Assembly (NCBI GenBank): GCA_020851635.1
Contig: JADZCJ010000051.1
Coordinates: 1-43,448 of the forward strand
DNA from: Anaerolineae bacterium
GTDB lineage: Bacteria; Chloroflexota; Anaerolineae; UBA4142; SHND01
DNA: 43,448 bases
Direction: 5' to 3'
Positions 1 through 43,448 of the stretch are shown here, piece after piece (positions within the stretch are counted from its first letter, which is position 1; each line of letters starts with the position of its first letter). The translations under genes were made by a program, and so were the position numbers. The notes beneath the pieces were generated by a model that did no database searches, was not told the origin of the DNA, and was given only the letters and a program-made list of their open reading frames with translations.

Positions 1-87
1 ACATTTCCAGAACTGACACCCATGCAAGCGGATGTCATAGAACGGCTACGCTTCGCTCCGCCCCAAATAACGTTGATGCTTTCATGA
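1..87 (+). CDS. Possible 3' end of a gene entering from the left
   Basis: Frame 1 is open from the first base to a TGA at 85-87, giving 28 residues that begin TFPELTPMQADVIERLR. The PELT..Q..VIE pattern is reminiscent of the C-terminal tail of DegT/DnrJ-type aminotransferases, but it is too short to assign. It could also be chance open frame. Bases 88-133, between this stop and the next gene, show nothing recognisable. Confidence 0.25.
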   Translation, partial: TFPELTPMQADVIERLRFAPPQITLMLS

Positions 88-133
88 AATTGTTAAGATT
101 CAGTCAACCCTTGAATACAGGCTAAAGCAGTTA

Positions 134-862
134 CTATGGGGAGAGGGTAAAGGGGTTGGGGTCGCGGGTTTGGATGCGGCGCATGATTTGGGTTTCGCGG
201 GTGCGGATCGCGTCGAGGATGATTTGCGGTTTTTTGACGCGGGAAAAGGCATGGTGACCGCGTTCGAGAAAGGAAAACATTTCGTGCCACCCTGCCGCGT
301 GGGCGGGTCCTTTTGCCAGTTTGAGCGCAGGTCCGGTCAGGAGCATGTGCGAGGTTGTCGCAGAATCGCCCATTACAATCACCAAGAGTTCGATCTGGAG
401 CTCGCGCTCGAGATAATTGTCGGAACGGCGGTATGCCTCGGCATACAGCTCGGGGGTCAGGGCGTCGCTCAAGTTTAACTCGTCCACGAGGATGCGCAAG
501 AGCGCAGCGTCCAGTGCGTTGGTCAGGCGGCTGAGCTCGATGGCGTCCGTGGCGAGTTGGAGCATCTCGGGCGGTAGGAATTTTTGAAGAAAATTGTGAA
601 CGCGTTCGGCGTCATGGTCGCGCTGGGTATAGTCACGCGCGCCATACAGGTCCTCTTGAAAAAACTGCATGACGGGAGCGTATTGCGGCTGTGCCGTCAG
701 ATCGCGGTAGGTGTTGGAGATGCGGGCGACCTGGAATTCGCGGACGCGCGCCAGCAGCGGGTCGAGACCCGCCGGGGTCACGCGAAAGTGTTTTGCTTCC
801 CGGCTTTTGGTCGCTTCGCTCAAGACATTTTGAACGACGCGCAAAGGATTTTTTTCGGGCAT
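134..862 (-). CDS. Conserved hypothetical protein, FFxxDLYG family
   Basis: A soluble protein of about 242 residues of unknown function. It carries the block FFQEDLYGARDYTQRD near residue 65, which matches a widespread family of bacterial hypothetical proteins I know only by its FFLxDLYGPkDFsqRD signature. There is no signal peptide or membrane segment, and the family is rich in Leu, Arg and Glu as in an all-helical fold. The start is uncertain: ATG at 862 (MPEKNPL) has only a weak ribosome binding site, and a TTG at 916 would add 18 residues. It stands alone, back to back with nothing obvious, and its neighbours do not suggest a role. Confidence 0.7.
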   Translation of the reverse strand: MPEKNPLRVVQNVLSEATKSREAKHFRVTPAGLDPLLARVREFQVARISNTYRDLTAQPQYAPVMQFFQEDLYGARDYTQRDHDAERVHNFLQKFLPPEMLQLATDAIELSRLTNALDAALLRILVDELNLSDALTPELYAEAYRRSDNYLERELQIELLVIVMGDSATTSHMLLTGPALKLAKGPAHAAGWHEMFSFLERGHHAFSRVKKPQIILDAIRTRETQIMRRIQTRDPNPFTLSP

Positions 863-993
863 TCGATTTTTTATCGGCTCAGATACTTGCTCGTCGCCGG
901 ATCTTGCGCGCAACAAGCTGTGCGGCGATCCTTTACAGATGATTTTACCGCAAAAACCTCAAAGTCGGTCCCCTAAATCAAGTGGAATTTGCT

Positions 994-1587
994 CTAATAT
1001 TTCGCTTTGGGTGCAGGGCGACGCAGGAGACTAATGCGGACGCCTTTTTCGGAATCGCTGATCAGGGTTTCGAGGCGTTTGTCACGGGTCGCCTCTTGTT
1101 TGGCGCTGATGACCCAAAAGCTCGCGATGCGCTGGTATGAGGGCGCCTGGGCGGAAAACCATGCCCACGCTTTTTTGTTGGAGCGAAATTTCTTTTCCCG
1201 GACGGGGTCGAGCTTGCGGTCCTTGTTCTCGAACGAATACTGCATGCTCCGCGTTTCGTCACGTCCGTGATACGCCTTGAGCCCTGCCGCGTGCATCTTG
1301 CCATCTGTTTCCAATTCCGCCGCGCGCTTCAAGTTGACCTGACTCCAAATGCTTTTTGGCTTGCGTGGGGTAAAGCGGTTGGAATAACTTGCATCGTCCA
1401 GTTTCTTGCGGATGCCGTCAATCCAGCCAAAGCAGAGCGCTTGATCCACAGCTTGCTTGTAGGTGACGCCGCCTTTGCCGGAACCCACTGTATAGAATGC
1501 AATCACGATCTCGCGGCTCGTGTCGTGGTTTTTGAGAAACCACGCGCGAAGGTCAGTCTCGGATTTGAAAAAGGCGGGTTTTGGCAT
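994..1587 (-). CDS. YdeI/OmpD-associated family protein
   Basis: This 197-residue protein belongs to the YdeI/OmpD-associated family, some members of which have been linked to bacteriocin or peptide protection; the biochemical role is not established. Recognisable family features are the N-terminal F(K)S..DLRAWF..NHD, the core QALCFGWIDGIRKKLDDASY followed by FTPRKPKSIWSQVN, and the C-terminal basic tail. Length is normal for the family and the protein looks cytoplasmic. The ATG at 1587 is the first start after an upstream region with no competing frame. It is a monocistronic gene, divergent from the Ddn-like gene at 1679. Confidence 0.85.
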   Translation of the reverse strand: MPKPAFFKSETDLRAWFLKNHDTSREIVIAFYTVGSGKGGVTYKQAVDQALCFGWIDGIRKKLDDASYSNRFTPRKPKSIWSQVNLKRAAELETDGKMHAAGLKAYHGRDETRSMQYSFENKDRKLDPVREKKFRSNKKAWAWFSAQAPSYQRIASFWVISAKQEATRDKRLETLISDSEKGVRISLLRRPAPKAKY

Positions 1588-1678
1588 GTCGTTCGAGTGA
1601 AAGGAAATTAGAGCGAGATTGTAGCACGGGTGTTCTGTAGGGACAAAGTGTCCGAATCAACCGAAACAGCGGACAGGT

Positions 1679-2188
1679 ATGTTACAATTTCGGGGACTCG
1701 TGAAATCTTATCCCAACTTGCTGCAACGAATATTATTCAAGGTATCCGGTTCGGTTTTTGGCGCCAAGCTGGGGTCCGTGCTGATGCATCATATTGATCA
1801 GCCGGTCTTGAAGTTGACCAAGGGTCGGTTTGCGCCGTCGGGGATTCTGTTTGGGCTGCCGGTGGCAACTCTGACGACGACAGGAGCCAAGAGCGGGCTG
1901 GCGCGTTCGGTCCCCTTGCTGGTGATACCGGATGGCGACAAATTGTTTTTGGTTGCTTCGAATTGGGGTGGACCGTTGTATCCGGCATGGTATCACAATT
2001 TGAGAGCCAACCCACAGGCGGCGGTGACGATGGGGGGCGCAACTCAAAGATACCGGGCGCACCAAGTCGAGGGGGACGAATACGCGCGCTATTGGAGAAA
2101 AGCGGTCGAGCGATACCCGGGGTATGAGGCATACAAGGCGCGGACGGGCGGGCGACCGATTCCGGTGATGGTATTGGAGAAAATATAG
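1679..2188 (+). CDS. Ddn-like deazaflavin (F420)-dependent nitroreductase family protein
   Basis: A 169-residue member of the split-beta-barrel Ddn/nitroreductase family that commonly binds coenzyme F420. The family signature is clear: VATLTTTGAKSGLARSVPLL (residues about 61-80), then LFLVASNWGGPLYPAWYHNL and the ANPQAAV strand. Physiological substrates are unknown; characterised relatives reduce quinones or nitroimidazoles with F420H2. F420 use fits Chloroflexota or Actinomycetota. The ATG at 1679 lies in a weak GGACAGGT context. It ends 5 bp before the TIR gene, so the two are probably co-transcribed, although no functional link is evident. Confidence 0.85.
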   Translation: MLQFRGLVKSYPNLLQRILFKVSGSVFGAKLGSVLMHHIDQPVLKLTKGRFAPSGILFGLPVATLTTTGAKSGLARSVPLLVIPDGDKLFLVASNWGGPLYPAWYHNLRANPQAAVTMGGATQRYRAHQVEGDEYARYWRKAVERYPGYEAYKARTGGRPIPVMVLEKI

Positions 2189-2193
2189 GGCGT

Positions 2194-3150
2194 ATGGCAA
2201 GGCGTGAGCATCTGGCGATTCTAAAAAAGGGTGTGGCGACATGGAACGCGTGGCGAGAAGCGAATCCGGACATCGAGCCGGACTTGATCGGCGCGTTCTT
2301 GCGGCGCACGAATCTTGCAGGCATCAATCTTTCGAACGCCAATCTGTTCGGCGCGAATGTGCGGAGATGCGTGTTGACGCGGGCGGATTTTTCAAAGGCG
2401 CGTCTGGGCGGCGCAGACCTTTCGGGCGCAAATCTGCATCACGCAAATCTGCGCGGCGCGCATCTGAACGGCGCAAACCTGAATCGTGTGGATTTGTCGC
2501 GCGCGAACCTGAGTTATGCGCGGATGGGGCAGACCGTGCTGGGCGATGTGGATCTGACGCGGACGAGCGGACTCAAGACCGTGCGACATAACAATCCTTC
2601 GACCATCGGCATTGACACCATTTACCGGTCGGGGGGCAAGATTCCGGAAGAATTTTTGCGCGGATGCGGAGTGACGCAAGAGATGATCGAGTTTTCGAAC
2701 TCGCTGCGCGGCAAGGCGATTCGGTATCATTCGTGTTTTATTTCCTACGCGTCGGCGGATGAACGGTTTGCGCGGAAACTGCATGATGATTTGCAAATGA
2801 ACGGGGTGCGCGTGTGGTTTGCGCCGGAAGATTTGAAAATCGGCGCCCCGATCGAAGACTCGATTGACGAAGCGATCCTGTCGTATGACAAGTTGATTCT
2901 GGTGCTCTCACAGCATTCGATGGACCGCGCCTGGGTGCGGCACGAATATATGCGCGCGATGAAAAAGGAAAAAGAGACGGGGCAGGTTGTGTTGTTTCCT
3001 TTGCGAATTGACGACGCGGTGTTTGACACGACCGAACAGTGGGCGTATACACTGCACAAACGGCATCTGGGCGATTTCCGGAACTGGACGAATCCGCTGG
3101 TGTATCAGAATGCGTTTAACCGGTTGTTGAGGGATTTGAATAGAGCATAG
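2194..3150 (+). CDS. Pentapeptide-repeat protein with C-terminal TIR domain
   Basis: A 318-residue, two-module protein. Residues about 30-125 form a right-handed pentapeptide-repeat helix (A(D/N)LxxA units such as GADLSGANLHHANLRGAHL). A conserved linker (PSTIGIDTIYRSGGKIPEEFLRG) leads to a TIR domain at about 179-300: box 1 CFISYASADERFA, box 2 region VWFAPEDLKIGAPI, and WVRHEYMRA, in which E251 aligns with the catalytic Glu of NAD-cleaving TIR domains. There is no signal peptide. The linker plus TIR combination recurs in cyanobacteria and Chloroflexota, so it is a real family. The role is unknown; NAD hydrolysis in stress or phage defence is an inference from the TIR residues. Confidence 0.9.
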   Translation: MARREHLAILKKGVATWNAWREANPDIEPDLIGAFLRRTNLAGINLSNANLFGANVRRCVLTRADFSKARLGGADLSGANLHHANLRGAHLNGANLNRVDLSRANLSYARMGQTVLGDVDLTRTSGLKTVRHNNPSTIGIDTIYRSGGKIPEEFLRGCGVTQEMIEFSNSLRGKAIRYHSCFISYASADERFARKLHDDLQMNGVRVWFAPEDLKIGAPIEDSIDEAILSYDKLILVLSQHSMDRAWVRHEYMRAMKKEKETGQVVLFPLRIDDAVFDTTEQWAYTLHKRHLGDFRNWTNPLVYQNAFNRLLRDLNRA

Positions 3151-3228
3151 GTGGGAAAACCCGGGGTCGTCCTCATGCCGACAATTCTTTATCAGCCGGA
3201 GAGTTTGGGACTGATGATGGTCTCTTCC

Positions 3229-4173
3229 TCAGCTACTCTTGTGATGAATGGATACGCTGTCATCCTCCCATAAATACTCGGTCGCGTAAGGAGCGAACAA
3301 CGGATTGCTGCGCAACCGCTCCGCTTTGCCCTGGAACTCTTGAAGGAGGTCTGCCGGGCAGTCATCATCCGTAAGTTTGCCGTTGTTGCTCAACTCGAGC
3401 AAGCGTAGGGCAGGGCGCAGGCGCTCTTTGTTGAGCACGCGGTTCAGATAACCACGGTACGCTTTTGCGCCATAGCGCCCATTGAATTTTTGTGCAGCGA
3501 ACTCGACCCATCTGGAAATCCGTGGATACCAATAGAGTTCTTGAGGTGTAAAAGATGGATTTGCCCGCCCGGGATCAAACTCAAAATGCTCCAACCCCAA
3601 CCGCTTTTCAACGAGCTCGAGAAATCGGTCTTGATCGTCGCGCAGGACCTCGTATGGCAGCACAGTAAGATTTTCCTCGCCGAACGCACCGGCGTACAGC
3701 TCGAGCAAATAGTCCACGTCGAGCCCCTCCACTATCGCCTCTCGAAATGTTCGCAGATATTCCTGATAGTCGAGTGTCCCGCCCGCTTTGACATATTGTG
3801 AAAAACTGGAGCGCAGGATGCTTTTGTAGCCGCGCGTGACCACCAGCACGTGCGCAGTCGGAAAGAGGTCCTTTAGAATGACACACACTCGCCTTTGGAA
3901 TTGTTTTACGTCGAGACCGTATCCCTCGAACTGCTTGTAATGACCGGTCCAATGCAAAGGCATCATCCAGCCCGCGCAGAGATTTTCGTCGCTTGTCACG
4001 TAATATGCCGGTGTCCTTGCCGAACGGACTGCCCAAGTGCTAATCGCATGCGTCTCTGCAAAACCGGCGATCCCTTTTTTCACGTATAGGAGCTGCGGAT
4101 GCGACTGAAACCACCTCTGGAGAAAGGTCGAGCCCGACTTGACATAGCCAATGTGTAACAACGACTTGGTCAT
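3229..4173 (-). CDS. Sulfotransferase family protein
   Basis: A 314-residue P-loop-like sulfotransferase that should move a sulfuryl group from PAPS to an unknown acceptor. The 5'-phosphosulfate loop is at the N-terminus (HIGYVKSGSTFLQRWF) and a 3'-phosphate region follows near residue 115-140 (VVTRGYKSILRSSFSQYVKAGG). The C-terminal part is rich in Tyr, Arg and Glu, as in glycan- or lipid-type sulfotransferases. A GTG at 4176 directly precedes the ATG at 4173. There are no neighbouring glycosyltransferases, so the substrate cannot be guessed. It is convergent with the TIR gene across 78 bp. Confidence 0.8.
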   Translation of the reverse strand: MTKSLLHIGYVKSGSTFLQRWFQSHPQLLYVKKGIAGFAETHAISTWAVRSARTPAYYVTSDENLCAGWMMPLHWTGHYKQFEGYGLDVKQFQRRVCVILKDLFPTAHVLVVTRGYKSILRSSFSQYVKAGGTLDYQEYLRTFREAIVEGLDVDYLLELYAGAFGEENLTVLPYEVLRDDQDRFLELVEKRLGLEHFEFDPGRANPSFTPQELYWYPRISRWVEFAAQKFNGRYGAKAYRGYLNRVLNKERLRPALRLLELSNNGKLTDDDCPADLLQEFQGKAERLRSNPLFAPYATEYLWEDDSVSIHHKSS

Positions 4174-4438
4174 CACGCTTTATTCCCTCGATACTGTGCG
4201 GCAGTGCCCCGATGTTTTGAGACAGAGAGCGATTCTCAGTCCTGCCGACCCGAATCCAGGTCTCTTTTGGGGACCCGCCACATTGGAATCTGCTGCCATG
4301 AACAGCTCGCCGCCCGATAATGTATCAGTACCGGGCGCGTCCCGATATTAAGTACGTGAGGGCAAATAGTCAATTGCGATGCGATGCCAGTACCGCCCGT
4401 CGCAACGCTGGACCCAGCCGCTCGAGAGGATCCCAACG

Positions 4439-5902
4439 ATGAATACATTTCAACAGACAATAACCTTGGCGGGCAGGATTGGCGTCGAGCAAGCCAAGAC
4501 CTATGTCTACCTGCCCTTTGAAATGCCGGGCGATGCCACGCGCCTGGATATCGAATTTGAATACAGCCACCGCATCGGGTCAAGTCCTTTGCTCGAGGGC
4601 GGCAATACCATTGATCTCGGCATCTTTGATGCGCGCGGGATTGATTTTCTCAACGCCGGTTTTCGCGGGTGGACCGGCAGTGAGCGTCTCACATTCTTTA
4701 TTTCCGAGACGGACGCGACCCCGGGTTACCTCGCCGGTGCGCTCATACCTGGACGATGGCACTTGCTCCTCGGGTTGTACAAAATCGCGCCCGAAGGTTG
4801 CGAGTATACGGTTGTCATTACGATTTCTTCGCAGCCGGGACACCAATCTACAGAACCAATTCCCGGCCCCGTGCCGGAATTTGCCACCGCGCCGGTCCTA
4901 CCCCGTGAGGGGGGATGGCTGCGCGGCGAATTACATTGTCATACCTATCACAGCGATGGCGACGGCGACCCCGTCTCACTTGTCCGGATGGCGCGCGAAC
5001 GCGGCTTGGATTTTTTGGCGATTACCGACCACAATACCATTAGCTGCCAACGCGAACTGGCGCAGCTTTATGCTCCCGACATCCTTCTCATTCGCGGGGT
5101 CGAGGTCACAACGTTCAAGGGGCATTTCAATGTCTGGGGCGTAGGCGATTGGATAGACTTTCGCGTCCTGCGGGCACAAGACATGACAGCGGCGATCCGT
5201 TTTGCGGTCGAGCGCGGCGCAGTGACCACATGCAATCATCCCAAACCTTTCGGTCCGCCATGGGAATACCCGGAGGTCGAGGGGTATCATTGCATCGAGG
5301 TATGGAATGGGCCGTGGTATGAGATGAATCAATCGGCGTTGGATTTTTGGACGGAACGCCTCGCGCAAGGCAAGCGCATTGTGGCGATTGGAGGCAGTGA
5401 CTATCATCGCCGCAGTCAGCTGTTGCAAGACCCACCGCGCGCGCTCGGTACGCCCACCGTTTGGGTCTATGTTCCCGAAACGGCTGATGCAGCTGCAATC
5501 CTAAATGCGATTCGACGCGGACACGTCTCGCTCTCGGATGAACCTGAAGGACCCTTTCTCGATTTGCGCGCGGAAACCGATACGATGGCAATGGCAGGTG
5601 ACACGATGCGCCCAAGCCCGAGCGGGCGGTTGACTGTCCGGGCGGAATGTCACCGCGGAGCGGGGTTTGTTCTGCAGCTGTTCGACCACCGCAAGAAATT
5701 GTTCGAGCAGGCGCTCACTCAACCCCAAACAACGGTCCGCGCCGCGCTGGATGTGCGTGAGAGCATGTTCGTGCGCGCTGAGCTGCGCGATCCGGCTGAC
5801 AATGTCAGGGCACTGACAAATCCAATTTATCTTGATTTTGCCCCTTCCGCGCTGATTGACAAAGCCGTATCGCAACACTACAATAATCATGCCGGACGAT
5901 AA
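4439..5902 (+). CDS. CehA/McbA-like PHP-domain metallohydrolase
   Basis: A 487-residue protein with an N-terminal beta-rich region (about 1-155) and a PHP phosphoesterase-like domain (about 160-400). Metal ligands are visible in order: LHCHTYHSDGDGD, AITDHNT, RGVEVTT, GHFNVWG, CNHPKP and GGSDYH. The C-terminal about 90 residues are another beta-rich domain. PHP proteins hydrolyse phosphoesters; CehA/McbA relatives hydrolyse carbamates or stay uncharacterised. The ATG at 4439 follows GAGAGGA (4424-4430), which is better than an upstream in-frame ATG at 4379 with no such site. It heads a sugar-transport operon, so it may act on the imported compound or on a derivative. Confidence 0.82.
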   Translation: MNTFQQTITLAGRIGVEQAKTYVYLPFEMPGDATRLDIEFEYSHRIGSSPLLEGGNTIDLGIFDARGIDFLNAGFRGWTGSERLTFFISETDATPGYLAGALIPGRWHLLLGLYKIAPEGCEYTVVITISSQPGHQSTEPIPGPVPEFATAPVLPREGGWLRGELHCHTYHSDGDGDPVSLVRMARERGLDFLAITDHNTISCQRELAQLYAPDILLIRGVEVTTFKGHFNVWGVGDWIDFRVLRAQDMTAAIRFAVERGAVTTCNHPKPFGPPWEYPEVEGYHCIEVWNGPWYEMNQSALDFWTERLAQGKRIVAIGGSDYHRRSQLLQDPPRALGTPTVWVYVPETADAAAILNAIRRGHVSLSDEPEGPFLDLRAETDTMAMAGDTMRPSPSGRLTVRAECHRGAGFVLQLFDHRKKLFEQALTQPQTTVRAALDVRESMFVRAELRDPADNVRALTNPIYLDFAPSALIDKAVSQHYNNHAGR

Positions 5903-6020
5903 AGTTACCGTCCAAAACAAAACGCATCTCTCGACGCCGAGCTTGTATCCCACGATGCGAAAGCAAGGAGCGAATCAAACCACTCCGCTCCATTTCATTT
6001 TCTCAAGGAGGAGACAAATT

Positions 6021-7472
6021 ATGAAAAAATTGCTATTTCTGACCTTGTTTGCCCTTGTTTGCGCGTGCGCCCCCGTTGCGGCTCCTGCGCCAGCCCCCGC
6101 TGCAGCTACACCCCCCCCCGCCGCGACGCAGCCGCCTGCCGCGACACAACCGCCTGCCGCCACAAGCGCCGCGACCGAACCCGCCGCGGCTGGCGAGGTG
6201 GCGCTGAATGTTATTTGCCGCTGCGTGGCGGGCGGCGTAAATACTCAGCAAGTAGAGTGGATGAAAGGCGTGTTCGCCAAGTTCGAAGCTGAGATGCAAG
6301 CCAAGGGAACGCCGGTCAAGATCAATCTGATTGAATTTGGCGGCAGCGACGAACAACTCAAGCAGCAGTACGCGCTCGACCTCGGAGTCGGACAGGGCGC
6401 GGACGTAATGGGCTTTGACGGCTTTTGGGTGCCCGAATTTGTGGCGAGCGGTTTACTCAAACCCTTGAATGAGGTTGGCGGGGACCAGGTGGACAGTTGG
6501 GAAGGTTGGTCGCACATTCCCAAGACCGTCCAAGCGCTGCTCACATACAAGGAAAAGATTTATGGAATTCCAAGTGGCACGGATGCGCGCGCCATCTGGT
6601 ATCGCAAAGACCTTTTCGAAAAAGCGGGTCTGCCGGCGGATTGGCAGCCCACCAGCTGGGACGAGGTTTTGGAAGCGGCGCGTGCCATCAAAAAAGCAAT
6701 GCCCGACGTGACGCCCATCCAACTCAATGCGGGCACCGCGATGGGCGAAGCGACAACCCTTCAGGGCTGGTACATGGCGCTGCTTGGGACGGGCGCAAAC
6801 GTGTACAACTTTGACACGGGCAAGTATGTCGTTGACCGCGCCAAGCTGGTCGAGGCGCTGAACCTGTATAAAACGATTTACATTGACGAGAAATTAGGCG
6901 ATGCGCGTCTACAGTTGCTCCCCGATGGACGTCAACAATCCTTTCTCCAATTCCGCGATGCCAAGATTGCGATGCTGATCGAAGGCGACTTTTTCTGGCG
7001 CTCGGTGCTTGCCGGCGGAGACACCAAGTTGGAGGACCGCGACAACCTGGTGACGTTTGCCAAGATGCCGGCAATGAAACCCGGCGCGGGCATACGCGGA
7101 CAGGACTTTGTTACAGCTTCGGGCGGCGGCGGTTTTACGATCAATCCGAACAGCAAACATCCTGCCGAAGCATGGGAGCTGCTCGCCTTTATGAACAGCA
7201 AGGAATCGCTCGACGCCTTCCAGGCGATCCAACCGCGCATTCGCGCGCGGGATGATGTTCCGGTGCCGGACGATGCGGTGATGACGGCGCTTGCGAATGA
7301 GCTCTTGCCGCTCACAACCGTTCGCCCTGCCGAACCAAACTATCCCAAAGTCTCTGAAGCCATCCAGCTGATGACCGAACAGGTCGTCTCGGGTGAAAAG
7401 ACGCCCGAAGAAGCTGCTGACATCTATGCTGCTACGGTGACCAAGTTGGTTGGTCAGGACATGGTCGAATAA
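6021..7472 (+). CDS. ABC sugar importer, extracellular solute-binding lipoprotein (MalE-type)
   Basis: A 483-residue family 1 solute-binding protein. The signal peptide MKKLLFLTLFALVCAC ends in a lipobox with Cys16 as likely lipidation site, then comes a flexible linker rich in Ala, Pro and Thr (residues about 18-62). The mature domain begins VALNVICRC and has the typical GADVMGFDGFWVPEF, IPSGTDARAIWYRKDLFEKAGLP and GGGGFTINPNSKHPAEAWE segments of sugar-binding members. ATG 6021 is set by a strong AAGGAGGAG at 6005-6013; the frame stays open upstream but lacks a signal. It is followed by a hairpin and then both permease genes. Confidence 0.93.
   Translation: MKKLLFLTLFALVCACAPVAAPAPAPAAATPPPAATQPPAATQPPAATSAATEPAAAGEVALNVICRCVAGGVNTQQVEWMKGVFAKFEAEMQAKGTPVKINLIEFGGSDEQLKQQYALDLGVGQGADVMGFDGFWVPEFVASGLLKPLNEVGGDQVDSWEGWSHIPKTVQALLTYKEKIYGIPSGTDARAIWYRKDLFEKAGLPADWQPTSWDEVLEAARAIKKAMPDVTPIQLNAGTAMGEATTLQGWYMALLGTGANVYNFDTGKYVVDRAKLVEALNLYKTIYIDEKLGDARLQLLPDGRQQSFLQFRDAKIAMLIEGDFFWRSVLAGGDTKLEDRDNLVTFAKMPAMKPGAGIRGQDFVTASGGGGFTINPNSKHPAEAWELLAFMNSKESLDAFQAIQPRIRARDDVPVPDDAVMTALANELLPLTTVRPAEPNYPKVSEAIQLMTEQVVSGEKTPEEAADIYAATVTKLVGQDMVE
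6118..6175 (+). repeat. 18-bp tandem repeat in the lipoprotein linker
   Basis: About three copies of an 18-bp unit of the form GCCGCGACRCARCCGCCT lie in frame inside the solute-binding protein and encode repeated (A)ATQPP. They make the spacer between the lipid anchor and the binding domain. In-frame copy number change would only alter tether length. Confidence 0.7.
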
Positions 7473-7500
7473 AGGTCTGGAACGCCAAAAGATAACGCCG

Positions 7501-7538
7501 GCGCGATTCCTGCGCCAACCCGGTTGCAGGAATCGCGC
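7501..7538 (+). promoter_or_regulatory. Intercistronic stem-loop between binding-protein and permease genes
   Basis: A perfect 13-bp stem, GCGCGATTCCTGC (7501-7513) pairing with 7526-7538, closes a 12-nt loop. No T-run follows, so it is not a normal intrinsic terminator. Its place directly after the binding-protein gene suggests an mRNA stabiliser or partial terminator that raises binding-protein output over the permeases. Confidence 0.7.
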
Positions 7539-7564
7539 TGCTTGCTTGCCCGTCAATCCTCCTC

Positions 7565-8473
7565 ATGGAGCAGAAACCACCCATACTCTCGTGGCAAAGT
7601 GGCGCACTGTTCCTCGTGCCCGCCTTTCTCTTTATCGCCGTCTTTCTGCTCTTTCCGTTTGTCTGGATTTTTTACCTTAGTTTTACGAACCAGACCTTGC
7701 TGGGTGCCAACGCGGCGAATCCGCAATTTGTCGGGTTCGAAAATTATGCGCGCCTATTCGATTTTGACAGTTGGCTCAATCGCGGTCAATTTGGCAGCGC
7801 CCTGTTCATCACTGCCCAGTTCGTCATCGGTTCTGCGCTCATCGGGCAGGTCGCGCTGGGTCTTGCGCTTGCCATCGTCTTTTTTCGTCGCAAGGGCATT
7901 CTCCGAGAGCTGGTGTATGTGCTCGTTATTTTTGCCTGGATCATCCCCGATGTCGTCGTCGCGTTCAGCTGGGTCGCTTTTCTCAATCGTGACGAGGGCA
8001 CCTTCAATGCCATCTTGAGCCGCCTCGGGTTCGGGCGCCCGGACTGGCAGCTCGAGCACGCGCTGCTTTCGGTCATTTTGTTCAACACCTGGCGTGGGAC
8101 CGCATTTTCGATGCTCCTCTTTTCATCCGCGCTGGCGACCATCCCACCCTCGTATCTCGAGACGGCAGAAGTGGCGGGCGCATCCGCGTTCCAAAAATTG
8201 CGCGACATTTTGCTGCCGCTCCTGCAAGGGCATATCCTCACCGATCTCATCCTCATTACGCTTTGGACATTCAATACCTTTTCAATCTTTTTGCTGACAG
8301 CGGGGGGTCCCGCCTATCGGACCGAGGTGGTCTCTATTTACACATACCGGATTGCATTCCAGTTCTTTGACTTTGGGCAAGGCGCGGCGATTGCGGTCGT
8401 GGTCATGCTGATCAATCTCGCGCTGGCGCTAATCTATCTCATCCTCTTGCGCCGGCAATCAGTGTATACATGA
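7565..8473 (+). CDS. ABC sugar importer permease, MalF/UgpA type
   Basis: A 302-residue integral membrane protein with about six helices, starting with a hydrophobic segment at about 15-40. The EAA loop that contacts the ATPase is visible as ETAEVAGASAFQKLRDILLPLL, with the conserved Gly and the I-LP ending. It should pair with the next gene product to form the channel for the sugar delivered by the lipoprotein encoded upstream. ATG 7565 comes after a poor ribosome binding site (CAATCCTCCTC has none on this strand), so translation may depend on the operon context. Confidence 0.92.
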   Translation: MEQKPPILSWQSGALFLVPAFLFIAVFLLFPFVWIFYLSFTNQTLLGANAANPQFVGFENYARLFDFDSWLNRGQFGSALFITAQFVIGSALIGQVALGLALAIVFFRRKGILRELVYVLVIFAWIIPDVVVAFSWVAFLNRDEGTFNAILSRLGFGRPDWQLEHALLSVILFNTWRGTAFSMLLFSSALATIPPSYLETAEVAGASAFQKLRDILLPLLQGHILTDLILITLWTFNTFSIFLLTAGGPAYRTEVVSIYTYRIAFQFFDFGQGAAIAVVVMLINLALALIYLILLRRQSVYT

Positions 8474-8497
8474 GACTCGAGTTTGGTGAATGACGTG

Positions 8498-9328
8498 ATG
8501 AAGCGAATCAAACATCTGCTCGGAGAAGCAGCTTATTACATTTTCATCCTGGTGGTGATGGCGTTTTTCGGCTTGCCCTTGCTCTGGCTCGTGCTCACCC
8601 CGTTTAATGCGCGGGCAACTCTGGCGGTTGAAATTCCGCAGCCCTTTACCCTGGACAATTTCCAACAGGTCCTCAACAACACCTTTGCCGTACGCGCCCT
8701 CGTCCAAAACAATATGATCATTGCCGTAGGCGCAATGCTCGGCGTGACCTTGATCGCCACGCTGTCGGCGTATGCGCTTTCGCGGGCGCGCGTGCCGGGC
8801 AGCAGCCAGCTGACGTATATCCTTATCTTGTTTTCGTCGGTCGTCACCGGGACGGCGGCGATGGTGCCCATCTTTTTGATCATCTTTAATCTCGGTTTGA
8901 TTGACACGTATCTCGGCGTGATCGTCGTTTTTATCGGCGGCTTGCTGCCCGCCGCCATTTTTATCATGCGTGATTTCGTTGAAGGGATTCCGCGCTCGTA
9001 CGAAGAATCGGCGCTGGTCGCAGGCGCAGCCCCCTCGCGTGTTTTCCTCGATGTAGCGCTGCCATTGATTCGCCCCGGCATGATGGTGATTGCCATTTGG
9101 TCGTTTGTGCAGGCATGGGGCTCTTTTCTGATTCCGTTTATCCTCTTGCGCAGTCCGGAGCGGATGCCGGCGTCCATTGCGGTCTATTCGTTCTACACCG
9201 AGGCGGGCACGCCCAACATCACCCTCGTCGCGGCGTATTCGCTGCTGTATGCGATCCCGGTCGTCATACTGTATCTGTTCGTAAACTGGCGTTATGGGTT
9301 CCGCTTTTTCGGAGGCATCAAACGATAA
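8498..9328 (+). CDS. ABC sugar importer permease, MalG/UgpE type
   Basis: A 276-residue inner-membrane permease, partner of the preceding MalF-like protein. The EAA motif reads SYEESALVAGAAPSRVFLDVALPLI, and the C-terminus ends with the short basic tail RYGFRFFGGIKR, typical of MalG-like subunits. I place the start at ATG 8498 behind GGTGA; GTG 8486 and TTG 8483 are in frame and would add a few residues. Its stop is directly followed by the ATPase start at 9329. Confidence 0.9.
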   Translation: MKRIKHLLGEAAYYIFILVVMAFFGLPLLWLVLTPFNARATLAVEIPQPFTLDNFQQVLNNTFAVRALVQNNMIIAVGAMLGVTLIATLSAYALSRARVPGSSQLTYILILFSSVVTGTAAMVPIFLIIFNLGLIDTYLGVIVVFIGGLLPAAIFIMRDFVEGIPRSYEESALVAGAAPSRVFLDVALPLIRPGMMVIAIWSFVQAWGSFLIPFILLRSPERMPASIAVYSFYTEAGTPNITLVAAYSLLYAIPVVILYLFVNWRYGFRFFGGIKR

Positions 9329-10417
9329 ATGTCGGGGATTCAGCTTGACCGCCTGAGCAAGCATTTCGGCAGTGTTGCTGCCGTGGATGAGGTTACGCTT
9401 CAGATTCAAGACGGCGAATTTTTCGCGTTGCTTGGTCCGTCCGGCTGTGGCAAGACCACAACCCTGAGAATGATCGCCGGTCTGGAAAAAGCGACCGCGG
9501 GCACGATCAAAATCGGTGACCGCGACGTCACAACGCTGGCGCCGCGCGAGCGCGATATTGCGATGGTCTTTCAGGACTATGCGCTTTATCCGCACATGAA
9601 CCTGCTCGACAATATCGGCTATCCGCTAAAGGTGCGCGGCATCCCGCGCGCGGAACTGCAGCAGCGCGTGACGGAAGCTGCACAGAGTCTGGGCATTGAC
9701 CACCTTTTAAACCGCCGCCCCGCCCAGCTCTCGGGCGGACAGCAGCAGCGGGCGGCAGTTGCCCGCGCCATCGTCCATCACGCGCAGGTCTTTTTATTCG
9801 ACGAGCCGCTTTCAAATCTGGATGCGAAACTACGGGTGGAGGCGCGCGGGTTTCTAAAGCATTTGCAGCGTCAAGTGGGGGTGACCACGGTGTATGTGAC
9901 GCACGACCAAGCCGAGGCGATGGCGCTTGCCGATCACATTGCCATTATGGAGCAGGGCAAGGTCGTTCAGATGGGACCGCCCCTCGAGGTTTATCATCGG
10001 CCCCGGACTACCTTTGTCGCGTCCTTTCTCGGAAGCCCGCCGATGAACTTGCTGCGGGGGCAGCTGGATCTCGCCGCGCGACAAGTGCGGGTGAACAATG
10101 CAGCGATCAGTCTGGAGCAGTTTCGCGGGTGGGACCGTTTGGTAGAACACGCACAGCAGAACGTAAATGTCGTTATGGGCATTCGTCCGGAGCACTTGAC
10201 CATAGCCCAGCACGAGATCCCACAGTCCCTGACGGGGGAGGTCTATGCAATACAGCCGCTGGGCGCAGAGTCACTCGTGATCGTCCAGATTAAAGGAGAG
10301 CCGGTTTCCGTGCGGCTTTTTACGGATGACACTCCACAGTTCTCGGGAAGGGTCTGGCTTGCGCCCGACTTGCAGCGAGTCTTTTTTTACCACCCTGATG
10401 GTGAGCTCATCGCGTAA
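9329..10417 (+). CDS. ABC sugar importer ATPase, MalK/UgpC/MsmX type
   Basis: A 362-residue ATPase that energises the importer. Walker A is LGPSGCGKTTTLRMI, the Q-loop lies in VFQDYALYPHM, the signature is LSGGQQQRAAVARAI, Walker B is VFLFDEPLSNLDAKL and the switch is VTHDQAEAMALADH. Residues from about 235 on form the regulatory OB/TOBE region (MGIRPEHL). The ATG directly abuts the upstream TAA, so it is translationally coupled. It ends the operon, 36 bp from the convergent subtilase gene; no clear terminator hairpin is seen in that gap. Confidence 0.95.
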   Translation: MSGIQLDRLSKHFGSVAAVDEVTLQIQDGEFFALLGPSGCGKTTTLRMIAGLEKATAGTIKIGDRDVTTLAPRERDIAMVFQDYALYPHMNLLDNIGYPLKVRGIPRAELQQRVTEAAQSLGIDHLLNRRPAQLSGGQQQRAAVARAIVHHAQVFLFDEPLSNLDAKLRVEARGFLKHLQRQVGVTTVYVTHDQAEAMALADHIAIMEQGKVVQMGPPLEVYHRPRTTFVASFLGSPPMNLLRGQLDLAARQVRVNNAAISLEQFRGWDRLVEHAQQNVNVVMGIRPEHLTIAQHEIPQSLTGEVYAIQPLGAESLVIVQIKGEPVSVRLFTDDTPQFSGRVWLAPDLQRVFFYHPDGELIA

Positions 10418-10453
10418 AAGGGCGCGCTCAATTCGGTTCTATCCGTCCCACGC

Positions 10454-12880
10454 TCATTTCTCTGTCAACGCGCGCTCGACCGCCGCATACGCATCCACAA
10501 TCCCATAACCTGTGAGGTCGTTAGGAATCGCAGTCGGGTCGCCGCAGACGATGCCTTTGTTCATCACATCCGCCCGCTGTGCCGTCTCGCGGATGATTTG
10601 CTCGGTGCGGTCAATGTCTCCGATGAGCGCGGGATTGGCGGACCAGAGCAGCGCGACCACGCCCGCAATGTGCGGACCCGCCATCGAAGTGCCCGAGTTG
10701 AAACCGTAGGTCGAACCGGGTAGCGCGGAATACACATCCACGCCCGGCGCGGCAATGTCGGGCTTGACGCGCCCGCTGTCATCCGCCAACACGGGACCGC
10801 GACTGCTGAAATCGGCGAGCTCTTTGCCGGAATCCACCGCCGCGACAGAAAATACCTCGTCGTAAAGCGCAATCGGGTCGGCGATGGTGCTGCACCCGGG
10901 ACCATCATTGCCCGCCGACGCGACGACAAACACGCCCGCGTCGCGTAACGCCCGCACCGCCGCCAGCAGCGCATTCGGGTCACAACCCTCGACCGCCGGA
11001 CAGCCCCACGAATTATTGAGCACCATCGCGCCGCGCGCCGGGTCGCCGTCGGTGAACGCGCCATCGGCAACATGAGCTTTCGCCTGCGGATAGGGCGCAA
11101 AATTGAACTGCATACAATCCAGATAGAGCGCGGGGTTGGCGAGATTGCGCGCCAGATTGACACAGCCGATCCATTCGGCATCGGGCGCAACACCGACGGT
11201 CTTGCCGAGAATCGAACCGAGCGTGTGCGTGCCGTGACCGCCGATATCGGTCGGCTGCGCCGAACCATTCCACGGATCGAGCCAGTTGAAATCGTCGCCG
11301 CCGTCTCGCCCGCGATATTGCGCGGTGAGCTCGGGATGTGAACCCTGAACGCCGGAATCGGATTGTCCCACCAGCACCCCCGCCCCGCGCACATCCAATT
11401 CCTTCCAAACACGGTCCGCGCCAATGAGCGTGAGATTCCATTCGGGCAATGCGGGCGCGCTCGTATAGCTGCCATTTGATTGCGGCGGCGGCGCGGGCAG
11501 AGGGCGCAGGCGCGGCGACGGCAATACACGATCCACCTCGCCGCGCGTGGCAAGCCACCACTGCACCGGCAAATCGGCGCTCACCTCGAGCGCGTTCACC
11601 AAATAGTACGATTTATATTGGATTCCTACGGAATCCAATATACCGCGCAAGTCTTTTTGTGTTTCGTTGGCGTGCGCGGTCAAAGTGTTGAACACAAAGG
11701 CGCGGCGCTCGTCATAATCGTTCATGGACGCTGCCGCCGAAACGTCAGCTTGCGATTTGAATATGACAAAGACACGGTCGCCGAACAAACCGGGCTGCCC
11801 AACGTAGAAATACAGGACGAGCGCGAGCAAGGTTACAAGCCCTGCGCCCGCCCATGCCGCGGGCGAGTTCGAGACACGCGCGAGCGGTCGGCGCAGAAAA
11901 AACAGGACCACACCCAGGACCCAAGCGCCGAGGATGACAAGCCCGGTCGCCTGCATCGCATATACCAGCACCTCCCCCTCCGCCAGCGATGCCTGAAGGA
12001 CTGCCGCTTCCGAGTCGAGCAAGAGGAGCGGAGCAGCGACCCCGAGCGCGGTCAGCATCAGAAATGCTGCGTCGTTCCATGGGGCGGATTCCTCCGACTT
12101 GAGCGAGGCGAGGACCATGAGCAGCCAGCCAAGCGCCGACAACCCCGCGATCACGAAAAACTGTGTGCCACTGATTCCAATGACGCTCCCCAGGATGAGC
12201 AAGAGCGCGCCAATCACCGCTCCACCAAAGGTGATCGAACGCCCGGTGCCGCGCGCCGGTGCGAGCAGGTCGCGCAGCCAGTATCGCTTGACAAGCAAGA
12301 TGGCGGCGAGCGCAAACGCAAACGCGGTGAGCAAACCGACAATCACATCCCCAAACGAGCCGAGCGCGCCCAGAACGAGCCAGGGTATCGCCAGCAAAAT
12401 GCCCAGGGCGAACGCGAGAGCGATTGTGGCAGACGAGGTCCCTTGCAAGATTGCGGTGCGCCCATTTAGAAACCAAATACCAAGCGCGAAAATGAACGCG
12501 AGCGCGGCTTGCGCCAAGAACACAAGCTGCGGTGAGGTGGAAGGGATCAAGCGCACGGGCGAGAGAAACACGCAGAACAAGACAGCGGCAAGCCATATAC
12601 GATATGCCGCGCGATGACGCGGGGCGCGCCACAACAGCGCGAGCGGGACGAGGGGTATGAGCAGCGCAATTGCCTGGATGAGCGCGGCTGCAAAATAGAC
12701 CTGCGAAGCGGTCAATGTTGCGCTGCGAAAGAGCTGGTCGGGGAACGACGCGCCGAGCCATGAAACGAGTTGGGTGAGCAAAACGACGCCGACGATCCAC
12801 GTCAACACAAGCAGTGTGACAAGGATGCTCAGCCAATCGGTTTTTTTGACGCCGGGGGGCGTGGTCTCAGGTGCGCTCAT
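10454..12880 (-). CDS. Subtilisin-like S8 protease with large N-terminal membrane domain
   Basis: An 808-residue protein. Roughly the first 400 residues hold about 10-12 hydrophobic helices; a linker follows, and then an S8 peptidase domain from about 495 to the end. The catalytic triad is visible: Asp in VGQSDSGVQGSHPEL (about 506), His in GGHGTHTLGSI (about 548) and Ser in NSGTSMAGPHIAGV (about 732), with the oxyanion Asn in VVASAGNDGPGC. No I9 propeptide or cleavable signal is seen. ATG 12880 lies 14 nt inside the end of the upstream acetyltransferase gene, and an upstream extension to 13027 would overlap it fully, so 12880 is preferred. The protease probably faces outside the cell. Confidence 0.88.
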   Translation of the reverse strand: MSAPETTPPGVKKTDWLSILVTLLVLTWIVGVVLLTQLVSWLGASFPDQLFRSATLTASQVYFAAALIQAIALLIPLVPLALLWRAPRHRAAYRIWLAAVLFCVFLSPVRLIPSTSPQLVFLAQAALAFIFALGIWFLNGRTAILQGTSSATIALAFALGILLAIPWLVLGALGSFGDVIVGLLTAFAFALAAILLVKRYWLRDLLAPARGTGRSITFGGAVIGALLLILGSVIGISGTQFFVIAGLSALGWLLMVLASLKSEESAPWNDAAFLMLTALGVAAPLLLLDSEAAVLQASLAEGEVLVYAMQATGLVILGAWVLGVVLFFLRRPLARVSNSPAAWAGAGLVTLLALVLYFYVGQPGLFGDRVFVIFKSQADVSAAASMNDYDERRAFVFNTLTAHANETQKDLRGILDSVGIQYKSYYLVNALEVSADLPVQWWLATRGEVDRVLPSPRLRPLPAPPPQSNGSYTSAPALPEWNLTLIGADRVWKELDVRGAGVLVGQSDSGVQGSHPELTAQYRGRDGGDDFNWLDPWNGSAQPTDIGGHGTHTLGSILGKTVGVAPDAEWIGCVNLARNLANPALYLDCMQFNFAPYPQAKAHVADGAFTDGDPARGAMVLNNSWGCPAVEGCDPNALLAAVRALRDAGVFVVASAGNDGPGCSTIADPIALYDEVFSVAAVDSGKELADFSSRGPVLADDSGRVKPDIAAPGVDVYSALPGSTYGFNSGTSMAGPHIAGVVALLWSANPALIGDIDRTEQIIRETAQRADVMNKGIVCGDPTAIPNDLTGYGIVDAYAAVERALTEK

Positions 12881-13655
12881 TCTGTTCCGGAAAGCGGATG
12901 CCAAATGTATCCTGAAGAAGAGTATCGTATGCTTGGCGGCTTGTGACGGGCGTCTCGCTGCGCTGACCGTCCAGCGTAAGAATGAAACGGTCGGGGTTGA
13001 GCGTAACACGACCGTTCGGAAGGGCAAGCGTAATCATGCTCTTTTGGGTAAAAATAGATTTGGGCGAAGTCTGATGATATTCACACATGTCTCGAAAGTC
13101 AGAAAAGGCGCGGGGCTGCAAGGTGAAATGGTACGCTTTTTCCCAGACACTGCCATTGTGGTTTTGCAAGAGCGTTCGATATTCCCCATCCGACTCGATG
13201 CGATAGATACGGGACCCCTGCGTTTGATCGCCGGACACGTCGAGGCGCAACGGTTGGCGGAATGTATCTCCCCATCCTACATCCGCAAGCCAGGGCGTTC
13301 CCGGTCCTGCATCCGCAGGACATTTTACGAGCAGGGTGAGATGGTCAAATTCGAGTCCGAGCGTGCCATCCTCTGCAATATCGTGCGCCGAAAGGAGCGT
13401 CACATCAAAACCGAGTTCGGTCAAGAGCCAGGAAAACATGCCGTTGACTTCGTAACAAAAACCGCCGCGCCGATGGACGACAATTTTGTTATAGAGCGCG
13501 GGTCGTTCGAGCACGATGGGGACCTTGCGCCCAATGTCGAGGTTTTCAAACGGCACATGGTAGAGATGATTCAGTTGGAGATTGCGCAGAGTTTCGGCGG
13601 TCGGCTCACGCAAGCCCGCGTAACGGATGCGCTCGAGGTAGGCGTCAACGTTCAT
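12867..13655 (-). CDS. nat: Arylamine N-acetyltransferase
   Basis: A 262-residue NAT enzyme that transfers acetyl from acetyl-CoA to arylamines or hydrazines by a Cys-His-Asp triad. Cys67 lies in HRRGGFCYEVNGMF, His105 in EFDHLTLLV and Asp125 in WLADVGWGD, and the N-terminal HVPFENLDI is also typical. Length is close to the usual 260-280. The ATG at 13655 overlaps the stop of the upstream pentapeptide gene (ATGA), and the gene's own end overlaps the protease start by 14 nt, so all three are one transcription unit. Physiological substrate unknown. Confidence 0.93.
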   Translation of the reverse strand: MNVDAYLERIRYAGLREPTAETLRNLQLNHLYHVPFENLDIGRKVPIVLERPALYNKIVVHRRGGFCYEVNGMFSWLLTELGFDVTLLSAHDIAEDGTLGLEFDHLTLLVKCPADAGPGTPWLADVGWGDTFRQPLRLDVSGDQTQGSRIYRIESDGEYRTLLQNHNGSVWEKAYHFTLQPRAFSDFRDMCEYHQTSPKSIFTQKSMITLALPNGRVTLNPDRFILTLDGQRSETPVTSRQAYDTLLQDTFGIRFPEQNERT

Positions 13656-14131
13656 GGCTTTTGCACTGCGCCCGCGCAAGCGGGGTCAAAATCCAAGGGA
13701 AAAATGGTTTGACCGTCATATTCAGCGCCGCGCAAATCGGTCTCCAGCAAATTCGCGTCGGTCAGGTCTGCCCCGCACAAATTCGCTTCGCTCAAATCGG
13801 CGCGATAGAGGTTCGCGCCGGTCAAATCGGCAAGGGAAAGGTCCGCCGTGCTCAAGAAAGCCGCTGCCAGGTCTGCACCCCGCAAATCCGCGCCGCGCAG
13901 GTCCGCGTGGAACAAATCAGCGCCGCCCAGGAGCGCGCCGCGCAGTTCGGCTCCGCACAGGAAGGGGACGATGTATTTGTCCGCCTCATCGAGCGGGAGC
14001 GCATCCACATCGGTCTCTTGATCGAGCACGCGCGCTTCGTCGCGCGAGCGGATAAATTCCCCACAAAGGGAACATTCGACCGCAGTGCGCGAGACGGGAC
14101 TGCCACAGGCGGGACAACGCTTGACGGTCAT
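13652..14131 (-). CDS. Zinc-ribbon pentapeptide-repeat protein
   Basis: A 159-residue protein with an N-terminal double-CxxC zinc ribbon (KRCPACGSPVSR and VECSLCGEF, residues about 4-27), an acidic linker, and about 17 pentapeptide units (for example ADLRGADLRGADLAAAFL) at about 58-145. Pentapeptide helices can mimic DNA or act as rigid scaffolds; no specific target can be named. ATG 14131 immediately precedes the zinc ribbon and is preferred to 14167. It overlaps the nat start by 4 nt and lies 16 bp after the kinase gene. Confidence 0.8.
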   Translation of the reverse strand: MTVKRCPACGSPVSRTAVECSLCGEFIRSRDEARVLDQETDVDALPLDEADKYIVPFLCGAELRGALLGGADLFHADLRGADLRGADLAAAFLSTADLSLADLTGANLYRADLSEANLCGADLTDANLLETDLRGAEYDGQTIFPLDFDPACAGAVQKP

Positions 14132-14147
14132 CGCGAGCCTTTCAAAC

Positions 14148-15092
14148 CTACCAATTCGACCTGGCATGGACGCGCGCTCGACACTGGTCCAAAATCAGCC
14201 GTTCCTCGGGTGTCGGATTTTTGCCGAACTTGAAATGCCGCGCCAGATAGACATAGACCGAGCGCAAACGCGCCAGAACGCCGACGAACGAGTCAAAATC
14301 GGCGGGCAGGGACCTGATTTCGGTGTACCCCGCCAGTAACTCGGCGCGAATTTGCTCGCGGTCCGGTCGCAGGCGCACCGTGGAGAGCGCAACAGCCAGA
14401 TCGCAGATAAACCAATGATAACACGCATTTCCGAAATCGAATGCCGTAATGAGACGCGTGGACGGGTCATAGTGAAAGTTCTGGGGTCCGTGGTCGGCAT
14501 GAATCACGCCAAAAGTCCGGGGAGCACGCGGAACGGTCGAGAGCATCTCGAAAAGTTCACGCACTTCAACTTGTGTAACCACATCGTCGGCGGGAATCAG
14601 TTCGTCTGCCATTCGGAACAGGATTTCCTCGTCCCACTGCCAGCGGCGGGGCACATCCGGCGGCGGATCGTAGGTCTCGGATGCCCGATGAATGAGCGCA
14701 ATGTTTCTGCCCCACGCGCGAAAAAATTCGGGTGTGCGATGTGGCGAATCATCGCGCACCACAACCCCATGTGCGTATTCGAGCACGGACGCGTAAAACA
14801 AGCCGTGCGCGGTTTCGATCTCGACCGTCCACGCGCCATGAGCCGTACGCACGCCTGCGGCGGCGGGCACGCGATGGGACTCGAGATGCGCCAGAAATTC
14901 CAGTTCAGAGTGACTGTCGTCGCGCGAGCGATAGGTGGCGTCGGTCAGGCGGAGGATGCGCCGCGCGTCCGCGCGAGTTTCAAAAGAAAAGACGGCGCTG
15001 GCGGAATCGCCGAGATGGCAAAGGGAGGAAGGAAGGCCATCCCAGGATGAAATGACGGCTGCCGCGTCCGCGGAGGTGGCATAGTGGATCAT
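14148..15092 (-). CDS. APH/homoserine-kinase-like phosphotransferase
   Basis: A 314-residue protein-kinase-like-fold enzyme of the aminoglycoside phosphotransferase/SrkA group. The catalytic loop is VIHADHGPQNFHYD and the metal-binding segment is AFDFGNACYHWFICDLA. A Gly-poor N-lobe (about 1-110) precedes. Members phosphorylate small molecules such as homoserine, choline, sugars or antibiotics, or proteins; substrate cannot be told here. ATG 15092 (MIHYATSAD) is the first sensible start. It probably heads the unit with the pentapeptide, nat and protease genes. Confidence 0.82.
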   Translation of the reverse strand: MIHYATSADAAAVISSWDGLPSSLCHLGDSASAVFSFETRADARRILRLTDATYRSRDDSHSELEFLAHLESHRVPAAAGVRTAHGAWTVEIETAHGLFYASVLEYAHGVVVRDDSPHRTPEFFRAWGRNIALIHRASETYDPPPDVPRRWQWDEEILFRMADELIPADDVVTQVEVRELFEMLSTVPRAPRTFGVIHADHGPQNFHYDPSTRLITAFDFGNACYHWFICDLAVALSTVRLRPDREQIRAELLAGYTEIRSLPADFDSFVGVLARLRSVYVYLARHFKFGKNPTPEERLILDQCRARVHARSNW

Positions 15093-15166
15093 GGGAATTG
15101 AGGCGCAGATGGACTGCGGCGATGCCACAGCCCGTCAACGCCGATACCGGATTATACACATGGAAA

Positions 15167-15189
15167 GGGGCGACCAGAACGGTCGCCCC
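15167..15189. terminator. Stem-loop between coxM and the kinase operon
   Basis: GGGGCGACC (15167-15175) pairs perfectly with 15181-15189 around a 5-nt loop. On the minus strand it is followed by a short CTTTCC rather than a true T-run, so it would be a weak terminator for coxM transcripts. No T-run follows on the plus strand. Confidence 0.45.
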
Positions 15190-15223
15190 AGCGTACGCGG
15201 AATTGATGGAACGGGGAAGGTTA

Positions 15224-15321
15224 GGAACTATCTCTGAATGAAGGGCGAGAGAGTTCGAGGCCCCCAATTGCGGCTATTCAGCACACCATTCGAGTGCAGA
15301 CAGCCATTCTGAGATAGTTTC
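15224..15321. mobile_element. 98-bp MITE-like element with terminal inverted repeats
   Basis: The 17-bp end GGAACTATCTCTGAATG (15224-15240) is matched, at 15 of 17 positions, by the inverted 15305-15321 end. The element is flanked by TTA on both sides (15221-15223 and 15322-15324), which looks like a 3-bp target duplication; the right TTA is the coxM stop codon. It has no coding capacity. The alternative is a long-loop transcription hairpin. Confidence 0.45.
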
Positions 15322-16194
15322 TTAATGCCAGCCGTGGGCGCGGGCGTGAGCTTGATTCAACGCTTGAAGGGCGAGCGTGTTGACGAGGTGGGCGCGATAG
15401 TCGGCAGAGGCAAAGATGTCGCCCATGGTCGAGAGTCCGTCTGCCGCGACGTTGGCGGAGCCGGCGATGTTTTCATCTGTCATGGGTTTGCCTTGCAGCG
15501 CGGCTTCGGCTTTTTTGGCGCGTTGGGCATGGTCTGCCGCGCCGGTCACGCCGATGCGGATGTTTGCGACCGAATCATTTTCAATCTTGACCCACACGGC
15601 AACACCCGCAATCGCATAGCGCGAAGCGGGATGCGGGAACTTGGCGTAGGCGACGCCGTTGCCCGCGCCGTCGGTCTTGGGAACGTGCACGGCGGTTACG
15701 ATTTCATTCGCATTCAGCGCGGTCTGAAAAAGTCCCGTGAACAGATCGTCGGCATTGAGATTGCGCTTGCCGCCGCTGCCCTGCGCTTCGATAACGGCGC
15801 CGAGCGCAAGCAAGGCGGCAGGATAATCGGCGGCAGGGTCGGCGTGAGCGATCGAGCCGCCGATGGTGCCGCGATTGCGGACCTGCCGGTCGCCGATGTG
15901 CGACGCCACTTCGGGGAGCAGTGGACAAACACTCTTGAGCAGCGCCGAGCGTTCGACTTGGCAGTGGGTCGTCAATGCGCCCAGTGAGACCTTGTCACCC
16001 AGATCGTTGATGCCGGTGAGGTCCTTGATTTTGCCAATGTCAATGAGCGTGGGCGGAGTCGCGAGCCGGAGTTTCATTGCGGGCAAGAGCGAGTGTCCGC
16101 CGGCAAGGAGTCTGGCGTCTGCGTTTTTTGCCATGAGCGCGAGAGCTTCGCTCACGGAAGTGGGCGCATAATATTCAAAAGATGCGGGATACAT
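15322..16194 (-). CDS. coxM: CoxM-like FAD-binding medium subunit, xanthine oxidase/CODH family
   Basis: A 290-residue flavoprotein that passes electrons from the Fe-S subunit to FAD. The two FAD pyrophosphate motifs are visible: LLAGGHSLLPAMK near residue 34 and RNRGTIGGSIAHADPAADYPAAL near residue 105. The C-terminal domain ends ALNQAHARAHGWH. ATG 16194 shares one base with the coxL stop (TAATG), which supports this start and tight coupling. Gene order S-L-M is that of form II enzymes. Electron acceptor and substrate are not shown by the sequence. Confidence 0.92.
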   Translation of the reverse strand: MYPASFEYYAPTSVSEALALMAKNADARLLAGGHSLLPAMKLRLATPPTLIDIGKIKDLTGINDLGDKVSLGALTTHCQVERSALLKSVCPLLPEVASHIGDRQVRNRGTIGGSIAHADPAADYPAALLALGAVIEAQGSGGKRNLNADDLFTGLFQTALNANEIVTAVHVPKTDGAGNGVAYAKFPHPASRYAIAGVAVWVKIENDSVANIRIGVTGAADHAQRAKKAEAALQGKPMTDENIAGSANVAADGLSTMGDIFASADYRAHLVNTLALQALNQAHARAHGWH

Positions 16195-18563
16195 TATGCC
16201 TTGCCTCCGTTCGAGTTCATTGCCCTCCACACCTTTTCGGGCGTGAGGGGCATGTCAAGGTGCTTGACGCCAAACGGCTTGAGCGCATCCAGGACCGCAT
16301 TCACCACAGCGGGGGTGGAAGCGATGGTGCCTGTTTCACCGGCGCCTTTGACTCCAAGCGGATTCACGGGCGAGGGTGTCACCGTGCGCGCCGTTTCGTA
16401 CGAGGGCAACATGTGCGCGGTTGGCACGGCATAGTCCATTAACGAACCGCTGACGAGGGTGCCGTTATCATCATACACCGCGCCCTCATAGAGCGCCTGG
16501 GCGGCGCCCTGTGCGATGCCGCCGTGAACCTGCCCATCCACAATCATCGGATTGATGACGTTGCCGACATCATCCACCGCAACGTAACGCAAAATCCGGG
16601 TGCTTCCGGTGTGTTTGTCCACCTCTACAACGCAGATGTGCGTGCCAAAGGGATAGGTGCAGTTTGGTGGGTCATAATACGAGGTCTCGTCGAGAAACGG
16701 TTCCATCCCTTCCGGCAGAGAATAGCCGACGGCAGACGCCAGCGCGATTTCCTGGATCGTTTTCGAGGCAGCGGGTGTGCCTTTGACCATCACTTTGCCG
16801 TCCTGATAGACAAGGTCCTGGACGTTGGCTTCGAGCATGTGCGCGGCGAGTCGTTTTGCCTTTTCCTTGATGCGTTCGGCAGCGCGATAGACCGCGACCC
16901 CGCCGACCGCGCCGGAACGAGACCCATACGAGCCATAACCAAACGGCGCGCCCGCCGTATCACTGTGTTCGACAAGCACATCTTCGACGGGAATGCCCAG
17001 CTGGTCGGCAACGATTTGCGCCATGGTCGTTTCGTGACCCTGCCCGTGATTCTGTGAACCGGTGGTTACAACAACTTTGCCGGTGAGGTGCATGCGAATA
17101 TTGGCGCTTTCCCAGAGACCCGCGCCCCAGCCCTGCCCCGGCAGACCAATCCACGCGCTCGGCGCGACGCCGCACAATTCGATATAGGACGAGAACCCAA
17201 CGCCGAGATATTTATCTTTTTTGCGCGCTTGTTCCTGTTCCTGACGAAAGCCCGTGTAATCGAGCATGTCGAGCGCTTTGTCGAGCGTCAGGGTATAGTT
17301 GCCGCTGTCGTAGGTGAGACCGGCAAGAATGTTGTCGGCAGGAGTATAGGGGAATTCATCCGACGGAATAAAGTTCTTGCGCCGCACCGCGGTGGGGTCC
17401 ATGCCCAATTCGTTTGCGACGAGGTCCATCGCGCGCTCGAGCACATATGTCGCCTCGGGGCGACCGGCGCCGCGATACGCGTCCACCATTGCCGTGTTGG
17501 TGTATACATTCGAGACGTGGCAATAAATGTGCGGAATCTTGTAGGGACCCGAAAGCAGGCGTCCATAGAGCGTCGTGGGGATGCCGGGGGCGATGGTGGA
17601 GAGAATGCCGCCCATGTTGGCGTAGGTCTTGACATGCAAGCCCATGAGAGCGCCATCTTTGTTGACCCCAATCTCGATATCGGTGATGTGGTCACGGCCG
17701 TGCGTGGTGGCGATATAATTTTCGCGGCGCGTCTCGGACCATTTCACGGGGCAGCCGATTTTTTTCGAGAGGGCAGCCATGAGGACGTATTCGGGATACA
17801 AATAGATCTTGGTACCAAACCCGCCGCCGACCTGCGGTGAAATGACGCGCATCTTGGTTTCGGGGATGCCGAAAACAAAGGCGGTCATGAGCAGCCGCAT
17901 AACATGGGGCGCCTGTGAGGTCATCCAGACGGTATATTCTTCGGACGCGGGGTTGTATTGTGCCGCACAGCCGCGCGTCTCCATCGAGTTAGGAATGAGG
18001 CGCTGGTTAATGAGGGTCTGTTTGATGACCACGTCCGCGCCATCGAGCGCGGCTTGGGTCGCGGCAGCATCGCCACATTCCCATTCACATTCAATGTTGT
18101 TGGGCGCGTTTTCGTGCAATTGGGGCGCGCCGGGTTCGGTGGCTTTTTTCGCGTCGGTCACAACGGGAAGCGGCTCCCAGTCCACCTGAATCAGGGCGAG
18201 CGCATCTTCGGCGATATAGCGGTCTTGCGCCACGACGACGGCGACCCCCATGCCCGTATGGGTGACGCGGTCCGGTTCCAGACAGCGCGGCGTGTTGAGA
18301 TTGTTTTTGACTCCGCCAGCCGCCCACGCGCAGGGCAGCGGATTGAGGTCCATAAAATCTTTGCCGGTGAAAACACCAATGACACCGGGGTACGCTTTGG
18401 CTTGGTCGGTATTGATGCTTTTGATTTTGGCATGCGCGAACGGCGAGCGCAGAATTGCCGCATGTACAAGCCCGGGCAATTGAATGTCATCGAGAAACTT
18501 GGCTTCACCAGTGATCAGGCGCGGGTCTTCGCGGCGTTTGATAGATTGTCCTAATACTCCCAT
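16194..18563 (-). CDS. coxL: CoxL-like molybdopterin large subunit, form II
   Basis: A 789-residue molybdenum hydroxylase subunit of the xanthine oxidase/aerobic CO dehydrogenase superfamily. The active-site loop reads AYRGAGR (17460-17480), the form II (BMS) signature, not the AYxCSFR loop of true CO dehydrogenases. Other cofactor regions include SPQVGGGFGTK, GSQNHGQGHET and GAGETGTIAS; E in GVKGAGETG is the expected catalytic Glu. So CO may be a poor or non-substrate, and an aromatic, purine or aldehyde substrate is equally possible. It starts behind GGAGGAAG. No coxD/E/F maturation genes are in the window. Confidence 0.94.
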   Translation of the reverse strand: MGVLGQSIKRREDPRLITGEAKFLDDIQLPGLVHAAILRSPFAHAKIKSINTDQAKAYPGVIGVFTGKDFMDLNPLPCAWAAGGVKNNLNTPRCLEPDRVTHTGMGVAVVVAQDRYIAEDALALIQVDWEPLPVVTDAKKATEPGAPQLHENAPNNIECEWECGDAAATQAALDGADVVIKQTLINQRLIPNSMETRGCAAQYNPASEEYTVWMTSQAPHVMRLLMTAFVFGIPETKMRVISPQVGGGFGTKIYLYPEYVLMAALSKKIGCPVKWSETRRENYIATTHGRDHITDIEIGVNKDGALMGLHVKTYANMGGILSTIAPGIPTTLYGRLLSGPYKIPHIYCHVSNVYTNTAMVDAYRGAGRPEATYVLERAMDLVANELGMDPTAVRRKNFIPSDEFPYTPADNILAGLTYDSGNYTLTLDKALDMLDYTGFRQEQEQARKKDKYLGVGFSSYIELCGVAPSAWIGLPGQGWGAGLWESANIRMHLTGKVVVTTGSQNHGQGHETTMAQIVADQLGIPVEDVLVEHSDTAGAPFGYGSYGSRSGAVGGVAVYRAAERIKEKAKRLAAHMLEANVQDLVYQDGKVMVKGTPAASKTIQEIALASAVGYSLPEGMEPFLDETSYYDPPNCTYPFGTHICVVEVDKHTGSTRILRYVAVDDVGNVINPMIVDGQVHGGIAQGAAQALYEGAVYDDNGTLVSGSLMDYAVPTAHMLPSYETARTVTPSPVNPLGVKGAGETGTIASTPAVVNAVLDALKPFGVKHLDMPLTPEKVWRAMNSNGGKA

Positions 18564-18654
18564 GTCTCTTCCTCCAAATGACTGAATGGCGGTTGGCGCA
18601 CAGCCCTATCCGGGCGCGCGACGCTAGCTCATGACAACGGCATTCTGACAAACG

Positions 18655-19113
18655 CTACATTTTGTCCGCGGCGTCGCGCACGGAACGCACGATGTTTTCG
18701 TATCCCGTGCAGCGGCACAGATTGCCTTCGAGTCCCCGACGAATCGTGTCATCGGATGGATTGTCGTGTTCACGCAGCAAGTCAATCGAGGTCATGATCA
18801 TGCCCGGGGTGCAAAATCCGCACTGCAAGCCGTGATTGTCCCAAAACGCTTGTTGGACGGGATGATACGCGCCATCCGTTTTCAGTCCTTCAATGGTGGT
18901 AATGTCCGCGCCGTCCGCCTGAACGGCGAGCACATTGCAGGACTTGACCGCCATGCCGTCCATCAACACGGTGCACGCGCCGCACTGTGAAGTATCGCAG
19001 CCCACGTTCGTGCCCGTCAAACCCATTTTTTCGCGCAAAACATGCACGAGCAGCCAGCGCGGCTCGATGTCCGCTTCGCGGGTCTGCCCATTTACTCGCA
19101 TCGTCACTTTCAT
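18655..19113 (-). CDS. coxS: CoxS-like [2Fe-2S] small subunit
   Basis: A 152-residue iron-sulfur subunit with two [2Fe-2S] clusters. The plant-type N-terminal cluster is in [16 protein letters not shown]...SC and the four-helix C-terminal cluster in QCGFCTPGM and [10 protein letters not shown]. It relays electrons from the molybdenum site of CoxL to the FAD of CoxM. ATG 19113 has GGAGGT eight bases upstream; a GTG at 19122 overlaps that site and is rejected. It is the promoter-proximal gene of coxSLM, 91 bp ahead of coxL. Confidence 0.95.
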
Positions 19114-19562
19114 AACACTCACCTCCGAAAAAGGTCTATAATCTGTTGGTTCCGACGGAATCGAAAAGGCGCAATATCGCCTCCTTTCAACAAGCAGCCA
19201 AAAAGCGACGCGCGTCCCACATAACTATCGGTTACGCGAAGCGCGCGTCATATATCGCTGTGACCCGGAGCGGATATACACGGACAAACTTACAGCAAAA
19301 CCAATCGGGCGGAAAAGGCAAGACAGTCATTGTCAGCTTCCGAAAGAGTTCGGGGGCAAATCCCATTAGGGTGTGGTCCCCACAACGGCGGGGAGAGTTG
19401 ATGCGGTGGCGCAACAAACGAGAACGCACAAAATTATATGCGATAGCGAATCTCAAAACAAGGGGGGGTTTGATTTTTTATTCCCGTCGAGCCAACGACG
19501 GTTTGAGTTTGCACCGAAACCGGTCAAAATGGGTTTGAGTTGCCCTATCCTCTAAAAGCGCC
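19114..19562. other. Divergent intergenic region upstream of coxS and the kinase-like gene
   Basis: These 449 bp have no supported gene; a 130-codon open frame on the plus strand has lysine/arginine-rich, unpatterned sequence and no ribosome binding site. The region must hold both promoters, but I see no convincing -35/-10 pair. An 11-bp perfect palindrome TTCCGACGGAA at 19150-19160, 37 bp before coxS, is a possible operator. Confidence 0.5.
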
Positions 19563-20219
19563 ATGACCACTCCTGTCCCGCTCAAAAATGTCTGTGTCCT
19601 TGGAAATATCGGTTCGGGCAAAAGCACCTTGACGAATTTGCTTGCGTCCGCAATCCCGAACAGTGTTGCCATCCCCGAAGTCTTTGACCAGAACCCGTTC
19701 CTGGCGTTGTATGTTGCCGACCCGCCGCGCTGGGCTTTTACGAATGCGGTGCGGTACTATTACGATTATGCGCGCGTATACCGCGAGCTTAACACGAGGC
19801 ATACATACGCTTATTGCTTTATTGACGCGGGCGGCTCGACGAACCGTCACATCTACGGACGTTACTTGTTCGAGGACAAGGTGCTGACACCGGATGAGAA
19901 TGCGTTTTATGAGGCACTGTGCGTGGTGATCGAACGTTATTTTGCGTATCCCGAGCCGGATGCATTCATTTATGTCAAGGCGTCACCGCAAACCTGTTTT
20001 GGGCGGATGGTGGAACGGGGCTGGGAGTATCAGACCAAACATATCATGCTGGATTATTTGACGGCTTTGCAGACCTATTTTGAAGCGTATCGGGATACAT
20101 TGCGCGCGCAGAATGTGCCGCTGTTGGAATTGGACAGCAAAGCGTTGGATTTTCGAGGTGGAGGACAAAAAGAGACACTGGCGCGGGTTGAACAGTTTTT
20201 GGGATCTGCAAGAGCTTGA
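19563..20219 (+). CDS. Deoxynucleoside-kinase-like P-loop protein, divergent
   Basis: A 218-residue member of the dNK/thymidine-kinase-2-like family that normally phosphorylates deoxyadenosine or deoxyguanosine. The P-loop is GNIGSGKST (residues 14-22) and the catalytic Glu is expected at IPEVFDQNPFL (E39). The rest of the fold is recognisable (DYLTALQTYFEAYRD). Two family motifs are altered: the usual (D/E)RS position reads DAGGSTNRHIYGRY (88-101), and the LID Arg region reads RGWEYQ (152-157). Function as a nucleoside kinase is therefore uncertain. It is monocistronic and convergent with the orphan antitoxin. Confidence 0.8.
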   Translation: MTTPVPLKNVCVLGNIGSGKSTLTNLLASAIPNSVAIPEVFDQNPFLALYVADPPRWAFTNAVRYYYDYARVYRELNTRHTYAYCFIDAGGSTNRHIYGRYLFEDKVLTPDENAFYEALCVVIERYFAYPEPDAFIYVKASPQTCFGRMVERGWEYQTKHIMLDYLTALQTYFEAYRDTLRAQNVPLLELDSKALDFRGGGQKETLARVEQFLGSARA

Positions 20220-20283
20220 CAGGTTGAAACCAAAGTGAGGTTATAGTCGCTTATCTATTCTTCGGACAGAACCCAAGAAAAGC

Positions 20284-20583
20284 TCAGGCTTTTACCTTTT
20301 TGCGGGCTCGCGATTCCTGTCTCAAACTCTTGAGCGCGTCGCGCACGTCGCGTTCGACCGCAGCGGTGGGCGCTTTCGCGCTGCGTTTTTGTGCGCGCTT
20401 GAGCATGACCAAGACCTGCTCTTTGGCAAGCCGTCTCCATTTCTGATAGTCTTCAATCGAGACCAGGACCGCCATTGGACGTCCAGAGCGCTCAATGATG
20501 AATGAATCCTTTTTGTAGAACGCCTCTTCGATCATCTTGCCCAGATTCCGCCGCGCCTCGAATGCCCCAATCGTCTTTTCCAT
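20284..20583 (-). CDS. Orphan Phd/YefM-type antitoxin
   Basis: A 99-residue protein whose first about 50 residues (IGAFEARRNLGKMIEEAF..KDSFIIERSGRPMAVLVSIEDYQ) are a Phd/YefM DNA-binding and dimerisation fold. The C-terminal tail (VERDVRDALKSLRQ) resembles the tail of the antitoxin at 21056. ATG 20583 is chosen because the fold begins there. There is no toxin gene downstream: the 64 bp to the convergent kinase-like gene hold no open frame of note. It may regulate itself, act on the toxin of the neighbouring module, or be a remnant. Confidence 0.78.
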   Translation of the reverse strand: MEKTIGAFEARRNLGKMIEEAFYKKDSFIIERSGRPMAVLVSIEDYQKWRRLAKEQVLVMLKRAQKRSAKAPTAAVERDVRDALKSLRQESRARKKVKA

Positions 20584-20753
20584 AAGAGTTGCTCCGCTTT
20601 TCGGCATATTGTGCTGACTGTGATACTTGATAGGTCATCACAACTATCGCAAACGCAGTGAGGCTTGTCAAGTATTATCGTCTGCACTGCCATCTGACAC
20701 TATTCCATCCAGCTTTAGTGAGCTGACAAATTCTGTCTCGACAACTCGGAGGT

Positions 20754-20858
20754 AAACGCGAATCTGCGCGAATTTGGGCTAATTCTGATCTTTATTCGTC
20801 GTTACACAAAGCGTAACAAAGATTCGTGCCAAGCCGCAGTTTGGCGAAATTCGCGTTT
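20754..20858. repeat. 105-bp imperfect inverted-repeat segment
   Basis: AAACGCGAAT at 20754-20763 is exactly inverted at 20849-20858. Between them lies a smaller stem in which ATCTTT...GTTAC pairs with GTAAC.AAAGAT. It may be a decayed miniature element or an extended palindrome; no target duplication is clear. Confidence 0.4.
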
Positions 20859-20966
20859 CCTTGTGTCAGTCAATAAAGCTACTCGGAATAGCGCAATTGC
20901 TCGCGGCTTTTTCGAGCGACACTCCGAGCTTGTTGCAGCATAGCGCAGTCGGGATCAAATTCTTGC

Positions 20967-20995
20967 TTGACAGTAGGTTTCGTCTCCGGTAAACT
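20967..20995 (+). promoter_or_regulatory. Sigma70-type promoter of the antitoxin/PIN module
   Basis: TTGACA at 20967-20972, a 17-bp spacer, and TAAACT at 20990-20995 (4 of 6 consensus matches). Transcription would begin near 21002, inside the direct-repeat region that probably binds the antitoxin. Confidence 0.6.
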
Positions 20996-20997
20996 GT

Positions 20998-21027
20998 CCA
21001 ATAGTTGGTTACAAGTTAGCCAATAGT
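20998..21027. promoter_or_regulatory. Candidate autoregulatory operator of the antitoxin/PIN module
   Basis: CCAATAGT occurs at 20998-21005 and again at 21020-21027, 22 bp apart (two helical turns). Between and overlapping them, TTGGTTAC and GTTAGCCAA form an imperfect palindrome. It lies between the -10 box and the start codon, as expected for antitoxin/toxin autorepression. Confidence 0.5.
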
Positions 21028-21055
21028 AAGCCAAGCCGCATGGAGGAGTATACCA

Positions 21056-21397
21056 TTGAAACGCAAACCTACGATTCGAGTCATCCCCGCCGCCCAGGCA
21101 AAAAACAATTTTGGAGATGTGCTCCGTCGTGTCTCGGAGCAGAATGAGACGCAGATCGTGGAGCGCGCCGGACTACCTGTGGCAGCGATTGTCTCGATTG
21201 AAGACCTGGAACGCCTCTATCCCGAGAAAATCAAAAGTATTCCACAGCTGGAAGTGAGTTTGAGGCGAAAACGGGCAGTTGACCGCCTTGTGGCAATGAT
21301 CAATGAGCCGGGGAGTGAAACGTTTTCTGAAGAGGAAGTCAATCGCGATGTTATGCGTGAGGTTAAAGCCGTGAGATACGGTAAACGCAGAACATGA
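21056..21397 (+). CDS. Phd/YefM-type antitoxin
   Basis: A 113-residue antitoxin. The N-terminal fold (RVIPAAQAKNNFGDVLRRVSEQNETQIVERAGLPVAAIVSIEDL) is a Phd/YefM domain; the C-terminal about 50 residues, which should wrap the toxin, are charged. It starts at TTG 21056 with GGAGGAG at 21042-21048; no ATG fits. Its stop overlaps the toxin start (ATGA), the classic antitoxin-toxin layout. Its C-terminal (VNRDVMREVKAVR) is similar to that of the orphan antitoxin at 20284, so they are probably paralogues. Confidence 0.88.
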   Translation: MKRKPTIRVIPAAQAKNNFGDVLRRVSEQNETQIVERAGLPVAAIVSIEDLERLYPEKIKSIPQLEVSLRRKRAVDRLVAMINEPGSETFSEEEVNRDVMREVKAVRYGKRRT

Positions 21398-21828
21398 TCG
21401 GCGCAGTTTTGGATACGAATGTACTCGTCAACGTTGCGATCAAGGCGGATGGCATCGCCGCGCAAATCCTCGCGCTCGCAGAGGAACGGTTCATTCTGCT
21501 TACCAGTAAGTTTATCCTGGAGGAGACAAGCGGGGTTCTCGCGCGCAAGCACACCCAAGCCAGGTATCGTCAGCGCACGACTGCTTCTCAAAGACACGGA
21601 TTTTTGCAGAACTTGAGGGAAGCAGCAGTCCTTGTCAATGTCAAGACCAAACTGTCGGTCATAGGTAAAGACTCCAAGGATAACCCCGTTTTAGCATGTG
21701 CGATAGACGGTGATGCCAGCTGTGTAGTGACGGGAGACTGGCATTTGCTCGAGTTGGGAACATATCGAGGAATCCAGATGCTGGCCCCGGCTCAATTCCT
21801 CAGGATGATTCAGGAAGTAGGAGCATAA
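21394..21828 (+). CDS. PIN-domain toxin ribonuclease
   Basis: A 144-residue PIN-domain nuclease of the COG1569-like group, expected to cleave RNA. The first acidic motif is AVLDTNVLVNVAI (Asp7), a second acidic residue lies in LEETSGVL, and the last are in KDNPVLACAIDGDASCVVTGD. It overlaps its antitoxin by 4 nt. Length is normal and no motif looks broken. Free toxin would inhibit growth. Confidence 0.88.
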   Translation: MIGAVLDTNVLVNVAIKADGIAAQILALAEERFILLTSKFILEETSGVLARKHTQARYRQRTTASQRHGFLQNLREAAVLVNVKTKLSVIGKDSKDNPVLACAIDGDASCVVTGDWHLLELGTYRGIQMLAPAQFLRMIQEVGA

Positions 21829-21919
21829 GGCACCGGCTACAAACATTCTTGGAGCCACAATCGCCAATTCACGAGTGGGAAATGGGTGAATATATTCCAG
21901 TCCTACCTAACGAGGCCGA

Positions 21920-22735
21920 TTAGGTGGTGGTTTGCTGGGCGGCGGCGACAACCTGCTTGACGCGCGCCGGGTCTACGGGATTTTCGACCTTGCCGTCCAC
22001 TTTGAGTGAGGTCCCGACGAGGACCCCATCCACGACATGCAGGTAATCGCGCACACTCGCTGCCGTGACTCCGCTGCCAATGAGGATGGGCGCATCGGGT
22101 GCGCCCTGACGGGCGGCGATAGCGTCACCCATATCGGTCGCATACCCGGTGGCTTGGCCGCTGACGACGAGCGCGTCCACGCCGCCGCGTTCCCACGTAT
22201 CGTGCGCCACCCACCGCATATCCATCGGCGCGAGCGGCGCGGCGTGTTTGGTCAACACATCGCTGAAAATCAACACCTGTGAGCCGAGCATCCTGCGATA
22301 GCGCGCGATTTCCGCCGCGCGCCCCTCGATGATCCCCTGGTCTGCCAGCATCGCCCACGAGACAATGTTGATGCGCGCGAACTGCGTGTCGCAGGCGGTC
22401 GCAATCGCAATGGCGCTGATGCCGTCGTTGCGCAATACGTTGACGCCGAGGGGAACCCCGGTTTTTTGGCGCACTGTGGTGACAACGCGCGACATGGAGG
22501 CGACGGTTTCGGCAGGCACATGGTCTTTGAAAAACGGCGCATCAAAAAAGTTTTCGAGCATGATGCCATCCACGCCACCCTGTTCGAGCGCGGCAACATC
22601 CGCCAGCGCCGCATCAATCACGGCGGTCACGTTGTTGGCATAGCGCGGCGCGCCGGGAAGAGCTTGTAGGTGGACCATCCCGATAACGATTTTTTTCTTG
22701 CCAAAGAGGGCATCAAAAGATTCACGAGTTTGCAT
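21920..22735 (-). CDS. BtpA/SgcQ family TIM-barrel protein
   Basis: A 271-residue cytoplasmic protein of the BtpA/SgcQ family. BtpA was first linked to photosystem I stability in cyanobacteria, but most members lie in carbohydrate or nucleoside loci and are thought to be barrel enzymes. Visible signature parts are VIGMVHLQALPGAPRY, GGVDGIMLENFFDAPF, PLGVNVLRNDG and PILIGSGVTAASVRDYL. It lies 39 bp behind the nucleoside hydrolase gene, so a role in the same salvage or catabolic route is an inference. No Shine-Dalgarno is seen; heptad repeats precede the ATG. Confidence 0.9.
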   Translation of the reverse strand: MQTRESFDALFGKKKIVIGMVHLQALPGAPRYANNVTAVIDAALADVAALEQGGVDGIMLENFFDAPFFKDHVPAETVASMSRVVTTVRQKTGVPLGVNVLRNDGISAIAIATACDTQFARINIVSWAMLADQGIIEGRAAEIARYRRMLGSQVLIFSDVLTKHAAPLAPMDMRWVAHDTWERGGVDALVVSGQATGYATDMGDAIAARQGAPDAPILIGSGVTAASVRDYLHVVDGVLVGTSLKVDGKVENPVDPARVKQVVAAAQQTTT

Positions 22736-22774
22736 GGGAGTTTGGGGATTTCTGATTTTGGATTTCCGGCGGCA

Positions 22775-23713
22775 CTATCGCGTAATGCGTTCGCGAAACA
22801 GTTCGAGCACGCCTGCCGCGTCCACGTCGGCACAGATAGTTGTTTCGACGCCCGGATACCATTTGCTGGAACGGTCAACAATGATCTGACCCATGCCGTA
22901 ACCGGACCAGGTGTCCACGCGGACGGGATGGCGCACGGTCGTAAAAAGTTCGGGGCGAATGAGATACGCAATCGCAGAGGGGTCATGCGTATACAGTGCG
23001 CCATCATTGCCATACGCTTGCGAATGATACGCCTGGTAGTGGGGCACGACGCGCGCAACCAGTTTGCCGTAGATGGAACCGGACTCGCCCAACTCGCCGA
23101 TATATCGCGGCGGCATGACGACCCTGGTGGTGACGTCCAAACCCACCATGACAACATCCCAATTCGCGCCCAGGACGACGGCTGCCGCTTCGGGGTCGTT
23201 GTGAATGTTGGCTTCGGCAACGGGCGACACATTGCCCGGCGCAAAGGCAACGCCGCCCATCAAAACCACTCGTTTCGTCGCTTGGACGAGACGCGGTTCG
23301 AGTTTGAGCGCCATTGCGATATTGGTCAACGGGCCGAGAGGCACCAGGGTGATTTTGCCGGGGCGTGACATGACCGCTTCGACGATAAACTGCGCGGCGC
23401 GCGTATGCGCGGCTTCGCTCTCCGGCTCGGTCGTGAATCCGGCATCGCCTAACCCGTCATGCCCATGCACAGAGGTGGGGGGACCGTGATAGGCACGCAC
23501 GAGCGGCGCATAGGCGCCGCGCGCGACAGGGATGTCGTCTCGACCCGCGAGCTCAAGGGTGACCAGGGCGTTGCGCGTGGTGATTTCGATATAATGATTG
23601 CCAAAGACGGTGGTGAGCGCGAGGACGTCAAGCTCGGGCGATTTTAGGGCAAAGAGAATTGCCATAAAATCGTCAATACCGGGATCGGTGTCAATGAGAA
23701 TGGATTCGGGCAT
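22775..23713 (-). CDS. Inosine/uridine-preferring nucleoside hydrolase
   Basis: A 312-residue Ca2+-dependent nucleoside N-ribohydrolase, which splits ribonucleosides into base and ribose. The N-terminal Asp cluster DTDPGIDDFMAILFAL (residues 7-22) is the diagnostic motif; the mid-chain LVPLGPLTNIAMAL and the late Asp in GALYTHDPSAIAYLI are also conserved. ATG 23713 puts this motif at the usual place; the long open extension upstream is low-complexity leader. It is followed by btpA. The ribose released could feed central metabolism. The leader carries 7-nt repeats instead of a Shine-Dalgarno site. Confidence 0.92.
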   Translation of the reverse strand: MPESILIDTDPGIDDFMAILFALKSPELDVLALTTVFGNHYIEITTRNALVTLELAGRDDIPVARGAYAPLVRAYHGPPTSVHGHDGLGDAGFTTEPESEAAHTRAAQFIVEAVMSRPGKITLVPLGPLTNIAMALKLEPRLVQATKRVVLMGGVAFAPGNVSPVAEANIHNDPEAAAVVLGANWDVVMVGLDVTTRVVMPPRYIGELGESGSIYGKLVARVVPHYQAYHSQAYGNDGALYTHDPSAIAYLIRPELFTTVRHPVRVDTWSGYGMGQIIVDRSSKWYPGVETTICADVDAAGVLELFRERITR

Positions 23714-23715
23714 GG

Positions 23716-23771
23716 TAGGATAGGGATTGCTGATTGTCGAATTTCGATTTTTGAATTTCGATTTTCGATTG
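23716..23771 (-). repeat. Heptad repeats in the nucleoside hydrolase leader
   Basis: Read on the minus strand, the leader is eight 7-nt units in perfect register: CAATCGA, AAATCGA, AATTCAA, AAATCGA, AATTCGA, CAATCAG, CAATCCC and TATCCTA, ending 2 nt before the ATG. On the plus strand this appears as a 14-bp direct repeat at 23739-23752 and 23753-23766. Confidence 0.7.
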
Positions 23772-23851
23772 ATCATTCGAGATGGATGAGCAGGGCGAGC
23801 AATTTTCGCCCGGCGATACGCGACCAACGATGTTTTTGAACGGGAGATGAA

Positions 23852-24040
23852 ATGGACAGGACGTTTTTTATCATCGGCGCGATTTCGGCGGGAGTGGCGG
23901 TGATGTTGGGAGCGTTCGGCACGCATGGGCTGCGAGACCGGCTGACCTCGCAGCTGCTCGAGACGTTTGAAACAGGCGTCCGCTATGAAATATATCACGC
24001 TTTCGCAATTTTGGTGTTGGCGTCCGCCCTATTGAAATGA
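23852..24040 (+). pseudogene. Truncated DUF423 membrane protein
   Basis: Sixty-two residues match the N-terminal half of the DUF423 family (MDRTFFIIGAISAGVAVMLG, then GTHGLRDRLTSQLLETFETG and RYEIYHAFAILVLASALL). Family members are about 120 residues with four helices; here the frame stops exactly where the third helix should continue. The stop overlaps the SIR2 start (ATGA), and no continuation exists in other frames. Either this is a remnant left by a deletion that fused the SIR2 gene, or a short two-helix protein. Its promoter and ribosome binding site now serve SIR2 (GGGAGATGAA before ATG 23852). Confidence 0.7.
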
Positions 24041-24783
24041 GCGAGATTGTTATTCCGCATGACCTCATTGACGCGCTGCGAGGCGCGAAATCGGTGGTTG
24101 TGTTGACAGGCGCGGGAGTATCGGCAGAAAGCGGCGTGCCGACATTTCGGGATGCGCAGACGGGGCTGTGGGCAAAATTCGACCCGCAGGAACTGGCGAC
24201 GCGCGAGGCATTCGAACGCAACCCGAAAATGGTATGGGAATGGTATGCGTACCGGAGAGAGTTGACGGCGCGCGCCGAGCCGAATGCGGGACATTATGCG
24301 CTGGCGGAGCTGGAAGGACGCGCGAGCAATTTCACGCTGGTGACGCAGAATATTGACGGCTTGCACCAGCGCGCGGGCAGTCGGAATATGTTGGAGCTGC
24401 ACGGCAATATTCACCGAAACAAATGTTTTCAAGAGGACGTGCGAATAAGTCGCTGGATTGACAGCGGCGAGGAGCCGCCGCGCTGCCCGCGCTGTAACAG
24501 TTACCTGCGCCCGGATGTGGTATGGTTCGGAGAAATGCTGCCGCCCGTAGAATTGGATGAGGCATTTCGCGCGGCGGTCGAGTGCGACGTGTTTTTGTCC
24601 ATCGGCACGTCAGGCGTCGTCGAACCCGCCGCGTCGCTGCCGTTCATCGCCTTGCAAAAGGGCGCGATAGTGATTGAAGTGAACCCCGACGCGACGCCGT
24701 TGAGCAACGCGGCGACTTTTCGGCTGGCAGGACCGTCAGGTCTGGTGATGCCCAAGTTGGTAGAGGCGGTTCGGCACAAATAG
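24037..24783 (+). CDS. cobB: SIR2-family NAD-dependent protein deacylase
   Basis: A 248-residue class III sirtuin. NAD-binding GAGVSAESGVPTFRD (residues 25-39), TQNIDGLH (103-110) and catalytic His122 in ELHGN are intact. Tyr70 and Arg73 in WEWYAYRREL match the Y-x-x-R pair of SIRT5-like desuccinylases. The zinc finger is odd: only Cys130, Cys150 and Cys153 are present, and the expected partner of Cys130 (position 133) is Glu. It is translated by coupling to the truncated DUF423 frame. Confidence 0.92.
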   Translation: MSEIVIPHDLIDALRGAKSVVVLTGAGVSAESGVPTFRDAQTGLWAKFDPQELATREAFERNPKMVWEWYAYRRELTARAEPNAGHYALAELEGRASNFTLVTQNIDGLHQRAGSRNMLELHGNIHRNKCFQEDVRISRWIDSGEEPPRCPRCNSYLRPDVVWFGEMLPPVELDEAFRAAVECDVFLSIGTSGVVEPAASLPFIALQKGAIVIEVNPDATPLSNAATFRLAGPSGLVMPKLVEAVRHK

Positions 24784-24795
24784 ATGTCGGATGCA

Positions 24796-24848
24796 GGGGC
24801 GTTCGTTTGCGGGAACATCCGATTCCGGAGCGTTCATCTGAACGCCCC
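24796..24848. terminator. Nested inverted repeat between convergent SIR2 and HAD genes
   Basis: GGGGCGTTC (24796-24804) is inverted at 24840-24848, and a tighter hairpin GCGTTC-ATCT-GAACGC occupies 24830-24845. It fills the 64-bp gap between two converging genes, so a bidirectional terminator is plausible, though it lacks T-runs. The sequence style (GCGTTC..GAACGCCCC) suggests a dispersed intergenic repeat. Confidence 0.45.
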
Positions 24849-25633
24849 TACAGTTCCAGATCGGCGACGCTATCCACGATTCGAGTCGGGCGATAAGGCA
24901 ACTGCTCGACCATTTCCCGCGTTGTAACCCCCGTCAGCACCAGCACCGTTTCCAGACCGCTTTCTATCCCCACGCGCACGTCGGTGTGCATGTTATCCCC
25001 CACCATAACCGCATTTTCAGAGTGCTCGTTTAGAAAACGGAGCGCCGAACGCATCATTAACGGGTTCGGCTTGCCCACAAAATACGGTGCGACACCTGTG
25101 ACCGCCTGAATGAGCGCGGCGACGGCGCCGCAGGCGGGCACAAGACCGCTTTCACTCGGACCCGCGGTGTCGGGGTTGGTGGCGATGAAACGTGAACCAC
25201 TGTTGATCAAGCGCACCGCCTGCGTGATCTGACCATAAGAATAGGCATTGGTCTCGCCCAAGACGACATAGTCGGGATCGTGGTCGGTAAGGATAAACCC
25301 GGCGTCATGGAGCGCTTCGGTCAGACCGCTTTCGCCAAGCGCAAAACAGGTTGCATTTGGCGTCTGACTCTTGAGAAATGAAGCGGTGGCGAGGGACGAC
25401 GTATAGAGATGGTCGGGCGTCACCTGGATCCCGATACGCTGAAGGCGATGATGCAGATCGCGCGGGGTATACATCGGATTGTTGGTGAGAATGAGAAACT
25501 TGATCCCGCGCTGGTGCAGGCGCTGAATAAACGCGTCCGCGCCGAGAATAAGCTCGCTGCCGCGTATGATGACGCCGTCCATATCAATCAGGTAGGATTT
25601 TCTTGTTGGAGCAGGTGCCGTCAATTTTTTCAA
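24848..25633 (-). CDS. HAD-IIA family phosphatase, NagD-like
   Basis: A 261-residue HAD-superfamily hydrolase of subfamily IIA (C2 cap), relatives of which dephosphorylate sugar phosphates, nucleotides or phosphoglycolate. Motif I is LIDMDGVIIRG (17-27), motif II is LTNNP, motif III Lys is in VGKPNPLM and motif IV is MVGDNMHTDV. The substrate is unknown. The start is a TTG at 25633 overlapping the recD2 stop (TTGA) with GACGAGG upstream, so it is translationally coupled to recD2, an unexpected partner. Confidence 0.9.
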   Translation of the reverse strand: MKKLTAPAPTRKSYLIDMDGVIIRGSELILGADAFIQRLHQRGIKFLILTNNPMYTPRDLHHRLQRIGIQVTPDHLYTSSLATASFLKSQTPNATCFALGESGLTEALHDAGFILTDHDPDYVVLGETNAYSYGQITQAVRLINSGSRFIATNPDTAGPSESGLVPACGAVAALIQAVTGVAPYFVGKPNPLMMRSALRFLNEHSENAVMVGDNMHTDVRVGIESGLETVLVLTGVTTREMVEQLPYRPTRIVDSVADLEL

Positions 25634-27942
25634 CCTCGTCCCTCCGTATCGTACGCGGCGCGCGCGCGGCGCCTGCCCTGCCCGCCGTTTGATTCGCGCG
25701 CAACGCGCGGCGTGGTCACCTGCAGCTGCGCCAAACGCTGCGCGAGCCGCGTGTTGCGCCTCGAAATCTTGTTGTTGCGAACTGCCATGCCGATCGCTTT
25801 TTTGTTGCCAACGAGGACGACGAGCTGTTTGGCGCGTGTGACCGCCGTATAGAGCAGATTGCGCTGGAGCAGCATATAGTGCTGGGTGAGGATGGGTAAC
25901 ACCACCGCGCGGTATTCGCTGCCCTGCGACTTGTGCACGCTCATGGCAAACGCATGGACAATTTCGTCCAATTCGCTGAATTCATAGTGGACGACTGTGC
26001 CATCGTAATCAATGCTGAGCGCCTGCTCTTCGTAATCAATCTCGGTAATACGTCCCAAATCGCCGTTAAACACCTGTTTATCGTAATTGTTTCTCGTCTG
26101 CAGGACCTTGTCACCAACCCGAAAGATGCGCGCGCCGTGTCGCGTTTCGCGTTTGCCCGGAGCGACCGGGTTGAGCGCGTCCTGCAGCAGGTTGTTGAGT
26201 TCGCCGACGCCCGCCTGACCGCGATGCATCGGCGACAATACCTGTATATCCCGGACGCCGTCCAGCGAGAAACGTTTCGGGATGCGCGCGGTGACCAGCT
26301 CGACAATGCGCGCGGCAGCTTGCGCGGGTTCCTCTTCAGAGAACAAAAAAAAGTCGCGCGCGCTGTCGGCAAACAAGGGCATTTCGCCCTTGTTGATCCG
26401 ATGGGCGTTCGAGACAATCAACGAGGTCTCGTCCTGACGGAAAATCACATCGAGCGCGACGAGAGGCACGGCGGTTGACGCGATCATGTCCTTGAGAACA
26501 TTGCCCGACCCCACCGAGGGAAGTTGGTCGGGGTCGCCCACAAAGAGGATGTGCGAGGTCAGATCAATCGCCTTGAGCAAAGCATTCATCAGCAGCAAAT
26601 CAATCATGGAGGTCTCGTCCACGATGATCAAATCGGCGTCGAGCGGATTGTCGCGGTCGCGTAAAAAGCGTTTGGACTCGAACGGTTTGAATTCCAAAAG
26701 ACGGTGCAAAGTTTGCGCCTGCTCGCCCGTCGCCTCGCTCAGGCGTTTGGCAGCGCGTCCGGTCGGCGCGGCGAGTTTAAAGGTCTTGTGTTTGGCTTTG
26801 AGCAGTTGGATGAGGGCGCGCACCGTCGTTGTCTTGCCGGTGCCGGGTCCGCCCGTCAGGATCGAAACTTTTTCCGTCAGCGCGAGACGCACGGCTTCCA
26901 ACTGTCTCTCTGTAAGGGTGATCGTATTCTTTTCCGCCAGCCATGCCGCGGCTTTGGTCCAACTGACATTTTGAAATTCGGCGAGGCGCGTGCCGCGATT
27001 GGTTTCCAGGTCCATCAGGCGTTTCGCCGTATTCTTTTCGGCGAGATAGAACGGCGTGAGATAGACCGCCTGCGCGGCAGAGCCATCGTTCGGGCCCGTG
27101 TCAGAAACAAAAGCATCCTCGACGACGAGCTGCTCCTGGAGCGCCAGACGGTCAATCGCCGCGTTCACCTGTGCGTCGTGCGCGCCCAACGCCGTGCGGG
27201 ATTCATCCACCAGCGCGCCGCGTTCGGCAAAGACATGCCCATCGTCAATGAACTTGGCGAGCACATATTCGACGCCCGCCTCGATCCGCGCGGGGTCGTC
27301 CTCTTTCATCCCCAACGCCCGCGCAATTTTATCGGCAGTCAAAAAGCCAATCCCATAAATATCGCGCGCAAGGCGGTAGGGTTCGTTCTTGAGCACATTG
27401 AGCGCGCCGTCGCCGTACTGTTTGTAAATCTTGACGGCAAGCGCGGTGCTGACGCCGTGCGATGACAGAAACATCATGACCTCTTTGATCTGTTTCTGTT
27501 CCGCCCAGCCCTTTTGGATAATGTCAATGCGCTTGCTGCCGACACCGCCCACCTCGTTCAGCCGCCCGATGTCGTGCTCGATCACCTCCAGCGTGTCCAA
27601 CCCGAAATAGTCCACGATGCGTTTGGCAGTGACGGGTCCCACGCCTTTGATCAGCCCCGACCCCAGATATTTGCGGATGCCTTCGACTGTGGCGGGCAAT
27701 TGCAGGGTGAATTTTCTGATTTCGAACTGGCGACCGTGCGTGGGGTGATTGGTCCAAATGCCTTCGAGCGCAAGCGATTCGCCGACGCTCGCGCCCATGA
27801 GATTACCAATCACGGTGACGGTGTGTGACTTGGCCTCGGGGACAAAACGCGCGACGGTGTAGCCGTTTTCCTCGTTGTAAAACGTGATGCGCTCGATGAC
27901 GCCGGAGAGTTTTTGGAGGACGAGATTGGGGGAGACGTTCAC
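25630..27942 (-). CDS. recD2: RecD2/TraA-type SF1B DNA helicase
   Basis: A 770-residue ATP-dependent 5'-3' helicase of the RecD2 type, found without RecBC and involved in replication-fork and repair stability. The N-terminal about 90 residues are an OB-like region, followed by helix-hairpin-helix elements (LGSGLIKGVGPVTAKRIVDY). Walker A is SILTGGPGTGKTTTVRALI (about 355-370), motif II is LIIVDETSMIDL, and the C-terminus has VHKSQGSEYRAV and LLYTAVTRAK. It starts at GTG 27942 with no clear Shine-Dalgarno. Confidence 0.94.
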   Translation of the reverse strand: MNVSPNLVLQKLSGVIERITFYNEENGYTVARFVPEAKSHTVTVIGNLMGASVGESLALEGIWTNHPTHGRQFEIRKFTLQLPATVEGIRKYLGSGLIKGVGPVTAKRIVDYFGLDTLEVIEHDIGRLNEVGGVGSKRIDIIQKGWAEQKQIKEVMMFLSSHGVSTALAVKIYKQYGDGALNVLKNEPYRLARDIYGIGFLTADKIARALGMKEDDPARIEAGVEYVLAKFIDDGHVFAERGALVDESRTALGAHDAQVNAAIDRLALQEQLVVEDAFVSDTGPNDGSAAQAVYLTPFYLAEKNTAKRLMDLETNRGTRLAEFQNVSWTKAAAWLAEKNTITLTERQLEAVRLALTEKVSILTGGPGTGKTTTVRALIQLLKAKHKTFKLAAPTGRAAKRLSEATGEQAQTLHRLLEFKPFESKRFLRDRDNPLDADLIIVDETSMIDLLLMNALLKAIDLTSHILFVGDPDQLPSVGSGNVLKDMIASTAVPLVALDVIFRQDETSLIVSNAHRINKGEMPLFADSARDFFLFSEEEPAQAAARIVELVTARIPKRFSLDGVRDIQVLSPMHRGQAGVGELNNLLQDALNPVAPGKRETRHGARIFRVGDKVLQTRNNYDKQVFNGDLGRITEIDYEEQALSIDYDGTVVHYEFSELDEIVHAFAMSVHKSQGSEYRAVVLPILTQHYMLLQRNLLYTAVTRAKQLVVLVGNKKAIGMAVRNNKISRRNTRLAQRLAQLQVTTPRVARESNGGQGRRRARAAYDTEGRG

Positions 27943-28081
27943 GCCGGCAAGTATAAATCAATTTTGGAATTTAGATTATCCGACACGCTGACAAAAAGAG
28001 CGCGCGGCCAGCAGATAATAAAAGCGGATGTGGTGAGAATGTCATTGCCGCGTGTCTTGATTCATTGCAAAGCGATTTTTA

Positions 28082-29128
28082 TCACTTGTAAACGCCATAA
28101 CGCCGCGCCGCTTCCATCATGGCGTGAACATTTTCCGGTGGCGTCATCGGCGGCAAGGCACAACCGGGTCCGAGAATCAGTCCGCCCCCCTCACCCAAAA
28201 CCTCAATCGCTTCCTTGCATTTGGCATCCACTAACTCCGGCGTGCCGAGCGCCATAACCCCGCTCGGGTCAATCGGACCGAGAATCGTCGCCTTGCCGCG
28301 CGTCGCCGCTTTGACCTGCGCCATGTCAATTTTGTAATCGAGTTCGAGGACCGCCGCGCCCGTGTCCGCCATGTCGGCAGCGATGCGCGTCGCGTTGCCG
28401 CAGATGTGGTACGCGAGCAAAATATTTTCTTCCTTGAGCCGCGCGGCGAGCCGTTTGGCATACGGGTATTCGAATTCTTTGTACAGCTTGGGTGAGCAAA
28501 CATCGGGACCCGCCAGCGATTCGCCAATCGAAGTCATGTGTGCGCCTTGTTCCATTTGCGCGACACAATAGCGGTAGCTGGCTTGGAGCGAAAATTCCAG
28601 CAAGCGGCCGATTTCTTGCAAATGCTCCCGCGTCGCGAGTTCGTACAGGAACACATCCATTCCCAGAATCAATGCGGCGAGTGAAAACGGTCCCTGGTCG
28701 CCGCGTCCCATGATAAAGGCGCGGTCGCCAATCTCGCGCGCAACAATGCGCGTCGCCTTGAGCAACTCGGGCAGAGTGCCATCACGATACGGGTCAGGCA
28801 ATTTCAGCGAGTCCACCTGGTCGAGACTGCGGATGGCGGGAGTAAACGAAACCGGCGCGCTTTCGTCAAAATACTCGACGCCGCAGCCGCACGCTTGAGC
28901 CAGGGCGGCAGTGCCGTTTTCCAACAGCAACACATCGTGACCAAATTCGCGCCACGCGCGGATTTGCCCTTCTGCCATTGCCTCGCCGCTGCCAAAAAAT
29001 TCAGGAAACGGCATACCCGACGCCTGCGCGGTCATCATGAAATTGTGCAAGTCCACAGGCACGCGGTCCGGGATACCGCCTGCCAGCACCGTCTGCACAC
29101 GTTCGACGGAATTCATTGTCTCGCTCAT
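28082..29128 (-). CDS. Uroporphyrinogen decarboxylase-like (URO-D/MtaA) family protein
   Basis: A 348-residue URO-D-superfamily TIM barrel. It is not heme HemE: instead it has the zinc-type ligands of corrinoid methyltransferases such as MtaA, H-x-C in LAYHICGNATRIA (about 241-253) and a later Cys in LILGPGCALPP. Methyl transfer is the known chemistry of such members, but many lie in sugar operons with no known function. No corrinoid protein gene is near. The ATG overlaps the epimerase stop by 4 nt, so it is the last gene of the sugar operon. Confidence 0.88.
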   Translation of the reverse strand: MSETMNSVERVQTVLAGGIPDRVPVDLHNFMMTAQASGMPFPEFFGSGEAMAEGQIRAWREFGHDVLLLENGTAALAQACGCGVEYFDESAPVSFTPAIRSLDQVDSLKLPDPYRDGTLPELLKATRIVAREIGDRAFIMGRGDQGPFSLAALILGMDVFLYELATREHLQEIGRLLEFSLQASYRYCVAQMEQGAHMTSIGESLAGPDVCSPKLYKEFEYPYAKRLAARLKEENILLAYHICGNATRIAADMADTGAAVLELDYKIDMAQVKAATRGKATILGPIDPSGVMALGTPELVDAKCKEAIEVLGEGGGLILGPGCALPPMTPPENVHAMMEAARRYGVYK

Positions 29129-30405
29129 ACCAGCTCCATACGCGAATCGTTCTCTATCTTGTCCATCAGCGCGTCAATGCGGCGCACAAGTTCAAGACAC
29201 GCGCGCCCATTGTGGTAGGGACATTTCCACGGGTCTATTTTCCAATCATTGCGATAATACGGCGAAGGGTCATCCGCCGGTTCTATCAAAAAGGGTTTGC
29301 CGAGACGATTGACCTTGGCGAACCATTCGCCGCGCGCATGATCAATCACGTGCCGGTCAACAAAGTCCCAACACAACTTGACATTCTCCCAATAGCGCGG
29401 GTCGTGTGTCAATTCAAACGCATTCATCATGCCCACCAGCGTCTCCGCCTGTATCCACCAATGTTTATTGGTGCGCAAGTGACTGCCCTCGCGCGACGAT
29501 TCCAGAAACATCCCGCCGTCCTTGTCGAACCCTACACGCTCCACCGCGTTCAACATACGCAGCGAAACCGCGCGCATTCGTTCCACAATAATCGGGTCGC
29601 CGAGATTTTCCGCCGCGTCCAGCAGCAGCCACGATGCTTCGACATCGTGCCCAAATGAACAAATTCCGCGCGATGCCTCCGCTTCTTCCATCGCGTCGTC
29701 AAAAAAAATGCCAAGATGTCCCGAGGGGCGAATGATTTTGTCCAGGAAAAGCAGCAACAGTGAACGCAGACGCGTTTGCACCTCGGGGGCGCGCCAGACT
29801 TGATACAGCGCGGAGTATGCTTCCAGTGCGTGCAAATGCGTGTTCATTGTTTTCGGCTCGTCGTGGTCAGCCATGCGGTTTTTCCCGAGCAGCTGCCAGT
29901 CGCGCGTAAACGCTTCGCGATATCCGAAATTGGACGCGTCAGCCGTTTTTGCTTCCAGGAGGTGGAACAAGTCTTGAATATACCGCAAGCGTGCGGGCGC
30001 AGGTTCAAACGCGTAATGTTTGCACAGCGCATACAGCGCAAACGCCTGGGCATACGTGTGCTTGGTCGTGTCGGCGGGACGATTGTCCGGCGTGAGCTCC
30101 ATGAAAAAACCGCCGTGCGTATCGTCCGCAAAATAGGTCGTCAGCACATGATACGCGCGTCGCGCCATCTCGGCGTACGCTGCGTCACCGTATTTTGCGG
30201 CGGCGGCAGAAAAAGTCCACAAAATGCGCGCATTCAACACACACGCTTTGTTGGCGGTCAGCACCGGTTGGTTCTGCAAATCCACCGCGCCATAAAAGCC
30301 ATCGCCGCCGCGTTCGACGGCATACCGCATCCAATAGGGCAAAATGTCATGCACAAGTTCGTTTTCAAAACGGGCGCGATACGCGGCGAGCTCATCTCGG
30401 TTCAT
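29125..30405 (-). CDS. AGE family epimerase, cellobiose 2-epimerase-like
   Basis: A 426-residue (alpha/alpha)6-barrel sugar epimerase. Motifs closest to cellobiose 2-epimerases are seen: MNTHLHALEAYSALYQ, SFGHDVEASWLLLDAAENLG and KHWWIQAETLVGMMNAFE, with several catalytic His. It should interconvert glucose-type and mannose-type sugars at C2 in the cytoplasm. ATG 30405 overlaps the permease stop (ATGA), and is favoured over ATG 30426 for that reason. Being inside a sugar-import operon, it probably processes the imported glycoside. Confidence 0.88.
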   Translation of the reverse strand: MNRDELAAYRARFENELVHDILPYWMRYAVERGGDGFYGAVDLQNQPVLTANKACVLNARILWTFSAAAAKYGDAAYAEMARRAYHVLTTYFADDTHGGFFMELTPDNRPADTTKHTYAQAFALYALCKHYAFEPAPARLRYIQDLFHLLEAKTADASNFGYREAFTRDWQLLGKNRMADHDEPKTMNTHLHALEAYSALYQVWRAPEVQTRLRSLLLLFLDKIIRPSGHLGIFFDDAMEEAEASRGICSFGHDVEASWLLLDAAENLGDPIIVERMRAVSLRMLNAVERVGFDKDGGMFLESSREGSHLRTNKHWWIQAETLVGMMNAFELTHDPRYWENVKLCWDFVDRHVIDHARGEWFAKVNRLGKPFLIEPADDPSPYYRNDWKIDPWKCPYHNGRACLELVRRIDALMDKIENDSRMELV

Positions 30406-31385
30406 TTTCGAATTGGCTTTTGCCATGCGCTAAAGAGCACGGCAAAGAGCACGATGAGACCGCGCGCTACTTCTTGCCAGTAGGGGGGGACGCCCATCAG
30501 CGTCATACCGTTGGACAGCAAGCCGATAAAGAGCACACCGAGAAAGCTCCCAATCATCGAACCGGAACCGCCTGCGAGACTGGTGCCGCCGATCACCACC
30601 GCCGCGATAACGTCAAACTCTAGCCCCTGCCCGACGTTGTACACACCTGCCATCACGCGCGACGAAATGATAATGCCGCCCAGCGCCGCCATCAATCCGC
30701 TGAGCGCAAAAATGATGATGCGCGTGCGCCCAACCGGAATCCCGGAGAGACGCGACGCTTCTTCATTTCCGCCGACGCTATAGACGGACCTGCCAAACAC
30801 CGTCCGCGTGCTGAGAAATTGAAAAATGGCAATCGTGATCAGCATGAGCACCGCAGGCACGGGAATAATTCCCAATACATAACCCTGCCCCCAAAAACTG
30901 AATGATTCAGGAAACGGCGTTATCGGGTATGCATTGGTAACGACTTTAGCCATGCCCGAGAGACTGATATACAGCGCGAGCGTGACGACGAATGCCGGAA
31001 TACTCCAGCGCACACGGATGAATCCTGCGCCCATGTGAATCAAGGCGCCCTGTGCCAAAACAATACCCACGGCGAGGAGGAGTGGAATCTTGAGCGTGAT
31101 AGCCAGAATGCCGAGCAGTGAGGATGACCACGCCACCGCCGAGCCAACGCTCACGTCAATGTCACCCGAAATAATGACGAACGTCATGGCGCAGGCAATG
31201 ATGCCGTTGACCGCGACCGCGCGCAGAACATTAAAGAGGTTTGTGGGCAGCAAAAAGTTGGGCGCAAAAATCGCCAACAAACCAAACAGCACAATCAATG
31301 CAACCAGCAAACCGGAGCGCGCGATAAATTCACGCGTGCGGCGCAGCAACGCTGGCTGGGCTCGTACTTGCTGTGTCTTGACCAT
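30402..31385 (-). CDS. Ribose-type ABC importer permease (RbsC-like)
   Basis: A 327-residue permease with about 8-10 membrane helices and the RbsC-family features ACAMTFVIISGDIDVSVG, GRSVYSVGGNEEASRLSGI and GTSLAGGSGSMIGSFLG. The latter two are the cytoplasmic coupling region and the end of the pore domain. The ATG at 31385 lies 56 nt inside the ATPase gene, so the two are strongly coupled. It works with the ATPase and the binding protein of the same operon. Confidence 0.93.
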   Translation of the reverse strand: MVKTQQVRAQPALLRRTREFIARSGLLVALIVLFGLLAIFAPNFLLPTNLFNVLRAVAVNGIIACAMTFVIISGDIDVSVGSAVAWSSSLLGILAITLKIPLLLAVGIVLAQGALIHMGAGFIRVRWSIPAFVVTLALYISLSGMAKVVTNAYPITPFPESFSFWGQGYVLGIIPVPAVLMLITIAIFQFLSTRTVFGRSVYSVGGNEEASRLSGIPVGRTRIIIFALSGLMAALGGIIISSRVMAGVYNVGQGLEFDVIAAVVIGGTSLAGGSGSMIGSFLGVLFIGLLSNGMTLMGVPPYWQEVARGLIVLFAVLFSAWQKPIRK

Positions 31386-32883
31386 GCCCGATTTCCTCCA
31401 TCACGAGTGTCATCAACGTTTCAAGGTCTATCTCGCCGCGGCGGAACTGGTGCGTCAGATAGCCGCGATTCATGACCAGAATGCGGTCTGCGACCTCTAA
31501 TACTTCTTCGATTTCGGATGAGATAAACAGTATGCCGATCCCCTGCTGCGCAAGGTCGCGGACAAGGTGAAAAATCTGTTCTTTGGCTTGGATGTCAATC
31601 CCGCGCGTTGGCTCGTCCATGAGCAAAACGTCCGGCTGTGTATTGAGCCAATTGCCAATCACCACCTTTTGCTGATTGCCGCCGCTCAGTGTCCCGGTTG
31701 GCACGGACAGACTGGCAGTTTTGATCGAGAGTGATTCCACCATTCCCATTGCCAAACCCTGTGCGCGCTGCCGCTGTAAAATGCCGTGGATGTTCAAGCG
31801 ATTCAAACTGGCGAGCGTCAAGTTGTCCAGCACTGCAAATGGCAGGATCAGCCCCTGGCGTTTGCGGTCCTCCGGAGTCAATCCGATGCCGTTCGCTTTC
31901 ATGCGATTGGGGCTGGGGTGCGAAACGATTGTGCCGTTGACTTGGATTTCGCCGCTGTCAATCGCGTCCGCGCCAAAGATCGCACGCACGAGTTCCGTGC
32001 GTCCCGAGCCGAGCAGCCCCGCGATCCCCAACACTTCGCCGCCGTAAAGTTCAAAGGTCACGTCGTTGAGCCAACCTTTACGGTTCAAGTGCCGTACCGC
32101 GAGTTTGACGGCGCCGGGGTTACTCTTGGCGCCCCATTCGGTTGGCTGCCAGTCCGCGCCAATCATCATGTTCGCAATGCGTTTGGGGGTAGCTTCCGCC
32201 ACTTGAATTGTGCCGACCACCTTGCCGTCGCGCAGGACAGTTACCGTGTCGGCGACGCGCGGAATTTCCTGGAGCCGATGCGTGACATAAATAATGCCGT
32301 GCCCTTGTTCCGCCAGACGCCGGACGACTTTGTGCAGGACCGCAACTTCACCGGCAGGCAGCGCGCTCGTCGGTTCGTCGAGGACCATGACGCGCGGCGA
32401 AAATGAAATGGCCTTGGCGATTTCAACCAGCTGCTGTTGGGCAATGCTGAGACGCGAAACCTGCTCGTCCAGGTTCAAAGTCACTTCGAGCTGGTCTAGC
32501 GCTCCCCTGGCGATTTTTCGAATCTTGGCGTGGTCAATCATCGAAAACGCGCCCAGGCGCAATTGGGGCCAGCGACCAAGCAGAATATTTTCGGCGACCG
32601 TCAGCCCCGGCACCAAACTCATCTCCTGATACACCGTGCAGATGCCCATGTCGAATGCCGCACGCGTGTCAGGAATGGAAACCGGCTTGTCGTCAATACG
32701 AATTTCGCCGCTGTCCGGTTGATTGGCTCCGCTCAGAATTTTGACGAGTGTGGATTTGCCCGCGCCGTTCTTGCCGAGCAGCGCACGGACTTCACCCTTG
32801 TCCAGTGAAAAATCCACATTGTCCAGGGCGAGGACTCCGGGATACTGCTTGGTTACCTGATGCAAAGAAAGAATCGGTGGCAT
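31330..32883 (-). CDS. Ribose-type ABC importer ATPase with two domains (RbsA-like)
   Basis: A 517-residue fused double ATPase. Domain 1 has Walker A ALLGKNGAGKSTLVKIL, the usual degenerate signature LSIAQQQLVEIAKAI, and Walker B RVMVLDEPTSALP. Domain 2 has a weak Walker A GIAGLLGSGRTELVRAI, signature LSGGNQQKVVIGNWL and Walker B DVLLMDEPTRGID. This pattern is normal for RbsA/MglA/XylG. The Pro/Ala-rich C-terminal tail overlaps the permease start. Confidence 0.94.
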   Translation of the reverse strand: MPPILSLHQVTKQYPGVLALDNVDFSLDKGEVRALLGKNGAGKSTLVKILSGANQPDSGEIRIDDKPVSIPDTRAAFDMGICTVYQEMSLVPGLTVAENILLGRWPQLRLGAFSMIDHAKIRKIARGALDQLEVTLNLDEQVSRLSIAQQQLVEIAKAISFSPRVMVLDEPTSALPAGEVAVLHKVVRRLAEQGHGIIYVTHRLQEIPRVADTVTVLRDGKVVGTIQVAEATPKRIANMMIGADWQPTEWGAKSNPGAVKLAVRHLNRKGWLNDVTFELYGGEVLGIAGLLGSGRTELVRAIFGADAIDSGEIQVNGTIVSHPSPNRMKANGIGLTPEDRKRQGLILPFAVLDNLTLASLNRLNIHGILQRQRAQGLAMGMVESLSIKTASLSVPTGTLSGGNQQKVVIGNWLNTQPDVLLMDEPTRGIDIQAKEQIFHLVRDLAQQGIGILFISSEIEEVLEVADRILVMNRGYLTHQFRRGEIDLETLMTLVMEEIGHGQDTASTSPASVAAPHA

Positions 32884-32894
32884 ACAGTCTTGGA

Positions 32895-32939
32895 ATGGCA
32901 GGTCTGCCGATGTGTTTCACTATTCGACAAACCTGCCAT
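32895..32939 (-). promoter_or_regulatory. Intercistronic stem-loop between binding-protein and ATPase genes
   Basis: ATGGCAGGT at 32895-32903 is inverted exactly at 32931-32939, leaving a 27-nt loop. It sits in the 79-bp gap after the binding-protein gene on the minus strand and has no T-run. Like the hairpin at 7501-7538, it may keep the binding-protein mRNA more abundant. Confidence 0.55.
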
Positions 32940-32962
32940 AGAGTGACTCGTCAGCTTGCGGA

Positions 32963-34021
32963 TTACTTGAAGATCGCCTTGCCTTCGGTATCCATGAATT
33001 GCTTGATCAAGGCATCATCACCGCGCCCGAAATAGATGGTCGGTGTATTCGTCGTCGCTTCCACTTTTTGCCCGTCCAACACCGCAAGCGCTGCCATGAG
33101 CGAGTCATAGCCCATCTGATAGGGCGCTTGACCGGTAACCCCTTGCAGGATGTCGTCATCCGCCATCAACATCTGCCCCATCTGGTTGTTCATGTCGGTG
33201 CCGAACACAAACACCTTGCCCGCCAGACCAAGCGTCTTGACCGCGTTGGCGTGCGCGACCGTGCCGCCTTCATTCGCTGCCCACAACACATTGATGTCAG
33301 GATTCGCTTGCAGCATCGCTTCGGAAACCGGCTGTGCTTTGTCGGCCAGCCAACCTGCCTGGTCCGCCGCCACTTCCACGCCCGGTAGTGTCTTTACTTG
33401 AGCGAGAAATCCCTCTTTGCGCGGCGGGCAGCCCTCGAACTGGTCGCAGTTCAAAATGCCAATCTTGGCTTTGCCGCCCAGTTTGTCCTGAATGAATTTC
33501 GCCGCCGCTTCGCCGCTCTTGGTGCCGAGGTCCTCGTTCTTGGTCACCAGGAACGCCGACGGAATGGACTTGTCATTGACACAGGTGTTGAAACAAACAA
33601 TCGTGATGCCCGCATCTTTGGCTTTTTTCAACGCCGCCACCGAGCCGTCCGCCGAAATCGGCGTGATGACAATCGCACTCACTTTGCGCGTGATGTAATC
33701 GTCAATCATGCTCGCTTCTTTGTCCAGCTTGTTTTCCGTGTTGCCCAAGAGCATTTCGACGTTGCCATTCTTGTCAGCCGCCGCCTGCATACCCGCTTGA
33801 ACGGTCTGCATGAACGTATCGCTTTGGAAAACGACGCCCGCGATAGTCATTTTACTCGCGGCAGCCGGCGGCTGAGTTGCAGCGGGCTGTTGGGGAGCTG
33901 CGGTGGCTTGGGGTTGGGCGGGCGCCGCTGCCGGCGGAGCTGCTACCGGCGCCGCGCACGCGACAGCAAAGAGCGCCACAAGGGCAAAAAGCGATAGAAC
34001 GAACAGAAATTTCGGTTTCAT
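32963..34021 (-). CDS. Ribose-type ABC importer, sugar-binding lipoprotein (RbsB-like)
   Basis: A 352-residue binding protein. The signal peptide ends LVALFAVACAA with lipid-attached Cys22, then a Pro/Gln/Ala/Thr linker to about residue 56. The Peripla_BP_4 domain starts with KMTIAGVVFQSDTFMQTVQAG (first strand and helix), and continues VSAIVITPISADGS and AGITIVCFNT. ATG 34021 has AGGAG at the right distance. First gene of the operon, driven from the promoter at 34279-34307 through a long leader. Confidence 0.93.
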   Translation of the reverse strand: MKPKFLFVLSLFALVALFAVACAAPVAAPPAAAPAQPQATAAPQQPAATQPPAAASKMTIAGVVFQSDTFMQTVQAGMQAAADKNGNVEMLLGNTENKLDKEASMIDDYITRKVSAIVITPISADGSVAALKKAKDAGITIVCFNTCVNDKSIPSAFLVTKNEDLGTKSGEAAAKFIQDKLGGKAKIGILNCDQFEGCPPRKEGFLAQVKTLPGVEVAADQAGWLADKAQPVSEAMLQANPDINVLWAANEGGTVAHANAVKTLGLAGKVFVFGTDMNNQMGQMLMADDDILQGVTGQAPYQMGYDSLMAALAVLDGQKVEATTNTPTIYFGRGDDALIKQFMDTEGKAIFK

Positions 34022-34130
34022 CTTCTTCTCCTTTTTCAATTGGTCATGCACTCGAAAAGTGTTTCATTGTATGGAAATTTCTACAGGATCATGTCAATAA
34101 TGCCTCCTTTTTGCGCGCCAAGTCAAGCGA

Positions 34131-34161
34131 AAAAAAAGCTCCCCCGCGAAAAATCGCAGGA
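34131..34161 (-). terminator. Attenuator-like terminator in the sugar-operon leader
   Basis: On the minus strand, CTCCTGCGA and TCGC-GG-GGGAG form a stem of about nine pairs with a small bulge around a TTTT loop (34161-34139), followed at once by CTTTTTTTT ending at 34131. This is a well-formed intrinsic terminator placed about 110 nt after the predicted transcription start and about 110 nt before the rbsB-like start codon. Flanking GGCGCGCCAAGCGAAA (34217-34202) can pair with 34113-34132, which includes part of the T-run, offering an alternative fold. Confidence 0.5.
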
Positions 34162-34278
34162 GAGGCATTGATCACACCTGGAAGAACCAACGACAGAGGG
34201 GTTTCGCTTGGCGCGCCATAATGGACTTGCAAAGACGGAACGACATGGTCTGTTTCGTTTACAATCAAGACAGTTGAA

Positions 34279-34307
34279 ATTCTAACATGAATTTTTTCAA
34301 ATGTCAA
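34279..34307 (-). promoter_or_regulatory. Sigma70-type promoter of the sugar-import operon
   Basis: On the minus strand: TTGACA at 34307-34302, a 17-bp spacer, TAGAAT at 34284-34279. All but one base match consensus. Transcription would start near 34272, leaving a leader of about 250 nt before the rbsB-like ATG. Confidence 0.75.
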
Positions 34308-34323
34308 TGAATGTGAATGAATT
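34304..34323. promoter_or_regulatory. Candidate operator: 10-bp-spaced direct repeat
   Basis: AATGAAT at 34306-34312 and at 34316-34322 repeat exactly one helical turn apart; the wider unit is TSAATGAATK twice. It overlaps the -35 box of the sugar operon and lies between the two diverging promoters. DeoR-family repressors often bind short direct repeats, so the regulator at 34444 is the natural candidate. Confidence 0.5.
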
Positions 34324-34344
34324 CAAAAGAAACATGGACACAGA

Positions 34345-34374
34345 TTGACATTCGATGTTCATTTTCGGTATAAT
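34345..34374 (+). promoter_or_regulatory. Sigma70-type promoter of the chimeric regulator gene
   Basis: TTGACA at 34345-34350 and TATAAT at 34369-34374, both perfect consensus, with an 18-bp spacer. Transcription should start near 34381, about 63 nt before ATG 34444. Confidence 0.8.
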
Positions 34375-34443
34375 GGTTTCAAATTCGAAAGTCTTTGTGG
34401 AGCAGAAGGTTTGAGGCAAACGGGCGACCCATGGAGGTACAGC

Positions 34444-36162
34444 ATGACGGCAGAAGAGCGCTTGAATCAAATCACTGAACTGGTGAACGAGCGAGGTTTT
34501 GTGTCTGTCAAGGCATTGAGCGAACAGTTTGACGTGTCCGAAGTGACAATTCGCCGGGACCTCCAACGCCTGCACGCCGAAGGTCGCATCCTGAGAACAT
34601 TCGGTGGAGGGGTCGCACAACACAAGGGCGCCGATTCACAAGCGGCAAATGCGCCTGCGCTCTTGGAAGGACGCTTGCTAGATCGAGTGGACGTTTTGAT
34701 CGCAACCGCGCTGGATGCCCGATTTGATCGGACGCTCGTTGACAGAGCGGTCAAGCGAGGGATTCCGGTCATCGGGGAATCGCTTGGCTCGCCCGGCATG
34801 AAGACCGTGGTTGCAGTGGATAGCTACCACGCCGGAGTTGCCCTGGGGCGGTGGTCCGGTAATTTTGCCCGCGAGCATTTTCACGGACGGGCGAACGTGC
34901 TCGACCTCACCTATGCGTTGACCAATACGCGCGCGCGCAGCCAGGGATTCACAGTCGGGCTGCGCGAGATTTTGCCCGAAGCTCAAGTCACACTGTCCAT
35001 TGATGCGCAATCGCGCGCGCAAACTTCAAAACAAATTACGATCGACGCGCTGAGTGTGCATCCCGAAATCAACATCATCTTTGGCATCAATGACGCGACT
35101 GCCTGGGGCGCCATGTGTGCCTGTGAGGAATTGGGAAAAGATCCGTCCGGGCTGCTGGTGGTCACCTTTGGTCTGGAAGGCGACACTTTGAAGAATTCCC
35201 TCCTGGCGTCAAACAGTTTTTGCCGCGCAGGGCTTGCGATGTTTCCCGAAATTATCGGTCCCGTTTGCATTCAAGCCGCCATCGCAGCGTTTAATCACAA
35301 GCCGCTTGCGCGAGAATTGATCACACCGCATGTCATTCTTGATCGCGAGTCCTTGAACCATTATTACGCAAAAACTGCCGCCGGATGGGCTTTGCGGAAT
35401 AAAGCATCGTCAAAGGAACTCGACATCCCGTTGGACATCGGGCAGTCGGCGCAACACTCGAATATGCGATTGCCGAAACGGATTGGGTTCGTTGTCTCGT
35501 TCGGCGAACATGAATGGTATGACAGTCTGGGCAAACGCATGACCGAATATGCAAACGGGCTTGGGATCGAGCTCGAGATTGCAGACGCCACGCAAACTCT
35601 CAAAGATGAAATTCTTTGGCGCCAGCGCGAAATCGCCAAGACCGCCGCGCTCCAGGTCAAATCCGGGGATGTCGTATTGATTGACGGCGCAGAGATCACA
35701 ACGTGTCTCGCGGAGGAGCTCGTAACCGCGCATCAGATTACGGTGATTACCAATTCGATGCCCGTGTTCCAAATCCTGAGTCAAAATCCGACGATTTCGC
35801 TTATTTCAACCGGGGGTTCTTTGCGCCATGCCAGCGATACGTTGATTGGTCCGACAACGGAAGCGGCGCTTGACACCGTGCGCGCGGACAAACTCTTTTT
35901 GGCGGCGAGCGGCATTTCTCTGGATTTTGGACTCTCACATACAAATGTCGCCGAAGTCAGCGTCAAACAAGCGATGCTGCGCGCGGCACGCGAAGTGATT
36001 TTGCTAGCCGATCATTCGCGCTTTGGACAAGAATCTGTGATCCGGATCGCTCCGGTCTCGGCAATTCATAAAGTGATCAGTGACAATGCCCTACCCGCCA
36101 GCACGCGCCTTGAATACAGCAAGTTGGGTATCAAAGTCCTCATCTCTGATCCTCTTGGATAG
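34444..36162 (+). CDS. Chimeric regulator: DeoR HTH, permuted sugar-binding domain, DeoR sensor
   Basis: A 572-residue cytoplasmic transcription factor. Residues 3-58 are a DeoR helix-turn-helix (SVKALSEQFDVSEVTIRRDL then the GRILRTFGGG wing). Residues about 78-310 match Peripla_BP_4 from its third strand on (DRVDVLIATALDARFDR, KRGIPVIGES, DSYHAGVALGR, IIFGINDATAWGA). Residues 343-385 (PKRIGFVVSFGEHEWYDSLG and onward) look like the missing first strand-helix-strand of that fold. Residues about 394-572 are a DeoR sensor domain (EIAKTAALQVKSGD, ITVITNSMPVFQIL, STGGSL, DKLFLAASGI, VILLADHSRFG). GGAGG precedes ATG 34444 by six bases. It is divergent from the sugar operon and is probably its repressor. 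Confidence 0.9.
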   Translation: MTAEERLNQITELVNERGFVSVKALSEQFDVSEVTIRRDLQRLHAEGRILRTFGGGVAQHKGADSQAANAPALLEGRLLDRVDVLIATALDARFDRTLVDRAVKRGIPVIGESLGSPGMKTVVAVDSYHAGVALGRWSGNFAREHFHGRANVLDLTYALTNTRARSQGFTVGLREILPEAQVTLSIDAQSRAQTSKQITIDALSVHPEINIIFGINDATAWGAMCACEELGKDPSGLLVVTFGLEGDTLKNSLLASNSFCRAGLAMFPEIIGPVCIQAAIAAFNHKPLARELITPHVILDRESLNHYYAKTAAGWALRNKASSKELDIPLDIGQSAQHSNMRLPKRIGFVVSFGEHEWYDSLGKRMTEYANGLGIELEIADATQTLKDEILWRQREIAKTAALQVKSGDVVLIDGAEITTCLAEELVTAHQITVITNSMPVFQILSQNPTISLISTGGSLRHASDTLIGPTTEAALDTVRADKLFLAASGISLDFGLSHTNVAEVSVKQAMLRAAREVILLADHSRFGQESVIRIAPVSAIHKVISDNALPASTRLEYSKLGIKVLISDPLG

Positions 36163-36221
36163 ATTTGCGAATACGCTTTCAGATACACCAATTGTTGGGA
36201 ATACAGTTTCTGCTCATTAAA

Positions 36222-36249
36222 AATGGCGGACAGTCCCCTGTCCGCCATT
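36222..36249. terminator. Bidirectional terminator hairpin
   Basis: AATGGCGGACAG (36222-36233) pairs perfectly over 12 bp with 36238-36249 around a TCCC loop. The plus side continues CGTTTTC, and the minus side has TTTTTAATG; it serves the regulator gene ending at 36162 and the converging pseudogene. Confidence 0.75.
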
Positions 36250-36254
36250 CGTTT

Positions 36255-36745
36255 TCATTGCACCGTGAAGGTTCGCGCGGCTGACTTGGTTTTGCCAATG
36301 CTGTTCACCGCGCGTACAAACCATTTATACGTTCTGCCTTTGGTCAGCGCAATCGTTTTGTGTCTCGGACCGGTCAATTCTATTGCCGAATCTACTTTTC
36401 CCCCGTTGCCACATCTTTAATCGTTACGTTGTACGTGTCTGCACAGTTTGTCGCGTGCCATTTCAGCTTTACGTGTACTTTGGTTGTCGTCGCATTGTCA
36501 ACAGGCACGTTGAGTGTTGGTTTCGCGGGTTTCGCCACACACGAACCGTATTTTGCAATGTTGTTCACCGACACATTGCCGGTGTCGCAAACGAGATTCC
36601 CACATACGACGCTAAAGGCGCCATCCACATACACATCGTTGCCGCTGACCGCAACTTTATTCACAACACTATTCAGTCCATTCCCCAATGCTAACCAACT
36701 ACTGCCATTCCATTTTGCGATTTCATTCACCGTCACGTTGCCGCT
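36255..36745 (-). pseudogene. Decayed propeller-repeat/Fn3 surface protein fragment
   Basis: Minus-strand translation gives a propeller-type repeat (NEIAKWNGSSWLALGNGL, VNKVAVSGNDVYVDGAFS, VNNIAKYGS), then an Fn3-like module (AKPTLNVPVDNATTTKVHVK, LKWHATNCADTYNVTI). The frame hits TAG after VATGEK at about 36395, but a one-base shift at the homopolymer GGGGGAAAA (36403-36411) restores it: GKVDSAIELTGPRHKTIALT and TYKWFVRAVNSIGKTKSAAR to a TGA at 36255. The N-terminus with signal is absent; homology breaks off near 36745. So it is a 3' remnant of a secreted protein with a frameshift. Confidence 0.75.
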
Positions 36746-36909
36746 TTGCCGCGATACTATCGAAAATGTCCTGCGCAAAGGCAACCAAACTCTCCAGAAT
36801 GGGGCGTTTGACCTTATACTCGGTCCGTCAGTCCGGCTACACTGATTCGAGTTGGCACAACTTGGCGCACAACCTTGCGCGCCGCGAACAAAGTTAGCGC
36901 CCCAAAATC
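36746..36909. other. Unassigned stretch upstream of the thioredoxin gene
   Basis: No supported gene. A minus-strand open stretch from 36827 down to a TGA at 36723 encodes RTEYKVKRPILESLVAFAQD and a further 14 residues, which looks protein-like but is only about 34 residues long and overlaps the pseudogene end; it may be another gene remnant at a rearrangement joint. No promoter for the gene at 36910 is clear. Confidence 0.35.
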
Positions 36910-37470
36910 ATGTCAGATTTTCTTGTTTCACGCCGTTTTTATGCTTTCGCCGTTGCGGTCCTCCTTTTGGGGGCGGCATGGACGATTCAATCGCGCGTGC
37001 CTTTGTCCGACGCAGCCGGAGGACAACTTACCAGCCCGCGTGAGGGATTTCCCGCGCCCGAATTTACACTTGAAGATTTCCAGGGCGCGCCGCTCGCGTC
37101 GAGTTCATTGCGCGGCCAAGTCGTCGTCATCAACGTCTGGACGAGCTGGTGCGGACCCTGTCGCGCCGAGATGCCCGCGCTCGAAAGAGTGTATATCGCT
37201 GAAAAATCGCGCGGGCTTGTCGTGCTCGGCGTCAACAGCACGATTCAGGACAACGAGACCGATGCGCGCGGCTTGGCGCGCGAGCTGGGAATAACGTTTC
37301 CACTGCTGCTGGACCGTGATGGGGCAGTCACCTCGCGCTATCGTGTTCGAGCGCTGCCGACAACTTTTATCGTGGACCGTCGGGGCATTATCCGTTCGGT
37401 CATGATCGGGGGACCGCTGGCTGAAGCGGCGCTCCGCTCCAAAATCAACGCGCTGCTTGCCGAACCCTGA
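36910..37470 (+). CDS. TlpA/ResA-like membrane-anchored thioredoxin
   Basis: A 186-residue thiol-disulfide reductase anchored by one N-terminal helix (about 10-27), with the thioredoxin domain outside the membrane. The active site is WTSWCGPCRAEMPALE and the cis-Pro loop is in VRALPTTFIVDRRGI. It has the ResA/TlpA-type EFTLEDFQGAPLASSSLRGQ start and would reduce disulfides, for instance in cytochrome c maturation. It is 6 bp from the Lgt-like gene; the pair is probably an operon. Confidence 0.9.
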   Translation: MSDFLVSRRFYAFAVAVLLLGAAWTIQSRVPLSDAAGGQLTSPREGFPAPEFTLEDFQGAPLASSSLRGQVVVINVWTSWCGPCRAEMPALERVYIAEKSRGLVVLGVNSTIQDNETDARGLARELGITFPLLLDRDGAVTSRYRVRALPTTFIVDRRGIIRSVMIGGPLAEAALRSKINALLAEP

Positions 37471-37476
37471 CCGAAT

Positions 37477-38259
37477 ATGTTCCCGATCCTCCAACTGGGA
37501 CCTGCCGCCATCCCTGTCGCACCCATAGTGTTGCTGGCTGGTGTTTTGCTCGGCGCAACGCTGATCGAATGGCACGCCGCGCGATTGGGGCTTGACCGTG
37601 ACGCGGTCTCCAACATGGTGTATCTCGCGCTGGCGGCGGGGTTGATTGGAGCGCGGCTCGGCTATGTAATCCAACATCTGGACGCCTTTGCAAATGACCT
37701 GTTGAGCATCGTCATGCCGACGCCGACAACGCTTGACCCGTTGAGCGGGTTGGTCTGCGCGATTGGCGCGGGCGTTCTGTATGCGGTCAGGTATCAGCTG
37801 CCCTTGTGGCGCACGCTCGACGCCCTCACCCCGGGAATTGTGATCATGGGCATTGCGTTGGGCATCGCCCATCTGGCAAGCGGTGACGCGTTTGGCGCTC
37901 CTGCGCAGTTGCCGTGGAGCATCCGGCTGTGGGAGGAGGACAGGCATCCGTCGCAGGCGTATGAAATCCTTGCCGCGCTCGCAATTCTCATCCTCTGGCG
38001 ACTTGGGCGCGACAGATCACCCTTTGACGGTTTCCAGTTTTTGCTCGTCGCTGCGCTTTTTGCCGGAAGCGTCCTGGTCCTCGAAGCTTTTCGCGGAGAC
38101 AGTTGGCTGTTCAGAGGGTGGCGTATTTCGCAGGCGCTCGCCCTCGGCATCCTTGCCCTGTCGCTCGTCGCGCTGCATTTGTTGAGCCGATCGCATCCAA
38201 CAGCAAGCCCCCTCGCCAGAACGGGTGAGATTTTGATCGGCACAGAGCGCGAGCCATAG
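37477..38259 (+). CDS. Lgt-like membrane protein lacking key catalytic residues
   Basis: A 260-residue protein with about seven helices, related to prolipoprotein diacylglyceryl transferase. The family's late motif RHPSQAYE (156-163) and early GARLGYV (58-64) are conserved. But the usual GGLSFHGG with its essential His reads SGLVCAIGAG (90-99), and the Arg/Asn motif GRIGNFINGE reads GIAHLASGDAFG (129-140). So the usual Lgt reaction, lipidation of lipoprotein Cys from phosphatidylglycerol, seems unlikely. Genuine lipoproteins in this window imply another lgt elsewhere. Partner of the TlpA-like gene. Confidence 0.8.
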   Translation: MFPILQLGPAAIPVAPIVLLAGVLLGATLIEWHAARLGLDRDAVSNMVYLALAAGLIGARLGYVIQHLDAFANDLLSIVMPTPTTLDPLSGLVCAIGAGVLYAVRYQLPLWRTLDALTPGIVIMGIALGIAHLASGDAFGAPAQLPWSIRLWEEDRHPSQAYEILAALAILILWRLGRDRSPFDGFQFLLVAALFAGSVLVLEAFRGDSWLFRGWRISQALALGILALSLVALHLLSRSHPTASPLARTGEILIGTEREP

Positions 38260-38310
38260 ACGGACATCCCTCTCTCTGATAGAATTGCAGACATCAAGAG
38301 AGGTCCCACT

Positions 38311-38706
38311 ATGGTGCAAAAAGAAATCGAGGTCATTCTCGCCCGACATCTTGCCAGTTATCTTGCCACGCCGATCTTTATTGTTGATCCCGAGGGGAAT
38401 CTGCTCTATTACAACGAGTATGCCGAAGCGATTCTCGGATACCGCTTTAACGAGACCGGCGAAATGCCTGTTTCCGAATGGGGCACGATATTTCAACCGA
38501 TGGACAAACACGGCATACCTCTCTCGGCTGAAAAACTGCCGCTGGTTATGGCGCTCGAAAGCAAACATCCGACCTCAGGGACAATTTGCATCCGCGGTCT
38601 GGATAATGTGCTGCGACAGATCGAAATCTTTGCGTTCCCGTTGATTGGGCAGGCAAATCGGTTTCTGGGCGCAATCGCCATCTTTTGGGAGGCGGACGAG
38701 AGATGA
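38311..38706 (+). CDS. Small single-domain PAS protein
   Basis: A 131-residue protein consisting of one PAS fold: PIFIVDPEGNLLYYNEYAEAILGYRFNETGE, and later IFAFPLIGQANRFLGAIAIFWEADE. No kinase, cyclase or HTH output is attached. Its stop overlaps the next start (ATGA), so its signal output may be the metallo-beta-lactamase-fold hydrolase encoded after it. Bound ligand unknown. Start ATG 38311 follows AGAGAGG. Confidence 0.85.
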   Translation: MVQKEIEVILARHLASYLATPIFIVDPEGNLLYYNEYAEAILGYRFNETGEMPVSEWGTIFQPMDKHGIPLSAEKLPLVMALESKHPTSGTICIRGLDNVLRQIEIFAFPLIGQANRFLGAIAIFWEADER

Positions 38707-39542
38707 AGGTGACGCTGTGGGGCACGCGCGGGTCACTGCCCACGCCGGGGCCCGAAACTGCGCGGTATGGCGGCAACACCTCTTGTGTCCAGGTCGTCGG
38801 GGCAGATGGGAGGGTGCTCGTCCTCGACGCGGGGACAGGAATTCGCCGACTTGGCGCCGCGCTCCCGATAGATATTCCGCGCATAGACATCCTGCTGACT
38901 CATCTGCACATGGACCACTTGCAGGGGCTGGGTTTTTTTCGTCCCTTGCGGACGCGCGGCGTGCAAGTCCACATTTGGGGACCCGCAAGCGTTCTGCTCA
39001 GTTTACGCGCGCGTCTGGCGCGTTATCTTTCGCCCCCGCTCTTTCCTGTCGTCCTGCGCGAGCTGGAATGCGACCTGACTCTGCATCAAGTTCCGGCGCA
39101 AGAAATTCGCATTGGTAATTTTCGCATCACCGCGCAGTTGATCTGCCATCCTGACCCCACGGTGGGTTTTCGGATTGTCGAAGGAAACGCGTCATTGACC
39201 TATATGCCGGACCACGAACCCGCGCTCGGTTCGCGCGATTTTTCGGTGCCCCGCGATTGGGTTTCCGGGTATGGGCTGGCGCGCGGGGCTGACTTGCTCA
39301 TTCACGATGCGCAATACACGCAGAGCGAATACGCCCAAAGGGTGGGGTGGGGTCATTCGGCAATGACCCAGACCGTCCAATTTGCCACGCTCGCGGGCGT
39401 CAAGCAGCTGGTATTTTTTCATCACGACCCTTCCCACTCTGACCGGGACCTCGATCGGATGTTTGCCGAGGTGTTGGAACAAACGAACCCATCCATAACA
39501 GTTTCACCCGCCATGGAAGGCGACACGTTCGATTTGAGATAG
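38703..39542 (+). CDS. Metallo-beta-lactamase-fold hydrolase
   Basis: A 279-residue MBL-fold protein. The metal motif is LLTHLHMDHLQGLGFF, with further ligands in TAQLICHPDPTVGFRI, IHDAQYTQSEY and FFHHDPSHSD. The start KVTLWGTRGSLPTPGPETARYGG and GGNTSCVQV are typical of a group near cyclic-nucleotide phosphodiesterases and PhnP, often paired with PAS or response-regulator domains. Substrate unknown. ATG 38703 overlaps the PAS stop. Confidence 0.9.
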   Translation: MKVTLWGTRGSLPTPGPETARYGGNTSCVQVVGADGRVLVLDAGTGIRRLGAALPIDIPRIDILLTHLHMDHLQGLGFFRPLRTRGVQVHIWGPASVLLSLRARLARYLSPPLFPVVLRELECDLTLHQVPAQEIRIGNFRITAQLICHPDPTVGFRIVEGNASLTYMPDHEPALGSRDFSVPRDWVSGYGLARGADLLIHDAQYTQSEYAQRVGWGHSAMTQTVQFATLAGVKQLVFFHHDPSHSDRDLDRMFAEVLEQTNPSITVSPAMEGDTFDLR

Positions 39543-39668
39543 CGGGTTGTCGTAGAGACTTTGTAACTATGAACGCGCGTCATCGTATCCGGGATAACTA
39601 TAATTTGATTTGACTCGACAACCTGTCAGAACTGCAGAAAAATATACCGGCAAAAGGTATCAAAGCGT

Positions 39669-40652
39669 ATGGCAAAAACAAAAACGGGCAACGTCATTTA
39701 TTGGAACGCCAGTTCACCCCTGTTGGCGATCTTTCGGCTTGGACCCGAAAAAGGTTCCGGGTTCCCGGAATACAAGGCGGGGCAGTATATTGCCTTGAGG
39801 CGTGAAGATTGTCTGTTGACGAAAAAGGTCGTGGGGGCAGACGGGCAAACGGATTACCAGGCAGAGCTCGACGAAAATGGGAATCCGAAACGCGGACCCG
39901 TTACACATTCGTATTCGATCGCGTCGGCGCCGCATACTACACAGATAGACGGGTATCTCGAGTTTTATGTCATTCTGGAAAAGCATGAGAGGGGGTCAGG
40001 GCGGCTCACCGAATCATTGTTTCGCATGCGCCCCGACGATGACAACAAACTGACCTATTATGACATTATTACGGGCACGTTCACGCTCGAAAAACGCGCC
40101 GCGGGCTATCAAAATGTCGTGATGGTCGGCCCGGGGACGGGGCTGGCGCCATTTGTTTCCATAATCAAGCAGCTGAACTATGAGGCGCAGCAGGGCAAAT
40201 CAAACGCCGTGCGCTACACTCTGTTCCATACGAATCGAACGCGCCAAGAGTTGGACTATTACGACGAGCTGGCAACCATTGCCCGCGCGCGGCGATTTGA
40301 TTTTGTGTATGTGCCGTCGGTTAGCCGCGTCAGTGAGCAGGACCGCAGTGACCCAACGCTCGGCAAAGGACGCGCCAATAATGTGCTGCGGCATGTTTTT
40401 GCAATGCCGCTCAAGGAAGAACAGGATTTGCAGGACGTCCTGACTGCGGGCGGAGATGCGACACGGGCGCAGGCAGTTCTTGACAGGACCACGCTGCCTG
40501 TCCTGCCGGAAGAGACCCCGCGCGAGTTTTTGCGCCAACGGATGCACCCCACCCAAACGGTATTGATGACCTGTGGCAACGCCGGTTTGATGGCGGATAT
40601 CAAGACAATTGCGGACGCGAACGGGATTCGATTCGAAAAAGAGGACTGGTAA
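39669..40652 (+). CDS. Ferredoxin-NADP reductase-like FAD oxidoreductase
   Basis: A 327-residue FNR-fold enzyme. The FAD motif is HSYSIASAPHT (Arg of the usual RxYS replaced by His), the pyridine-nucleotide site starts VVMVGPGTGLAPFVS, and MTCGNAGLMADIKTIADANG with a C-terminal FEKEDW follows. A roughly 45-residue insertion between the NAD(P)-binding parts (DRSDPTLGKGRANNVLRHVF and onward) is unusual. Redox partner unknown. Start ATG 39669; a TATAAT at 39599-39604 lies upstream without a good -35. Confidence 0.85.
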   Translation: MAKTKTGNVIYWNASSPLLAIFRLGPEKGSGFPEYKAGQYIALRREDCLLTKKVVGADGQTDYQAELDENGNPKRGPVTHSYSIASAPHTTQIDGYLEFYVILEKHERGSGRLTESLFRMRPDDDNKLTYYDIITGTFTLEKRAAGYQNVVMVGPGTGLAPFVSIIKQLNYEAQQGKSNAVRYTLFHTNRTRQELDYYDELATIARARRFDFVYVPSVSRVSEQDRSDPTLGKGRANNVLRHVFAMPLKEEQDLQDVLTAGGDATRAQAVLDRTTLPVLPEETPREFLRQRMHPTQTVLMTCGNAGLMADIKTIADANGIRFEKEDW

Positions 40653-40728
40653 TAAAGTACCCCCAGAGAGGCACAAAATCGGCTCGGCGCGCTGTTGCTT
40701 GAACTTGCCTTGAAATCTAAATTGGCTA

Positions 40729-41877
40729 TTATTCTGCGGGCAGTTGAAAGCGAATGATCGTGCCCTGACCCGGGACACTTTCGGCGGCAATTTCTCCCCC
40801 ATGCGCGTCAATCACACTCTTGGCAATGGCAAGACCCAAGCCGGTGCCGCGCGAATCACGTTCCTTGTAAAAGCGCTCAAAGATGTGCGGCAGCTCCTCA
40901 GCGCCGATCCCCCGCCCCGTATCTTGTACTGCACTCCATACGTTTTCTCCTTTGTCGAGCGCGCATTTCAAGCGGATCTCACCGCCGCGCGGGGTATAGC
41001 GCAAGGCGTTTGCAATCAGATTCTCCAGAATCTGACGAATACGCGCCGGGTCCACAAAAACATTCGGCAGATTTGGCGCGGTTTCGACCCGCAGGGCTAT
41101 GTCACCCGCCTCTGCCTGTGCGCGGAACAAGGCGGCAGTCTCGTTCAAGAGAATGACCGGATCGGTTGATTCCCTGGCTAGTTCAAGCGCGCCGCTTTCC
41201 GCCAGCGCAAGGGTGCGCAAATCCTCGATGAGCAGAGCCAATTGTCGCGTTTCATCCAACACCGGCTGCAGGTGTACGCGGTCCAATGGATAGATGCCAT
41301 CCAGCATACCTTCCAGATTTCCCTGAATTACCGTCAACGGTGTCCGCAACTCGTGAGAGACGTCGGCAAGCAGCCGACGACGCTGGGCATCGTTTGATTC
41401 GAGCCGCGCGGTCATGGCATTGAATGACTGAGCCAGACTGCGGACCTCGCGCGGTCCTTGTTCTTGTACGCGCACCGCATAATCACCGGCTGCCACACGC
41501 TGTGCCGCCTCGATCACTTGGCTCACCGGCTCGACCGTGCGACGAAAAGCGCGCAGGGTAAACGCCAGAATGACAAGAGAGAGCAGAAACGCGCCAAGAC
41601 CAAGCGGGCGCAGAACCAGATTGATGCTGTCGGGCAGCGGGAGCTGTGAAAAAGAGAGGGCAAGCCACCAAAAGAGAAACGTGAACGCCCCGCACGCAAA
41701 CAAAGCGACCAACAAGAACAACAGTCCAAAGCGCCACATAAAGCGCCGCCGATTGGAGTTCCAATTGCCTTGAAGCGGATAGGGGGCGTCCTCATTCCAC
41801 CATGGTGGACGGTGAGGCGGGAATTTGTGCTTGTTGATTATGAATTTCCAGATGGTTGAGGTTTGACCGGCGATCAA
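40729..41877 (-). CDS. Membrane sensor histidine kinase
   Basis: A 382-residue kinase: cytoplasmic N-tail with RPPWWNEDAPYP, two helices (about 48-75 and 86-110) with a very short outer loop, HAMP (111-163), HisKA with His175 in DVSHELRTPLT, and HATPase with ENLIANALRYTP, DTGRGIGAEELPHIFERF and GTGLGLAIAKS. With almost no outer sensor domain it may sense the membrane or work with the small membrane protein encoded at 42724. TTG 41877 is the only start that keeps the PPWW segment. It is 55 bp behind its regulator. Confidence 0.92.
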   Translation of the reverse strand: MIAGQTSTIWKFIINKHKFPPHRPPWWNEDAPYPLQGNWNSNRRRFMWRFGLLFLLVALFACGAFTFLFWWLALSFSQLPLPDSINLVLRPLGLGAFLLSLVILAFTLRAFRRTVEPVSQVIEAAQRVAAGDYAVRVQEQGPREVRSLAQSFNAMTARLESNDAQRRRLLADVSHELRTPLTVIQGNLEGMLDGIYPLDRVHLQPVLDETRQLALLIEDLRTLALAESGALELARESTDPVILLNETAALFRAQAEAGDIALRVETAPNLPNVFVDPARIRQILENLIANALRYTPRGGEIRLKCALDKGENVWSAVQDTGRGIGAEELPHIFERFYKERDSRGTGLGLAIAKSVIDAHGGEIAAESVPGQGTIIRFQLPAE

Positions 41878-41932
41878 ATATCAAAGACAAGAGACTGCCG
41901 GTTGAGCAGATATGACGACGGACGCTCATGCG

Positions 41933-42610
41933 CTACTCATCTGCAAACTTGTAACCCACGCCATAGACAGTGAGCAGATAGCGCGGCGCGCGGGGGTCGG
42001 GTTCGATCTTGCGACGCAGATTTTTGATGTGCGCATCAATGGCGCGCTCGTATGATTCAAAGGCAACGCCCCGCACCGCGTCCAACAATTGAGCGCGCGT
42101 AAAAATGCGCCCTGGTTGGCGCGCGAGTGTGGCGAGCAATTCAAATTCCGTCGTCGTGACTTGAATCGCGCGCCCGGCAAGAGTTACACGCATCCGCGGC
42201 GCGTCCAGAGTCAGATCGCCCGCGTGAATCAAATCTCCGACGGAAGCGTTTTCCATGCGGCGCAGAACTGCCCGAACGCGGGCCACGAGCTCTTTGGGGG
42301 AGAAAGGTTTGACAATGTAATCGTCTGCGCCCAATTCCAGTCCGACCAGCTTGTCGGATTCGTCACCGCGCGCGGTCAGCATGATGATTGGCGTATTGTC
42401 TTGTTTACGAATGGCGCGGGTAATGTCCAGTCCATCCAGATTGGGCAGTCCCAGATCCAGCACAATCAGATCGGGCTTGGCCGAACGCCAGGCGGCGAGC
42501 GCCGTCTTGCCGTCACTCGCCGACACGACGCGATACCCCGCATGTTCCAAATAATCGCGCGCAATTTGGATGATGCCCGGCTCGTCATCAACGAGGAGTA
42601 TGGTTTTCAT
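41933..42610 (-). CDS. OmpR/PhoB-family response regulator
   Basis: A 225-residue regulator. The receiver has the acidic pair VDDE (8-9), phospho-acceptor Asp52 in IVLDLGLPNLDG and Lys in YIVKPFSPKE. The C-terminal winged helix has TTTEFELLATLARQPGRIFTRAQLLD and SYERAIDAHIKNLRRKIE. It is the cognate partner of the kinase encoded next. ATG 42610 is clear from domain start; no Shine-Dalgarno but an 8-nt periodic leader precedes it. Confidence 0.95.
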   Translation of the reverse strand: MKTILLVDDEPGIIQIARDYLEHAGYRVVSASDGKTALAAWRSAKPDLIVLDLGLPNLDGLDITRAIRKQDNTPIIMLTARGDESDKLVGLELGADDYIVKPFSPKELVARVRAVLRRMENASVGDLIHAGDLTLDAPRMRVTLAGRAIQVTTTEFELLATLARQPGRIFTRAQLLDAVRGVAFESYERAIDAHIKNLRRKIEPDPRAPRYLLTVYGVGYKFADE

Positions 42611-42614
42611 GGCA

Positions 42615-42690
42615 TAAATGCAAGTAATCAGGGAGCAAGTAGACAGGAAAACAAGCCGGTCTGCCTGTTTCCCTGCTGCCTTGTCTATCT
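42615..42690 (-). repeat. Octad repeats and inverted repeat in the response-regulator leader
   Basis: On the minus strand the leader reads in about 8-nt steps CTTGTTTT, CCTGTCTA, CTTGCTCC, CTGATTA, CTTGCATT before the ATG. The outer part (GACAAGGCAGCAGGGAAACA) is a partly inverted copy of the same words, so a hairpin is possible. Confidence 0.5.
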
Positions 42691-42723
42691 TTTTCCTAAA
42701 CAACCCGCATTCCGGTTTTCAAC

Positions 42724-43167
42724 TTATTCCGGCTGTGCGCCGGGTGGCGGAGCAGGACTGGCAGATTGTTCGTGCATTCTGCGATGCCATTCTTGGAGAC
42801 GCGGAGGAATTTCACCCTCCGGTCCATCCCAGCCACCCCGCCGCCAACCACCGCCCCAATGTGGGCGAAATGCAAAACGGAACAGGGAGAACAAAAGCAG
42901 GAAAAAGAGAATCGGCACGAGACAACCAAACAAGCCAAATCCAAACCCGAACGGACGCCAGAACCCGAACGCGGTATGGTATTGGAATGGGATTATCGGG
43001 ACAGGCGCCGGCGCCACGCCTCCTTCGACAGGGGCGGTGACCGTTGCCGCGCCGGTCATGACTCCCTGCGCGAGACCAACATTGTACGCATACCAACTCG
43101 CGCCTGCAAGCAAGCCAAACAAGCCAAGCCCGATCAGGACACCAAGCAAAACTCTGCCGTTGCGCAT
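42724..43167 (-). CDS. Small membrane protein upstream of a two-component system
   Basis: A 147-residue protein with two hydrophobic segments (VLLGVLIGLGLFGLLAGASW at about 5-24; GLFGCLVPILFFLLLFSLF at about 77-95), a Pro/Val-rich outer region between, and a cytoplasmic Trp/Gly/Arg-rich tail (RPHWGGGWRRGGWDGPEGEI). I do not recognise a named family, though similar genes occur beside such regulators in Chloroflexota. ATG 43167 has AGGAGT upstream. It heads the membrane protein/regulator/kinase operon. Confidence 0.75.
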   Translation of the reverse strand: MRNGRVLLGVLIGLGLFGLLAGASWYAYNVGLAQGVMTGAATVTAPVEGGVAPAPVPIIPFQYHTAFGFWRPFGFGFGLFGCLVPILFFLLLFSLFRFAFRPHWGGGWRRGGWDGPEGEIPPRLQEWHRRMHEQSASPAPPPGAQPE

Positions 43168-43369
43168 ACTACTCCTTTCAAATGTATCCCGAAATGTGCC
43201 CCAAATCGCCCCCCGACGACGACTTGCTTTGGCAAAACCGTTTGCCAGATGCGGGTGGGCGGCAGTGGACACGGAATGTTTCCGCCTTCACGGGGAGGGA
43301 TACTGTGGTAGATGCGAACATCCTAGTGCATCATTAACAAAGTATTTGTGAGAACATCGAGATGGTGCT

Positions 43370-43448
43370 ATGGTGTGCGGTATGCTACCACCACTCTTTG
43401 TCCGAGCACTCACCCGCGCCGAGCGCAAGGCGCTGAAAAAGGGCTTGC
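43370..43448 (+). mobile_element. 5' end of an IS630-type transposase gene, cut by the window
   Basis: The frame from ATG 43370 (or 43382) reads MLPPLFVRALTRAERKALKKGL from its second Met, the N-terminal helix-turn-helix start typical of IS630-family transposases (LxRPLTxxERxALExGLRS). The gene runs off the right edge. The left terminal repeat of the element should lie in 43290-43369, but I cannot define it. Confidence 0.65.

Follow-up and report, generated by a model that had tools for sequence, protein, structure and literature searches.

Regulators of the LacI/GalR family are DNA-binding proteins that use a type I periplasmic-binding-protein (PBP) fold as their ligand sensor. Few natural circular permutations of PBPs have been described. 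One group, ligand-binding proteins of "Type Ic / Cluster Bc", comprises TpMglB-2 (Tp0684; 5JX2, 6bgc) of Treponema pallidum and its relatives (PMC4990184). In TpMglB-2 the relocated strands lie at residues 300-307 and 331-337, the relocated part has only 13% identity to a canonical N-terminus, and it was left open whether the moved part is truly permuted or came from another gene (PMC4990184). DeoR proteins, PBP-type sensors as in LacI, and a naturally permuted PBP (TpMglB-2, PMC4990184) are each already known singly; the regulator described here carries features of all three in one chain.

The window (the whole 43,448-nucleotide stretch of DNA analysed here) contains an intact open reading frame at 34444..36162 (+) that encodes a protein of 572 residues. 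Together with 26 full-length colinear homologues, this protein makes up the family of 27 members to which the counts below refer. It is a DeoR regulator with a type I PBP domain in the linker between its helix-turn-helix (HTH) and DeoRC domains. The DeoR-type winged HTH occupies residues 3-58 (34450..34617, +; Pfam PF08220, E 5e-18), with the HTH_DeoR match itself covering residues 6-58 and passing the curated cut-off. It is followed by a flexible linker (residues 59-71; 34618..34656, +) of variable length among the homologues, where the AlphaFold model is of low pLDDT, falling below 50 at residues 61-74. The body of the permuted PBP covers residues 68-322 (34645..35409, +) and, by PF13407 and structure alignment, corresponds to RbsB from residue 43 to its end, comprising helix 2 and strand 3 onward in both lobes. 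From there a connector between the former C- and N-termini of the PBP (residues 323-342; 35410..35469, +), placed from the domain limits and modelled with lower confidence, leads to the relocated strand 1 - helix 1 - strand 2 at residues 343-385 (35470..35598, +). This segment was identified by HHalign, BLAST, and the model, in which its elements are E346-351, H357-372, and E376-381. A continuous predicted helix, residues 382-402 (35587..35649, +; DSSP of the AlphaFold2 model), runs from the end of the permuted PBP into DeoRC, a NagB/RpiA-like fold at residues 394-567 (35623..36144, +; 7l6l), where the Pfam match to PF00455 covers residues 395-547 with an E of 4e-44.

The linker between HTH and DeoRC is short in ordinary DeoR proteins (HHalign columns 98 and 115 in a profile of 32 proteins), whereas about 330 residues are inserted at this position here, well outside the short linker that marks the DeoR/GlpR family. 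The regulator is a variant DeoR/GlpR protein rather than an ordinary member. An earlier note, made from the sequence, had claimed a DeoR HTH, a permuted PBP, and a DeoRC in one protein; this is borne out by Pfam, HHalign, and the model, and the coordinates it gave were correct to within a few residues.

We judge it nearly certain that the insertion is a genuinely circularly permuted type I PBP. The Peripla_BP_4 profile (PF13407) matches residues 64-284 over profile positions 42-255 of 258 (E 1e-17) and its first ~41 positions are absent; when the stretch 333-419 was scanned alone against Pfam, it gave a weak match (E 0.11) to positions 1-44 of the same profile, the complementary piece. By HHalign, a segment profile built from the 27 sequences (residues 338-392) aligned with columns 15-69 of a transporter-SBP/RbsB profile (88%, E 4e-7) and the body aligned with columns 64-326, the two jointly spanning columns 15-326 with all elements of both lobes present. 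The segment profile also matched the N-termini of a canonical SBP subfamily at 97.5% (E 3e-11). Body and segment, searched separately, are thus complementary parts of one PBP profile, and the canonical element order is absent, the first strand-helix-strand being found at the end of the domain.

Rotating the sequence gave a consistent result. With the segment moved ahead of the body, the domain produced a single 308-column BLAST alignment to a canonical SBP (34% identity, 187 bits); without rotation, the alignment broke into two pieces, of 166 and 35 bits, in the wrong order. In the canonical SBPs of what we call the HEWY subfamily (L037:2970-4226 and two in L042), LPKTIGHVTNYLVHEWYQN or a closely similar sequence is the counterpart of LPKRIGFVVSFGEHEWYDS of the segment, and the region that is 35-40% identical to the body comes directly after this segment-like start.

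The full-length AlphaFold model had a pLDDT of 89.6 and a pTM of 0.72, and residues 68-398 modelled alone had a pLDDT of 89.1 and a pTM of 0.88. Model residues 68-302 aligned with residues 43-271 of RbsB (2dri) at Z 22 (VIA-align). Canonical PBPs aligned with the model from residue 67 to about 320, beginning near their 43rd mature residue, and among the matches listed they mostly ended at 302-323, with two ending at 373. TpMglB-2 (6bgc) aligned over its residues 8-349 with model residues 100-391 (Z 22.1, 262 residues), reaching further than any canonical PBP among the matches listed and doing so through the relocated segment. Two plasmid sequences (Shinella and Sinorhizobium) were left out of the structure alignment. 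As modelled, the segment occupies the place of the relocated strands of TpMglB-2 and completes the N-lobe sheet, which was judged from the pTM and the co-alignment with TpMglB-2 rather than from hydrogen bonds. The expectation that residues 343-385 complete the fold of residues 78-310 is accordingly upheld by HHalign and by the TpMglB-2 co-alignment.

The ligand pocket also draws on the relocated segment. Using the pocket residues of RbsB (PMC2630998), N13, F15, F16, R141, N190, and D215 correspond to H356, W358, Y359, R165, N216, and E245 of the regulator, with the first three forming the H356-x-W358-Y359 motif of the segment (35509..35520, +). In the family alignment H356, Y359, R165, N216, and E245 are present in 27/27 members and W358 in 26/27. 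Because H356, W358, and Y359 lie in the relocated segment and are conserved, selection has kept that segment as a component of a single pocket. At other positions RbsB D89, R90, F164, and Q235 are replaced by S113, L114, S190, and M266, although the alignment near E112/S113 may be off by one, and the ligand therefore need not be ribose. The permuted PBP most likely senses a free sugar.

The segment starts about 20 residues past the body and continues straight into the DeoRC helix, as might be expected if it were what remains of a second, truncated PBP, or a DeoR linker that had been extended, and left the first domain uncompleted. However, exactly this piece is missing from the body by both Pfam and structure alignment, its pocket residues are conserved across the 27 proteins, and the domain folds by itself in the model, with the TpMglB-2 match running through the segment. 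Moreover, the segment showed no similarity to the 32 verified ordinary DeoR proteins, linkers included (3%, HHalign). These HHalign results exclude a DeoR linker or a second truncated PBP as the identity of the segment, and we give this reading almost no credence. A domain swap within an oligomer, with each PBP body completed by the segment of a different subunit, is somewhat less far-fetched. DeoR-family proteins are oligomers, and the connector at 323-342 is of lower model confidence, but the segment is already docked confidently in cis in the monomer model, and we consider a swap improbable.

The DeoRC fold is intact, with E. coli DeoR (7l6l) aligning to model residues 385-567 at Z 27.4. 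At residues 414-419 (35683..35700, +), by family comparison, a degenerate phosphate-type loop, DGAEIT, stands in place of D-x-G-[ST]-[ST]-x. The [ST][ST] hydroxyl pair of this loop, which follows the first strand, was found in 1/27 permuted proteins as opposed to 32/32 ordinary DeoR proteins (Fisher p 7e-16, which is nominal as the sequences are related), and its first position is E, Q, R, K, D, or P in nearly all permuted proteins. Other residues of the domain are kept, including D523 (27/27), T436 (27/27), K508 (24/27), and K/R526 (20/27). Positions 523 and 526 are equivalent to D210/K213 of LacR and D206/K209 of UlaR, which bind the phosphosugar inducer (PMC10991401), and the retention of D523 and K/R526 indicates that DeoRC may still bind something. 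With both folds complete in the model, these retained residues could be taken to favor a true dual sensor, in which the permuted PBP would read a free sugar and DeoRC its phosphorylated product, combined by AND/OR logic. The earlier note had likewise proposed that free sugar and phosphosugar are sensed jointly. This proposal is unsupported, as the hydroxyl pair of the phosphate loop is gone in 26/27 members, whereas proteins of the order HTH-DeoRC-PBP, described below, keep it in 13/14; the rhizobial members are also without the lysines at 508 and 526. We regard a dual sensor as unlikely. DeoRC has most likely been kept mainly as an oligomeric core, relieved of its phosphosugar role, and there is some chance that it binds some other ligand.

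Within the class of the window, the permuted regulator was found in 20/298 genomes, complete in 19 and split over two contigs in one, and several of these genomes carry two or three copies. One locus belongs to a Caldilineales MAG (Chloroflexota). In a phylum-wide draw searched with a profile of the junction, 2/400 genomes were positive, the window's own and one of the same class. Plasmids of Shinella and Sinorhizobium encode the regulator as well, at ~30% identity over 99% of its length, and one of these rhizobial members is annotated only as "substrate-binding domain-containing protein". The full-length colinear homologues in the class genomes and on the two plasmids exclude an assembly artefact or chimera. 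The same rearranged protein recurs in about 20 genomes of Chloroflexota and on plasmids from root-nodule bacteria, and so represents a genuine sensor design, not an accident. The 27 permuted regulators group as a single clade (99/93) in a tree built from the PBP region, with the HEWY SBPs as sister group (100/98), and the permuted arrangement looks to have arisen once and to have been conserved. The rhizobial members fall inside the group on a long branch, which suggests an old transfer.

The HEWY SBPs, at 35-40% identity, are the closest relatives of the sensor and share with it the pocket motif and an LPxxIG...HEWY start. They are unlike the regulator in being of canonical order, having lipoprotein- or signal-like N-termini, and serving as transport components. 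A HEWY transporter protein was present in only two of the searched genomes. At L037 (L075; G169:C70) a permuted regulator (1081-2811) is directly followed by the HEWY SBP (2970-4226), a permease, and an ATPase. This neighbourhood is the best place to find the ligand. The RbsB-like SBP next door to the regulator in the window had been offered as a comparison; it does show the canonical order, but it is no close relative of the permuted domain, with 20% identity over 173 columns (E 0.006) and a position in a different clade, and it was rejected as the domain's source.

The permuted order may have arisen from a tandem PBP that lost the front of its first copy and the back of its second, which would leave body and segment in the order seen. 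Transporter proteins with two tandem PBPs are encoded at L061:4431-6443 (670 aa) and L062:6263-8476 (737 aa), where they adjoin permuted regulators, so raw material for such a permutation exists. Further two-PBP tandem proteins were seen at L046:3375-5318 and L047:1775-4300, and such tandem binding proteins are themselves unusual. No intermediate between a tandem PBP and the permuted domain was found.

Proteins of the order HTH_DeoR-DeoRC-PBP, with a canonical C-terminal PBP, were observed at L044:3713-5437, L045:3701-5464, L048:3171-4937, L051:2362-4119, L052:3406-5226, L053:4273-6207, L054:3464-5233, and L055:4176-5900, and also at L049. Like the permuted regulator, each combines a DeoR protein with a transporter-derived PBP. 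They differ in that the PBP is C-terminal, canonical, and of another SBP subfamily that forms a separate clade, and in that the DeoRC loop is kept. In the tree the sister group of their PBP clade consists of SBPs, and several of these loci also encode such an SBP. These proteins are an independent fusion of a receptor and a DeoR protein.

In the window, the RbsB-like solute-binding protein, of canonical order, is encoded divergently from the regulator (32963..34051, -; PF13407 positions 7-258). On the same strand are a sugar ABC transporter ATPase (31330-32883, -) and permease (30402-31385, -), ORFs that were named from sequence and cluster with genes near other permuted regulators, followed by an AGE-type sugar epimerase (29125-30426, -; PF07221) and a URO-D-family gene (28082-29128, -) that clusters with a Pfam-identified member. 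The neighbours of other family members encode ABC transporters, ROK and PfkB kinases, fucose isomerase, GH38, and AGE epimerase, as well as DUF4432 and GHMP kinase. URO-D-family genes (PF01208) recur near permuted regulators and sugar genes, with 12 clustered ORFs that include the one in the window and those at L063:9338-10462, L065:4683-5810, and L012:4629-5756.

Two promoter-like sequences, recognised by consensus match only, lie between the divergent genes: TTGACA-18-TATAAT (12/12; 34345..34374, +) upstream of the regulator, and TTGACA-17-TAGAAT (11/12; 34279..34307, -) in front of the ABC transporter genes. Both -35 boxes are overlapped by an imperfect inverted repeat of 23 nt (arms 34297-34319 and 34333-34355), which marks a candidate operator region. 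Across the family, upstream 8-mers were common to up to 7/27 regions compared with 4-5 in shuffles, a statistically weak signal, and a GACTTTCGAA-type element (<=1 mismatch) was present upstream of only 4/27 members. Two further sequences are candidate operator half-sites, both with weak family statistics: the palindrome TTCGACTTTCGAAGTCGAA about 200 bases upstream of the L017 regulator, and TTCGAAAGTC at window positions 34384-34393, immediately past the -10 box.

We propose that the regulator was made by insertion of a permuted type I PBP into a DeoR linker. In the model, the two new PBP ends are next to each other where N-lobe strand 2 meets helix 2, and as a result closure of the lobes could act on both flanking domains at once. 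A cytoplasmic free sugar or sugar-like compound would close the two lobes, and closure would shift both the linker to the HTH and, at the other end, helix 382-402, which leads into the DeoRC core. The paired HTHs would then be spaced differently and operator binding would be altered, with DeoRC serving as the core for oligomerisation and transmission. As a whole, the locus is probably best explained by a sugar-responsive regulator that controls the adjoining ABC-transporter and sugar-catabolism genes through its permuted PBP. The stronger statement, that this is a natural permuted-receptor insertion resembling single-chain biosensor design, with closure coupled both ways and the DeoR sensor demoted to an oligomeric frame, seems to us evenly balanced.

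There is clear homology between the relocated part and the start of extant canonical relatives. Donor, site of the break, and product are therefore all open to comparison, which makes this a clean evolutionary example of permutation. The regulator also represents a second route, besides LacI, from transporter receptor to regulator, with the HTH-DeoRC-PBP proteins as a parallel and independent fusion in the same class. For engineers who couple PBP closure to DNA binding, the protein offers a natural precedent and possibly a scaffold. A literature search of open-access scope, and hence weak evidence, returned no report of this combination of domains, of a break after strand 2, or of insertion into a DeoR linker.

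Compared with the described systems, the regulator shares the HTH_DeoR, the DeoRC fold, and the sugar-gene context of DeoR/GlpR regulators such as E. coli DeoR (7l6l), AgaR, and LacR, but these have a short linker and the phosphate-type loop, in contrast to the ~330-residue permuted PBP and lost loop found here. LacI/GalR regulators differ in having a LacI HTH and a PBP of canonical order without DeoRC, and the permuted regulator does not have the LacI/GalR layout. TpMglB-2 is alike in that strands of the N-lobe have moved to the C-terminal end, a likeness that comes from structure alignment. It differs in being an exported lipoprotein and in the position of the break, with three strands moved (break between strands 3 and 4) in TpMglB-2 as opposed to a break after strand 2 in the permuted regulator.
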